Positions 1 to 46,229 of a stretch of 46,229 nt of DNA are shown one piece after another; position 1 is the stretch's first letter, and each line of letters opens with the position of its first letter. Under the pieces are notes generated by a model. The model saw only the letters and a list, made by a program, of their open reading frames with translations, did not search any database and was not told where the DNA came from. The stretch covers positions 1 through 46,229 of the forward strand of contig JACRAM010000050.1 of NCBI GenBank assembly GCA_016213405.1, read 5' to 3'. The position numbers and the translations under genes are program-made. Source of the DNA: Bacteroidota bacterium. GTDB lineage: Bacteria > Bacteroidota > Bacteroidia > Palsa-948.

Positions 1-105
1 AAAAAAATCTTTAACACAGAGAACACTGAGCAGACAGAGTTACACAGAGAGTTCTGCTCTGTGAAACTCATTAAACTCTGTGAACTCTGTGTTGAAAATC
101 GTGGA
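1..105. repeat. CTCTGTG-type inverted repeat downstream of eno
   Basis: The left half is rich in CACAGAG and the right half in CTCTGTG, so the two halves can pair imperfectly (for example TTAACACAGAG near 10-20 with CTCTGTGTTGAA near 84-95). The same repeat vocabulary returns inside the 26,796-26,916 element. The left boundary may lie outside the window. The remaining sequence up to 264 is AT-rich, and I see no gene in it. Confidence 0.6.
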
Positions 106-264
106 TATAACATCTTAATCTGAATAATGTCTATTATATATGACTAAAAACTTTTCGATGAATAAAATTAGGAAAGTTAAATGAATGAACAATGATTAAT
201 ATCATCTTATCCGCAGAATATCAAACACAAAAAACAGCAACAACTCATAGGAAAATGGAAAATT

Positions 265-1566
<1,302 letters not shown>

Positions 1567-1572
1567 CTATAT

Positions 1573-1612
1573 AAAAAAAAGCCCTCTAAGTTTTATTCAG
1601 AGGACTTTTTCA
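1573..1612 (-). terminator. Intrinsic terminator between the lipoprotein gene and eno
   Basis: Read on the minus strand, a hairpin with arms close to CCTCTGAA and TTAGAGG is followed by a run of eight T. It lies downstream of the lipoprotein gene and just upstream of eno, so it probably ends the lipoprotein transcript. Confidence 0.7.
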
Positions 1613-1635
1613 TTTATTCATTTATATTTTTCTTA

Positions 1636-2508
1636 TTAGCCAGTAATCTTATTTCTCAACGCTGTGACTGTTTCGCGGATTTTCGGCAGCGATTCAACAC
1701 CAATCTTTGGATTTTTCCCAATAGCAATTAGCTGCGCTTTGAACGGCTCCATATCCTGAATGAGTTTTGCACAATCGGCATTGCTCTTGTAAGCATCCAG
1801 CAATTGAAATATATATTCAAACGAATGGCAATGAGTGCTTATATCAGCATAGATGCCTTTCGTAGTAGGGCTTGAGGGATTTGTATTTAATCCTTCCACA
1901 GAGATAAATAAACTTTCAACCCATCCGCCTGCTACCATCAGAACAGTAGTAGCAACACGCTGATTTGAACGAAGGTTGCGTTCAGCTTTATCAAAAGCTT
2001 TATCCAGCATTACCTGAAATGTATCGGGCTGTCCTATTTTAGAAATCAATTGTTTTGAAAACTCCGGATCAAATGCAGCGCTGATGCCAAGGTCTCCGGC
2101 AAGTTTGCCCATTTGTCCAAGATACTCAAGGGCATCCTGCGGCTGATTATAGGATGCAGCCATTCCAAGGTCAGAGCCAAAGGCGCCCATACCGATTGCT
2201 TTTTGATAATTGGAAGAAAAACTTCCGCCTTTGCTTGATGGAAGGAGAAAACTCTTGTTGTAATTAATTTTGGCAGCCGTAAGTTTCTTGGTTAAATTTC
2301 CTGGTGAAGGAATATTCACACGAAGCAAATCAAAGTTTACCCGAACTTCTGAGCTGATAGTATCGGTAGTCACTTCTACATCTTTCAGTTCTGAGTGTTC
2401 ATCATCTTTACCGCCACCGCACGAAGAGAAAAATAATGCTGTAGCAGCAATCCCTACAGTTCCGATAGCCACCGGGATTAGATTAATGGGGAAATTTTTT
2501 TTGAACAT
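1636..2508 (-). CDS. Conserved hypothetical lipoprotein
   Basis: A 290-residue protein with a long hydrophobic N-terminal signal ending in a lipobox-like LFFSSC with Cys at residue 30, followed by a Gly/Asp/Glu-rich linker. This predicts a lipid-anchored envelope protein. The mature part looks largely helical. It has a Gly/Ala/Met-rich stretch near residues 105-145 and a C-terminal helix ending TALRNKITG. I recognise no catalytic motif and assign no function. It is transcribed toward eno but is separated from it by a terminator. Confidence 0.8.
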   Translation of the reverse strand: MFKKNFPINLIPVAIGTVGIAATALFFSSCGGGKDDEHSELKDVEVTTDTISSEVRVNFDLLRVNIPSPGNLTKKLTAAKINYNKSFLLPSSKGGSFSSNYQKAIGMGAFGSDLGMAASYNQPQDALEYLGQMGKLAGDLGISAAFDPEFSKQLISKIGQPDTFQVMLDKAFDKAERNLRSNQRVATTVLMVAGGWVESLFISVEGLNTNPSSPTTKGIYADISTHCHSFEYIFQLLDAYKSNADCAKLIQDMEPFKAQLIAIGKNPKIGVESLPKIRETVTALRNKITG

Positions 2509-2579
2509 ATAAGTGTAATTGTTGGTTGAATTTGTGTTGCCAAAGATATATTTTTATCGGGATTTGCTACAAAAAAAAA

Positions 2580-3554
2580 TTATCGGGCAATAGCGCTGTT
2601 TTCTCTGACTACAACTCCCATAGAACAGAATTTTTCAATGCGAGACTTCACTCTTTCTTCAACTGTCATGCTTTGCAGTTCTTTGAGATGTTTAAGAATA
2701 TCTTCTTTAACCAATCTATAACTATCCTCCGGATTTGTATGGGCACCGCCAAACGGTTCCGGAATGATTCCGTCAATCAGTTTATTCTTAAGCATATCTT
2801 CCGGAGTAAGTTTTAAAACATCGGCTGCCTTTTCCTTGAAATCCCAGCTGCGCCATAAAATAGAGGAACAGGATTCAGGAGAAATAACCGAATACCATGT
2901 ATTCTCAAGCATCAATACCTTATCTCCAACGCCAATGCCAAGAGCGCCACCGGAAGCTCCTTCGCCAATGATTACGCAAATGACAGGAACTTTGAGACGA
3001 GACATTTCATAAAGATTTCTTGCGATGGCTTCTGCCTGTCCGCGCTCTTCCGCTTCAATGCCCGGATAAGCGCCAGGAGTATCAATGAAAGTAACAATGG
3101 GTTTGTTAAACTTCTCTGCCAGTTTCATCAGGCGAAGAGATTTTCTGTATCCTTCAGGATTTGCCATGCCGAAATTTCGCATCTGGCGTTCTTTGGTTGT
3201 TCTTCCTTTCTGCTGTCCGATGAACATGATGGTCTTTCCATCCACTGAACCAAAGCCGCCTACCATTGCTTTATCGTCTTTAACAAAACGGTCGCCTGCA
3301 AACTCAGTAAAGTTCCCTTCGGTGATTGCTTGTATGTAATCAAGTGTATAGGGGCGGTCGGGGTGGCGCGATAACTGAACGCGCTGCCAGGGACTGAGGT
3401 TGGAAAAAATTTCAATCTGTTTCGCCTTGATTTTTGCTTCCAGTTCCCGAATGGATTTGCTAACATCCACTTTGCTTTTCTGAGCCATGTGTTTAAGCTT
3501 TTCTATCTGCTCAGAAAGTTCTTCAATAGGTTTTTCAAAATCGAGGTAGTTCAT
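2580..3554 (-). CDS. accA: Acetyl-CoA carboxylase carboxyltransferase subunit alpha
   Basis: With AccD it transfers the carboxyl group from carboxybiotin to acetyl-CoA, the committed step of fatty-acid synthesis in the cytosol. The 324-residue length is typical. Recognisable parts are the N-terminal helix region ([18 protein letters not shown]), the entry to the carboxyltransferase domain at RPYTLDYI, the family block [12 protein letters not shown], and the CoA/oxyanion region with [19 protein letters not shown] and [15 protein letters not shown]. No accD or biotin carboxylase gene is visible nearby. A CGAAAA-type repeat lies just upstream. Confidence 0.97.
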
Positions 3555-3579
3555 ACATTTTGAATGTTGAGCGAATATA

Positions 3580-3714
3580 CTAAATCATCGAAAAGCGAAA
3601 GGATTGAATTGTTGAATTGCCCTATTGCTAAATTGTCAATATAACAATATAACAATGAAGCAATATTCCATTCTTTGTAATTCGTAAATTCGTACCCATT
3701 CGTTATCCGTACAT
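3580..3714. repeat. Short tandem-repeat patch between accA and ispE
   Basis: The gap between these divergent genes is built mostly from short imperfect direct repeats. It has a CGAAAAGCGAAA motif near 3588-3599, then repeated AATTGTTGAATTG, then ATATAACAATATAACAATG with a 9-bp period, then ATTCGTAAATTCGTA. It must also contain any promoters for both genes, but I see no clear -33/-7 pair. Confidence 0.55.
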
Positions 3715-4575
3715 ATGATTTGTTTCCCCAACGCAAAAATAAATATCGGACTTAACATTATCCGCAAGCGGGAGGATGGCTATCACGATATTGAAAGTAT
3801 AATGTATCCGCTGAAGGGGATAGTGTATGATGCGCTGGAAATAATTCAGAGTTCGGAGTTTGGAGTTCAGAGTTCGGGAATAAAAATACCGGGAGATGAA
3901 AAAAACAATCTCTGTGTGAAAGCATACCATCTGATTGCAAAAGATTATCCGCTTCCTCCAATAAAAATTTATTTGCACAAAGCAATTCCTATTGGCGCGG
4001 GCTTGGGTGGCGGTTCGGCTGACGGAGCGTTTATGATTCGTTTACTGAATGATGAATTCAAACTGGGCTTAGCGTGGGGAGAAATGCATCATTATGCCCG
4101 GCAGTTAGGAAGCGACTGCTCTTTTTTTATAAGCAACCAACCGGTTTTTGCAGAAGGAAAAGGAGATGAGCTTGAACCTGTACAATTATCATTGAGCAAC
4201 TATCACATTGCTGTTGTTTATCCGAACATTCATATCAATACTGCGGAAGCATATAGGGAAATGGACGAGGGACAAGGGACGAGGGACGAGGGGAAAAAAC
4301 AATTGATAGAGTTGATTAAACTCCCAATTGAAAAATGGAAAGGGAACATTGTAAATGATTTTGAAGAAGCCATCTTTCCGAAACAGCCTGAAATAAAAAA
4401 AATAAAAGAAAAACTTTATTCGCTTGGCGCGCTGTATGCCTCCATGAGCGGAAGCGGCTCGGCTGTGTATGGGATATTCAACCCGTTGGACAGACGTCCT
4501 ACGGGTTTCAAAAAAGAAACCAAAGTAAAAAAATACTTTAGAAAATTACAGGTTTGGGAAGGTAAACTCACTTAG
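3715..4575 (+). CDS. ispE: 4-diphosphocytidyl-2-C-methyl-D-erythritol kinase
   Basis: GHMP-family kinase that phosphorylates CDP-methylerythritol in the non-mevalonate isoprenoid pathway. The 286-residue protein opens with the substrate-binding motif FPNAKINIGLNI, carries the glycine-rich ATP loop PIGAGLGGGSADGA near residue 95, and ends with the GHMP C-terminal motif ASMSGSGSAVYGIF. Two short low-complexity segments look like repeat-derived insertions in frame: about residues 44-55 (SSEFGVQSS, encoded by GAGTTCGG-type direct repeats) and residues 183-193 (EGQGTRDEG, encoded by GAGGGACAAGGGACGAGG). Both lie outside the catalytic motifs. It converges with the permease gene, overlapping by 8 bp. 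Confidence 0.95.
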   Translation: MICFPNAKINIGLNIIRKREDGYHDIESIMYPLKGIVYDALEIIQSSEFGVQSSGIKIPGDEKNNLCVKAYHLIAKDYPLPPIKIYLHKAIPIGAGLGGGSADGAFMIRLLNDEFKLGLAWGEMHHYARQLGSDCSFFISNQPVFAEGKGDELEPVQLSLSNYHIAVVYPNIHINTAEAYREMDEGQGTRDEGKKQLIELIKLPIEKWKGNIVNDFEEAIFPKQPEIKKIKEKLYSLGALYASMSGSGSAVYGIFNPLDRRPTGFKKETKVKKYFRKLQVWEGKLT

Positions 4576-5644
4576 GCGCTTTGCTCAGCATATAAAAAGC
4601 GAGGAATACATAAATCACATTCGGAATCCAAACTGCAATGAGTGCGGGATATCCACCGTTGGTTGCAAAAGTGGTTGATACCTGCATAAATAAAATATAA
4701 GTGAATGCGAGCATAAGCCCCAGCCCGATGTGCCAGCCAATTCCACCGCGCACTTTCCGGCTTGCCACTGACGCGCCAATAAGCGTAAGCACAAACGTAG
4801 CGAATGGGTATGAACTGCGCCTGTGTTTCTCCACTTCATAAAAAGGAATAAGGGATGAACCTTTTTTTTGTTCTTCGTCAATGAAGGCACTTAGTTCGGG
4901 TGTTTGCATGGCTTCAATTCTGTTTTCCCGCTTGCCGAAATCAGTAGGCAGAAAATCAAAAACAGTATCGAGTTTAGCGCCACGGGTAATCACTTCGTCC
5001 ATGCCGCTTATCTGGCGTACAAAATAATTTTCCAAACTCCATTTATTTCCAGTGCTGTCCCACTTAATGTAATCTGATTTCAGAAAATAGAAGCGGGTGC
5101 CACCGTGAATTTTTTCGAGAGAGAACTGGTAGCCAGTATTGCGCTGGTTGTTGTAGCTGTTGAAATAAATAAAAGTGCCGGGAGCAATCTGGCGGTGTAT
5201 GTTCCGGTCATTATTCGTGTACGGATTTCTGAGATACGCTTCTTCGAAAGCAAGGCGTGTTTTGTTTGCCTGCGGAATTACAAAATGATTCAGATAAAGC
5301 GAAAGGGCGGCAATGACGGTGGCAGCCATCATATAAGGTCGAAGCAGCCTTCTGAAGCTGACACCGCTGCCGAGTATGGCAACAATTTCGCTCCTGTATG
5401 CCATGCGCGATGTGAAATAAATCACTGCTATAAAAACAAAAAGCGGACTGAAGAGGTTTGCAAAAAAGGGTATGAAGTTCAGGTAGTAATCAAAAATAAT
5501 TTCGCGGAGCGGAGGTTTTTTGTCAAGAAAATCTTCCATTCGTTCAGAAATATCAAATACAATCACAATCATTAAAATCAGAATGATGGAAAAGAAAAAT
5601 GTTCCAAGGAATTTCCGGATGATGTACAAATCCAGTTTCTTCAT
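4568..5644 (-). CDS. LptF/LptG-type permease (YjgP/YjgQ family)
   Basis: Predicted inner-membrane permease of the lipopolysaccharide export machine, which works with the LptB ATPase and the LptC bridge. The protein starts KKLDLYIIRKFLGTFFFSII, the typical N-terminal helix of this family. It has two further N-terminal membrane segments, a large periplasmic region (about residues 110-260) and three C-terminal membrane segments. I chose the ATG at 5644, not the longer open frame, because it overlaps the crcB stop codon in an ATGA arrangement and gives the normal N-terminus; an ATG one codon upstream is equally possible. It is last in a four-gene chain with crcB, a PAP2 phosphatase and a hydrolase lipoprotein. 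LptF cannot be told from LptG by eye. Confidence 0.9.
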   Translation of the reverse strand: MKKLDLYIIRKFLGTFFFSIILILMIVIVFDISERMEDFLDKKPPLREIIFDYYLNFIPFFANLFSPLFVFIAVIYFTSRMAYRSEIVAILGSGVSFRRLLRPYMMAATVIAALSLYLNHFVIPQANKTRLAFEEAYLRNPYTNNDRNIHRQIAPGTFIYFNSYNNQRNTGYQFSLEKIHGGTRFYFLKSDYIKWDSTGNKWSLENYFVRQISGMDEVITRGAKLDTVFDFLPTDFGKRENRIEAMQTPELSAFIDEEQKKGSSLIPFYEVEKHRRSSYPFATFVLTLIGASVASRKVRGGIGWHIGLGLMLAFTYILFMQVSTTFATNGGYPALIAVWIPNVIYVFLAFYMLSKAPK

Positions 5645-6015
5645 CATGCGTGTGAACGAGTGAAGAGGTAAATTATTCCAAGGCAAACAGAAACACTGAG
5701 CAGCACATTCAGCACTGCATACATTGTATAACCCGATTTCATCAGTTCAACAGTTTCATAGCTGAAAGCAGAAAAGGTGCTGAACCCACCGCAGAAGCCG
5801 GTAACGATAAGCAGACGCAAGGTCATTTCCGTGTTAAATTTTTCTCCGAGTAAAAAAACCGTAAGTCCGAGCACAAAGCAGCTCAAGAGATTTGAAACCA
5901 GCGTGGCGATCGGAAAAACTGATTTGGAAACATGTAACATCAGCAGGGAAATTCCGAAACGCACAACGCTTCCGATTCCACCGCCAAGAAAAACATATAA
6001 TAAATTAGTGAGCAT
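5644..6015 (-). CDS. crcB: Fluoride channel CrcB/Fluc
   Basis: Small fluoride-specific channel of the inner membrane that works as a dual-topology dimer and protects against cytosolic fluoride. The 123-residue protein has four hydrophobic segments. It carries GGGIGSVVRFG near residue 11, an Asn in the second helix (TLVSNLLSC), and the TFSAF-containing GFCGGFSTFSAFSYE near residue 78, which supplies the phenylalanines lining the pore. Its start lies inside the end of the PAP2 gene and its stop overlaps the permease start. There is therefore no room for a fluoride riboswitch directly upstream. Confidence 0.95.
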   Translation of the reverse strand: MLTNLLYVFLGGGIGSVVRFGISLLMLHVSKSVFPIATLVSNLLSCFVLGLTVFLLGEKFNTEMTLRLLIVTGFCGGFSTFSAFSYETVELMKSGYTMYAVLNVLLSVSVCLGIIYLFTRSHA

Positions 6016-6568
6016 ATTTTTTATCTAAATGAATATATGATTTGTATCCGGTTACTCCCAGGAAAATGCCAAGCATCATGCCGCCAAGAATATCAAAAGG
6101 ATAATGAACGCCCGCATACACCCTGCTGTACGAAACAATACTTGCCCAAAGATACATGCATAGTGCGAAATCTTTTCTGCGGAAAAATAAACTGAGAAAC
6201 GTGATGAGGGCAAATGTGTTTGCAGCGTGCGAAGACACAAACCCGTATATCCCGCCACACTCTCCGTTGATTAGCTGGATTTTATCCTGAAGCAAGAGAT
6301 TATGGCAAGGGCGGCAGCGCTGGAAAGTTTTTTTGAAAAGATGAACCGAAATCTGGTCGGAAAGTGTGATGAGAATGACGACAGACAAAACCACCAGCCA
6401 CATTTTGTTTTTTGCTTTCTTCCAGACAAAAAATAAAAACAAAAGATATAAAGGAATCCACGTGAATTTATTTCCTGCAAAACTCATCACTGAATCCATG
6501 AATGGTGTGTGATGCGCATTGAAGAAAAGAAAAAGCCGCGTATCTATATTTTTTAACAACTCGATCAT
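6005..6568 (-). CDS. PAP2-family membrane phosphatase
   Basis: Predicted integral membrane phosphatase acting on a lipid phosphate such as phosphatidic acid, phosphatidylglycerol phosphate or undecaprenyl diphosphate. The 187-residue protein shows the three family motifs in order. These are the KX6RP motif in KKTFQRCRP, a second motif reading FVSSHAANTF (SSHA in place of the more common PSGH), and the third motif SRVYAGVHYPFDILGG with catalytic His. There are five or six membrane segments. Its start overlaps the upstream hydrolase gene by 4 bp, and crcB starts within its last codons. The substrate cannot be read from the sequence. Confidence 0.9.
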   Translation of the reverse strand: MIELLKNIDTRLFLFFNAHHTPFMDSVMSFAGNKFTWIPLYLLFLFFVWKKAKNKMWLVVLSVVILITLSDQISVHLFKKTFQRCRPCHNLLLQDKIQLINGECGGIYGFVSSHAANTFALITFLSLFFRRKDFALCMYLWASIVSYSRVYAGVHYPFDILGGMMLGIFLGVTGYKSYIHLDKKYAH

Positions 6569-7986
6569 TTCTTTTTCATTTCATTTAAAATCTTTTGAAA
6601 GTCAGGATTATTTTGCAGGACTAACAGCGAGGAATCAGATTCCATTCTCGCGTAATCACTAAAGCCAAGCGTCAAAGCGTTTTTCAGCGATGAAAGAGCT
6701 TTTGCATTATCATTTTTTCTTGCATACAATTCAGCGAACAAATACTGGTGCTCGGAATTCTTCGGATCCACCATTTCATAAATCTTCAAAAAACTGACTG
6801 CCAGATCAAGCTGATTAGATTCCAAAACAGAAGACACATTCATGTAGGCTAGCAAACTAAGATAGCCCAGCAGCCGTTTATTCATTTGCGATTGCCCTTC
6901 ATCGTTCTTATTATTCGTCTGCTTATTCAATTTTTTAATTTCATTTGTCCACCATGATAAATCTTTCAGAACAAAATTGTTTCGGTAGTTTTCCTGCCGG
7001 GTCATTTCTTCTTTTGAAAGGTTTCTCTGCCTGTCAATTTCTTTTGTCAGGTCATCAGATTTATTTAACTCTTCGATTTTTGTTTTGAATTGAGTAACTT
7101 CAGCAAGCCCATCCATATAATTGACAACCTTTTTGCAAATTAATAATACATCATGGATTTTTTTCTTTTCTTGCAGACGGGTTAATTCATTTTCATTTTT
7201 CGAAATGAAGTTTTTTATGATAGAATCATTCTTCGAAATTAAACCTACTCGCATGGCATTCACTTCAAGCCAGACAAAAGCATCCTCAGCAACTTCAGCA
7301 GGAGCCCATTCATGCTTGCCATTAAAGACAATGAGCTGGTGCTTTATGGGAGATTTATCCATTGAAGCGCTTAACTCAATCATTTCATTCATATTGAAAT
7401 CTTCGTTGCCGGCAAAGCCGATGTAATCAAAGCGATTGTGAATGGGTTCACTGAGAGATGGAAATCCCGCGCCCATTCCAATGACGCAATTAATTCCTCC
7501 GTCAAATATTGCAACAGAACTTGCCACACGCGATCCGCCCGAAAACCCGCAGGCATAAATTCTTCTTGAATCAACATGGATTTTACTCTTGACATCCTCC
7601 ATGAAAATTTTTATCTGCTGTTCGTTTTGCTCCCAACTCATTCCGTTTTTAGAATTATTGGAGCCTGCGAGAATGTATCCGTATTTTTCAGCAAGGTCCT
7701 TGTATTTCTCCAGCGGAAAGTTTCCGCCACCGTGTGAGTCGAAAAAAAATATTACAGGAAATTTTTCATCAGCTGAATACTTCTTTGGCAGGTAAAGCGC
7801 ATAGTTAACAGAAGAATCCTTGAGGCATTTTATTTCCGGAATCGCTTTGCCTTTTTCTATGGAAGAATCATATTTCGGCAAAGTATCTGTGGAAACATGA
7901 TTATCGCTTTTATTCTCTGAAGGATCGGAACTGCCCGAACAGGAAAACAAACAGAAAGCTAATAGCAATAAACAAAAGGATTTCAT
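6565..7986 (-). CDS. Lipoprotein with alpha/beta-hydrolase domain and C-terminal helical/TPR-like region
   Basis: A 473-residue predicted lipoprotein. The signal is MKSFCLLLLAFCLFSCSG, with the lipidated Cys at residue 16. Residues about 45-240 look like an esterase/dienelactone-hydrolase-type alpha/beta fold: a strand running into FFDSHGGGNFP and a nucleophile elbow CGFSGGSRV near residue 147, with candidate acid and His residues downstream (FNGKHEWAP). A long charged helical stretch follows (about 250-360). A TPR-like end follows (YLFAELYARKNDNAKALSSLKNALTLGF). The combination suggests an envelope hydrolase with a protein-binding tail. The substrate is unknown. It heads the PAP2-crcB-permease chain. 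Confidence 0.75.
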   Translation of the reverse strand: MKSFCLLLLAFCLFSCSGSSDPSENKSDNHVSTDTLPKYDSSIEKGKAIPEIKCLKDSSVNYALYLPKKYSADEKFPVIFFFDSHGGGNFPLEKYKDLAEKYGYILAGSNNSKNGMSWEQNEQQIKIFMEDVKSKIHVDSRRIYACGFSGGSRVASSVAIFDGGINCVIGMGAGFPSLSEPIHNRFDYIGFAGNEDFNMNEMIELSASMDKSPIKHQLIVFNGKHEWAPAEVAEDAFVWLEVNAMRVGLISKNDSIIKNFISKNENELTRLQEKKKIHDVLLICKKVVNYMDGLAEVTQFKTKIEELNKSDDLTKEIDRQRNLSKEEMTRQENYRNNFVLKDLSWWTNEIKKLNKQTNNKNDEGQSQMNKRLLGYLSLLAYMNVSSVLESNQLDLAVSFLKIYEMVDPKNSEHQYLFAELYARKNDNAKALSSLKNALTLGFSDYARMESDSSLLVLQNNPDFQKILNEMKKK

Positions 7987-7988
7987 AT

Positions 7989-9710
7989 TTATCGCAAAAT
8001 TTTTCTCACGAATGCTACTGTGAAATAAGACATGAGAAATAAACCAATGAACGCTTCGGTGGCGGCAACCATTCTCAAAAACCCGGTCGGGTAAAAATCA
8101 CCGTAACCCACCGTGAGGTAAGTGATAGCGCTGAAATAAAATGCTTCGCCAACAGTATTTATTTTATGCTGTTCAATGGCTGAAAAAATTGCTGCACTTG
8201 TAAAGTTCGTTAACACAAAATACATTATACTATAGAACGAATAAACTGCGAACATGCTCACAATCACGCGCGCGGGATTAGTGCCGTAATTTCCTATCTG
8301 ATCAAACACCAGCCATTTGAATCCATATTGCGGATAAGCCCACAAAGCATTCAATCTATTTTCCTTAATTGCTTCCTGCAAGTCAGCAATTTGTTCGCAT
8401 CGTTTGAAACGCACGTAGGCTTTGTCTTCGTCATCATATTGCCCGGTGCTGTTAAATTCTTCTTTGAGAATCCGGAACTGTTCTGATTTTGCCCGCCACG
8501 AAGTTTCTTCCTGACTGTAGATGAGGTGCTTCACATTATTTTTTTTCCAGTCAATAAAAATCCTTCCAAGATTTCTCATGCCCGAAATATTAAACGAATA
8601 AATTGTTGACATGCTGCCATCCTTGCCCTTAACTGAATCAAAAGCAGGAACAAGGTCAATGGCGTTTTTCAAAACACAATCACTCAAATCAAGAAAGCCG
8701 CAATGCTGAAAACGAAAATCAAAATGCGCATTAAGATTGCTTGAGCGGAAAGAAATGCTAGCTGCTTTCACATTGTAAAAACTAACGTGGTCAGAATCAA
8801 ATTCTGTTTTTTCGAACGAAATTTCGCTCAACGAAAAATCCGCTGTTTGAAAATTAACATTCCCTTTCCCGAAGCGCGCCATCCAGAAACTAGTTTTGCC
8901 TGTTCCGAATTCAGCTGCTTCGAAAGAAACATCTCCTTCTCCGAAATCAACTCTTCTGAAATCAATTTTTCCTCCGGCAAATTCAACTGTCTTAAAATCT
9001 TTTTTCCCTTTCCCAAAAATCGTTTTCTCAAACGAAACGTCTCCTTTGCCGAAACGTGCATATTTAAAATCAATGTGTCCGTTTCCAAAAACGATAGAAC
9101 GAAAATCCACCTGTCCATCGCCAAAATCGGTATTCACAAAAGAAACATCTCCATTTCCGAAGTGTGCGTATTGAAAAGTCACATTCCCTGTCCCGAATTT
9201 CGCGTACTGAAAATCCAATTTCCCGTTTCCGAATTTTGTTCTTCTGAAACTTACATTTCCCTGTCCAAAATCCGCCCCATTGAAATTCACCGTACCATTT
9301 GTGAAAACCGATGATTCAAATCCTGTTTTGTTACCGTCAAATTCAGCATAGGAAAAATCAGTAGTGCTTTCGCAGTCAAAAAAAGAATTTTTCGCAGAAA
9401 AATTTTTTAATACAATTTTTTCTCTTTCGGAAAGGTTGTACTTTTCTCTATACTCTGAAAGAGAGAAGTCAACAATACAGCATTCATTCAGGTTGATAGG
9501 ATCTCCCGCTTTGATTTTTTCATAGAGTTGATTGATGTCTGTATGTCCGTAATCCTCCGTTTTAATTTTCTTTCCATACTCGTCATAAAAAGTTACATGC
9601 ACCGTGCGCGGAAAAGAAATTCCTTCGGAAGAAATAAACGGTTTATCGGAAATCTCTACCTTGAATTCAAGGAGCGGGTTTTCTGTTTTATGTAAAAGCG
9701 AATCTGCCAT
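7989..9710 (-). CDS. Two-TM potassium channel with N-terminal 12-residue repeat domain
   Basis: A 573-residue protein from the ATG at 9710; the longer frame would need a TTG start. Residues about 122-314 are some 16 copies of a 12-residue unit of the form FGxGxVxFxxAx. A linker follows, then a C-terminal channel: helix VIVSMFAVYSFYSIMYFVL, a pore loop with the potassium selectivity filter TVGYGDFYPTG, and a final helix ending RKILR. Because only one pore unit is present, it should assemble as a tetramer. The repeat resembles pentapeptide-repeat proteins but has a 12-residue period. It may form a solenoid that senses something in the cytosol; that is inference. Confidence 0.85.
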   Translation of the reverse strand: MADSLLHKTENPLLEFKVEISDKPFISSEGISFPRTVHVTFYDEYGKKIKTEDYGHTDINQLYEKIKAGDPINLNECCIVDFSLSEYREKYNLSEREKIVLKNFSAKNSFFDCESTTDFSYAEFDGNKTGFESSVFTNGTVNFNGADFGQGNVSFRRTKFGNGKLDFQYAKFGTGNVTFQYAHFGNGDVSFVNTDFGDGQVDFRSIVFGNGHIDFKYARFGKGDVSFEKTIFGKGKKDFKTVEFAGGKIDFRRVDFGEGDVSFEAAEFGTGKTSFWMARFGKGNVNFQTADFSLSEISFEKTEFDSDHVSFYNVKAASISFRSSNLNAHFDFRFQHCGFLDLSDCVLKNAIDLVPAFDSVKGKDGSMSTIYSFNISGMRNLGRIFIDWKKNNVKHLIYSQEETSWRAKSEQFRILKEEFNSTGQYDDEDKAYVRFKRCEQIADLQEAIKENRLNALWAYPQYGFKWLVFDQIGNYGTNPARVIVSMFAVYSFYSIMYFVLTNFTSAAIFSAIEQHKINTVGEAFYFSAITYLTVGYGDFYPTGFLRMVAATEAFIGLFLMSYFTVAFVRKILR

Positions 9711-9770
9711 CTTGTAGCGAAAGTACAAAAACAAAAACGACTACATACTTTTCAGCAATTCAGCAAGGTG

Positions 9771-11168
9771 TTATTTGGTTTTGCTTGACAAAGCAGTTTC
9801 TTTCTGAGAAAGTATCAGAACTTCAACTCGTATATTCTTGTTTGCCTGGGTTTGATTTTTAGGATCCGGAAAAATCGGATTGCTTCCGCCATAACCAATC
9901 GCTGAAAGCCGTTCGGCTTCAATTTCTTTTCCGGTTAAATAATTTTTTATAATATCGGCTCTGTATTGCGATAGTTTTTTCGAACTTCCTTTGAAGTCGC
10001 TTTCGTAGGACGCTTTGATCCGGTTATTGCCATTTGTATGCCCTTGTATCTCTATGGAAATTCCGGGATTCGCTTTCAGATAGGTTACGAGTTTATCCAG
10101 TTCAGAGCCGGAACCGGGCTTCATGTTATACGTGTTCGGATAAAAATAAATTTTATCCATCACAAAATTATCGCCCTCCTTACATGGAAGTAAATACACA
10201 TCGTTGGTAAAGGATTTTGCCGTATCGCCCGTCATGAAGAACACTTCAAGGCTTTTGTAACCTATGGAAGAAAAAATAAGATGATAACCCGTATTTTTTT
10301 CAAGTGCCAATTGATATTGACCTTTTACGGCAGGAGGTATTTTTGATCCGGCAGTTTTATTCTTTACGATTCTTGCCATTTCCCCTTCAACAATAGTACG
10401 TTTTGCACTGTCCTTTGTTATGAATGTTGCTACTGGCAAAGCGGGCGCTTCGTTAACGGAATTAGTTTTAACAAACTGAGGTATCTTAATAGAGAAAGAA
10501 GGATTCAATGTTTTTTTAGAAATTGATTTTTTTAGTTGTTCTGTATAGCACGACTTATAAACAGATTTGAATTTTTGAGAATGTTTATTCGCATTTAATA
10601 CGAACTGATAACCACAATCAACTCCTTTGATATGATATACATTCAGGATAAGCACATCTCCTTTTTTTGCCAGCACGGGAGCATGATATTGCGTATAATA
10701 AAAATCCTGCACTTTTGTTTTCGAACTTGCATCATAAAAGTTCACTGCAGAAGTAATGGATAATCCTGTTCCGGCAATAGCCATTTCGTTTTTGCAAAGA
10801 TTAGCACGAATCGGTGCAATATTCCTTTCCTTAATCTCGGAAGGGCTTATATCGCCATTGTGCTGATACAAAAAGAAGTTGTAAATATTTTCTGATCCGA
10901 AAGGAAGAATTTGAAACGTGACTTCGCAATCGTCTTTCACACGGATCTTATACCAGAAAGATTCGTGTCCGTCAGGATAGCATTGAATTACCGTGTTAGT
11001 TTGAATATCAGTAATTATGGTATCTGACATATTTCTTGAGAGAGAATATATGCCGTTGGAATCAATACTGATTTCTTTTGCTATCATGCTGTCTCTTTCA
11101 ACATGAATAGGTTGTGCAAATGCAAATGAAGAAATAAATAAAAACAACAAAATACTTTTACTTTGCAT
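9771..11168 (-). CDS. OmpA-family cell-envelope protein
   Basis: A 465-residue secreted protein with signal peptide MQSKSILLFLFISSFAFAQ. The N-terminal half is a beta-rich extracytoplasmic region of no recognised family. A short carboxypeptidase-like beta segment follows near residues 265-320 (LIFSSIGYKSLEVFF). The C-terminal 120 residues are an OmpA-like peptidoglycan-binding domain: KIYFYPNTYNMKPGS, SIEIQGHTNG, LSQYRADIIKNYL and RLSAIGYGGSNPIF. It probably links the outer membrane to peptidoglycan. It is monocistronic by spacing, with a 93-bp gap to obg. Confidence 0.85.
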   Translation of the reverse strand: MQSKSILLFLFISSFAFAQPIHVERDSMIAKEISIDSNGIYSLSRNMSDTIITDIQTNTVIQCYPDGHESFWYKIRVKDDCEVTFQILPFGSENIYNFFLYQHNGDISPSEIKERNIAPIRANLCKNEMAIAGTGLSITSAVNFYDASSKTKVQDFYYTQYHAPVLAKKGDVLILNVYHIKGVDCGYQFVLNANKHSQKFKSVYKSCYTEQLKKSISKKTLNPSFSIKIPQFVKTNSVNEAPALPVATFITKDSAKRTIVEGEMARIVKNKTAGSKIPPAVKGQYQLALEKNTGYHLIFSSIGYKSLEVFFMTGDTAKSFTNDVYLLPCKEGDNFVMDKIYFYPNTYNMKPGSGSELDKLVTYLKANPGISIEIQGHTNGNNRIKASYESDFKGSSKKLSQYRADIIKNYLTGKEIEAERLSAIGYGGSNPIFPDPKNQTQANKNIRVEVLILSQKETALSSKTK

Positions 11169-11261
11169 AGTGCAAAGTTCATTTCATTATGCTATTTTCA
11201 GAAGAAGAAACAGGGAGAGTACTAACAGGGCACTGTTAATTAAGAAGAGAAAAAAAATTGA

Positions 11262-12269
11262 TTATTTATTAATCGCTTTCCAAAGCAAGTCTTTTAATTC
11301 GAGCAACCCCATTTGGGTGTGGGAGGAAAAATAAACTACAGGAATTTTCTTTTCTTTAAATTTTTTCTTCATTTCTTTTTTCATTTCACCAAGTAGCTCT
11401 TCATCTGCCATATCGCATTTGGAAATGCCAAGCACACGGTCTTTTTTCAGAAGTTCAGGATTGAATTGCTTCAGTTCGTTCACAAGTATTTTATATTCCT
11501 TAACTATGTCATTTGCATCAGCAGGTACAAGAAAAAGCAGAACGGAATTTCTTTCTATGTGCCGGAGAAATCTTACTCCCAATCCTTTTCCAGCGTGTGC
11601 GCCTTCAATGATTCCAGGAATGTCCGCCATCACAAATGATTGATGATCGCGGTATTTTACAATACCGAGATTGGGAACTAAAGTAGTGAACGGATAATTT
11701 GCAATCTCAGGTTTAGCTGCAGAAACAACAGACAGTAAAGTAGATTTTCCAGCATTGGGAAAACCTACAAGCCCGACATCCGCCAAAAGTTTGAGTTCAA
11801 AAATTTTCCATTCGCTTTTTCCCGGCTCTCCGGGCTGAGCGTTGCGTGGCGACTGATTCGTAGAAGATTTAAAAAATGCGTTGCCTTTTCCTCCACGTCC
11901 CCCATTAACAATGATTTTTTCTTGTCCTTCTTCCGTGATTTCCGCTTCTACTTCCCCCGATTCAGCGTCTTTAATAATTGTTCCGATAGGTACTTCAAGA
12001 ATTTCATCTTCGCCATTTGAACCGGAACTGAGTTTTTTTTCTCCTTTTCCTCCTTCTTCAGCAATTACGTGCTTGCGGTATTTCAAGTGGAGCATCGTCC
12101 AAACATTTTTACTTCCGCGAACAATAATGTGGCCTCCTCTGCCGCCATCACCACCATCGGGTCCGCCTTTGTCAACAAATTTTTCCCTATGAAAATGCAC
12201 AAAGCCAGCGCCTCCCTTTCCGGAACGGCAGCAAATTTTTACGTAGTCTATGAAATTACTTTCAGCCAT
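11262..12269 (-). CDS. obg: GTPase Obg/CgtA
   Basis: Ribosome-associated GTPase involved in large-subunit assembly and stress control. The 335-residue protein has the glycine-rich Obg domain at the N-terminus ([37 protein letters not shown]). The GTPase domain follows, with G1 GFPNAGKST near residue 166, G3 [16 protein letters not shown] and G4-like SKCD. There is no long C-terminal OCT domain, as is common in this phylum. The start overlaps the end of adk by 8 bp, so translation is probably coupled with adk and hpt upstream. Confidence 0.97.
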
Positions 12270-12834
12270 TTTCTATCTCTTGACAAAGTTTTTGAAAGAT
12301 TGCTTCAATACCTCCAACTCCCAAAATAATTCTCAGCTTCCTTTGTTTAAAATAAAAATCTTTCAACAGAGCTGTTTTATTATTGTACTCTTTTATCCGG
12401 TTGCGTACAATTTCTTCGTTTTGATCATCTGCTCTGCCAGAATCCTTTCCTCTGCTGAGAATTCTTTTTGTAAGTTCTTCTACCTCTACTTCTAAAGCAA
12501 GCGTCATGGTAATGGAAATATTTTTCCCTGCCATGAATTTATCAAGCTCCACTGCCTGAGCTGTTGTTCTGGGAAATCCGTCAAAAATAAATCCCTGCGG
12601 ATGGGCATGTTTATTGACTTCTGATTCAAGAATTCTTATTGTGACTTCATCGGGAACCAAGTTACCTTTGTCCATATAACTCTTCGCGAGTTTGCCGAGT
12701 TCTGTCCCGCTCTTTATGTTCGCGCGGAAAATATCTCCTGTAGAAAGGTGAACGAGTTTATATTTCTCTACCAATTTTACCGCTTGAGTTCCTTTCCCGG
12801 CTCCGGGCGGACCAAACAAAACAATATTCAACAT
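12262..12834 (-). CDS. adk: Adenylate kinase
   Basis: Converts AMP and ATP to two ADP in the cytosol. The 190-residue protein has the P-loop [11 protein letters not shown] at residue 7, the AMP-binding stretch HLSTGDIFR, the [11 protein letters not shown] motif near residue 85, and a short LID ([13 protein letters not shown]) without the four zinc-binding cysteines. It is therefore a short-type enzyme. It lies 5 bp downstream of hpt and overlaps obg by 8 bp, forming an hpt-adk-obg operon. Confidence 0.97.
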
Positions 12835-12839
12835 ATAAT

Positions 12840-13379
12840 TTATGATTTAAGAATATAAATGTCGGATAAATTTCTTCCCAAGCCATCATAGTCCAAACCA
12901 TAACCGACCAGAAAATCATTCGGCATATTGATGCCTATATAATCAAGCTTGATTTTCTTTTTGTACGCATCGGGTTTGAAAAGCAAAGTGGCAATTTTTA
13001 TTTTCTTTGGATTATGTTTTTGCAATTCGGAAATTATTTTTTCAAGCGTATTTCCAGAATCAACAATATCTTCAAGAATAACCACTGTTCTGCCCTTCAG
13101 GTCTTCACTTATTCCAATCAGCGTATTCACAATTCCTGTGGACTGGGTTCCTGAGTAAGAAGAAATCTTAGTAAAAGAAATTTCACATTCAATTTTCACC
13201 TTCTTCAGCAAATCAGCGGTGAAGAGAAAAGAACCATTGAGCACAGAAAGAAAAACCGGCTTCTCATTCTTAAAGTCTTTATTTATTCTTTCCGCAATCT
13301 TTTCAATAGCATTCTGAATCTTCCGGGAAGAAATAAATCTTTTGAATTTTTTATTATGTATTGTAATTGTATTTGTCAT
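12840..13379 (-). CDS. hpt: Hypoxanthine phosphoribosyltransferase
   Basis: Purine salvage enzyme joining hypoxanthine (often guanine too) to PRPP. The 179-residue protein has the type I PRPP-binding motif VVILEDIVDSGNTL near residue 100, the flexible-loop SSYSGTQSTG near residue 73, and a C-terminal purine-contact region with PDAYKKK and GYGLDYDG. It starts 9 bp after ggt and leads into adk, so the purine genes may share a transcript with ggt. Confidence 0.95.
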   Translation of the reverse strand: MTNTITIHNKKFKRFISSRKIQNAIEKIAERINKDFKNEKPVFLSVLNGSFLFTADLLKKVKIECEISFTKISSYSGTQSTGIVNTLIGISEDLKGRTVVILEDIVDSGNTLEKIISELQKHNPKKIKIATLLFKPDAYKKKIKLDYIGINMPNDFLVGYGLDYDGLGRNLSDIYILKS

Positions 13380-13388
13380 ATTACTTTT

Positions 13389-15137
13389 TTAATAACCGGC
13401 AGATTTATCATCTCCTCTCGCATCAGCGCCACCTTCTGATTTTCCGTTCGGCAAAATTAATATTGCATCTGTTCTGCCGATTGGATTTCTCTTAACAAAA
13501 TGATGTCCCTTTTTCTCAAGAGCAAAAACAGCCAGACTATCTACCGCGTCTTTCTCCACATAAATAGCATCAGGCTTCCATTGATGATGGAACTTTTTCG
13601 CATTCACCGCCTCTTGCATCGTCATACCGTGTTCAACCACATTCAGAATAGTCTGAAACACAGAAGTGATTATGGTTGAACCACCGGGAGTTCCAACCAC
13701 CATAAAAAGTTTTCCATCCTTCTCCATAATAGTCGGAGTCATGGAACTCAGCATTCTTTTTCCGGGTGCGATGGCATTCGCGTCAGCGCCCACAAGTCCG
13801 TATGCGTTAGGAACTCCCGGCTTCGCGCTGAAATCATCCATCTCATTGTTCAGTAAAAATCCGGAACCGGGAACAAAAACCAAAGTACCGTAACTGCCAT
13901 TCAATGTGGTGGTAACAGCAACAGCATTTTTCCATTTATCCACTATGGAAAAATGAGTGGTCTGTTCTTTTTCAGACCTCACCCCCAACCCCTCTCCTTT
14001 AAGAGAGGGGAGTAAATCCCCAGCAGAAATTTCTGAACTCAGAGTTGCTTTATCAGGATTAAAATCTTTCATACGGGAAATAAGATAGAGCGAATCAAGT
14101 AATTGTTTTACAGGGACAGAAATAAAATCCGGATCGCCAAGATATTCTGCGCGGTCAGCAAAAACTCTTTTCTCAGCTTCGACCATGAGATGAACCGTTT
14201 TCTCTTTGTTCCAACCCCAGTCTTTCAAGGGGGAATTCTCTATTATGTTCAGCAATTGTACAAGTGCAATTCCTCCGCTGGAAGGAGGCGGCATGGAAAT
14301 AATTTTATAGTCCTCATACCAGCCAACAAGCGGAGTTCTCCAAACACTTTGATAATTTTTCAAATCATCGAAAGAAATAATTCCATCACCTTGTTGCATT
14401 TCTTTAACAATGTTCGCAGCAGTTTTTCCTGAATAGAATCCTTCACGTCCGTAATCACGAATCAACTTTAATGTTTCAGCAAGTTCTTTTTGAATAAGCG
14501 TATCTCCTTTTTTCCAATCAGCGGTATCATTTTTTAATAATGAAACCTGATAGTCTTTATTCCATTTTATAAAATCTTTCTTCATGCTATTGAATTCATC
14601 CGCTTGTCGGTGCGTGATTGAAAATCCTTGTTCGGCTAAATCAATTGCTGGCTGAAGCAACTCTTTCCAAGGGAGTTTTCCATATTTCTCATGTGCCCGA
14701 ACCATTCCATCCACCGAACCTGGAACTCCAACAGAAAGCAATCCTTGCGTACTCAAGTTCGGCACAATATTTCCATCATTATCTAAATACATATCGCGAG
14801 TTGCTTTCATCGGAGCTTTTTCGCGGAAGTCGAGTGAGTTTATTTCTCCGTTATTCATCCGCACAACCATAAAACCACCGCCTCCAATATTTCCGGCATT
14901 CGGGTAAACAACAGAGAGTGCGAACTGAACAGCCACCGCGGCATCAACAGCATTTCCACCTTTCTTCAGAACATCAGCGCCAGCTTTTGAAGCTTCAGGA
15001 TGAGCGCTCACAACCATTCCTGAATCGGCAATCAATCCATGGCTGTGCGTTTCTTCTTTAGGTTTATCCTGCTGTGAATTGCAAGAAAAAAAGAATACAG
15101 AACAAAGAATAAAGAATATTTTAAAAATACTTTTCAT
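13389..15137 (-). CDS. ggt: Gamma-glutamyltransferase (lipoprotein type)
   Basis: Cleaves gamma-glutamyl bonds of glutathione and related peptides in the envelope. The precursor self-cleaves into large and small subunits. The 582-residue protein has a lipoprotein-like signal with Cys at about residue 19 (VFFFSCNS), the substrate-binding region NIGGGGFMVVR, and the processing site QTTHFSIVD, whose second Thr is the expected catalytic nucleophile. An SSMTPTIM stretch and VVGTPGGSTIITS follow in the small subunit. About residues 370-388 are an in-frame insertion (LLPSLKGEGLGV) encoded by a GC-rich palindrome at 13,973-14,025, only a few residues before the cleavage Thr. Confidence 0.95.
   Translation of the reverse strand: MKSIFKIFFILCSVFFFSCNSQQDKPKEETHSHGLIADSGMVVSAHPEASKAGADVLKKGGNAVDAAVAVQFALSVVYPNAGNIGGGGFMVVRMNNGEINSLDFREKAPMKATRDMYLDNDGNIVPNLSTQGLLSVGVPGSVDGMVRAHEKYGKLPWKELLQPAIDLAEQGFSITHRQADEFNSMKKDFIKWNKDYQVSLLKNDTADWKKGDTLIQKELAETLKLIRDYGREGFYSGKTAANIVKEMQQGDGIISFDDLKNYQSVWRTPLVGWYEDYKIISMPPPSSGGIALVQLLNIIENSPLKDWGWNKEKTVHLMVEAEKRVFADRAEYLGDPDFISVPVKQLLDSLYLISRMKDFNPDKATLSSEISAGDLLPSLKGEGLGVRSEKEQTTHFSIVDKWKNAVAVTTTLNGSYGTLVFVPGSGFLLNNEMDDFSAKPGVPNAYGLVGADANAIAPGKRMLSSMTPTIMEKDGKLFMVVGTPGGSTIITSVFQTILNVVEHGMTMQEAVNAKKFHHQWKPDAIYVEKDAVDSLAVFALEKKGHHFVKRNPIGRTDAILILPNGKSEGGADARGDDKSAGY
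13973..14025. repeat. In-frame palindromic element inside ggt
   Basis: On the plus strand the core arms are CCCCTCTC (13,989-13,996) and GAGAGGGG (14,003-14,010), flanked by CTCACCCCCAA and a short tail. The element keeps the ggt frame and adds about 18 residues just upstream of the autoprocessing Thr. It belongs to the same family as the elements at 17,782, 21,176 and 26,216. Confidence 0.8.
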
Positions 15138-15156
15138 TGAGGAACAAATCTACTAT

Positions 15157-15202
15157 TTTGAATCAACGAAAAACGAAACAGTACTAAAAATACGAAAGAG
15201 AA
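15157..15202. repeat. ACGAAA-type repeat between ggt and purE
   Basis: Contains AATCAACGAAAAACGAAAC followed by AGTACTAAAAATACGAAA. It closely matches the copy in front of the GxxExxY gene (21,858-21,896) and the inverted copies near 20,546 and 22,310. It occupies the ggt upstream region. Confidence 0.65.
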
Positions 15203-15258
15203 AATGAAAATGAGATTCTATAGAAAGGTTTATCTTTACAAATCAAAATTCACAGAGT

Positions 15259-15771
15259 ATGAATCCAAAAGTTTCAATCATAATGGGCAGCACAAGCGAT
15301 TGGCCTGTGATGCAGGAAGCCGCAAAAATTCTTGACCAGTTCAAAATTCCTTTTGAGGTGAATGCACTCTCGGCTCATAGAGTTCCTGAACAGGTTGCTG
15401 AGTTTGGAAAAAACGCTTCTTCGCGCGGAGTGAAAGTAATTATCGCGGGCGCAGGCGGTGCTGCACATCTTCCAGGAGTGATTGCCGCTTTCACCATCTG
15501 CCCTGTGATTGGCGTGCCGTGCAAATCAACTATTTCGCTGGACGGATGGGATTCTCTTCTTTCGATTGTGCAGATGCCTCCGGGTGTTCCTGTCGCTACG
15601 GTTGGAGTGGATGGTGGACAAAACGCGGGCATCCTCGCTGTTCAGATTCTCGCTGCAGGCGATGAAAAACTTTCTGCTGAACTGAAAACATTCAAAGAAA
15701 AGCTGAAAGAAAAAGTTCTGAAAGCTAACGCGGAACTGAAGCAGCATAAGTTCGGCAGCAGAACCAATTAA
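15259..15771 (+). CDS. purE: N5-carboxyaminoimidazole ribonucleotide mutase
   Basis: Moves the carboxyl group of N5-CAIR to give CAIR in de novo purine synthesis. The 170-residue class I PurE has the family start VSIIMGSTSDWPVM, the SAHRVPE motif near residue 40 with the catalytic His, GAGGAAHLPGVIAA near residue 72, and SLDGWDSLLSIVQMPPGVPVATV. No purK is seen next to it. The cyclase gene follows 18 bp later on the same strand, so co-transcription is possible but has no obvious functional link. Confidence 0.96.
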   Translation: MNPKVSIIMGSTSDWPVMQEAAKILDQFKIPFEVNALSAHRVPEQVAEFGKNASSRGVKVIIAGAGGAAHLPGVIAAFTICPVIGVPCKSTISLDGWDSLLSIVQMPPGVPVATVGVDGGQNAGILAVQILAAGDEKLSAELKTFKEKLKEKVLKANAELKQHKFGSRTN

Positions 15772-15789
15772 TTGCATTATAGCTGAAGG

Positions 15790-17685
15790 ATGAAACTTTT
15801 TTCAACTTCATTTCTTATTATTCTTTTCTCTTCCGGTTCAATTATTACTTCTTTCGGGCAATCATCATCTTCAATAGATTCGCTCGGACAAAAACTCAAC
15901 ACACTTCCTGAGGATACAAGCAAAGTTAATGCGCTCAATGACATTGCATTTAAATTAAGAAATAATAAACCCGATCAGGCTTTTCAATATGCAAGCCAGG
16001 CGCTCGCCATAGCGGAAAAGCATCACTATACATACGGCATTGCCGATGCGTTGAAAATCATGGGGACGACTCAGCATTACAAAGGGAATTACGGAGAAGC
16101 CATTGGTTATTTTCTGAAATCATTAAAAATATTTGAAGAGTTGTGTAAAACTTCATCAAACGAAAAAAGTATAAGAGCCGCCAAAAAAGGAATGGCATCT
16201 GTTTACAATAACATGGGATTGGTTTATTATGCTCAGAACAACAACGAAAAAGCAATTGAAAATTATGCAAACGCGATGAATCTCAAAGAAGAACTTGGCG
16301 ACAAAGCAGGAGTTGCGTCCACACTAAGCAACCTCGGATTAATGTACTATGACATGAAGCAATACGAGAAAGCCATTGAATATATAAACAAGGCATTAAA
16401 AATTCATAAAGAGTTTGGCAATCAAATGGGCGTGGCTGCTTCCTATTCCCTTCTGGGAGATGTTTATGACGTGATGGAAAATTTTGAAACGGCTATGAAA
16501 TATTTTCTGGATGCATTGGCTATACACGAAAAACTTGAAGTCAAATACGGAATTGCCGCGAACCTGACGAGCATAGGTGTCGCACAGATTCATTTAAAAA
16601 AATATCACGAAGCAATTGAAACCCTCAACAACGCATTTGATCTGTCAAAAGAAATGGGTTCAAAAGAAGGCACGAGTGAATGTTATCAGGGATTATCCAG
16701 GGCATATTTCAATTTAAATGATTTCAAGCGGGCTTATGAATACCACAAACTGTATTCCGAAACAAAAGATTCTCTTTTAAACGAAGAAAGCAGCAGACAG
16801 ATTGCCGAAATGCAAACCAAATATGAAACCGAAAAGAAAGAACAGCAGATTCATTTACTGAATAAAGAAGGCGAATTGCAGAAGTCAGAAGTCAGAAGAC
16901 AAAAGATAATTATCTGGTCAGTGGTCAGTGGATTGCTGATAGTGGTTGTTCTATCGCTGTTTATAATCAAGGAAAGAAGAAAGAGCGAAAAGCTTTTGCT
17001 GAATATTCTTCCTGCTGAAACAGCAAAAGAATTAAAAGCAAATGGAAAAGCAAAAGCAAAACAGTACGAACAAGTAACAGTGATGTTCACTGATTTTAAA
17101 GGATTCACAACGATTGCTGAAAAATTATCGGCAGAAGAATTGGTAAGTGAATTAGATTTTCTGTTTAAGAAGTTTGATGAAATAATTTATAAGTATCCAA
17201 TCGAAAAAATAAAAACTATTGGCGATGCATATATGTGTGCTGGAGGGCTTCCAACGGCAAACAACACAAATGCAATGGATGTTGTGAAGGCAGCGATGGA
17301 GATTCAGGAGTTTATGCAAAACGGTTTACAGTCTACGGTCTACGGTTTACAGTTAAAAGACAACCGCAAACAGGAAACTGTAGACTGGAAACTTAGGATA
17401 GGCATTCACACAGGTCCGGTTACCGCAGGAGTGGTTGGCGATAAAAAATTCGCTTACGATATTTGGGGAGATACAGTAAATACAGCAAGCAGAATGGAAT
17501 CGAGCGGAGAAGCAGGAAAAATAAATATTTCGGGCGCAACTTATCTTGCATTGAAAGAATCTCCCTTACTCCCCCTTTTAAAGGGGGAAAGCGCATCAGG
17601 GGGATTTGCATTTACCCATCGCGGAAAAATTCCCGCCAAAAATAAAGGAGAGATTGAAATGTATTTTGTTGAGCAGATAGTATGA
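15790..17685 (+). CDS. TPR-containing class III adenylate cyclase, membrane bound
   Basis: A 631-residue protein with a signal peptide (ending SFG) and then at least six TPR repeats (about residues 60-340). A coiled segment and one membrane helix follow (IIWSVVSGLLIVVVLSLFII, near residue 380). A cytosolic class III cyclase domain completes it. The two metal-binding Asp residues lie in MFTDFKGFTTI and TIGDAYMCAGG. The adenine-selective Lys (KIKTIGD) and Asp (YDIWGD) plus NTASRM predict cAMP, not cGMP, production. Three segments are repeat-derived: KSEVRRQ near residue 364-370, STVYGLQL near residue 515, and SPLLPLLKGESASGG near residues 590-606. Periplasmic TPRs probably sense a partner; that is inference. 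Confidence 0.88.
   Translation: MKLFSTSFLIILFSSGSIITSFGQSSSSIDSLGQKLNTLPEDTSKVNALNDIAFKLRNNKPDQAFQYASQALAIAEKHHYTYGIADALKIMGTTQHYKGNYGEAIGYFLKSLKIFEELCKTSSNEKSIRAAKKGMASVYNNMGLVYYAQNNNEKAIENYANAMNLKEELGDKAGVASTLSNLGLMYYDMKQYEKAIEYINKALKIHKEFGNQMGVAASYSLLGDVYDVMENFETAMKYFLDALAIHEKLEVKYGIAANLTSIGVAQIHLKKYHEAIETLNNAFDLSKEMGSKEGTSECYQGLSRAYFNLNDFKRAYEYHKLYSETKDSLLNEESSRQIAEMQTKYETEKKEQQIHLLNKEGELQKSEVRRQKIIIWSVVSGLLIVVVLSLFIIKERRKSEKLLLNILPAETAKELKANGKAKAKQYEQVTVMFTDFKGFTTIAEKLSAEELVSELDFLFKKFDEIIYKYPIEKIKTIGDAYMCAGGLPTANNTNAMDVVKAAMEIQEFMQNGLQSTVYGLQLKDNRKQETVDWKLRIGIHTGPVTAGVVGDKKFAYDIWGDTVNTASRMESSGEAGKINISGATYLALKESPLLPLLKGESASGGFAFTHRGKIPAKNKGEIEMYFVEQIV
16880..16935 (+). repeat. Short direct repeats encoding the coiled-coil/membrane junction of the cyclase
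   Basis: AGAAGTCAGAAGTCAGAAG (8-bp period) is followed by GGTCAGTGGTCAGTGG (8-bp period). Translated, the first gives KSEVRR and the second gives the start of the membrane helix (WSVVSG). Confidence 0.6.
17322..17392 (+). repeat. TCTACGG/TTTACAG repeats inside the cyclase domain
   Basis: Direct repeats GTCTACGGTCTACGG flanked by GGTTTACAG copies, with a partly inverted copy (ACTGTAGACTGG) at the right end. They encode an insertion near residues 512-534 between catalytic-core elements. The reading frame stays open. Confidence 0.6.
17558..17607. repeat. In-frame palindromic element inside the cyclase gene
   Basis: Core CCCCCTTTTAAAGGGGG at 17,571-17,587, with outer CTCCC/GGGGGATTT arms. The element is nearly identical to the one inside the LolC/E-type gene (23,097-23,151): both read through AAAGGGGGAAAGCGCA, then TCAGG or GCAGG. 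It encodes SPLLPLLKGESASGG. Confidence 0.85.
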
Positions 17686-18473
17686 AACTTCATTACAGAA
17701 AATCAGGACAAGGAAAACCGCTTTTCATTCTTCATGGATTATTCGGCATGTCGGATAACTGGGTAACGGTTGGAAAAATTCTAAGCCCCTCCCCGACCCT
17801 CCCCATTAGGGAGGGAGAAAAAAACATTTCAGTATATTTAATTGACCTCCGCAATCATGGCAAATCTCCGCATAGTGCGGAATGGGCTTATTCTTCTATG
17901 GCAAATGATATTTTAGAATTAATGAAAGAAGAAAAACTTGATACAATAAATTTAATAGGTCATTCGCTTGGGGGAAAGGTGGCGATGCAGTTTGCATCTA
18001 TGTATCCTGAGAAATTAGAGAAGCTGATTGTGGTAGATATGTCGCCAAAAGACCTTCACCCGAAAGTATTTGATTTTGTAAAGCTGCTGCCATCAATCAA
18101 ACTCGCTGGAATGAAATCAAGAAAAGAAGCGGAAGGAAAACTCTCATCAATTATCAAAGAGAAAGAAGTGGTTCAATTGCTTTTAAAAAATCTCTATTGG
18201 AATGATGCAAATAAACTGGAATGGAAATTCAACCTGGAAGCAATTGTAAAAAATATGCATACCATAGGAAACACGTTCAGTTTAAAAGAAAAGATTGAAA
18301 TACCTGCCCTGTTCATACGAGGCGAGAAATCAAATTACATTACGGATAAAGATGTTCATGAAATAAAAAAAATATTCCCCCACTCAGAATTTAAAACCAT
18401 TAAAGGTGCCGGACATTGGGTGCATGCCGATAAGCCGATGGAGTTTGCAAAAGCTGTTAGAGATTTTTGTTAA
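17682..18473 (+). CDS. Alpha/beta-fold hydrolase
   Basis: A 263-residue cytosolic hydrolase, close in layout to the YbfF/esterase group. It opens LHYRKSGQGKPLFILHGLFGMSDNWVTVG with the oxyanion HGLFG. It has the nucleophile elbow GHSLGGKVA near residue 103, a catalytic Asp candidate in VVDMSPKD or the later RGEKSNYI region, and a final His in GAGHWVHADKP. About residues 34-46 (SPSPTLPIREGE) are an in-frame GC-rich repeat insertion between strand 3 and the next helix, a loop in this fold. The ATG overlaps the cyclase stop (ATGA). The substrate is unknown. Confidence 0.88.
   Translation: MKLHYRKSGQGKPLFILHGLFGMSDNWVTVGKILSPSPTLPIREGEKNISVYLIDLRNHGKSPHSAEWAYSSMANDILELMKEEKLDTINLIGHSLGGKVAMQFASMYPEKLEKLIVVDMSPKDLHPKVFDFVKLLPSIKLAGMKSRKEAEGKLSSIIKEKEVVQLLLKNLYWNDANKLEWKFNLEAIVKNMHTIGNTFSLKEKIEIPALFIRGEKSNYITDKDVHEIKKIFPHSEFKTIKGAGHWVHADKPMEFAKAVRDFC
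17782..17820. repeat. In-frame palindromic element inside the hydrolase gene
   Basis: Arms CCCTCCC (17,797-17,803) and GGGAGGG (17,809-17,815) around CATTA, preceded by GCCCCTCCCCGA. The half-element is almost the same as the first hairpin at 26,216-26,250. It encodes SPSPTLPIREGE. Confidence 0.85.
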
Positions 18474-18499
18474 CTTTGTACTATAAAAATTATTCGTCA

Positions 18500-18667
18500 A
18501 TGGAATTAACTATTTCAATAAAAGACAAAAAAATATACATCTCTCTTTTGCAATTCTTAAAATCACTTGGCATAAAAGTGGATGCAAAGAAGAACGGAAA
18601 ACGGCACCATCTCTACACAGGAGAAAAAATGGCGAACGCTTTGGAAAAATTAGCTAAGTCGTACTAA
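18500..18667 (+). CDS. Small hypothetical protein
   Basis: A 55-residue protein starting MELTISIKDKKIYISLL at the ATG at 18,500. The longer frame begins inside the hydrolase gene and is less likely. The sequence looks real: a beta-strand, a helix (LLQFLKSLGIKVD), a basic turn (KKNGKRHHLYTG) and a final helix (MANALEKLAKSY). Size and layout resemble antitoxin-like or DNA-binding accessory proteins, but I recognise no family. Its stop codon overlaps that of the convergent ABC transporter. Confidence 0.6.
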   Translation: MELTISIKDKKIYISLLQFLKSLGIKVDAKKNGKRHHLYTGEKMANALEKLAKSY

Positions 18668-20544
18668 ACAAAGACCTGCATATCATACAACTTCTTGTAC
18701 ACTCCCCCATTGGAAAGCAAATCATTGTGCGTACCGCGCTCAGCAATTTCTCCGCGCTGCAAAACAATTATTTCATCGGCATGTTGTATGGTGGAGAGGC
18801 GGTGCGCAATTACAACAGAAGTTCTTCCTTTCAGCAGTTGATTCAACGCATCCTGCACCAGGCGTTCTGATTCGCTGTCGAGCGCGGAAGTGGCTTCATC
18901 TAATATGAGTATGGGAGGGTTTTTCAGAACCGCGCGCGCAATGGCAATCCGTTGTCTTTGTCCTCCTGATAATTTATTTCCTCTGTCTCCAATGTTGGTC
19001 TGGTACTTTTCAGGCATCTGCATGATGAAATCGTGGGCGTTGGCAATTTTGGCAGCCCCCTCAATCCCCCGAAGGGGGAATTCAGAAATTCCACCACCTG
19101 TTTTCCCCCCTTCGGGGGGAGGGGGGGCTCCGAATGCTATGTTATTTGCCACTGTATCATTAAACAAAATAGATTCCTGCGTAACTATTCCCATCAGATC
19201 GCGGAGCGAAGTAATTTTCAAATCCCTGATTGAAATTCCGTCTATGAGAATTTCGCCTTTGTCGGGGTCATAAAAACGCGGGAGCATGTCTGCCAGTGTA
19301 GATTTTCCTGAGCCGCTTTGACCGACCAGCGCAACGGTTTTCCCTTTCGGGACTTTCAGGTTGATGTCTTTCAGAACATATCCTGTATCACCACGCGTAT
19401 AGGAGAAAGAAACATTTCTGAATTCAATTTCATTATTGAAAGTGGAAAGTGTAACAGGAGATGAAACTTCTTTAATGGCTTCTTCCGCTTTCACAATTTT
19501 TTCTATGCGCTCTGCTGAAGCCAGTCCGCGCTGGATGGCGTAAAATGCCTGCGTGAGTTCTTTCGAAGGAGCAATCACCTGGTAAAAAACTGCGATGTAA
19601 GTAATGAAGGTGGATGCTTCAAGCGATTCATCCAAAACCAGTTTTCCACCGAGATAAACCAATGCCATCAATATGGAAGCGCCAAGGAATTCGCTGAGCG
19701 GGGATGACAGATCAACCTTTCGGTACATGCGAATCATCGTTTGCGTGTAGAAATTATTTTCCTGCACGAATTTTTTATTCATGAATAGTTCTCCGTTAAA
19801 CGCTTTGATGATGCGGAGTCCGCCAAGCGTTTCTTCAATCATGGAAAATAAAAGTCCCAATCTTGTTTTGCTTTTCACCGATGTTCTTCGCAAACTGCTT
19901 GCCACCAATCCAATCAGCACTGCAGGGATCGGAATCAGCACCAGCACTATCAGCGTAAGCTTCGGACTCATATAAATCATGCTTGAAAGCAGAATAATAA
20001 TATTGATTGGGTTTCTAAAAACCATTTCGATGGATTGCATCACGCTCCATTCTATTTCTGTTACATCGGTGGTCATGCGCGACATCAGATCGCCTTTGCG
20101 TTCGTTGGAATAATAGGAAAGCGGAAGCGCGAGAACTTTTTTGTACATGGCATTTCTCAGATCCTTCACCACTCCGTTGCGCACATTCGCCATGAAATAC
20201 ATTCCGAAATAGCGGAAAACATTTTTCAGAAAAATAATCGCAACCACCAGGAAGCAGATAAAGATCAGCGCGTTCAGTTTTCCTTTATCCATTATTATTT
20301 GAGAGAGATAATAATTGAAATTATCTATGAGAGAATTGGCAGATGCTTTTAATTCGGGAACTCCTTTAGCAAGAATGGTTGCATACTCATCCGTCTGCTT
20401 AAGGAAAAGAAGATTAAGGAACGGAGCAATCATGGAGAGAGAGAAAAGAGAAAAAACAACCGAGAGAATATTAAAGATAATATTCAGAACTCCATAGCTC
20501 CAGTAACCGCGGACATAGCTGAGAATATGAAGGAATCTTTTCAT
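18664..20544 (-). CDS. ABC transporter with fused membrane and ATPase domains (MsbA-like)
   Basis: Homodimeric exporter, probably a lipid or lipid A-type flippase. The ATG at 20,544 gives MKRFLHILSYVRGYWSYG, the typical start; the longer frame lacks an ATG. Residues 1-330 hold six membrane helices. The ATPase has Walker A GQSGSGKST near residue 395, Q-loop VTQES, signature LSGGQRQRIAIARA, Walker B LILDEATSALD and H-loop IAHRLSTI. Residues 471-497 contain an in-frame insertion (APPPPEGGKTGGG, then SEFPLRGIEGA) between Q-loop and signature, encoded by a double hairpin. The gene starts inside a 24-bp sequence identical to the start of the LolC/E-type gene at 22,329-22,352. Confidence 0.93.
   Translation of the reverse strand: MKRFLHILSYVRGYWSYGVLNIIFNILSVVFSLFSLSMIAPFLNLLFLKQTDEYATILAKGVPELKASANSLIDNFNYYLSQIIMDKGKLNALIFICFLVVAIIFLKNVFRYFGMYFMANVRNGVVKDLRNAMYKKVLALPLSYYSNERKGDLMSRMTTDVTEIEWSVMQSIEMVFRNPINIIILLSSMIYMSPKLTLIVLVLIPIPAVLIGLVASSLRRTSVKSKTRLGLLFSMIEETLGGLRIIKAFNGELFMNKKFVQENNFYTQTMIRMYRKVDLSSPLSEFLGASILMALVYLGGKLVLDESLEASTFITYIAVFYQVIAPSKELTQAFYAIQRGLASAERIEKIVKAEEAIKEVSSPVTLSTFNNEIEFRNVSFSYTRGDTGYVLKDINLKVPKGKTVALVGQSGSGKSTLADMLPRFYDPDKGEILIDGISIRDLKITSLRDLMGIVTQESILFNDTVANNIAFGAPPPPEGGKTGGGISEFPLRGIEGAAKIANAHDFIMQMPEKYQTNIGDRGNKLSGGQRQRIAIARAVLKNPPILILDEATSALDSESERLVQDALNQLLKGRTSVVIAHRLSTIQHADEIIVLQRGEIAERGTHNDLLSNGGVYKKLYDMQVFV
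19053..19130. repeat. In-frame double-hairpin element inside the ABC transporter gene
   Basis: About 78 bp with hairpins TCCCCCGAAGGGGGA and CCCCCCTTCGGGGGG, enclosed by outer arms AGCCCCC and GGGGGCT. It is the largest coding insertion in the window and stays in frame through the helical subdomain of the ATPase. Confidence 0.85.
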
Positions 20545-20640
20545 TAAATCACCGAAAAACGAAACGTTGCGAAAGTACGAAAAGTAACAAAGCATTTTCC
20601 CAACGCTCTCATTCGTATTTTCGTATAAATTCGCTTTTCG
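20541..20640. repeat. ACGAAA-type inverted repeat between the ABC transporter and rbfA
   Basis: The left part is a 24-bp sequence (20,541-20,564) that includes the transporter start codon and is identical, inverted, to 22,329-22,352. The right part (CATTCGTATTTTCGTATAAA, from about 20,609) is the opposite orientation of the same motif. Together they fill the divergent promoter region. Confidence 0.7.
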
Positions 20641-20647
20641 CAGATTT

Positions 20648-21046
20648 ATGGCGACACTCAGGCAAAATAAAGTTTCAAGTTTAATTCAAAAAGAGATTGC
20701 CGATATTTTTCAGAAGGAAATGAAAAATGCTTTCGGCTCCGGCTTGATTACAGTTACTTATGTTTTTATGAGTCCCGATTTATCATTTGCTAAAACTTAC
20801 CTGAGCATATTCGGGGCGAAAGACAAAGAAAAAACTTTGGATGCAGTAAGGAAACAGGTTAAAGAAATAAGAAATTTTTTAGGAAAGCGTGTGGGAAAAC
20901 AACTTAGGGTTGTACCTGAAATTGCTTTCTTCATAGATGAATCGGCTGACTATGCAGAAAAAATCGACAAGCTATTTGTAAAAATTGCCGATGCCGGATC
21001 TTCAAACGAACTGGATGAAGCGTATACCAAAAAGAAGAAGAAATAA
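20648..21046 (+). CDS. rbfA: Ribosome-binding factor A
   Basis: Small cytosolic factor for late maturation of the 30S subunit and 16S rRNA 5' end. The 132-residue protein has the KH-type fold layout: N-terminal helix with SSLIQKEIADIFQKE, strand ITVTYVFMSPDLSFAKTYLSIFG, RKQVKEIRNFLGKRVGKQLRVVPEIAFFID, and a Lys-rich tail. The next gene starts immediately after the stop, so the two are probably co-transcribed. Confidence 0.92.
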   Translation: MATLRQNKVSSLIQKEIADIFQKEMKNAFGSGLITVTYVFMSPDLSFAKTYLSIFGAKDKEKTLDAVRKQVKEIRNFLGKRVGKQLRVVPEIAFFIDESADYAEKIDKLFVKIADAGSSNELDEAYTKKKKK

Positions 21047-21859
21047 ATGGAATACGACCCGATAAAGCGTTCGCTTGGGAATGTTTTCAATAAATCGCCT
21101 TTCTTACGGAAGGCGTTTTATCATTTGCTCGACCTGCTTTTACTAAGAGCATGGCATGTGCATAAGGAAATAAAACGCCTCACCCCAGCCCTCTCCAAAG
21201 GAGAGGGGGTCAATATCCTTGATGCTGGTTCCGGATTTGGACAATACAGCTATTGGATGACAAATAAATTTCCGAAAGCAGAAATCCTTGCTGTGGATGT
21301 GAAAGATGAACAGGTGGCTGACTGCAATAATTTCTTTCAGCAGATTGGAAAAAAGAATGTGAAGTTTGAAGTGGCTGACCTTACAAAATTTGTTCAGGAA
21401 AATAAATTTGACCTCGCATTGTCAGTTGATGTAATGGAACATATTCTTGAAGATGTTCTTGTATTTAAAAACATTCTCGCTTCTCTTAAAAAAGGCGGGA
21501 TGCTGCTCATCTCCACTCCCTCCGATCAGGGCGGAAGCGATGTACACGAAGAACATGAGGGCTCTTTCATTGGCGAGCACGTGCGCGATGGCTACAACAT
21601 AAAAGAGATTGAAGATAAATTGAAACTCGCTGGATTTTCAAAAGTGGATGCCCGCTACGATTACGGCACGCCTGGAAAAATTTCATGGAGATTGTCTATG
21701 AAATACCCGATGATAATGCTGAACACAACAAAATTATTTTTCATCATCATTCCGTTTTATTACATCATTACTTATCCGTTTGCTTTTATCCTGAATTATT
21801 TTGATACCAATACATCTCACAAAACAGGAACAGGATTGATTGTGAAAACATGGAAGTAA
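21047..21859 (+). CDS. Class I SAM-dependent methyltransferase
   Basis: A 270-residue methyltransferase. Motif I is NILDAGSGFGQYSYWM near residue 56. An acidic strand-2 end (LAVDVKDEQ) and the motif DLALSVDVMEHI near residue 125 follow. The C-terminus has a hydrophobic segment (FFIIIPFYYIITYPFAFIL), suggesting membrane association. Residues 43-55 (TPALSKGEG) are an in-frame repeat insertion immediately before motif I. The substrate is unknown. It starts directly after the rbfA stop. Confidence 0.85.
   Translation: MEYDPIKRSLGNVFNKSPFLRKAFYHLLDLLLLRAWHVHKEIKRLTPALSKGEGVNILDAGSGFGQYSYWMTNKFPKAEILAVDVKDEQVADCNNFFQQIGKKNVKFEVADLTKFVQENKFDLALSVDVMEHILEDVLVFKNILASLKKGGMLLISTPSDQGGSDVHEEHEGSFIGEHVRDGYNIKEIEDKLKLAGFSKVDARYDYGTPGKISWRLSMKYPMIMLNTTKLFFIIIPFYYIITYPFAFILNYFDTNTSHKTGTGLIVKTWK
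21176..21213. repeat. In-frame palindromic element inside the methyltransferase gene
   Basis: Arms CCCTCTCC (21,189-21,196) and GGAGAGGG (21,200-21,207) around AAA, preceded by CTCACCCCAG. It is closely related to the ggt element. It encodes LTPALSKGEGV just before the SAM-binding loop. Confidence 0.85.
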
Positions 21860-21896
21860 TCTACGAAACACGAAATAGTACGAAAAATACGAAATG
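21858..21896 (+). repeat. Left ACGAAA-type repeat of the GxxExxY cassette
   Basis: Contains ACGAAAAATACGAAA at 21,880-21,894, the exact reverse complement of 22,310-22,324. The start codon of the GxxExxY gene begins on its last base. Confidence 0.75.
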
Positions 21897-22301
21897 AAAC
21901 AGCCAACACTTAAACGAGATGATTTAGTTTATCCTGATTTGAGTTATAAAATAGTTGGTTGCTCATTTGAAGTATTTAAATCATTGGGATACGGGCATCC
22001 CGAAAAGGTTTATCAAAGAGCAATGGCGATTCTTTTTGATGAAAAAATAATTCCTTATACAAAAGAGGAATATATACCTATAAAATTCAGGAATAAAATA
22101 GTCAATAAACAATTTATTGATTTTGTTGTAGAAGAGAAAGTCATTGTTGAGTTGAAAAAAAACTTTCACTTTTCAAAAGCGCATATCGATCAGGTGTTAT
22201 ACTACATGCAGGAGAAGAATCTAAAACTTGCCATTCTCATTAACTTTGGAAAAGAAGGAGCAACATTTAAGAGAATTGTAAATGTGAAAGAGAATGTTTA
22301 A
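21894..22301 (+). CDS. GxxExxY protein
   Basis: A 135-residue protein of the widespread GxxExxY group, which is related in layout to PD-(D/E)xK nucleases. The naming motif appears as GHPEKVYQRA near residue 38. Downstream is the core KQFIDFVVEEKVIVELKK, whose D, E and K could form a nuclease-type metal site, and then QVLYYMQEKNLKLAILINFG. The biochemical role of the group is not settled. The gene is bounded by perfect 15-bp inverted repeats (21,880-21,894 and 22,310-22,324), which suggests it travels as a small cassette. Confidence 0.85.
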   Translation: MKQPTLKRDDLVYPDLSYKIVGCSFEVFKSLGYGHPEKVYQRAMAILFDEKIIPYTKEEYIPIKFRNKIVNKQFIDFVVEEKVIVELKKNFHFSKAHIDQVLYYMQEKNLKLAILINFGKEGATFKRIVNVKENV

Positions 22302-22303
22302 AT

Positions 22304-22352
22304 TTTCTCTTTCGTATTTTTCGTTTAATTTCGTTTTTCGGTGATTTAATGA
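22304..22352 (-). repeat. Right ACGAAA-type repeat of the GxxExxY cassette and LolC/E leader
   Basis: Contains the inverted 15-bp partner (22,310-22,324). It then has a 24-bp stretch (22,329-22,352) ending in the start codon of the next gene. That stretch is identical to the inverted sequence at the start of the ABC transporter (20,541-20,564). Confidence 0.75.
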
Positions 22353-23599
22353 ATTTATCTTTTTTTATAGCCAAACGCTATCTCATCAGCAAGAAATCGC
22401 ACAATGCGATTAATATCATCACATTTATTTCTGTAGCGGGAGTTTGCATCGGAACCATGGCACTGATCATTGTGCTTTCCGCTTTCAACGGAATTTCCAA
22501 CCTGGTATTCGGACTTTACAACACGTTTGACCCGGACATAAAAATTTCATCCAAAGAAGGAAAAACATTTGTGATTGACCCTGAAACAGCGGAGAAAATA
22601 AAAAAGCTGAACGGAGTGGTTTACTATACAGAAGTATTACAGGAGAATGCCTTACTTAAATATGATGACAAACAAGTCATCGCTACCATCAAAGGCGTGA
22701 GCGATAACTTTGTGAAGATGACCCGCCTCGATACCGTTATTCGCGAAGGAGAATTTCTTTTACAGCAGGACAGCATTGATTACGCTGTGCTTGGCTATGG
22801 AATTGCAAGACGCTTAAATATTTCTCTCACTGATTTTATGAATCCGCTTGAGATTTATGTACCCAAGAGAGGAAACCAGTCAGTGATTAATCCTGAAGAT
22901 GCATTTCTCATCCGCAGTGTTGAAGTCTCAGGTATTTTTTCTTTGAATGATGATTTTGATTATCGCTATTGTATCATTCCTCTTTCTCTTGCAAAAAAAT
23001 TATTGAACAGAACCAATGAACTAAGCGCGATTGAGATTGGTTTAGCGAAAGGAATAGATAAAGAAAAAGTGAAAGAAGAAATTGAATTAATATTTAAAAA
23101 TCCCCCTTTGTCCCCCTTTGTAAAGGGGGAAAGCGCAGCAGGGGGATTTGATATTAAAACCCGCTTCGAGCAAAACGAAGTTCTTTTTAAAACCATCAAT
23201 TCAGAAAAATGGTGGACATTTTTGATCCTTGCTTTCATACTTGTTATTGCAACATTCAATGTCATTGGTTCGCTGACCATGCTGATCATAGAAAAGAAAA
23301 AAGATATTCAAACACTGATGTTTCTTGGCTCAGATAAAAGCCTCATCAGAAAAATTTTTATGCGCGAAGGATTAATGATTACAATTACTGGCGCGGTAAG
23401 CGGACTTCTGCTCGGACTGCTGCTCTGCTGGATACAAATAAAATTCAAACCTGTTCCGTTCAGCGAAGGATTTGTGGTGGACGCTTATCCTATAAAAATC
23501 ATTCCAATGGATTTAGCTCTCGTCTTTACAACAGTCATGCTGATAGGATTTTTTGCAGCCTGGTATCCGGTAAGAATCTTTACGAAGAAATTCAACTAG
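22349..23599 (+). CDS. LolC/LolE-type FtsX-family permease
   Basis: A 416-residue inner-membrane protein with the layout of the lipoprotein-releasing permeases. The N-terminal helix begins FFIAKRYLISKKSHNAINIIT and VAGVCIGTMALIIVLSAFNGI. A large periplasmic domain follows (about 50-285). Three C-terminal helices follow, starting WWTFLILAFILVIATFNVIGSLTMLI, with an FtsX coupling region (EKKKDIQTLMFLGS). Residues about 249-267 (PPLSPFVKGESAAGG) are an in-frame repeat insertion in the periplasmic domain. The first bases come from the ACGAAA-type repeat. It converges on the next gene with a shared CTAG that supplies both TAG stops. Confidence 0.92.
   Translation: MNLSFFIAKRYLISKKSHNAINIITFISVAGVCIGTMALIIVLSAFNGISNLVFGLYNTFDPDIKISSKEGKTFVIDPETAEKIKKLNGVVYYTEVLQENALLKYDDKQVIATIKGVSDNFVKMTRLDTVIREGEFLLQQDSIDYAVLGYGIARRLNISLTDFMNPLEIYVPKRGNQSVINPEDAFLIRSVEVSGIFSLNDDFDYRYCIIPLSLAKKLLNRTNELSAIEIGLAKGIDKEKVKEEIELIFKNPPLSPFVKGESAAGGFDIKTRFEQNEVLFKTINSEKWWTFLILAFILVIATFNVIGSLTMLIIEKKKDIQTLMFLGSDKSLIRKIFMREGLMITITGAVSGLLLGLLLCWIQIKFKPVPFSEGFVVDAYPIKIIPMDLALVFTTVMLIGFFAAWYPVRIFTKKFN
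23097..23151. repeat. In-frame palindromic element inside the LolC/E-type gene
   Basis: Outer arms AAATCCCCC (23,098-23,106) and GGGGGATTT (23,141-23,149), inner arms CCCCCTTT and AAAGGGGG (23,112-23,129). It is a near-copy of the element inside the cyclase gene 5.5 kb away. Confidence 0.9.
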
Positions 23600-24216
23600 C
23601 ACTTCTCATATTTCCAGTTTCGTTTTTTCCCTTCACTCATCCATTCTACTGCTAATTGCATTCTGGAATTGCGGGTTTCTTCTGTCTTTGCTTCAGTAAC
23701 CCACAGCACGTATTCTTTCTTACAGGAAGGAGAAAATTTTTCAAATGTTGCGAGAGATTTTTTATTTTTCTTAATTGCGTTTATTAAATAAGATGGAATT
23801 ACTAATGCAACTTGTTTTTTCTTCGGACGCGGGGGGAGTTTCACACCTTCATCATTCAATTTCTTTGCCTGCTTGATAAAATCAATCAGCACTTTATCAG
23901 GAGGAAGATCTTTTAAACTTGTAATTCTCCCCATGTTGCCCATTGCTTCTCCGCCTTCATTGGAACGAACACCCATGTAATTCCTCGGATCTTTTATCAA
24001 TTTATATTTCCAGAATCCGAATGCCACATGCTGCTTGAACGATGCCATGGAGCAGAACGGTCCTTTATAATCAAAGGAAGCAAAACTCCATTTGATAGTT
24101 TCTTTCACTTCCGGATTTGCTTCGTGGATTAGTTTGCGAAGATGTTTTAAAATAGGTTTTGCGAATGGCTGCGCTTTTTCAATATAAGCGTCAACACGTT
24201 TGTCTTTCTTTTCCAT
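23596..24216 (-). CDS. YdeI/OmpD-associated family protein (DUF1801 plus OmdA-like)
   Basis: A 206-residue cytosolic protein with two modules. The N-terminal one resembles DUF1801 (KPILKHLRKLIHEANPEVKETIKWSFASFDYKGPFCSMASFKQH). The C-terminal one resembles the bacteriocin-protection/OmdA family (LPPRPKKKQVALVIPSYLINAIKKNKKSLATFEKFSPSCKKEYVLWVTEAKTEETR, in part). The function of the family is poorly known. It ends on the CTAG shared with the convergent permease and lies 13 bp downstream of dusB. Confidence 0.82.
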   Translation of the reverse strand: MEKKDKRVDAYIEKAQPFAKPILKHLRKLIHEANPEVKETIKWSFASFDYKGPFCSMASFKQHVAFGFWKYKLIKDPRNYMGVRSNEGGEAMGNMGRITSLKDLPPDKVLIDFIKQAKKLNDEGVKLPPRPKKKQVALVIPSYLINAIKKNKKSLATFEKFSPSCKKEYVLWVTEAKTEETRNSRMQLAVEWMSEGKKRNWKYEKC

Positions 24217-24229
24217 ATGAATTAGGATA

Positions 24230-25225
24230 TTATTGAGCGGTTATTTCTTCGGAATACATTTCCTTCACTCGTTCAAATGTTGAAAAAATTTCTTCCAGCG
24301 AAAATGAAGTCACCAGTTTCATGCGTGTTTCCTTGAAATGAGGAAGCCCTTTGAAATAATTTGCATAGTGGCTGCGCATTTCAAGTATGCCAACTTTTTC
24401 TCCTTTCCATTCAACTGATTTTTGCAGATGCGCACGCGCAGTTTGCACTCTTTCTTCAACGGTGGGCTTGTCCCTATGCACTCCGTTGGCAATAAAATGT
24501 TTTATCTCGCGAAAAATCCATGGATAGCCGATGGATGCCCTTCCAATCATTACTCCATCCACTCCATGTTTATTTTTCATGTCAATGGCAAACTCAGGCG
24601 AGTTCACATCACCATTTCCGAAAATCGGAATTTTCATTCGGAGATTATTTTTTATCTCGCCAATCAATGTCCAGTCTGCCGGTCCTTTGTACATCTGCTT
24701 TCGGGTTCGTCCGTGAATGGTGATGGCTTGTATGCCGATGTCCTGCAATCGTTCAGCAACTTCCACCACATTTTTTGTTGTGTCATCCCAGCCCAACCTT
24801 GTTTTCACCGTAACCGGAAGTTTTGTGCTTTTCACAACTTCTTCCGTTATCCTCACCATTTTATTAATATCCTGAAGCAAACCCGCGCCCGCACCTTTGC
24901 ACGCAACTCCTTTCACAGGACATCCATAATTAATGTCAATCAAATCAGGTTTTGCTGAGGCAATAATTTCTGTTGCTTCTTTCATCGAATCAATATTGCC
25001 TCCGTAAAATTGAATGCCGATAGGTCTCTCGTAATCAAAGATGTCAAGTTTCTTCAAACTTTTTTTCGCATCCCGAATAAGCCCTTCAGAAGAAATAAAT
25101 TCAGTGTACATTAAATCAGCTCCGTTCTGCTTACACACAAAACGGAATGGAGGATCGCTCACATCTTCCATGGGTGCGAGGAGCAAAGGAAATTCTCCGA
25201 GTTGTATGTTTCCGATTTTTACCAA
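24230..25225 (-). CDS. dusB: tRNA-dihydrouridine synthase
   Basis: FMN- and NADPH-dependent enzyme reducing specific uridines in tRNA. The 331-residue protein has the TIM-barrel start LAPMEDVSDPPFR, the catalytic Cys in DINYGCPVKGVACKG near residue 100, TVKTRLGWDD, ITIHGRTRKQMYKG, and the FMN-phosphate motif FGNGDVNSPE followed by GVMIGRASIG. The family is clear. The DusB subgroup is assigned by general resemblance and could be another Dus type. Confidence 0.93.
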   Translation of the reverse strand: MVKIGNIQLGEFPLLLAPMEDVSDPPFRFVCKQNGADLMYTEFISSEGLIRDAKKSLKKLDIFDYERPIGIQFYGGNIDSMKEATEIIASAKPDLIDINYGCPVKGVACKGAGAGLLQDINKMVRITEEVVKSTKLPVTVKTRLGWDDTTKNVVEVAERLQDIGIQAITIHGRTRKQMYKGPADWTLIGEIKNNLRMKIPIFGNGDVNSPEFAIDMKNKHGVDGVMIGRASIGYPWIFREIKHFIANGVHRDKPTVEERVQTARAHLQKSVEWKGEKVGILEMRSHYANYFKGLPHFKETRMKLVTSFSLEEIFSTFERVKEMYSEEITAQ

Positions 25226-25310
25226 AGTGTTTGTTAATTTATGTTAATCAAACAAAAAATATCTATCAATTGTTTTATGTTTGCTGAACCAAGCACAAAA
25301 ATACAAACAA

Positions 25311-26255
25311 ATGTCTATACAAACCACCATCCAGCGATTTCATCCTTCGGGAAAATTTTTTCTCCTGCTTGGATTATTTCTTTTGTGTTTAGGAATCGCT
25401 TCTGTGATTCAGGTGCTTATCATTCTTCCCTATGCAGATTTACAATCTATGAAGGATTTGGCGAAACTGGAAGATTTCTCCAATCCAAATATAGTTAAGG
25501 GAATGAAGATTGCTCAGGCAGTAAGCGTTTTATTTGCATTTATCATTCCTTCATTTCTTTTTGCCTTCTATTCTTCCGAGAAAAAAATTTCTTACCTGAA
25601 GATCAACAAAGGATTCAGCGCGGTTATCGGAATCGTTGTCATCCTTCTTGTTTTCGCTGTGATGCCGGTGATTAACTGGACAGGAGAACTGAATAGCCAT
25701 CTTACTCTTCCGGGTTTCATGTCGGGATTAGAAAACTGGATGAAGACCAGCGAAGAAAGTTTAAAGAAACTTACGGATGCATTTTTGCAAATGAATGGCA
25801 TAGGAGATTTAATTGTAAATATTATTGTTGTCGCATTGCTTGCTGCTGTGGGCGAAGAACTTCTTTTCCGCGGATGCATGCAAAATGTTTTTTTTGAATG
25901 GACGAAAAACAAACACGCAGCCATTTGGATTACCGCCATACTTTTCAGCGCACTTCACGCCCAGTTTTACGGATTCCTTCCGCGCATGCTTTTAGGCGTT
26001 GTGCTTGGTTACCTATATATATGGAGCGGTTCGCTGTGGCTTTCCATGCTCTTTCATTTTTTGAATAACGGAATGGCGGTGGTGTTTGCTTATCTTGTTG
26101 GCAAAGGAAGCATTTCTGAAACTGCCGAAACCATCGGCTCAAACGGAAGCCCGATATATTTTGTTTATGTAAGCGCTGTAATAAGTGCGGGGTTGATGTT
26201 TTTTGTATACAAGAAAAGCCCCACCCCAACCCTCCCCGTTAGGGAGGGAGAATAG
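25311..26255 (+). CDS. CPBP-family intramembrane metalloprotease
   Basis: A 314-residue membrane protein with about eight helices. The CPBP (Rce1-like/Abi) motifs are visible: motif 1 GEELLFRGCMQNVF near residue 182, motif 2 ALHAQFYGFLPRMLLGVVLGYLY near residue 217, and motif 3 FHFLNNGMAV. The ATG at 25,311 gives MSIQTTIQRFHPSG; the longer frame needs TTG. The last dozen residues (KSPTPTLPVREGE) are encoded by a GC-rich palindromic repeat, so the natural C-terminus was probably replaced or extended by it. The proteolytic substrate is unknown. Confidence 0.9.
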   Translation: MSIQTTIQRFHPSGKFFLLLGLFLLCLGIASVIQVLIILPYADLQSMKDLAKLEDFSNPNIVKGMKIAQAVSVLFAFIIPSFLFAFYSSEKKISYLKINKGFSAVIGIVVILLVFAVMPVINWTGELNSHLTLPGFMSGLENWMKTSEESLKKLTDAFLQMNGIGDLIVNIIVVALLAAVGEELLFRGCMQNVFFEWTKNKHAAIWITAILFSALHAQFYGFLPRMLLGVVLGYLYIWSGSLWLSMLFHFLNNGMAVVFAYLVGKGSISETAETIGSNGSPIYFVYVSAVISAGLMFFVYKKSPTPTLPVREGE

Positions 26256-26292
26256 AAAGTCCTCCCCAATGGGGAGGATTAGGAGGGGCTCA
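26216..26292. repeat. Double-hairpin palindromic element at the junction of two convergent genes
   Basis: Outer arms AGCCCC (26,217-26,222) and GGGGCT (26,285-26,290). Hairpin 1 is CCCTCCC/GGGAGGG (26,230-26,248) and hairpin 2 is CCTCCCC/GGGGAGG (26,261-26,277). It supplies the 3' ends of both the CPBP and YqeY coding sequences. It looks like the complete form of the family whose halves sit inside other genes, and it may also act as a bidirectional terminator. Confidence 0.85.
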
Positions 26293-26725
26293 GCATTTGC
26301 TTAACAAGAGTAGAAATGATTTTTCCATCCGCTTTTCCGGCAAGTTGTTTGGTTGCCACACCCATTACTTTTCCCATATCGGCAGGGGAAGTTGCACCCA
26401 CTTGAGAAATGATTTGCGCTACGATTGATTTTATTTCCGCTTCCGGCATCTGTTTGGGGAGATAGGCTTCAATAACTGCCGCCTGAAATAATTCTACCTC
26501 TTCCAGATCTTTTCTGTTTTGTTGATGATAAATTTCTGCGGCTTCTTTTCTTTGCTTCACCATCTTTTGCATGGCTTTTATCTCTTCTTCTTCGGTAACA
26601 GGTTTGCCCGATGATTTCAGAAGAAGCAGCGCTGCTTTGATGCTGCGTATTGCCTCCAGCTTGGGCTGGTCTTTGGCGAGCATTGCTGTTTTTATATCTG
26701 CATTTACTTTTTCTTCGAGTGCCAT
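26279..26725 (-). CDS. GatB/YqeY domain protein
   Basis: A 148-residue cytosolic protein related to the C-terminal tail domain of the GatB amidotransferase. It starts MALEEKVNADIKTAMLAKDQPKLEAIRSIKAALL. It continues with ITKQR-like KQRKEAAEIYHQQNRKDL and EVELFQAAVIEAYLPKQM, and ends with the family pattern DMGKVMGVATKQLAGKADGKIISTLVKQML. It probably has a tRNA-related role, but this is not proven. Its final codons and stop lie in the palindromic element shared with the CPBP gene. Confidence 0.92.
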   Translation of the reverse strand: MALEEKVNADIKTAMLAKDQPKLEAIRSIKAALLLLKSSGKPVTEEEEIKAMQKMVKQRKEAAEIYHQQNRKDLEEVELFQAAVIEAYLPKQMPEAEIKSIVAQIISQVGATSPADMGKVMGVATKQLAGKADGKIISTLVKQMLSPS

Positions 26726-26795
26726 GTTTTACGGATTAAGAATGGAGGGCGAATTTACGAATAAAGGTGTTATTTCGATTTTGGGAGTTTGTTCA

Positions 26796-26916
26796 TAGGA
26801 CTTACGCAATTTTGTATTTCTCTGCGAAACTCTTAAAACTCTGTGTTCTCTGTGTTAAAATTTTCAACACAGAGTTCACGGAGAAACACAGAGTTTCACA
26901 GAGTGCGTAAGTCCTA
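26796..26916. mobile_element. MITE-like element with 13-bp terminal inverted repeats
   Basis: Perfect ends TAGGACTTACGCA (26,796-26,808) and TGCGTAAGTCCTA (26,904-26,916) enclose about 95 bp made of CTCTGTG repeats on the left and CACAGAG on the right, so the whole 121 bp can fold on itself. It has no coding capacity. The next such element (27,521-27,648) shares the TTACGCA/TGCGTAA ends, but its filling is different. Confidence 0.8.
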
Positions 26917-26925
26917 GTTCATTCT

Positions 26926-27264
26926 TTACTTTTTCTCTCTGATTATTTTTGTAATTTCTTTTAGTTGTGCAAAGGAGAGGTTGCTGATGTCATCTGAAAT
27001 GTTTTTTCCTTTTTTAAGAAAGGCAAGCGGGTGCCGGGTGTTTTTTTCTTCTTCGGCAGTGTCAGGAATCCACTCAAACAAATCATCGGGCGTGCATTTG
27101 AAAATAACGCATAGTTGCTCAAGGTCATAAAAGCCGATGCTTAGTTTTTGATTGTTTGCAAGTTGGTGGGATACCCAGTGTGAAATTCCGTTCTGCCTCA
27201 GATAAGCAGCCGTGTTTGGGAGATTTCGTGCTCGGCAATGCTTGTCTATGTCTAATTTTAGCAT
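26926..27264 (-). CDS. XRE-family helix-turn-helix regulator
   Basis: A 112-residue predicted DNA-binding regulator. The N-terminal 65 residues fit a Cro/CI-type fold, with helix RARNLPNTAAYLRQNGISHWVSHQLANNQ and then LSIGFYDLEQLCVIFKCTPDDLFEW, the common ending of this domain. A charged linker (DTAEEEKN) and a C-terminal helix (SFAQLKEITKIIREKK) follow. It is monocistronic, and its stop is 10 bp from a MITE-like element. Upstream lies a seven-copy array with a 21-bp period (27,333-27,479), a plausible autoregulatory operator set; this is inference. Confidence 0.85.
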   Translation of the reverse strand: MLKLDIDKHCRARNLPNTAAYLRQNGISHWVSHQLANNQKLSIGFYDLEQLCVIFKCTPDDLFEWIPDTAEEEKNTRHPLAFLKKGKNISDDISNLSFAQLKEITKIIREKK

Positions 27265-27332
27265 GGTTTGATTGTTTTTGTTGATGTTTTGATATGAAGA
27301 TGTGCAAAACTAAGCATTATATTTCAAACTTA

Positions 27333-27479
27333 CATCATTATTTTTAAAAATAACATCAATATTTTTCAAGTTTTCATCAATATATTTAAAACTTTCACAA
27401 CAATTTTTCAAATATACATAATAATCTTTCAAACTATCACAACAATTTTTAAAGAAGACATAAAAGATATACTTGGATT
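27333..27479. promoter_or_regulatory. AT-rich direct-repeat array with exact 21-bp period upstream of the XRE gene
   Basis: A CA-rich start (CATCA, CATCAA, CACAACA or CATAATA) followed by a T-tract and AAA recurs with its first C at 27,333, 27,354, 27,375, 27,396, 27,417, 27,438 and 27,459. That is seven copies at exactly 21 bp, two helical turns. A diverged eighth copy may start at 27,315. The array starts about 70 bp upstream of the XRE start codon. It could be an operator array, an iteron-like set or bent DNA. Confidence 0.7.
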
Positions 27480-27690
27480 ACACAGATTTTAGAAAGATTA
27501 CACCGATTACTTGACTCACATTACGCAAAATGTTCAATATTCAATGTTCAATTCTCAATTCTCAAGTAAAAAAAACAGTGCAATTCATTGAACATTGAAC
27601 ATTGCGTATTGAATATTGAATATTTTTAAAAAAATGACTTGTGCGTAACATCAGTACTTGATTGCCTTCATCGGTATAATCTGTATTTGT
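27478..27690. mobile_element. Composite palindromic, non-coding element
   Basis: Outer GATTACACAGATTTT and GATTACACCGATTAC motifs on the left are matched by an inverted TCGGTATAATCTG on the right. Inside are TTACGCA (27,521-27,527) and TGCGTAA (27,642-27,648), which enclose TTCAATGTTCAATTCTCAAT-type tandem repeats and their inverted partner TTGAACATTGAACATTG. I see no gene. The layout parallels the 26,796 element. Confidence 0.6.
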
Positions 27691-27696
27691 CTTTTG

Positions 27697-27848
27697 CCCC
27701 GTTGGATAATTCATTGACCAATGATGGTAAAGCAAGAAAACAATATCCTACGGGGTTTGCGTGAGGGATTGAAGTGGAAATCCCCTGACGCTTCGGTCAG
27801 GGATTGGAACGGAAAGCCCGACCTCCGCTTCGGAGGGCACGCCCAAGT
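27697..27848. repeat. Cluster of hairpin modules downstream of the phosphatase gene
   Basis: CCCCGTTGGATA (27,697-27,708) and an imperfect inverse TATCCTACGGGG (27,747-27,758) enclose TCATTG/CAATGA. Two related modules follow. One is GGGATTGAAGTGGAAA with hairpin CTGACGCTTCGGTCAG, the other GGGATTGGAACGGAAA with hairpin CCTCCGCTTCGGAGG. The two modules have the same order and similar length, so they look like a duplicated structured unit. I assign no gene here. Confidence 0.6.
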
Positions 27849-27867
27849 AATTTTACTTTTGGAAGTT

Positions 27868-29151
27868 TTAGAAAATGCGGCAGGTGAGCAGGGCAATATC
27901 GTCAAGATATTCTTTGGCGCCTTTGTATTCTATCACGCTTGCGATGATGTGTTTGTTGAGGTCTTTTATTTTGCGCATGGGTTTGCCTTCGGCAGAAGTG
28001 CGCCCGTTATGTTGTAAAAGTTCTTTCAGCCGTTTCATTGAGAATTCTTCTTCTGCTTCGTTTTCTTGTTCCACCACTCCATCGGTATAGCACAGCAGCA
28101 CGGTGCCGGGTTCAAAACTGACCACGCCTTCTTTTACTTTTTGCAAATCATCGAGCATGCCAAGCCCGGTGCATCCGGTTCTGAGCATGCTCACGGTGCC
28201 ATCGGGGCTGAGCACGAGCGGTGGGTTGTGCCCTGCGTTCACGTAGGTGAACATGCGTGTGATGATGTTATATTTGGCGACAAAAAGTGTGATGAAGCGT
28301 TCTCCTTTTGCGGTGTCGTTTACTTTTTTGTTGAGTTCATGCACCAGGTCGGCAAGTGAATCGGTTCGGGGGAGAAGAATGCGCATGTTTGCCTGAAAGT
28401 TGCTCATCAGCAGGGCGGCAGAAATTCCTTTTCCGGATACATCGGCAATGCAAAACGCCACTTCGTGTTCATTGATGCGGACGAAATCATAATAGTCGCC
28501 TCCGATTTCTTCGTGGGCGATGTAAACCGCATCCATTTCCAGTTGTTTATCATTGGGGAGAATTTCGGGGAAGAGCATGTGCTGCATCTGCGAGGCAACT
28601 TCTAATTCTTTTTTGATGGATGCCTGCCGCACGCTGTCTTTTGCGAGGCGTTTGTTTTCGATGGCTACTACTAAAATATTGGTGAGCGTTTGAATAAAGT
28701 TCAGATGTTTTACGCTGGCTCCCATTCCTATTTGTTCTTCATCCAAATCACCGATGAGGGCGTATGCAAGCGCCTGATCTTTATGAAACACGGGAATAAC
28801 CACATCCACATTGTGCTGCTTGAGGGCTTTCTGAATGGGAACGAGTTCGCCCGATGGAGCAAAATCCATGAGCGTTATATCTTTAATGGGAGAAAGGTAG
28901 CGCTCTACTTCGGCAGTGGTGAAGGCGGCATCCATTCCGAATTTCAAAACGCATTTCCATCCTCCGTCATAGGCATACAATATAAGTGAGCCAACATTTA
29001 ACTGATGTTTGAGAACCGATTCATAAATCTTAAGCAGTTCGGGAGTTTTGGTATTGGCGTTTATCGCTTTTGTAACCTCCAATAGCGAAGCAAGCTTCAC
29101 ATCCAGCAATTTGGACTTGGACATTGTTCTGGCGCTTATTGATTCAGACAT
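27868..29151 (-). CDS. PP2C-like (SpoIIE/RsbU type) serine phosphatase with N-terminal sensory domain
   Basis: A 427-residue protein from the ATG at 29,151. Residues about 15-185 look like a GAF-type sensory domain (LLEVTKAINANTKTPELLKIYE, then TNILVVAIENKRL). A short coiled linker with QASIKKELEVASQMQHMLFP follows, which is typical before this phosphatase domain. The metal-binding motifs are EIGGDYYDF, ADVSGKGISAALLM, NAGHNPPLVL, CYTDGVVE and LDDIALL. Such enzymes usually act on anti-sigma-factor antagonists, but no such partner is encoded here. The gene is bounded by 12-bp inverted repeats (27,697 and 29,228). Confidence 0.9.
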   Translation of the reverse strand: MSESISARTMSKSKLLDVKLASLLEVTKAINANTKTPELLKIYESVLKHQLNVGSLILYAYDGGWKCVLKFGMDAAFTTAEVERYLSPIKDITLMDFAPSGELVPIQKALKQHNVDVVIPVFHKDQALAYALIGDLDEEQIGMGASVKHLNFIQTLTNILVVAIENKRLAKDSVRQASIKKELEVASQMQHMLFPEILPNDKQLEMDAVYIAHEEIGGDYYDFVRINEHEVAFCIADVSGKGISAALLMSNFQANMRILLPRTDSLADLVHELNKKVNDTAKGERFITLFVAKYNIITRMFTYVNAGHNPPLVLSPDGTVSMLRTGCTGLGMLDDLQKVKEGVVSFEPGTVLLCYTDGVVEQENEAEEEFSMKRLKELLQHNGRTSAEGKPMRKIKDLNKHIIASVIEYKGAKEYLDDIALLTCRIF

Positions 29152-29227
29152 TTTTTTACCGTAGTTTTTCAAGAAGTAAACCCCTTAGGATAATCTGTTT
29201 GTGAATAGTATAAGTTTATCATAATCA

Positions 29228-29239
29228 TATCCAACGGGG
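29228..29239. repeat. Right partner of the 12-bp inverted repeat bounding the phosphatase gene
   Basis: TATCCAACGGGG is the perfect reverse complement of CCCCGTTGGATA at 27,697-27,708. A related CCCCTTAGGATAATCTG lies at about 29,182-29,198. Confidence 0.6.
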
Positions 29240-29264
29240 TAAATGTACAACAAGTATTTTATAC

Positions 29265-29360
29265 TGAGATTACACTGATTTTAAAAACGATTACAGCGAT
29301 GAAACAATAAAATGCAATCGGTTTAATCTTTTCTTTTGTTCTGAAATCTGTGTAATCTCA
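29265..29360. mobile_element. MITE-like inverted repeat, non-coding
   Basis: Arms TGAGATTACACTGATTT (from 29,265) and AAATCTGTGTAATCTCA (29,344-29,360) match at 16 of 17 positions when inverted. An inner pair around CGATTACAGCGAT and ATCGGTTTAATC is weaker. It has the same vocabulary as the outer part of the 27,478-27,690 element. The gap from 29,152 to 29,553 holds no gene that I can see. Confidence 0.65.
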
Positions 29361-29439
29361 TACATAAGACGTATAAGTAAGGTGATTGGTTGCCTGAGTT
29401 GAAAATTATTTATTAAGATCTTTCAGAATGTTTTGCTGC

Positions 29440-29548
29440 TGTCCCGCGAAGCGGGACAAATATGAATAACTCCGTATGAAATGCGGAGAAACTCCGTATG
29501 AAATGCAGAGAAAGTAATGTCTTTCGAACTACAACTCCGAAGGAGTTG
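29440..29548. repeat. Left palindrome set of the IS200-like transposase
   Basis: GTCCCGCGAAGCGGGAC (29,441-29,457) comes first. Two copies of CTCCGTATGAAATGCGGAG (29,470-29,488 and, with one change, 29,492-29,510; 22-bp period) follow, and then CAACTCCGAAGGAGTTG (29,532-29,548). The last two kinds reappear, inverted and slightly changed, on the other side of the transposase. Confidence 0.8.
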
Positions 29549-29553
29549 AATAT

Positions 29554-30000
29554 TCACAATACGTATTTTTCTTCAAATTCAATTTTATGCTCTTTCAGCA
29601 ATTCAATAAACTCTTCACGAAATGTTTTTCTGGCATGATGTTCTTTCTGATTCTTCACATATTCAATCAGCCGGTCTTTTGCTTCGATTGAATAAGTAAA
29701 AGCGCCATATCCATCCTGCCAACCATTGAAATGCGGAAATATATTTTTACTCTTAATCCATTCTGAACTTGCAAGTTTTATGTCTTTTACAAGATTTGCC
29801 AAAGCAATTGACGGATGAAGATGAACTATGATATGAATATGGTCTTCCACTCCGTTGATACGGTATAAATGGCATTTTTTATTTTTCAGGATTCCTGAAA
29901 TATATTTATAAAGTTCGGTGCTGTTCTTTTCTGTAAGTGTTCTTTCGCGCGAGTGTGTTGAAAAAACAATCTGATAAAGAATTTGCGTGTAAGTACTCAT
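29554..30000 (-). CDS. IS200-like / REP-associated tyrosine transposase
   Basis: A 148-residue HUH transposase from the ATG at 30,000 (MSTYTQILYQIVFSTHSRERTL). The metal-binding HUH motif is HIHIIVHLHPS near residue 68, and the nucleophile Tyr is in RLIEYVKNQKEHH near residue 119, as in TnpA/RAYT proteins that act on single-stranded DNA. A longer frame would use TTG and add nonsense residues across palindromes. Flanking hairpins mirror each other on both sides. The 'FHELI-like' C-terminal tail (FREEFIELLKEHKIEFEEKYVL) is common in RAYTs of this phylum. Whether it is active is unknown; the frame is intact. Confidence 0.92.
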   Translation of the reverse strand: MSTYTQILYQIVFSTHSRERTLTEKNSTELYKYISGILKNKKCHLYRINGVEDHIHIIVHLHPSIALANLVKDIKLASSEWIKSKNIFPHFNGWQDGYGAFTYSIEAKDRLIEYVKNQKEHHARKTFREEFIELLKEHKIEFEEKYVL

Positions 30001-30008
30001 GAGGTATT

Positions 30009-30093
30009 CAACCCTTTCAGGGTTGAGATTTAGTTCATGTTTCGTTCTCCACATTTCATGTGGAGTTATTCGGGTTGAATCCCTTGGGGATTC
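30009..30093. repeat. Right palindrome set of the IS200-like transposase
   Basis: CAACCCTTTCAGGGTTG (30,009-30,025), CTCCACATTTCATGTGGAG (30,047-30,065) and GAATCCCTTGGGGATTC (30,077-30,093). The first two mirror the CAACTCC and CTCCG palindromes on the left. They lie between the transposase start and the lpxD-like stop. Confidence 0.8.
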
Positions 30094-30098
30094 TCCAA

Positions 30099-31031
30099 TC
30101 ATTTTTCCATCTTCACAAAAATCTCAGGAAGTTTACGAAGCATGGCGAGTTCCCTGAATTTTTTCATGGATTCATCACACGGGCTGCCCAAATATGTTTT
30201 GCCGCCTTCCACATCTTTTGCAGGTGCAGATTGTCCCAGCAGCACAGCCCCTTTGCCGATTCTTATTTTGCTTGGCACGCCCACTTGTCCCCAAAGCACC
30301 ACATCGTCTTCAATCACACAGGCGCCTGAAATTCCAACCATCGAAGCGAACAAACAATTCTTTCCGACTTTAGTATCGTGTCCGACTTGAACATGATTGT
30401 CAATTTTTGTTCCGTTTCCGATAATGGTTTCTCCCGTCACACCTCTATCAATGCTTGACAGTGCGCCAATCTCCACGTTATCTTCAATCACCACTTTTCC
30501 GCAGGAGAGTAATCTGTCATAACCAGCCGGACGTTTTTTATAATAGAATGCATCTGCTCCAATCACAACTCCTGAATGCAGAATCACATTATTGCCGATG
30601 ATGCAGTTGTCATAAATACTTACGTTGGGATGGATGGTGCAGTTGTCTCCAATCTTCACGTTATCTCCAACGAAGCAATTCGGCATAACGCGCGTGTTCT
30701 TGCCAATAACCGCAGAATCGCTTATTGCCTTTTGTGAAAACGAACGTGATGAAAACTGAGACGATATACGATTGAACGCGCTGAACGGATCGTCAGTAAC
30801 AAGCAATGCTTTTCCGGCAGGGCATTCCACTTTTTTATTGATAATGATTGCAGCGGCTTTCGACTTCAGGGTTTTGTCATAATATTTCGGATGATCAACA
30901 AAAGCAATATCTCCATCCATAATAACATTGAGTTCATTAATTCCGTAAATAAGCAAGTCTGAATTGCCAGTAATCTCTGCTCCAATCAGCGAGGCGAGTT
31001 CTTTTATTTTTTGCGGCTTGGAAAATTTCAT
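30099..31031 (-). CDS. lpxD: LpxD-like UDP-3-O-acylglucosamine N-acyltransferase
   Basis: Left-handed beta-helix acyltransferase, predicted to add the second acyl chain in lipid A synthesis. The 310-residue protein has an N-terminal UDP-binding-type domain (about 1-100) and then hexapeptide repeats: VIGKNTRVMPNCFVGDNVKIG through GNNVILHSGVVIGADAF. The catalytic-His region reads KIDNHVQVGHDTKVG. A C-terminal helix follows (MKKFRELAMLRKLPEIFVKME). The family is clear. Bacteroidota often carry a second LpxD-like paralogue, so the exact role is less certain. It ends the coaX-OMP-lptC operon. Confidence 0.85.
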   Translation of the reverse strand: MKFSKPQKIKELASLIGAEITGNSDLLIYGINELNVIMDGDIAFVDHPKYYDKTLKSKAAAIIINKKVECPAGKALLVTDDPFSAFNRISSQFSSRSFSQKAISDSAVIGKNTRVMPNCFVGDNVKIGDNCTIHPNVSIYDNCIIGNNVILHSGVVIGADAFYYKKRPAGYDRLLSCGKVVIEDNVEIGALSSIDRGVTGETIIGNGTKIDNHVQVGHDTKVGKNCLFASMVGISGACVIEDDVVLWGQVGVPSKIRIGKGAVLLGQSAPAKDVEGGKTYLGSPCDESMKKFRELAMLRKLPEIFVKMEK

Positions 31032-31040
31032 GAATTAAAA

Positions 31041-31649
31041 TTACTCATTTTTATTTTCGGCATCGTCCTTCAGGTTAATTGTTCCTTTGATGTTTTTGAT
31101 TTTATATTTTGTAAAATCCTGATTTGATTCCAATCCGTCTCCATAAATAATTTCGTCAGCCGTAGTGATTTTAACAAACGCTTCCGTATATATTTTATCT
31201 TTTGCTTCGTCCCATATCAGGTGTTCCGTATTCAGTTTTTCTCCTTTCACATTCACCACTTCCACATTTCTTTTTGCGTCCATCCTGCCTTCTTTTTCGT
31301 AGCGGATGCCATAATCTGCTTTCAGTTGCGAATCAATCTTCATCGAATCGTTATAGAAAAGTATTTTCACACCGAGGGGGAATTCAATGTATTGCTTGTC
31401 AACATACCGGTCGAGTTGCACAGCCATAAGTTTCATTTTCACTTTTCCGGAATCGCTGTACATAATCTCCGCATCCTTCATCGATTCGGAAGGAAGATTT
31501 TTTGCCGAAGTAATTAAGTTGATGGTTTTAATATCGGTCTGGCAGGAAGAAAAAAGAAGGCACAAGGTAAAAGGTATAAGGTATAAGGGAAAATGCAATT
31601 TGTTTTTACATCGTACATAGTACATCGTACATCGTACATTTTTAATCAT
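31041..31649 (-). CDS. lptC: LPS export protein LptC
   Basis: Lipid-anchored or membrane-tethered bridge that passes LPS from LptB2FG to LptA. From the ATG at 31,649 it has 202 residues. The signal ends in LLFSSC, a lipobox. The mature region holds the LptC beta-jellyroll pattern: SMKDAEIMYSDSGKVKMKLMA, the family block FPLGVKILFYND, LKADYGIRYEKEGRMDAKRNVEVVN and EHLIWDEAKDKIYTE. About residues 3-30, most of the signal peptide, are encoded by short tandem repeats. The start overlaps the upstream OMP gene by 8 bp, and the lpxD-like gene follows 9 bp later. Confidence 0.9.
   Translation of the reverse strand: MIKNVRCTMYYVRCKNKLHFPLYLIPFTLCLLFSSCQTDIKTINLITSAKNLPSESMKDAEIMYSDSGKVKMKLMAVQLDRYVDKQYIEFPLGVKILFYNDSMKIDSQLKADYGIRYEKEGRMDAKRNVEVVNVKGEKLNTEHLIWDEAKDKIYTEAFVKITTADEIIYGDGLESNQDFTKYKIKNIKGTINLKDDAENKNE
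31559..31641 (-). repeat. Tandem repeats forming the lptC signal-peptide coding sequence
   Basis: Two 8-9-bp repeat blocks: GGTATAAGGTATAAGG (about 31,575-31,590) and ACATCGTACATCGTACAT (about 31,622-31,640, with a related CATAGTACATCG before it). On the coding strand they give VRCTMYYVRC and FPLYLIPFTLCL. Confidence 0.7.
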
Positions 31650-32955
31650 ACTTCCGCTTGATAAACCACCTGTCATTCAACGTAAATCCGATAACCGCTT
31701 TTAAATACTGTTCTTTGATAAGTTGGTTCTCAGTGGTTCCCATCTGCCCGATTTCAAATCCAACATTGATGATAGACTGCGAATACGTTTCGCCAACTTT
31801 TATTTTTCTCAAAGGAAATCCTGCGCCAAAAGTGATGGCAAATTCTTTGAGAGAAGTATTTCTTAACTCCATGTAAGAACTTGTGTAGGCGAATCCTACC
31901 CTATAGAATATTTTTTTGAAATACTCTTCTTTTGTTCCGGCACTTTTATTTGGGATGTATTGCATTCCCATCGCAATGCGCTGGCTGTTTTTTAAAAGCG
32001 AATCCTGCCCGAATGATTTGAACGAAGCCCAGTTCTGCGTGGAGTAATCAAATCCAATCATCCATCTCTCGCCTTTCTTTAAAACAAACCCACCGCCCAA
32101 CATCATCGGCATGGTAATAGTATCTTTCACATCTTCATTATTAATGATAGTGTCCTTCATTACTTCTACTCCGAAATCATTTTTATAAGTAGCGGCAAAA
32201 GTTGTTTTCTTCACATTGATATTTGTCTTTAACCCGCCCGTGGCGCCAAGCGTCAGTGACCAGTTATTTTTCAATAGATATTTGTATTGCGCTCCGAATA
32301 TGTAATGAAAATCGCTCACGCGTGTCGTCTGCGAAAATTTTGTATTAAAAAAATTTGACGCCTTTGGAAATGAATCCCGGCTGCTGAAGATTAAATCACC
32401 AAAGAGATAAGAAACATTTACCCCTGCCGAAAAATTTTTCTTCCTGAACCCATTGCCAAAATATATTTGGTTGATTCCTCCTTCTCCAACATAAGAATAT
32501 TTCACAGTGCCGATGCTGTCCTGTTCCTTTTCATCATGAATTTTGTATCCCACTGTGCTGTACGGCAACAAACCAAAACTGGCGCCCCACCATTGTGCCA
32601 CAGGAAAAGCCAGCGCCATGTATGCAAGAGCAGTTTGATTAGAAAGAAATTTTTTATCCTGTGTTTCAAGATTTGTTGTATTGCTTTTCAGTCCGAAGTC
32701 AAAAACAGTTAGCCGGGCTGAGGCATGTGATGCGGGATTGGACGTATTGATATAGAAAGGAGCTGTTGTGTCATTCTGAACCGCGTTATAAATCCCACCC
32801 ATAGGAATGTTGTTGGCAAAACCTCCATACTGAAGTTCTCCTAATCCATAGCGCGAATAAGGAGAGTTGGTTAATGACTGGGAATAGCAGAAATAAGATG
32901 GCAGATAGCAGATAGCAAATACCAAAAAGAAAATACTGAACTTATTTTTTTTCAT
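31642..32955 (-). CDS. Outer membrane beta-barrel protein, function unknown
   Basis: A 437-residue secreted protein with signal peptide ending CYSQS. The mature region is rich in alternating hydrophobic and aromatic strands, with typical barrel-type turns (LTNSPYSRYGLGELQYGG near the N-terminus, then VGFEIGQMGTTENQL). The final strand ends RWFIKRKYD. Its place between coaX and lptC is one I associate with Bacteroidota, and suggests a role in envelope assembly or transport; this is inference. Residues about 8-20 of the signal come from a tandem repeat (GCTATCTGCTATCTGCC on the coding strand). It overlaps coaX by 14 bp and lptC by 8 bp. Confidence 0.8.
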   Translation of the reverse strand: MKKNKFSIFFLVFAICYLPSYFCYSQSLTNSPYSRYGLGELQYGGFANNIPMGGIYNAVQNDTTAPFYINTSNPASHASARLTVFDFGLKSNTTNLETQDKKFLSNQTALAYMALAFPVAQWWGASFGLLPYSTVGYKIHDEKEQDSIGTVKYSYVGEGGINQIYFGNGFRKKNFSAGVNVSYLFGDLIFSSRDSFPKASNFFNTKFSQTTRVSDFHYIFGAQYKYLLKNNWSLTLGATGGLKTNINVKKTTFAATYKNDFGVEVMKDTIINNEDVKDTITMPMMLGGGFVLKKGERWMIGFDYSTQNWASFKSFGQDSLLKNSQRIAMGMQYIPNKSAGTKEEYFKKIFYRVGFAYTSSYMELRNTSLKEFAITFGAGFPLRKIKVGETYSQSIINVGFEIGQMGTTENQLIKEQYLKAVIGFTLNDRWFIKRKYD

Positions 32956-33688
32956 TAAATTTTAAAATCTGATTTAATCCTTTCAGCACTAAAAATGAAT
33001 CAGCAAAGATGCTTGAATTTTCGTTACCTGAAATGTTAAAAATCCTTTCGAAGAATTTTAAATAACCGCCTGTGAAAACGACCTTTACATCAGGATATTG
33101 TTGGAGATATCTTGCAATGATTCCGCGGACTTCTTCAGCAGTTCCATTCATTACGCCAGATAAAATTGATTCATCTGTATTTTCTCCTATGAGTTTGTCA
33201 AACTGTTTGTAGTTAAGAAGCGGAAGTTTATCCGTGAATTGATTCAGCGCTTTAAAACGCATATCAATACCGGGAGAAATTCCGCCTCCGAGATATTGAC
33301 TCTTCGCATTTACAAAATCATATTTGATACAGGTGCCGGCATCAATCGCCAGAACATTTTGATTTGGGAAAAGAAAGTTTGCTCCAACTGCACAAGCCAA
33401 TCTGTCTTTGCCGAGCGTTTGTTTTGATTGATAAATATTCTCAATAGGAATTTTTGTAGCGGCAGATAACTCAATAAAAAAATATTTTGATTTAAGAAAT
33501 CCGGAAATATCTTTATCGTGGTTTGTTACTGAAGAAAGAATCACATTTTTTACCGAAGAGTTTTTCAAAAGCAACTCTCTCAGAACATCAGTCGAAATTT
33601 TTTCAAATGAAGAAAAAGATGAAAGTTCAGCTTCGTTGAAGACGGCTGTCTTCGTGAGGGTATTTCCTATGTCAATTACTAAATTCAT
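32942..33688 (-). CDS. coaX: Type III pantothenate kinase
   Basis: First enzyme of coenzyme A synthesis; phosphorylates pantothenate. The 248-residue protein has the ASKHA phosphate-1 loop LVIDIGNTLTKTAVF at the N-terminus, the pantothenate-binding LGKDRLACAVGA near residue 93, phosphate-2 VLAIDAGTCIKYDFV with catalytic Asp, GGGISPGIDMRFKAL, and VVFTGGYLKFF. It heads the coaX-OMP-lptC-lpxD-like operon. The ATG lies about 90 bp from the oppositely oriented tRNA gene. Confidence 0.95.
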   Translation of the reverse strand: MNLVIDIGNTLTKTAVFNEAELSSFSSFEKISTDVLRELLLKNSSVKNVILSSVTNHDKDISGFLKSKYFFIELSAATKIPIENIYQSKQTLGKDRLACAVGANFLFPNQNVLAIDAGTCIKYDFVNAKSQYLGGGISPGIDMRFKALNQFTDKLPLLNYKQFDKLIGENTDESILSGVMNGTAEEVRGIIARYLQQYPDVKVVFTGGYLKFFERIFNISGNENSSIFADSFLVLKGLNQILKFNEKK

Positions 33689-33751
33689 CGGGCAAAACTA
33701 ATAAAGGAATTCCATCCGTTACAAGTTATCTCCAGATTACAGAGATTTATT

Positions 33752-33759
33752 TACATTTG
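33752..33759 (+). promoter_or_regulatory. Bacteroidota-type -7 box upstream of tRNA-Phe
   Basis: TACATTTG matches the TAnnTTTG consensus of the phylum and lies about 22 bp before the mature tRNA start. I see no clear -33 TTTG at the right distance. Confidence 0.4.
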
Positions 33760-33780
33760 CCATCCGTTTTTACAATTAAT

Positions 33781-33853
<73 letters not shown>

Positions 33854-33898
33854 CTTTTTTTTAGAAGAAACTAAAGGTTTGAGAGAGTTCTACGGGCT

Positions 33899-33937
33899 TG
33901 GGTGCGATTTTGGGTGCTAAGCTGGGTGCGATTTTCT
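33899..33937 (+). repeat. Direct repeat GGGTGCGATTTT after tRNA-Phe
   Basis: Two copies of GGGTGCGATTTT, about 25 bp apart, with GGGTGC also in between, lie 45 bp past the tRNA. They could be a remnant of an attachment region or of an integrase gene end. Nothing else supports either. Confidence 0.4.
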
Positions 33938-33959
33938 GAGCCACAATAAATAAAAACCA

Positions 33960-34673
33960 ATGGACGAAGAAGAAAAAAAAGATGTTACGAAGGAAATCTT
34001 AAAATCTTTTCACAATCAGTTTTCCGAAAATCAAAATCATCAGCAACGAATATTTCTACAATTTTTTTCAGCAATTCTTGTATCAGCAATTCCATTTGGC
34101 GTTGTCTTTGTCAATATTACAGATGAAGCGAAGTTTTGGGACGTTGCTAGGGATGATGAAGGAAAGATTATAAGCTACGCTATTAGTCACTTAATTGGCT
34201 CATGGCTGCTTATTCAAATCGCATTAATAACTCTTAGTGCCTTTACTTTAAAAATTGCGTATAGCTTTAGAAGGGATCAAAAAGTTGTTGAGAATATCAG
34301 AAAGACCGCTCTTGGCACTCCTCTTTATCAGGAAATATTTGGTAAAAAATCCTTCAGCGCAGAGCATAAAGAACATATGGGTGGAAAATCCTATGTCCCA
34401 TTGTTTTGTGCGATCTTTTGGCAGTTCTCTATTTTCCTACAGTTTGTTTCATCATTTATTTTATTTTTTAGAACGCTAAGAATTTCTTTGGAACACCTTG
34501 GTTGGGTTTTAAGTGCAATTGCAGTCACAGCAATAATTAGTATCCTGATATCATATTTTTGGAGGTATTACTATTATTTAAAATATAAAATAACAGTAGA
34601 TGGAGCGAATGCTGATGATCTGAAAGAAAAACATAAAATTAATTCTATATTTTATCGTTTTTTGGATATTTAA
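33960..34673 (+). CDS. Four-helix membrane protein of unknown function
   Basis: A 237-residue protein. It has a charged N-terminus (MDEEEKKDVTKEIL), then two membrane helices (FFSAILVSAIPFGVVFVNI and LIGSWLLIQIALITLSAFTL). A basic cytosolic loop of about 60 residues follows (RRDQKVVENIRKTA). A second pair of helices follows (FWQFSIFLQFVSSFILFF and WVLSAIAVTAIISILISYFW), then a short tail. I recognise no family. The layout, two helix pairs around a cytosolic loop, is seen in some effector-type membrane proteins of mobile elements, but there is no partner gene to support that. It converges on the coiled-coil gene. Confidence 0.7.
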   Translation: MDEEEKKDVTKEILKSFHNQFSENQNHQQRIFLQFFSAILVSAIPFGVVFVNITDEAKFWDVARDDEGKIISYAISHLIGSWLLIQIALITLSAFTLKIAYSFRRDQKVVENIRKTALGTPLYQEIFGKKSFSAEHKEHMGGKSYVPLFCAIFWQFSIFLQFVSSFILFFRTLRISLEHLGWVLSAIAVTAIISILISYFWRYYYYLKYKITVDGANADDLKEKHKINSIFYRFLDI

Positions 34674-34715
34674 AAACAATTGGGTTTGCTAGCTGGTTTT
34701 CTATTTATTTTTTAT

Positions 34716-35891
34716 TTATTCAAGGTTTCTCCTATCTTGATTGTTTGAATTAAGAATTAAAAACCGATTCAGAAGTTGAAGTTCTTTATCCAATTCATCT
34801 ATTTGGTTAGACAAATTATTTACCACATATTGTTGGTCTATTAATTGTGTTCGCTTTGTTGATTCTGCGCGCCAAAGTTTCCATCGCTGAATGTCCTCCA
34901 TTTTATCATTAGCTTGAAGATACTGACTGTATTTCATTTCACGCTTATCAAGTATCTGGTGATGTATAATTTTCGTAAGCAGAAAAATATTTGCATCATT
35001 TCTGCGAATAATTTTTTGAGTGTTGTTATCGTTCGCTTGAATTTGTGCAGAGGTAGATTCATGAATAGCACGAATTTGTTTCAATGTGGATTCTTCTATT
35101 TTTTCTAACTGCTGTTGGGTTGAATCAGTGACGGAATTTATAACCTTTAATATTTCTTTTTCACGAGCTGCAATTTGTTTATCTACAAATTCCTTATCAG
35201 CATTAATTTGTTTTTTCGTGCTCTTCTCAAGTTTATCTATTTGCTTCTGACTCGAATCAGCAACAGCAAGAATCAGTTTTTGCATTTCGTCTTTTTGTGA
35301 ATTAATCTGTCTTCCAATATTTTTCTCTAAGGCATTAATATGCGAAGCGGTAGATTCAGAAAGTGCATTAACCACCTTGTTTGTTTCTTCTTTATGAATA
35401 GATATGTGTTGTTCTACCGACTCTTTTACTGCTTGAATTTGTTCAACTGTAGATTTGGCATTAGCAGATATTAATTCACTTGTTTCTTGTTTGTGGGCTT
35501 TAATTTCTTCACCAACAGAATTTTTCAATGCATGGATATAGGAAGATGTTGATTCTTCAATTTTTACTATGTGTTTATTGGTAGTTTGATGAAGTGTTTC
35601 AATCAATTTTTGGGTTTCCTGTCGGTTTGCTTCTATTTGCTTCTGTGATAATTCTTGTATGGCAGATAATTTTTTTTCTGTTGATTTAGCTTGCCTTTCG
35701 AGATTATACATTCCTAAGGAAAATGCAGTACAAATGGTAAAAAGTATTCCTCCTGTTTTTGTGAATTCAGGAAGCCAAGTCGAAGATTCAGGAATATTCC
35801 AATAATGGCAAATAATAGTTATATAAGTCCCGATTAAAGCCACAAAAATTATGAGCAAACATTTCCATTTATTAAAAGATGAGGGTTTCAT
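34716..35891 (-). CDS. Membrane-anchored long hendecad coiled-coil protein
   Basis: A 391-residue protein. Two N-terminal membrane segments (CLLIIFVALIGTYITIICHYW and GILFTICTAFSLGMYNL) are followed by about 200 residues of continuous helix built on an 11-residue period. A 33-residue super-repeat is clear in blocks beginning STSSYI, STVEQI, STASHI and SSQKQI. A final helical region (about 300-391) is rich in charged residues. Hendecads usually give straight or right-handed coiled coils. It lacks any enzyme motif. It may be a membrane-tethered tether or scaffold; that is inference. Confidence 0.75.
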   Translation of the reverse strand: MKPSSFNKWKCLLIIFVALIGTYITIICHYWNIPESSTWLPEFTKTGGILFTICTAFSLGMYNLERQAKSTEKKLSAIQELSQKQIEANRQETQKLIETLHQTTNKHIVKIEESTSSYIHALKNSVGEEIKAHKQETSELISANAKSTVEQIQAVKESVEQHISIHKEETNKVVNALSESTASHINALEKNIGRQINSQKDEMQKLILAVADSSQKQIDKLEKSTKKQINADKEFVDKQIAAREKEILKVINSVTDSTQQQLEKIEESTLKQIRAIHESTSAQIQANDNNTQKIIRRNDANIFLLTKIIHHQILDKREMKYSQYLQANDKMEDIQRWKLWRAESTKRTQLIDQQYVVNNLSNQIDELDKELQLLNRFLILNSNNQDRRNLE

Positions 35892-35957
35892 AAATAGAAC
35901 ATTTTAAATGGTTGTTATAAAGATGACGATAAAATCAAAATTGGTTGCCTCAACCCC

Positions 35958-35986
35958 TTGACTTCCTCCCCTCCCCAAGCCATCAT
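35958..35986 (+). promoter_or_regulatory. Cassette promoter A
   Basis: TTGACT at 35,958 and CATCAT at 35,981, 17 nt apart. This is the weakest member of the shared family and precedes the ArdC-like protease gene. The nearby ATG at 35,992 would lie only 6 nt after the box, so I prefer the ATG at 36,022. Confidence 0.45.
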
Positions 35987-36021
35987 CCCACATGGTTATT
36001 GTTCTTTCAAAACAATTCTTT

Positions 36022-36690
36022 ATGGAAACAAGAAAAAGACTCCGGGAAATTTACCTTGTTGTCACAAACCGTATCATTGCCCTATTGCAAAGAGATTCCG
36101 TTCTCGTCTTTGAAAAAAGCTGGAAACGAACCGCGCTTGTAAAATCAAGAAACAGAAAACAACAGCGAATAATTTTCCAAGACAAAATCCCACTTACATC
36201 AAAATCAAAAAGGAGAATTCCTGCCTGCGATGCTGTTTTAAAAAAAATGTATCTGCCGCCTGATGTCAGGAAAAGCAGCAGCAAGCCGGAGTATTGCGTG
36301 GTTTCAGACAGCATTTTTCTTCCATCAATCCGATGCTTTCGGGACTTGGATTCATATTATGAATCCCTTTTCCATGAATTGATTCATGCCACGGGGCATC
36401 CCATGCGGTTAAACAGAAAGGAGTCTTACGACTTTCGTTCTGAAAAATCTGTCTGTATAGAAGAAATAATAGCGGAAATTGGTTCCTGCTATCTGAAATA
36501 CTATACGGGCATCGGAGAAAAGTATTTTAAAAACAGCGTGGCATACATTCAGGACTGGCTGAATGGCTTTTATTACGACAAGCGTTTAATTCTTTATGCC
36601 TGCAAAAAAGCACAAGATGCCGTGAATTATGTTCTCGTAACAGGCGCAAGGCAAAATGAAACAAGACATGAGCGAAAAATCATCGAGTGA
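36022..36690 (+). CDS. ArdC-like zincin (metallopeptidase half intact)
   Basis: A 222-residue protein. The C-terminal half fits the ArdC/polyvalent zincin domain. It has the HExxH site in SLFHELIHATGHPMRL near residue 120, and then EEIIAEIGSCYLKYY supplying the third acidic ligand. The tail is AYIQDWLNGFYYDKRLILYACKKAQDAVNYVL. The N-terminal half keeps only the first helix of the ssDNA-binding domain (REIYLVVTNRIIALLQRD) and is otherwise shortened and changed. ArdC proteins protect incoming DNA from restriction. It overlaps the next gene by 35 bp. Compare the gene at 37,028, which shows the opposite pattern. Confidence 0.8.
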   Translation: METRKRLREIYLVVTNRIIALLQRDSVLVFEKSWKRTALVKSRNRKQQRIIFQDKIPLTSKSKRRIPACDAVLKKMYLPPDVRKSSSKPEYCVVSDSIFLPSIRCFRDLDSYYESLFHELIHATGHPMRLNRKESYDFRSEKSVCIEEIIAEIGSCYLKYYTGIGEKYFKNSVAYIQDWLNGFYYDKRLILYACKKAQDAVNYVLVTGARQNETRHERKIIE

Positions 36691-36883
36691 AAAATTTATC
36701 AGGCGGAATCTCAAGGTATATTACGGGCAGTATGCTCACGACAGCAAACAACATCCGGTAATACGCCTTGGCGGAAAATATCTCCAGGCGCTTTTTAATT
36801 TTAATGTGGGAGATACCATCGAGGTAAGCATGCATAGCGGAGAAATCAGGATTCGCAAAATCGGTGCACCGTGTGGTAAATAA
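36656..36883 (+). CDS. SymE/AbrB-like small protein
   Basis: A 75-residue protein. Residues about 15-72 fit the SymE toxin/AbrB-like fold: FIRRNLKVYYGQYAHD, PVIRLGGKYLQALFNFNVGDTIEV and GEIRIRKIG (family pattern: P-x-I-R-L-x-G-K-W-L ... G-x-x-V/I-x-V). SymE of E. coli is an SOS-induced RNA-cleaving or nucleoid-acting toxin, and related proteins occur beside restriction genes. It overlaps the ArdC-like gene by 35 bp, so it probably depends on its transcript. The second ATG (36,668) is an alternative start. Confidence 0.75.
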   Translation: MKQDMSEKSSSEKFIRRNLKVYYGQYAHDSKQHPVIRLGGKYLQALFNFNVGDTIEVSMHSGEIRIRKIGAPCGK

Positions 36884-36896
36884 AGCGGCAATGTCA

Positions 36897-36922
36897 CCCC
36901 GACCATCGTGTCGGGGTTTTTT
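36897..36922 (+). terminator. Terminator of cassette A
   Basis: CCCCGAC, loop CATCGT, GTCGGGG, then six T. It has the same loop as the terminator at 37,784, with a paired C-G/T-A change in the stem. Confidence 0.9.
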
Positions 36923-36965
36923 AATTGACTGTAATAGTTTTTTGTTTCTTCTTATCCATTCCCTA

Positions 36966-36993
36966 TTGTCTTTTTTCGTGCTGACGCTATCAT
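36966..36993 (+). promoter_or_regulatory. Cassette promoter B
   Basis: TTGTCT at 36,966, 16 nt, then TATCAT at 36,988 (TTG to TA is 19 nt), within CTATTG ... ACGCTATCATGC. It precedes the ArdC N-terminal-domain gene by about 35 nt. Confidence 0.7.
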
Positions 36994-37027
36994 GCTTTCA
37001 AACTGTTCTTAAAAACATAATATACCA

Positions 37028-37789
37028 ATGGAACTAACTACTTCAAATAACAAAGATGTTTACCAAATTATCACGAATGAAATTATCACTCTTCTGAAAA
37101 AGGACATTATCCCTTGGAGAAGATTCTGGGTCAACAGAAATTTTCCGGTGAATCTTATTACCAAGAAACCTTACCGGGCTGTAAATTTTTTTCTTCTGGA
37201 TTCCCTGAAATATTATGAAAATTATTATCTCACCCGCAGGCAGATAAATGAAATAGGCGCACAGGTAGAAGAAGGCAAGAATCCTTATCCGGTTGTTTTC
37301 CAAAAGAAAACCGGGCTCTGCCTTAGTTATGTGTTCAATGTAAATCAATGTGCTGGTCTTCCTGCTGGCATAGTTCCTCCGGAAACCGAGAGCCGGAGAA
37401 TGATTTATTCCTGCGGTGTTATTATCCGGAATCCACGTAGCAGACAAGAATACTGCTATGATGGTAATAGCCTCAATGTTGTTTGGGGTGACCCGCTCGA
37501 CTGTGTGCGTGTAGATTTCCCATCGCGATTGCGCATTCTGCCTCGGAATGAGAAAGAAGAAATTCAATGGGACAATTTTTCCCTTGAAGAAATGACAGCG
37601 GAAATTACTTCCGGTTATCTGAAATCACTTGCCGGTGTGGAGGCACAGCGATGCGTAAATGACTCTGCATACATATCTGCATGGATAAGAAAACTTGAGA
37701 GCGATAAGCATTTTATTATCCGTGCCGGCTTTCAAGCCCAGAAAGCAGTTGATGTTATCTTCGGAAAAAAGACCCGGGAACCACCCTGA
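37028..37789 (+). CDS. ArdC-like protein with intact ssDNA-binding domain, zincin site lost
   Basis: A 253-residue protein. Residues 8-100 fit the ArdC N-terminal ssDNA-binding domain closely: VYQIITNEIITLLKKDIIPWRRFW, PVNLITKKPYRAVNFFLL, YLTRRQINEIGAQVEEGKNPYPVVFQKK. The C-terminal half follows the zincin domain layout (SLEEMTAEITSGYLKS, then AYISAWIRKLESDKHFIIRAGFQAQKAVDVIF). No HExxH is present, so peptidase activity is not expected. It is the mirror image of the gene at 36,022. Its TGA stop lies within the stem of the following terminator. Confidence 0.82.
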   Translation: MELTTSNNKDVYQIITNEIITLLKKDIIPWRRFWVNRNFPVNLITKKPYRAVNFFLLDSLKYYENYYLTRRQINEIGAQVEEGKNPYPVVFQKKTGLCLSYVFNVNQCAGLPAGIVPPETESRRMIYSCGVIIRNPRSRQEYCYDGNSLNVVWGDPLDCVRVDFPSRLRILPRNEKEEIQWDNFSLEEMTAEITSGYLKSLAGVEAQRCVNDSAYISAWIRKLESDKHFIIRAGFQAQKAVDVIFGKKTREPP

Positions 37790-37808
37790 CCATCGTGTCA
37801 GGGTTTTT
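37784..37808 (+). terminator. Terminator of cassette B
   Basis: CCCTGAC, loop CATCGT, GTCAGGG, then five T. The stop codon of the upstream gene is inside the left arm. Confidence 0.9.
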
Positions 37809-37851
37809 ATTTGACTGCACACTCTTTTTATTTCCCCGCATCATTTCCCTA

Positions 37852-37879
37852 TTGCATTTCTTCCCCGCCACGCTATCAT
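37852..37879 (+). promoter_or_regulatory. Cassette promoter C
   Basis: TTGCAT at 37,852, 16 nt, then TATCAT at 37,874. The surrounding CTATTGCATTTCTTCC and CCACGCTATCATGCC closely match promoters B and E. The box overlaps an ATG at 37,878, which therefore cannot be the start of the downstream gene. Confidence 0.7.
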
Positions 37880-37925
37880 GCCATCGGCTCGTTCATTCAA
37901 AACAATAATCCTAATTCCTTTTCCC

Positions 37926-38636
37926 ATGATATCACTTTTCAAACGTGATTTTAACGAAGCGTCCAAAGGAAAAAATCCGGTTGACGTCTTCGATGATTTC
38001 CTGACCGTTACAATGGCGGTTTTTACCAAAAAGCCCAATACGGGTTTGCTTTATTATGCCGAAGAGTTCGAAAAAATTGCCAAAGAGTACAAAGAGCGCG
38101 GAACCTTTGAAACACTGATGAAACTTCCCTATCATTTCTTTTTTTATGAGCGTGCCGGTTTCGAAGGAATTGATTTGCTTGGCGAATTCTACATGCAGGA
38201 AATAGCAAGTCGCAGCAGTTACAGGTATTTTATTCCCTATCAATTATGCGTTGGGATGACCGAGGAGTTCAGCTCCGAAGCGACTCATCCGGCATGCATA
38301 CTTGATACAGCCGTTGAAAGCGGACGGCTCCTGCTTGCTTTTGCAAAGAACGCTCCCAAAGTAAAGCATCGGTATTATGGCATTGAGATAGACCCGCTCT
38401 GCGCGAAGATGGCTGCCCTAAATATGTTCATTCACGATATGCCTGGAGAAGTAATACTTGCCGATAATTTCGAGCCGGATAATTTCAAAACAGGTTATCG
38501 CATTAATCTTTGCCCTGCAGGTATATTCAGTGTTCCGGAAAAAGAGAAATCCCAGCTTTGGCACATGTACAAAAACGTCTTTTCAAAAAAGAAAGTGGAT
38601 GGTTCTTTATCGCAGAGCAGATTGTTGTTCTTTTAA
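37926..38636 (+). CDS. Methylase-like SAM-binding protein without catalytic motif
   Basis: A 236-residue protein from the ATG at 37,926. It resembles the core of N6-adenine DNA methylases (HsdM type): QLCVGMTEEFS, SAM-binding motif I as ILDTAVESGRLLLAFA near residue 120, and motif II/III as YYGIEIDPLCAKMAALNMFIHDM then GEVILADNF. The catalytic NPPF/Y tetrapeptide expected shortly afterwards is absent; the chain reads GYRINLCPAGIFSVPEKEK. It probably binds DNA or SAM without methylating, or is decaying. The frame is intact, which argues for use. Confidence 0.72.
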   Translation: MISLFKRDFNEASKGKNPVDVFDDFLTVTMAVFTKKPNTGLLYYAEEFEKIAKEYKERGTFETLMKLPYHFFFYERAGFEGIDLLGEFYMQEIASRSSYRYFIPYQLCVGMTEEFSSEATHPACILDTAVESGRLLLAFAKNAPKVKHRYYGIEIDPLCAKMAALNMFIHDMPGEVILADNFEPDNFKTGYRINLCPAGIFSVPEKEKSQLWHMYKNVFSKKKVDGSLSQSRLLFF

Positions 38637-38641
38637 ACTTA

Positions 38642-38667
38642 CCTCTCCCATTAACGGAGGGGTTTTT
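38642..38667 (+). terminator. Terminator of cassette C
   Basis: CCTCTCC, loop CATTAAC, GGAGGGG, then five T and ATTTGCC. One G-T pair is needed. Confidence 0.85.
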
Positions 38668-38679
38668 ATTTGCCACCTC

Positions 38680-38707
38680 TTGACTTCTGTCTTTCGGGAG
38701 TTATCAT
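38680..38707 (+). promoter_or_regulatory. Cassette promoter D
   Basis: TTGACT at 38,680, 16 nt, then TATCAT at 38,702 within GTTATCATGCC. It precedes the next cassette gene by 30 nt. Confidence 0.7.
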
Positions 38708-38736
38708 GCCAGAAACGTTCATTAAAAATATTTACT

Positions 38737-39204
38737 ATGACAAAAGAAAAAACAGAAAAACAAAAATCGCTTACGCCACGCGAAGCCGCGCAGGATTTTA
38801 TTCGCCCTTATGTTTTAAAAAGTGATACTATGCCCCTTCATCCTTCCGCCAAACTACGCCATGAAACAAAAAATTATTCGGCACATATTGAAGAAACGGG
38901 AAACGTGGTAATCACAAAACTTTATGGCGAAGCCATTGAAGAAAAATTTTCACTGAAAGAAATCATGAATGATGTTACCCTTGAGTTTATCTATGGAAAA
39001 GGAATGACAAACTTTACCGCTCCCACTGCAAAAGAAGCGTATGCGCTACGAGAGAAAGAAATAAAGTTACTGCTCAAGGAACTAAAAGTGAAATTAAAAA
39101 AGCACAGGAAGGATTTCAAAAATTATACTTCCAACTGGGGATATGTAGGAGATTTGGGTCATATCAGCAGCAAGTTGAAAGAAATTGTTTTGTTCCTTCA
39201 CTAA
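38737..39204 (+). CDS. Hypothetical cassette protein
   Basis: A 155-residue protein from the ATG at 38,737. A much longer frame beginning at 38,458 would overlap the previous gene, its terminator and promoter D, so I reject that start. The N-terminus is polar (MTKEKTEKQKSLTPREAAQDFI), the middle suggests a beta-hairpin (NYSAHIEETGNVVITKLYG), and the C-terminal part is a long basic helix (REKEIKLLLKELKVKLKKHRKDFK). I recognise no family. It is carried by promoter D and is followed directly by promoter F. Confidence 0.7.
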   Translation: MTKEKTEKQKSLTPREAAQDFIRPYVLKSDTMPLHPSAKLRHETKNYSAHIEETGNVVITKLYGEAIEEKFSLKEIMNDVTLEFIYGKGMTNFTAPTAKEAYALREKEIKLLLKELKVKLKKHRKDFKNYTSNWGYVGDLGHISSKLKEIVLFLH

Positions 39205-39209
39205 GAAGC

Positions 39210-39238
39210 TTGACTTCTCTTGTGCGCCAAGTTATGTG
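39210..39238 (+). promoter_or_regulatory. Cassette promoter F, ahead of the structured RNA
   Basis: TTGACT at 39,210 and TATGTG at 39,233. It starts 5 bp after the previous stop codon. The expected transcription start, about 7 nt past the box, coincides with the first base pair of the predicted RNA structure. Confidence 0.6.
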
Positions 39239-39243
39239 GTATA

Positions 39244-39343
39244 TAGGGTGGCTTGTGATTCTTTTTCATAAGAACCAATCCCTACCCCAACTGCCGAAAG
39301 GCAGAGCCCGTATGGAACTTATTATTCCAGCGGGCTGTTTTTT
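39244..39343 (+). ncRNA. Candidate structured small RNA cassette
   Basis: Three consecutive stem-loops with no convincing ORF. Stem 1 has TAGGG (39,244-39,248) with CCCTA (39,280-39,284), TGG with CCA, and CTTGTGA (39,252-39,258) with TCATAAG (39,266-39,272). Stem 2 is CTGCC, GAAA loop, GGCAG (39,291-39,304). Stem 3 is AGCCCG, TGGAA with TTCCA, and CGGGCT (39,305-39,336), followed by six T, and is an intrinsic terminator. Promoter F lies directly upstream. I do not recognise it as 6S, tmRNA, a riboswitch or SRP RNA. A small regulator of the cassette genes or of the host is possible; this is inference. Confidence 0.6.
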
Positions 39344-39355
39344 ATTAGATGTGAA

Positions 39356-40618
39356 TTATTTTATCTGCCTTGTTTCGGATTTGCATTTTGTAATAAGTAT
39401 TTGACCTTGACTTACTGCATTTACATGATAACCTTTCCATTCGGGTTTCGCTGAGTAAGAATGAGAAGTGGCTGATAAATTATAAAAACATTGACTTTCA
39501 TTTGGATCTAACGTTAATGATTGCGGGTTTAGATTTTCGTCTATAGTAACAATAAGTTTTTCATTGGTAAGATTTGTAAAGCAATAATCTCCGGTACTTT
39601 TTGTTTCGCATTCCTTTGCTGTTGGGTTTGTTTCTTTTGAAGCAGTACTGCTGCCATCAGAATTTAGTGTAATTGTTTTAGTTTGGCATTTTTCTATCAA
39701 TATGTTTCCTGATTTTATTGTTATTAATCCATAAGTTAAAGCTTTCGTGCCTTTTACGGTGTATTGCCATACTTTTGCCGGATATTGATAAATGCACTCC
39801 GAACTATTCGGCTGAATTGTCAAAACGGGACCATCTCCTGTTCTAACTTGTATTGAACTGCCAAATTTATTGTACTCATTATCCATATCATATAAATCAA
39901 CATAAATAGTTTGGGATGTTTGATTAACAAAACAATAATCTCCCGTATTTTTAGTTTCACAATTTTTATTTTCTTTTTCAGGAGAATCATTCCCCTTTTT
40001 TGTTTGGGGTATAGTTGGTGAATCATTTTTAGAATTATTTTCTTCTTTGGCTTTATTCCAACCAACCGTTACGGCTTGCATTCTTGCACTTCTTCCAGGA
40101 TGAGTGGGGCAGGCTTTTTCGGGAAATGTCATCACTGCGGATAGCGCTTGTTCTAAAGTAGCGCCAATTTTAAATAAAGCAAAACCAGCAAATTCATCTG
40201 CTTCAAGTTCTTTTGGTGGCCTGCTTCCTATGCTATCTAATGTATGACCGTTAAGATGATGACCTATTTCGTGTGCTAAAACAAAAGTCGCTGCCCAATT
40301 TGTCTTTGCTGTATTTTTTATTCCTTGAATGTAACCCTCATTATAATAAATATATCTTTCTCCTTTTTCAATTACAGCGGAAGCATTTGGCACATTTGCT
40401 GCCTTAATTTTAAAATTGGGTTTTAATCCGATTTTGTCCATAATATTTTGAACAATGTCGCGAGCTTCATTGCTTGAGGAAAAGGAATAGATTTCAGTTT
40501 CAAAAGGTTTTCCATCGATACTACAAGCATTAAAATTTGTCAAACTCACTAAATTTTGTCCAAGAAGATTTTGAACCACAAACAAAATAAATAAAAAATT
40601 AACAGTTATTCTTTTCAT
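39356..40618 (-). CDS. Secreted M48-like metalloprotease with two C-terminal repeat domains
   Basis: A 420-residue protein from the ATG at 40,618, giving signal peptide MKRITVNFLFILFVVQNLLGQ. The longer frame has no ATG and adds a non-secretory leader. The protease motif is VLAHEIGHHLNGH near residue 115, followed by the third zinc ligand in ELEADEFAGFALF. Two related beta-type modules follow after a Lys/Asn-rich linker: one from NTGDYCFVNQTSQTIYVD, the other from STGDYCFTNLTNEKLIVT, each with two Cys. They probably mediate surface binding. It is the only minus-strand gene within the cassette run and lacks the shared promoter. Confidence 0.85.
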   Translation of the reverse strand: MKRITVNFLFILFVVQNLLGQNLVSLTNFNACSIDGKPFETEIYSFSSSNEARDIVQNIMDKIGLKPNFKIKAANVPNASAVIEKGERYIYYNEGYIQGIKNTAKTNWAATFVLAHEIGHHLNGHTLDSIGSRPPKELEADEFAGFALFKIGATLEQALSAVMTFPEKACPTHPGRSARMQAVTVGWNKAKEENNSKNDSPTIPQTKKGNDSPEKENKNCETKNTGDYCFVNQTSQTIYVDLYDMDNEYNKFGSSIQVRTGDGPVLTIQPNSSECIYQYPAKVWQYTVKGTKALTYGLITIKSGNILIEKCQTKTITLNSDGSSTASKETNPTAKECETKSTGDYCFTNLTNEKLIVTIDENLNPQSLTLDPNESQCFYNLSATSHSYSAKPEWKGYHVNAVSQGQILITKCKSETRQIK

Positions 40619-40790
40619 AGTATCTAAGTTATTAATGTACTCGTTGTTGACCTTACTCAAAGGTAAGCCAAATTTGTGAATTGAAATTTTTGGACGACTG
40701 CTTTTAATTGTGAAATCTTCTTTGATATGGTTGATTTTAAAATATCGCCTTGACACTTTCTCTATTCTGTTTTTCTTTATGATTTACCCC

Positions 40791-40818
40791 TTGTGTTTTT
40801 CCGACACCACGCTATGCT
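40791..40818 (+). promoter_or_regulatory. Cassette promoter E
   Basis: TTGTGT at 40,791, 16 nt, then TATGCT at 40,813, within CACCACGCTATGCTGTCATGC. The upstream C-rich/T-rich spacing matches promoters B and C. Confidence 0.65.
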
Positions 40819-40878
40819 GTCATGCAGAAATTCTTTAAGTCAAACCATACCCGATTTATCGGGGATAAAATTTTTACC

Positions 40879-42033
40879 ATGAGAAAAAATAGTTCTTTAA
40901 AAAAGGTAAGTAAAGAAAACACTACAAAAAACTTACCCGCAGCCACTAATCAGGAAAAGATTCAAGTGGAATACACAAATGCCTTTCTACTTGAAGGGAA
41001 AAAACTTCAGCCGTTAACAGTGGATTATCAGAAAGCAATTGAATTGCATCAGTCCAAGCCGATTGAAAAGAAAATCAAATCAGAGAGCGAGTTGGAAGAC
41101 ATTGTCTTGCGCAATTCGAAAATTCTTTTTGGCGGAAACACTTTACTGATTAATTTGCAAGAGAAAACGGGCATTGAATTCACTGGCGGTTTTTCGCCCG
41201 CAGGAATTTTGCTCGACTTTCAGGACAAGCAGAAACCAAAACTTTTTCTGCTCGAGGTTTTCCTTTCCGAAAAAACTTTCAGCGACCTTTTCTACCAGAT
41301 GACCCGGTTGTTTTCTTTTTTCAGAGACGAAGAAAGCACAAGGCAGTTTGCAGACGCGCTGGGAGGCGTTATAGGCGCGGATAAGGCGTTAAAAAAGGAA
41401 TTCCGAGCAAGGGTAGGCAGTGGAGAGATAAGAGAGGTTTTAGCGGAGATCCTGAAGCGAAAGCCCGCAGTGCTGCTTGTAACCAACAACGAAAAAAATG
41501 ATTTGCCAGTGCTGACGGAAACCTACACGGAAACATGGGGGAAATTAGTGAAGCCGATTTTTCTTCGCAAGTTTTTGTGCAAGGGCGATACTATCATTAC
41601 GGTTCGTCCGCTCTTTTCAGAAATCAATGGTAAAAAAGTAGTGAAGGAAGGGAAAGTAAAATCTACAGTGGAAGACCATTTGGAAAATGTGTCAGAACCT
41701 GTAAGAGAAATTTTCCTGCAAATCAAGAAAGAGTTGCTGAAGGCGGATAAGGAACTTGAATTCCGGGTAAAGCAGTATTATATTTCCATGCGGAAAAACC
41801 GCAACCTTGCGTTTTTCCAGTTAGGGAAAAAGAAACTCTCCGTTGTGATTGCCAATCCTGAAAAGGGTATGCAAAAAAAAATCAAGCATCATAAAACTTT
41901 GACGCTTGCTCCCTCCGTGAAAAAATTCTGGAATGGGAATGAGCATTGTTTTACGGTGGTGATTGAAAGCGCACAACATCTCAGCGAAATCATCAACTTG
42001 CTGAAAAAACTCGTGAAAGATACAGAAGAATGA
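40879..42033 (+). CDS. DUF5655-type protein with nuclease-like N-terminal half
   Basis: A 384-residue protein from the ATG at 40,879; the ATG at 40,822 lies within 4 nt of the promoter box. Residues about 60-180 look like a PD-(D/E)xK-related fold (ESELEDIVLRNSKILFGG, then AGILLDFQDKQKPKLFLLEVFLSE), with D and E present but the lysine missing. Residues about 275-384 fit the DUF5655 layout: VEDHLENVSEPVREIFLQIKK, VKQYYISMRKNRNLAFFQL, and a final HCFTVVIESAQHLSEIINLLKK. Such combinations appear near restriction systems. The activity is unknown. Confidence 0.72.
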   Translation: MRKNSSLKKVSKENTTKNLPAATNQEKIQVEYTNAFLLEGKKLQPLTVDYQKAIELHQSKPIEKKIKSESELEDIVLRNSKILFGGNTLLINLQEKTGIEFTGGFSPAGILLDFQDKQKPKLFLLEVFLSEKTFSDLFYQMTRLFSFFRDEESTRQFADALGGVIGADKALKKEFRARVGSGEIREVLAEILKRKPAVLLVTNNEKNDLPVLTETYTETWGKLVKPIFLRKFLCKGDTIITVRPLFSEINGKKVVKEGKVKSTVEDHLENVSEPVREIFLQIKKELLKADKELEFRVKQYYISMRKNRNLAFFQLGKKKLSVVIANPEKGMQKKIKHHKTLTLAPSVKKFWNGNEHCFTVVIESAQHLSEIINLLKKLVKDTEE

Positions 42034-42049
42034 TTGTTCTTTTTTTCGA

Positions 42050-42073
42050 GCCGCTCCGGAATGGGCGGCTTTT
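42050..42073 (+). terminator. Terminator of cassette E
   Basis: GCCGCTC, loop CGGAAT, GGGCGGC, then TTTT. It ends the plus-strand cassette run. Confidence 0.85.
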
Positions 42074-42122
42074 ATCTTTTTATAAATAATTTTACAGAAG
42101 GAGTTTTCTTGAAATGCATAAT

Positions 42123-42154
42123 TAAAAAAAACCGGCCCGCGAGGGACGGTTTTT
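42123..42154. terminator. Bidirectional terminator
   Basis: An A-run, ACCGGCCC, loop GCGA, GGGACGGT and a T-run give a hairpin with one mismatch. On the minus strand it follows the small acidic protein gene, so it probably ends the minus-strand operon. Confidence 0.8.
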
Positions 42155-42163
42155 AGAAGAGTA

Positions 42164-42373
42164 TTAGCCAGCGTAGGCGTCTCTTTCACTTCTAATTTCG
42201 GCAACAACTTGGTCTCTGATTTCCTCAATATCCCGTAAATCGTCTGGGGTGAATACAAACAATCCACGCTCCACACGTTTACCATTTCTAATAGTAACCA
42301 CTGTTGCGCTGTTTTCATCTTCACCTCTTTCAAAATAGAAAGAGTTTCCGTTGGTGTTTTGTTTTGGGTCCAT
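42164..42373 (-). CDS. Small acidic hypothetical protein
   Basis: A 69-residue protein (MDPKQNTNGNSFYFERGED ...). It has a beta-hairpin-like middle (NSATVVTIRNGKRVERGLFVFT) and a C-terminal helix (DDLRDIEEIRDQVVAEIRSERDA). Acidic character suits a DNA mimic or antitoxin, but I recognise no family. It is last in the minus-strand set and followed by a terminator, which supports it as real. Confidence 0.6.
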   Translation of the reverse strand: MDPKQNTNGNSFYFERGEDENSATVVTIRNGKRVERGLFVFTPDDLRDIEEIRDQVVAEIRSERDAYAG

Positions 42374-42382
42374 AGTAGTTGG

Positions 42383-42559
42383 TTAGGGTTTCTGTTTTTG
42401 TTTTTTTAATTTAGTAATTTCAGTAAATTGCTTTAAAGCATTAAATAGCCCGTCAGCGCATCCAACCAATAAATGAGGATCAATTTTCGGACTAAAAATA
42501 TTCACGTCATTCGCATCTGTACACAGGAAGCCAATTATGTTATCAACTAAGAAAAACAA
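42383..42559 (-). CDS. Candidate small protein with a non-ATG start
   Basis: An open frame with stop at 42,383, 9 bp upstream of the next start, and no in-frame stop back to 42,590. No ATG is present; the best start is TTG at 42,559, giving about 58 residues (FFLVDNIIGFLCTDANDVNI ... ALKQFTEITKLKKQKQKP). The residue mix, with a hydrophobic start and Lys-rich tail, looks protein-like. It could also be a decayed gene. Confidence 0.3.
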   Translation of the reverse strand: MFFLVDNIIGFLCTDANDVNIFSPKIDPHLLVGCADGLFNALKQFTEITKLKKQKQKP

Positions 42560-42589
42560 TCCATTTAACAGGTCGGGTAGACATGAACT

Positions 42590-42724
42590 TCAATTGTGAG
42601 ATGCGCGAAAGTAAGCAAACAAATTAAATATACCGGTTGAAAAATTTTCAAAGATACTTCCAATCCTATTGTAGAAAATACACTATTATTGTCAACTTGT
42701 ATGAAAGGTTTTTGTATTTCGTAG
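42590..42724. other. Non-coding gap upstream of the candidate small ORF
   Basis: AT-rich sequence with no clear ORF or repeat. It contains TTCAAAGATAC- and TATTGTAGAAAATACAC-type stretches but no hairpin terminator that I could find. It probably separates two transcription units. Confidence 0.4.
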
Positions 42725-43522
42725 TTACTTCATTCTTGTTTCATAATTCCCCGTCAACACCTCCTGCTTCTTCCTCTGCGGAATGGAGCAGATAGACGAA
42801 ACACACAACGGCTTATCCACCACTTTAGTAAACCATTTGTTTTTCCTGATGTATTGTTTCAGCAAATCGGAAGGATAAGAACTCAAAAGAAACTTCCCTT
42901 TGATTTGAGATAGTTTATCAAGCAGTTTTTTGAAATCCTTTTCTCTGTATTTTTTGTAATGCCCGCAGTCAGAATTGAAATACGGGGGATCAAGATAGAA
43001 GAATGTATCTTTTGCATCACGTGTGCGGATTACTTCCAGCGCATCCGTGCATTCTATTTCCGTTCTCTCCAACCGCTTCGCGTATCCTTCGGCAAAAGCA
43101 ATCCGTTTGTTATGTATCCTTCGTGGTGTGGTGTTATGCTTCTTGTCAAACACCCAGATGCTGTCCAACATAGAAGCGAAACTCTGATGTGCAAGCACCC
43201 ATACCGACCAGGCGCGTTTCACTTCATCAAAGAGTGTCGGGTTTTGCAAAATTATTTTTGCTTCCTTGTGGAATTGTCGGCTGTGTAATGTGGTTTTAAT
43301 TTCCCTCTTCAATTTCTTAAAATCATTTTTTATCACTTGATAAAAATTAATCAAGTCTCCGTTTGTATCATTAATGACTTCAATCGGTGTGGGCTCTTTG
43401 GCAAAAAAAATGGCTCCTCCGCCAAAGAACGGCTCGCAGTAAATTTTATGCTTCGGAATGAGTGGCAATATTTCCCTGACTAATTTTTGTTTTCCCCCGT
43501 AGTAAGTAAGAGGAGGTTTCAT
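42725..43522 (-). CDS. D12-class (Dam-like) N6-adenine DNA methyltransferase
   Basis: A 265-residue alpha-class methyltransferase. The SAM-binding start is LTYYGGKQKLVREILPLIP, motif I is YCEPFFGGGAIFF near residue 30, and the catalytic motif IV is FYLDPPYFNSD near residue 178. There is no restriction nuclease next to it, so it looks like an orphan enzyme of the type phages and islands use for protection or regulation. It overlaps the upstream gene by 4 bp. The target sequence cannot be read. Confidence 0.92.
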   Translation of the reverse strand: MKPPLTYYGGKQKLVREILPLIPKHKIYCEPFFGGGAIFFAKEPTPIEVINDTNGDLINFYQVIKNDFKKLKREIKTTLHSRQFHKEAKIILQNPTLFDEVKRAWSVWVLAHQSFASMLDSIWVFDKKHNTTPRRIHNKRIAFAEGYAKRLERTEIECTDALEVIRTRDAKDTFFYLDPPYFNSDCGHYKKYREKDFKKLLDKLSQIKGKFLLSSYPSDLLKQYIRKNKWFTKVVDKPLCVSSICSIPQRKKQEVLTGNYETRMK

Positions 43523-43815
43523 TTTACTTCTCCGGCTCTTATGATTTGCAACGCTTCGTAGAGTTTGCTCCAGAACACATACGGTATTTCCGTATCATAG
43601 AGATGCCTTATGCTATCGTATTTTCCGGTAAGGAATATTTCTTTGTATTTATCAATGGGATATGAACCGATGAAGTTCATCCCGTTTTTTGTTTCCACGG
43701 CTTTCTTCTCAATTAAAAACTCCTCAAAACTCCCCTCTCTTTTAATTTCTTTTTCAAAATGTACAAGTACATCATTCGGATAATTGAATTTGATTTTGTT
43801 TTTTGTTCGTTTCAT
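43519..43815 (-). CDS. Hypothetical protein between two methyltransferases
   Basis: A 98-residue protein rich in Lys, Glu and aromatic residues (MKRTKNKIKFNYPNDVLVHFEKEIKREGSFEEFL, in part, then FIGSYPIDKYKEIFLTG and YVFWSKLYEALQIIRAGEVK). It ends with overlap on the D12 methylase start, so they are translated together. I recognise no family. A helper or specificity role for the methylase is possible but unsupported. Confidence 0.65.
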   Translation of the reverse strand: MKRTKNKIKFNYPNDVLVHFEKEIKREGSFEEFLIEKKAVETKNGMNFIGSYPIDKYKEIFLTGKYDSIRHLYDTEIPYVFWSKLYEALQIIRAGEVK

Positions 43816-43840
43816 AGAATTTTTTCTGATGAGATAAATT

Positions 43841-44788
43841 TTAATTCAGAACTTTTGCAATGTTTCTTCTTGCGATTCGGCAGTATGATTTCTTACCTTC
43901 AATGCCGATAAATTTTCTGCCGAGTTCAATAGCTTTAATTCCTGTAGTGCCGCTGCCGCAGAAGGGGTCAAGCACTATTCCTCCTTTGGGGCATCCCGCG
44001 AGAATGGGCTTTTCGATAAGCGCGGTGTTGAATTTGGCGTAATGCTTGTCCTTGCCGGATTGCGTGTTGATTTTCCAGAAATCAGATACATCACCGGGAT
44101 TTCTTCCCTTTGGATGACACATGTTTTTAATGTTCATGTTTTCAAAAGAACTTCTCTTTTCCCTGTGCCCGTTCCATGCCCTTTTCATTCTCTTGAGAGA
44201 AACTTCCTGATGCGGTTCGCGGATACTGTCTAAGTCAAAATGATATTTTTTATTTTTAACGAGGAAGAAAACATATTCGTGCTTTTTGGAAAAACGGTCT
44301 TTGGCGCTTTCTGGAAGGGCGTTGGGTTTTCCCCAAACAATGTCGTTGCGCAGGAGCCATCCTCTTTCTATGCAGCCGATAGCGAAGCGGTGCGGGAGAA
44401 GTAGCAAACTTTTCTGCGGTACTTTTCCTTTTAGAAGTTTGTTTCCATCTTCGACATGTTTAATTTTTCCATGCTGCTTATATTTTATTCCCCTGCACGC
44501 GCCTGATTGTGTACCATATGTATCTCCGAGATTTATCCAGACTGTTCCGTTTTTCTTCAACACTCGTTTTATTTCTTCCATGAGTGACCAGAGGTTTTCT
44601 AAATATTCGTGGTATGTTTTTTCGAGCCCCCATTGTCCTTTCCACTTGTAATCCCGCATCTGCCAGTAGGGCGGAGATGTTATCACGCAGTCAATACTTT
44701 CGCTTGGAAATCTTTTTATGGTTCTTAACGCATCGCCATGAATAATTTTATTGATGTGTTTTTTTAAGCCGTTTGATGAGGAAAGCAA
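43841..44788 (-). CDS. Beta-class DNA methyltransferase (SPPYW type)
   Basis: A 315-residue methyltransferase. Catalytic motif IV is DCVITSPPYWQMRDY near residue 33 and the SAM-binding motif I is IVLDPFCGSGTTGIKAIELG near residue 275. This order (IV before I) defines the beta class, and SPPYW suggests N4-cytosine or N6-adenine methylation. A variable target-recognition region lies between (about 150-260). It has no cognate nuclease here. It is 25 bp upstream of the hypothetical gene, in the same minus-strand operon. Confidence 0.92.
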   Translation of the reverse strand: MLSSSNGLKKHINKIIHGDALRTIKRFPSESIDCVITSPPYWQMRDYKWKGQWGLEKTYHEYLENLWSLMEEIKRVLKKNGTVWINLGDTYGTQSGACRGIKYKQHGKIKHVEDGNKLLKGKVPQKSLLLLPHRFAIGCIERGWLLRNDIVWGKPNALPESAKDRFSKKHEYVFFLVKNKKYHFDLDSIREPHQEVSLKRMKRAWNGHREKRSSFENMNIKNMCHPKGRNPGDVSDFWKINTQSGKDKHYAKFNTALIEKPILAGCPKGGIVLDPFCGSGTTGIKAIELGRKFIGIEGKKSYCRIARRNIAKVLN

Positions 44789-44814
44789 GTTGTTTTTTCA
44801 TTGGGCTGATAATT

Positions 44815-45171
44815 TTATTCCCAGTCATAAACAAATATTTTTTCTTTCTCGGTTACTTCCCGAAGGTCATGCTCCGTTCCTGATATTTTTGCTTTGAAAT
44901 AGGCGCAGCCATGCGTCAGGTTACCGGAATCTATGTAATCAAACTCCAGATTTTTCAATTTTACCTCTGGAAATTTTTTGAGCAGGTGTTTAACTTCCCG
45001 TCTGGCTTCCGTTTCTGCCCTTTTTGGCTGATGCCTGAGTACAGATATGATTCTTGAAGGGTTTTCTTTATGAGGAAAAACGACAAATGCCAGTTCTTCA
45101 AGGGAGATAATAAAAACTGCTTCAATCAGGATTTTGTTATTTGGATTTTGGAATTGTATTTTTTCTGACAT
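44815..45171 (-). CDS. Hypothetical protein
   Basis: A 118-residue mixed alpha/beta protein. Strands ILIEAVFIISLEELAFVVFP, then a basic helix PKRAETEARREVKHLLKKFPEVKLK, then FDYIDSGNLTHGCAYFKAKISG and a final FVYDWE. No family recognised. It sits between the initiator-like gene and the beta-class methylase. Confidence 0.65.
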   Translation of the reverse strand: MSEKIQFQNPNNKILIEAVFIISLEELAFVVFPHKENPSRIISVLRHQPKRAETEARREVKHLLKKFPEVKLKNLEFDYIDSGNLTHGCAYFKAKISGTEHDLREVTEKEKIFVYDWE

Positions 45172-45241
45172 GATTTTTTATTATTAATAATATTTATTTG
45201 TAATGAGTTTATTTTGTTATTGGCAAAAATTGCGGAGACGG

Positions 45242-45631
45242 CTAGGAAAGTTTTGCGCAGGTTTGGGGATAACTTCGGGGTTCTCCACTGGTTTTCCCCT
45301 GCTGTCCCACAACCGAATGGAACATACTGGAGAGTTTATAGAACATTCTTTTTTTGCCTTTTCTTTTTTCGGGCATATCCAGTAATTCTCCTTCTTCAGA
45401 AAAAACTTCAATGAAATTTTTCCCGGCAAGCATTTCAATGGCAGAAGTTATGGAACGCTGGGAACATCCTGTTTTTGCTTTCAATTGACTTGCGGAAATC
45501 CAGTCGCTTTCTTTTTTCCATCCGAGTGTCTGGCGGATAATTACAAGAAGCATTTTAAGTTCTGTTCCCTTCAGATTTCTCAGATGTTCATCAAGCAGAA
45601 AGTTGGGAACGGGAGTAGTTTTGACTTGCAT
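45242..45631 (-). CDS. Phage O-like replication initiator (N-terminal HTH domain)
   Basis: A 129-residue protein matching the N-terminal winged-helix domain of phage replication protein O. It has VPNFLLDEHLRNLKGTELKMLLVIIRQTLGWKKESDWISASQL, in part, and then AKTGCSQRSITSAIEMLAGKNFIEV. Such proteins recognise an origin and load the helicase. A Ser/Lys/Pro-rich tail ends PQTCAKLS. It sits near the right edge of the island beside a 107-bp hairpin (45,911-46,017), which could hold an origin; this is inference. It implies that the island was once a replicating element. Confidence 0.75.
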   Translation of the reverse strand: MQVKTTPVPNFLLDEHLRNLKGTELKMLLVIIRQTLGWKKESDWISASQLKAKTGCSQRSITSAIEMLAGKNFIEVFSEEGELLDMPEKRKGKKRMFYKLSSMFHSVVGQQGKTSGEPRSYPQTCAKLS

Positions 45632-45646
45632 AAAAATTTACTCCTC

Positions 45647-45835
45647 TTATTCACTTTGAATCTCTCCCATCGGCTTGACATCAAAAATGTAGAACTCCGT
45701 TTCCGGCTGATGAAAGAGCCGGATGTAGCGGTTTCCCTTGTCCGTGATTTTCATAATCCCCGCTTTGTACCATTTTGTTTTCACCACTCCGTCCTTTTCG
45801 AAAATCCTTTTGGTGCAAATGCTGAATATTTGCAT
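45647..45835 (-). CDS. Small hypothetical protein upstream of the initiator gene
   Basis: A 62-residue beta-rich protein (MQIFSICTKRIFEKDGVVKTKWYKAGIMKITDKGNRYIRL, in part, ending FYIFDVKPMGEI). The pattern, with an opening strand, a WYKAG turn and a strand of aromatic residues, resembles small single-strand-DNA- or RNA-binding folds seen in mobile elements. I cannot name it. It lies 15 bp upstream of the initiator-like gene and is probably the first gene of the minus-strand operon. Confidence 0.6.
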   Translation of the reverse strand: MQIFSICTKRIFEKDGVVKTKWYKAGIMKITDKGNRYIRLFHQPETEFYIFDVKPMGEIQSE

Positions 45836-45884
45836 GAGATGTGATGTGTGATTTATTTTTATTAATGTTCGACCTCGTCTCCCG

Positions 45885-45901
45885 ATACTATCGGGAGGAG
45901 C
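45885..45901. repeat. Palindrome upstream of the minus-strand operon
   Basis: CCCGATACTATCGGG is a perfect palindrome around one central base (approximate position). It is about 50 bp upstream of the first gene of the operon and could be an operator or a terminator-like hairpin. Confidence 0.5.
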
Positions 45902-45910
45902 TATGCTTGC

Positions 45911-46017
45911 GCACAGCGGTCTGTGGAAGATTGTCTATCCTGCATTACGCGAAGCCGCAAGATTACATTCGTAATGCCCTGTATTATTCTATAAAAATTC
46001 TCCACAGGCCGCTGTGC
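45911..46017. repeat. 107-bp nested inverted repeat
   Basis: Outer arms of 17 bp, GCACAGCGGTCTGTGGA (45,911-45,927) and TCCACAGGCCGCTGTGC (46,001-46,017), differ at one position that still allows G-U pairing. An inner pair GCATTACG (45,942-45,949) and CGTAATGC (45,970-45,977) closes a 20-nt loop. It has no coding capacity and could be a structured RNA, an origin or transfer site, or a MITE. Confidence 0.7.
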
Positions 46018-46027
46018 CCGACTATCC

Positions 46028-46068
46028 TGCAACCTGCTGCCGACAGGCAGGTTTGTGCGGGCAGGTGG
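46028..46068. repeat. CCTGC-type palindrome
   Basis: CCTGCTGCCGACAGGCAGG followed by TTTGTGCGGGCAGG forms a small GC-rich hairpin. It is like the CCTGCC-type repeats I associate with Bacteroidota genomes. Confidence 0.5.
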
Positions 46069-46094
46069 TATCGGGCACAATTCATAAATAACAA

Positions 46095-46172
46095 TTAAAG
46101 TAGGAAGCGAAGGTACAAAGTAACTTCGCCACCTCTCACACCACTGTACATGCTTAGACGCATACAGCGGTT
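46095..46172 (-). ncRNA. Probable 3' end of a group II intron
   Basis: Read on the minus strand: ACCGCTGTA (46,163-46,171) pairs fully with TACAGTGGT (46,140-46,148) around a TGCG/GCA inner stem. GTGTGAGAGG follows directly. A second hairpin GCGAAG/CTTCGC (46,107-46,129) and CCTACT come next. This order is what I recall at the end of bacterial group II introns. The usual AGC of domain V is not present at the base of the first stem, so this copy may be inactive or misaligned. The 5' part would lie beyond the window. Confidence 0.45.
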
Positions 46173-46229
46173 TCATAAAGTTTTAATCGTTTGTAGTTTG
46201 CCGATAAACTGTAGTAACCTTCTTTTGCA
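46173..46229 (-). CDS. Possible C-terminal end of an intron-encoded protein (partial)
   Basis: An open frame entering from outside the window and ending TGA at 46,173-46,175, just upstream of the intron-like structure. Only 18 residues are visible (CKRRLLQFIGKLQTIKTL). The position is what an intron-encoded reverse transcriptase would have, but the residues alone show nothing. Confidence 0.25.
   Translation of the reverse strand, partial: CKRRLLQFIGKLQTIKTL

Follow-up and report, generated by a model that had tools for sequence, protein, structure and literature searches.

The integrative element and its RNA locus

The window, a stretch of 46,229 nucleotides, corresponds to contig C50 of a Bacteroidota genome of 3.65 Mb (G000). 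A phage-like integrative element spans the region from a tRNA-Phe gene (33781-33854) to the contig end, and many of its cassettes have promoter-like and terminator-like sequences of their own. They include genes for an ArdC-type metallopeptidase, for a SymE-like protein (36656-36883, plus strand), which overlaps the end of the metallopeptidase gene, for a protein with an ArdC N-terminal domain and for an N6 methylase, as well as orf155 (38737-39204, plus strand) and the RNA locus (39210-39343). The set further comprises an M48 peptidase gene on the minus strand (39356-40618), a DUF5655 gene (40822-42033, plus strand; PF18899), DNA methylase genes and a gene similar to that of phage replication protein O (45242-45631, minus strand). 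The RNA locus is thus placed between orf155, just 5' of it, and the peptidase gene, which is the next gene and converges with it, and the SymE-like gene lies 2.3 kb upstream.

Homologs of several of these genes occur in two sister species (G003 and G006), on contig C59 of the window's own genome, and in a related element of another family (G072). The orf155 product, which belongs to no Pfam family, is 57% identical to its G006 and C59 copies, and the DUF5655 protein, present in every RNA-bearing island, has 40-50% identity to those of G003, G006, C59 and G072. The replication protein O-like gene was recognized by tblastn to the phage protein, and its G006 homolog matches PF04492 at 2.9e-14. 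The cassettes between 36000 and 42050 share a leader signature, a TTGAC...TATCATG promoter to which a GTTCWTT-like stretch ahead of the start codon is often added; their order is permuted between islands. Short repeated motifs of the GTGCG type, possibly recombinase-binding sites, adjoin the island end near tRNA-Phe both in the window (33870-33950) and in G005 (L049, 11200-11330), and similar motifs mark the end of the G006 island (L078, 6600-6640). Neither SymE nor the RNA was found in the G005 island, which occupies the same tRNA-Phe site. Elsewhere in the window, a match to the Rfam Flavo-1 RNA at 27741-27827 (plus strand) scores 44.7 bits, barely above the gathering score of 42.

The RNA locus opens with a plus-strand promoter sequence (39210-39238) made up of TTGACT (39210-39215), a 17-nt spacer and TATGTG (39233-39238); the promoters of neighboring window cassettes align to TTGAC...TATCATG. 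As judged from the fold and the homologs, the predicted transcript of about 95-100 nt (within 39240-39343, plus strand) would start at about 39240-39246 and end at the T tract. Its 5' part forms a composite hairpin (39244-39284) with a basal GGG/CCC helix, a bulged A(U), a UGG/CCA helix, an internal loop and a variable apical hairpin of 7 bp, in which TAGGG (39244-39248) pairs with CCCTA (39280-39284), TGG (39249-39251) with CCA (39275-39277), and CTTGTGA (39252-39258) with TCATAAG (39266-39272). A GAAA-tetraloop hairpin, CTGCC-GAAA-GGCAG (39291-39304), and an intrinsic terminator (39305-39343) follow, the latter consisting of a hairpin (39305-39336) with the inner stem TGGAA/TTCCA and a T tract (39338-39343). 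The minimum free energy (MFE) structure of 39240-39343 contains exactly these stems at -40.5 kcal/mol, as against -22.3 +/- 3.5 kcal/mol for dinucleotide shuffles (z -5.2), none of 200 being as good. The first-pass annotation had described a promoter and a strong terminator at 39210-39343; every element that it named was found in the sequence, and the composite hairpin begins about where transcription is expected to start.

The observation that the locus has no convincing ORF also holds. The sole listed same-strand ORF that overlaps it is a TTG-initiated frame of 64 codons starting inside the -35 box, and no reading frame is open across all four copies of the RNA described below. A coding role was rejected because the reading frames differ among the copies and are not conserved. 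Neither the window copy nor the others match Rfam 15 at the gathering score, in agreement with the earlier impression that the RNA belongs to no known family; the window copy gave only sub-threshold noise from animal RNAs, with E up to 5.

Copies in sister islands and compensatory changes

Four copies of the RNA were found, all in one genus: two in islands of the window genome, and one in an island of each of the two sister species. When 149 related genomes were searched at the DNA level, one meaningful match emerged, limited to the terminator, in G003 (SCSP01000393). This contig, from the same genus, harbors a complete cassette: a TTGACT promoter and a GGTATATAAGGGTG start precede the composite hairpin and its terminator, and homologs of the window's SymE-like, N6 methylase and DUF5655 genes come next. 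A covariance model of the window copy alone recovers the G003 copy (L016:3107-3192, minus strand) with E = 2.9e-6 in 0.5 Mb. A two-sequence model identified the G006 copy (L078:6406-6487, minus strand) and scored that of C59 (L169:5250-5335, plus strand; E = 5e-9), a locus first reached via its SymE-like gene. The C59 locus is a second related element; it includes a tyrosine integrase and a run of RNA, SymE, orf155 and DUF5655 of its own, and a tRNA-Met gene lies close by.

A four-copy model detected no further copies in the genus genomes searched, and the additional matches inspected were ordinary terminators; occurrence outside the genus is therefore unproven. Strict filters on large genome sets may overlook divergent copies, and the class-wide run overlooked that of C59. 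Model matches in G148, G017, G038, G018 and G004 were rejected as ordinary terminators devoid of the 5' helix. Weak BLAST matches in G109, G113, G083 and G096 lie within unrelated sequence and were likewise rejected. Direct DNA similarity was nil in plasmids and amounted to chance 29-nt matches in phages. No copy of the RNA was present in 80 IMG/VR loci that encode a related DNA methylase, the four matches of an IMG/VR pattern scan were all unrelated, and scans of viral contigs with DUF5655, orf155 and SymE alignments revealed no relative.

When folded singly by MFE, all four copies adopt the same architecture. At its base is a GGG(U)/ACCC helix carrying a bulged A; a short GC helix, an internal loop and an apical hairpin whose sequence varies come next, and a C-rich linker then leads to the terminator. 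The distance from TTGACT to the GGG of the first stem is 30-32 nt in all of them, with a similar TTA-type -7 box. Because a two-sequence MAFFT alignment misregistered the stems, the copies were aligned by structure with Infernal, and an unbiased MAFFT alignment of four sequences served as a check. Across the four copies, the structure-fitted alignment shows two-sided changes in 14 of the 32 pairs, and 96% of its pair cells are standard. None of 500 shuffles was as good, and slid structures gave one to four doubly changed pairs. Because a structure-fitted alignment leans towards structure, the test was repeated on the plain MAFFT alignment, from which RNAalifold returned the same helices with 9 doubly changed pairs out of 26.

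Two-sided changes are found in 10 of the 15 pairs of the 5' composite hairpin and in 4 of the 12 pairs of the terminator, the AGCCCG/CGGGCT base of which is identical in the four copies. Since ten doubly changed pairs fall in the 5' hairpin, the signal extends beyond conservation of the terminator. An ordinary terminator preceded by a chance hairpin would account for the terminator being the best conserved part, and terminator-only matches of the model are common (25-29 bits), but a 5' helix with that many compensated pairs at a fixed distance from a conserved promoter makes this explanation extremely unlikely. G-U pairs occur within the helices as expected of the plus strand as RNA, which identifies that strand as the probable folded molecule.

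A covariance search in related islands had been set beforehand as the test of a structured RNA, and it found the stems altered with their pairing kept. The proposal that the product of the cassette is a structured RNA and not a protein thus gains support from compensatory variation between islands. The three-stem fold proposed for it is correct for the window copy, as its MFE structure indicates, but not as a conserved shape: the other three copies have no paired letters in the columns of the CTGCC-GAAA-GGCAG hairpin. The conserved RNA thus has two structural domains instead of three, this hairpin being absent from the other copies. The ArdC-type genes have the same distribution as the second hairpin: of the genus islands compared, they were seen only in that of the window. 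The comparative sequence evidence for an RNA family is strong, if drawn from few copies, and the locus very likely represents a new family of small RNAs whose shape, but not sequence, is preserved in sister islands.

Candidate partners and targets

Gene order is otherwise permuted between islands, and the RNA retains its own promoter and terminator; it therefore behaves as an independent cassette and not as the leader of one gene. In G003, G006 and C59, a SymE-like gene is found directly 3' of the RNA, and a separate promoter-like sequence for this gene follows the terminator. A cis-acting leader or attenuator of the downstream gene, or a structure operating at the DNA level, such as an origin or a recombination site, might be suspected from the same-strand gene that comes next in these three copies and from the proximity of the hairpins to the element end in G006. 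However, the separate promoter-like sequence of symE, the G-U pairs, which suit RNA better than DNA, and the terminator that closes the predicted transcript all argue against such a role, and the arrangement in the window, where the next gene converges, already disfavors it; this possibility is very improbable. The promoter, the 5' hairpin with compensatory changes, the terminator, the lack of an ORF and the separate mobility of the cassette are directly supported by the sequences, and they are features of an independently transcribed structured small RNA, transcription being predicted.

The locus is probably, by a modest margin over even chances, an autonomous gene that encodes a small structured RNA on an integrative phage-like element, which would act in trans by virtue of its shape, with the SymE-like protein as the best candidate partner. 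Once transcribed, the RNA would most likely use its basal bulged-A stem and the adjoining internal loop as a working surface to bind a protein, and it might thereby restrain or titrate the element's SymE-like protein, a putative member of the AbrB-fold family. Base pairing by the loop is less likely because the sequences of the apical loop and stem are not conserved.

All four SymE loci of the genus, distributed over three genomes, lie in islands that also carry the RNA, and the remaining four genomes gave neither a SymE gene nor a convincing match to the RNA. This suggests that the two form a module. Nevertheless, these loci are few and linked, and they are not independent because the islands are related. 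In the window, moreover, the RNA is separated from the SymE-like gene, which overlaps the ArdC-type gene there. The assignment of the SymE-like proteins also calls for caution, as they match PF08845 with E values of 1e-5 to 6e-4 (1.4e-5 for the window protein), under the gathering score in four of five proteins, and the G006 protein has no match. In the G072 element, SymE is followed by DUF5655, as in the genus islands. A non-coding stretch 5' of that SymE-like gene (C135, L193, 9089-9173) contains a 19-bp bulged hairpin and a terminator (fold z -6.0). It occupies the same position before SymE, but its sequence is unrelated to the four genus copies and cannot be aligned to them. SymE genes of other element types (G201, G062, G088, G424, G430 and G527) have no such RNA upstream, which also weighs against the partnership.

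In E. coli, the antisense RNA SymR controls SymE, and ribosomes and SymE are purified together (PMC1891008); this makes the link between the RNA and SymE plausible, as a lead and not as a test. A narrower version of the SymE partnership is that the RNA is an antidote to, or regulator of, the SymE-like protein, through direct binding in a type III-like manner or pairing with the symE mRNA in a type I-like manner. Adjacency upstream of symE in three genus islands, the positional analogue in G072, the agreement in presence and absence within the genus and the E. coli precedent are all consistent with it. On the other hand, the RNA is not antisense to symE, its pairing with its own symE is no better than in mismatched RNA-symE combinations, and the window copy is not adjacent to the gene, so that an antitoxin-like function is possible, with a rather low probability. 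Somewhat more doubtful still is the broader proposal of an undescribed RNA-protein pair on Bacteroidota integrative elements, in which a stand-alone, non-antisense structured RNA would control a SymE-family protein, and RNAs of similar shape and unrelated sequence would fill this role across lineages, as in genus g1 and G072.

Antisense regulation of another mRNA, of the island or of the host, was considered with regard to the island genes. Duplex energies between the RNA and the whole island were not better than those of shuffles. A perfect 13-nt complement does exist between the window RNA (39299-39311) and the mRNA of the ArdC-type gene (37312-37324), and 9 of 500 shuffles reached it; as one of eight tests, however, it is not significant after correction. 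The complementary site lies in the middle of the coding sequence, the RNA segment involved is itself enclosed in two hairpins, and no other copy of the RNA has such a complement. An antisense regulator is hence unlikely.

Lastly, the RNA could serve as a decoy against host immunity, for instance as an RNA anti-CRISPR, an idea to which its neighbors of anti-restriction type, with an ArdC N-terminal domain and DNA methylases, lend some appeal. A search for Cas1 was negative in G000, G003 and G006, which bear the RNA, and in G072, and the only Cas1-bearing genome of the genus, G005, is without the RNA. This result disfavors a CRISPR decoy, as does the apical stem, which varies freely in sequence, unlike a repeat mimic; a decoy function of this kind is highly unlikely. 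Of the likeness to small regulators or decoys noted in the first-pass annotation, the CRISPR decoy part is not supported, given the negative Cas1 search, and antisense action on island genes does not rise above chance after correction for multiple tests.

Comparison with known systems

With this locus, the little-known integrative phage-like elements of uncultured Bacteroidota gain an RNA family that is conserved in structure and not represented in Rfam. The favored reading is an RNA that would act in trans, by its shape, on a protein partner, for which the SymE-like protein would be the first candidate. Short structured RNAs are known from other integrative phage-like elements, such as the P4 CI RNA and lambda OOP. 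The RNA described here resembles them in size and setting, but nothing in Rfam matches its sequence, and no antisense target was detected within its element.

In type III toxin-antitoxin systems, a structured RNA of the ToxI type, arranged as a repeat array, precedes the toxin gene directly, shares its promoter and is accompanied by a terminator. A structured RNA with a terminator directly 5' of a possible toxin gene is found here as well. In contrast, it is a single unit with no tandem repeats, the protein is SymE-like rather than an RNase of the ToxN, CptN or TenpN type and its gene has a separate promoter-like sequence, and in the window the RNA is unlinked to symE, with the convergent peptidase gene next to it. 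RNA anti-CRISPRs (Racr) are likewise solitary small RNAs carried on mobile elements among possible counter-defense genes (PMC10651486), but here Cas1 was not detected in any genome that bears the RNA, and the free variation of the stem sequence is unlike that expected of a repeat mimic.

A parallel in terms of the protein is the type I toxin-antitoxin system SymE/SymR of E. coli, in which a small RNA and a SymE-family protein of AbrB fold are encoded close together, much as the RNA and the SymE-like gene are here. The arrangement differs, as SymR is cis-antisense to the symE mRNA, whereas the present RNA is encoded on the same strand, upstream of symE and without overlap, with its own promoter and terminator. 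If the link to SymE is true, it would represent non-antisense RNA control of a SymE-family protein, in a family hitherto tied to control by antisense RNA.
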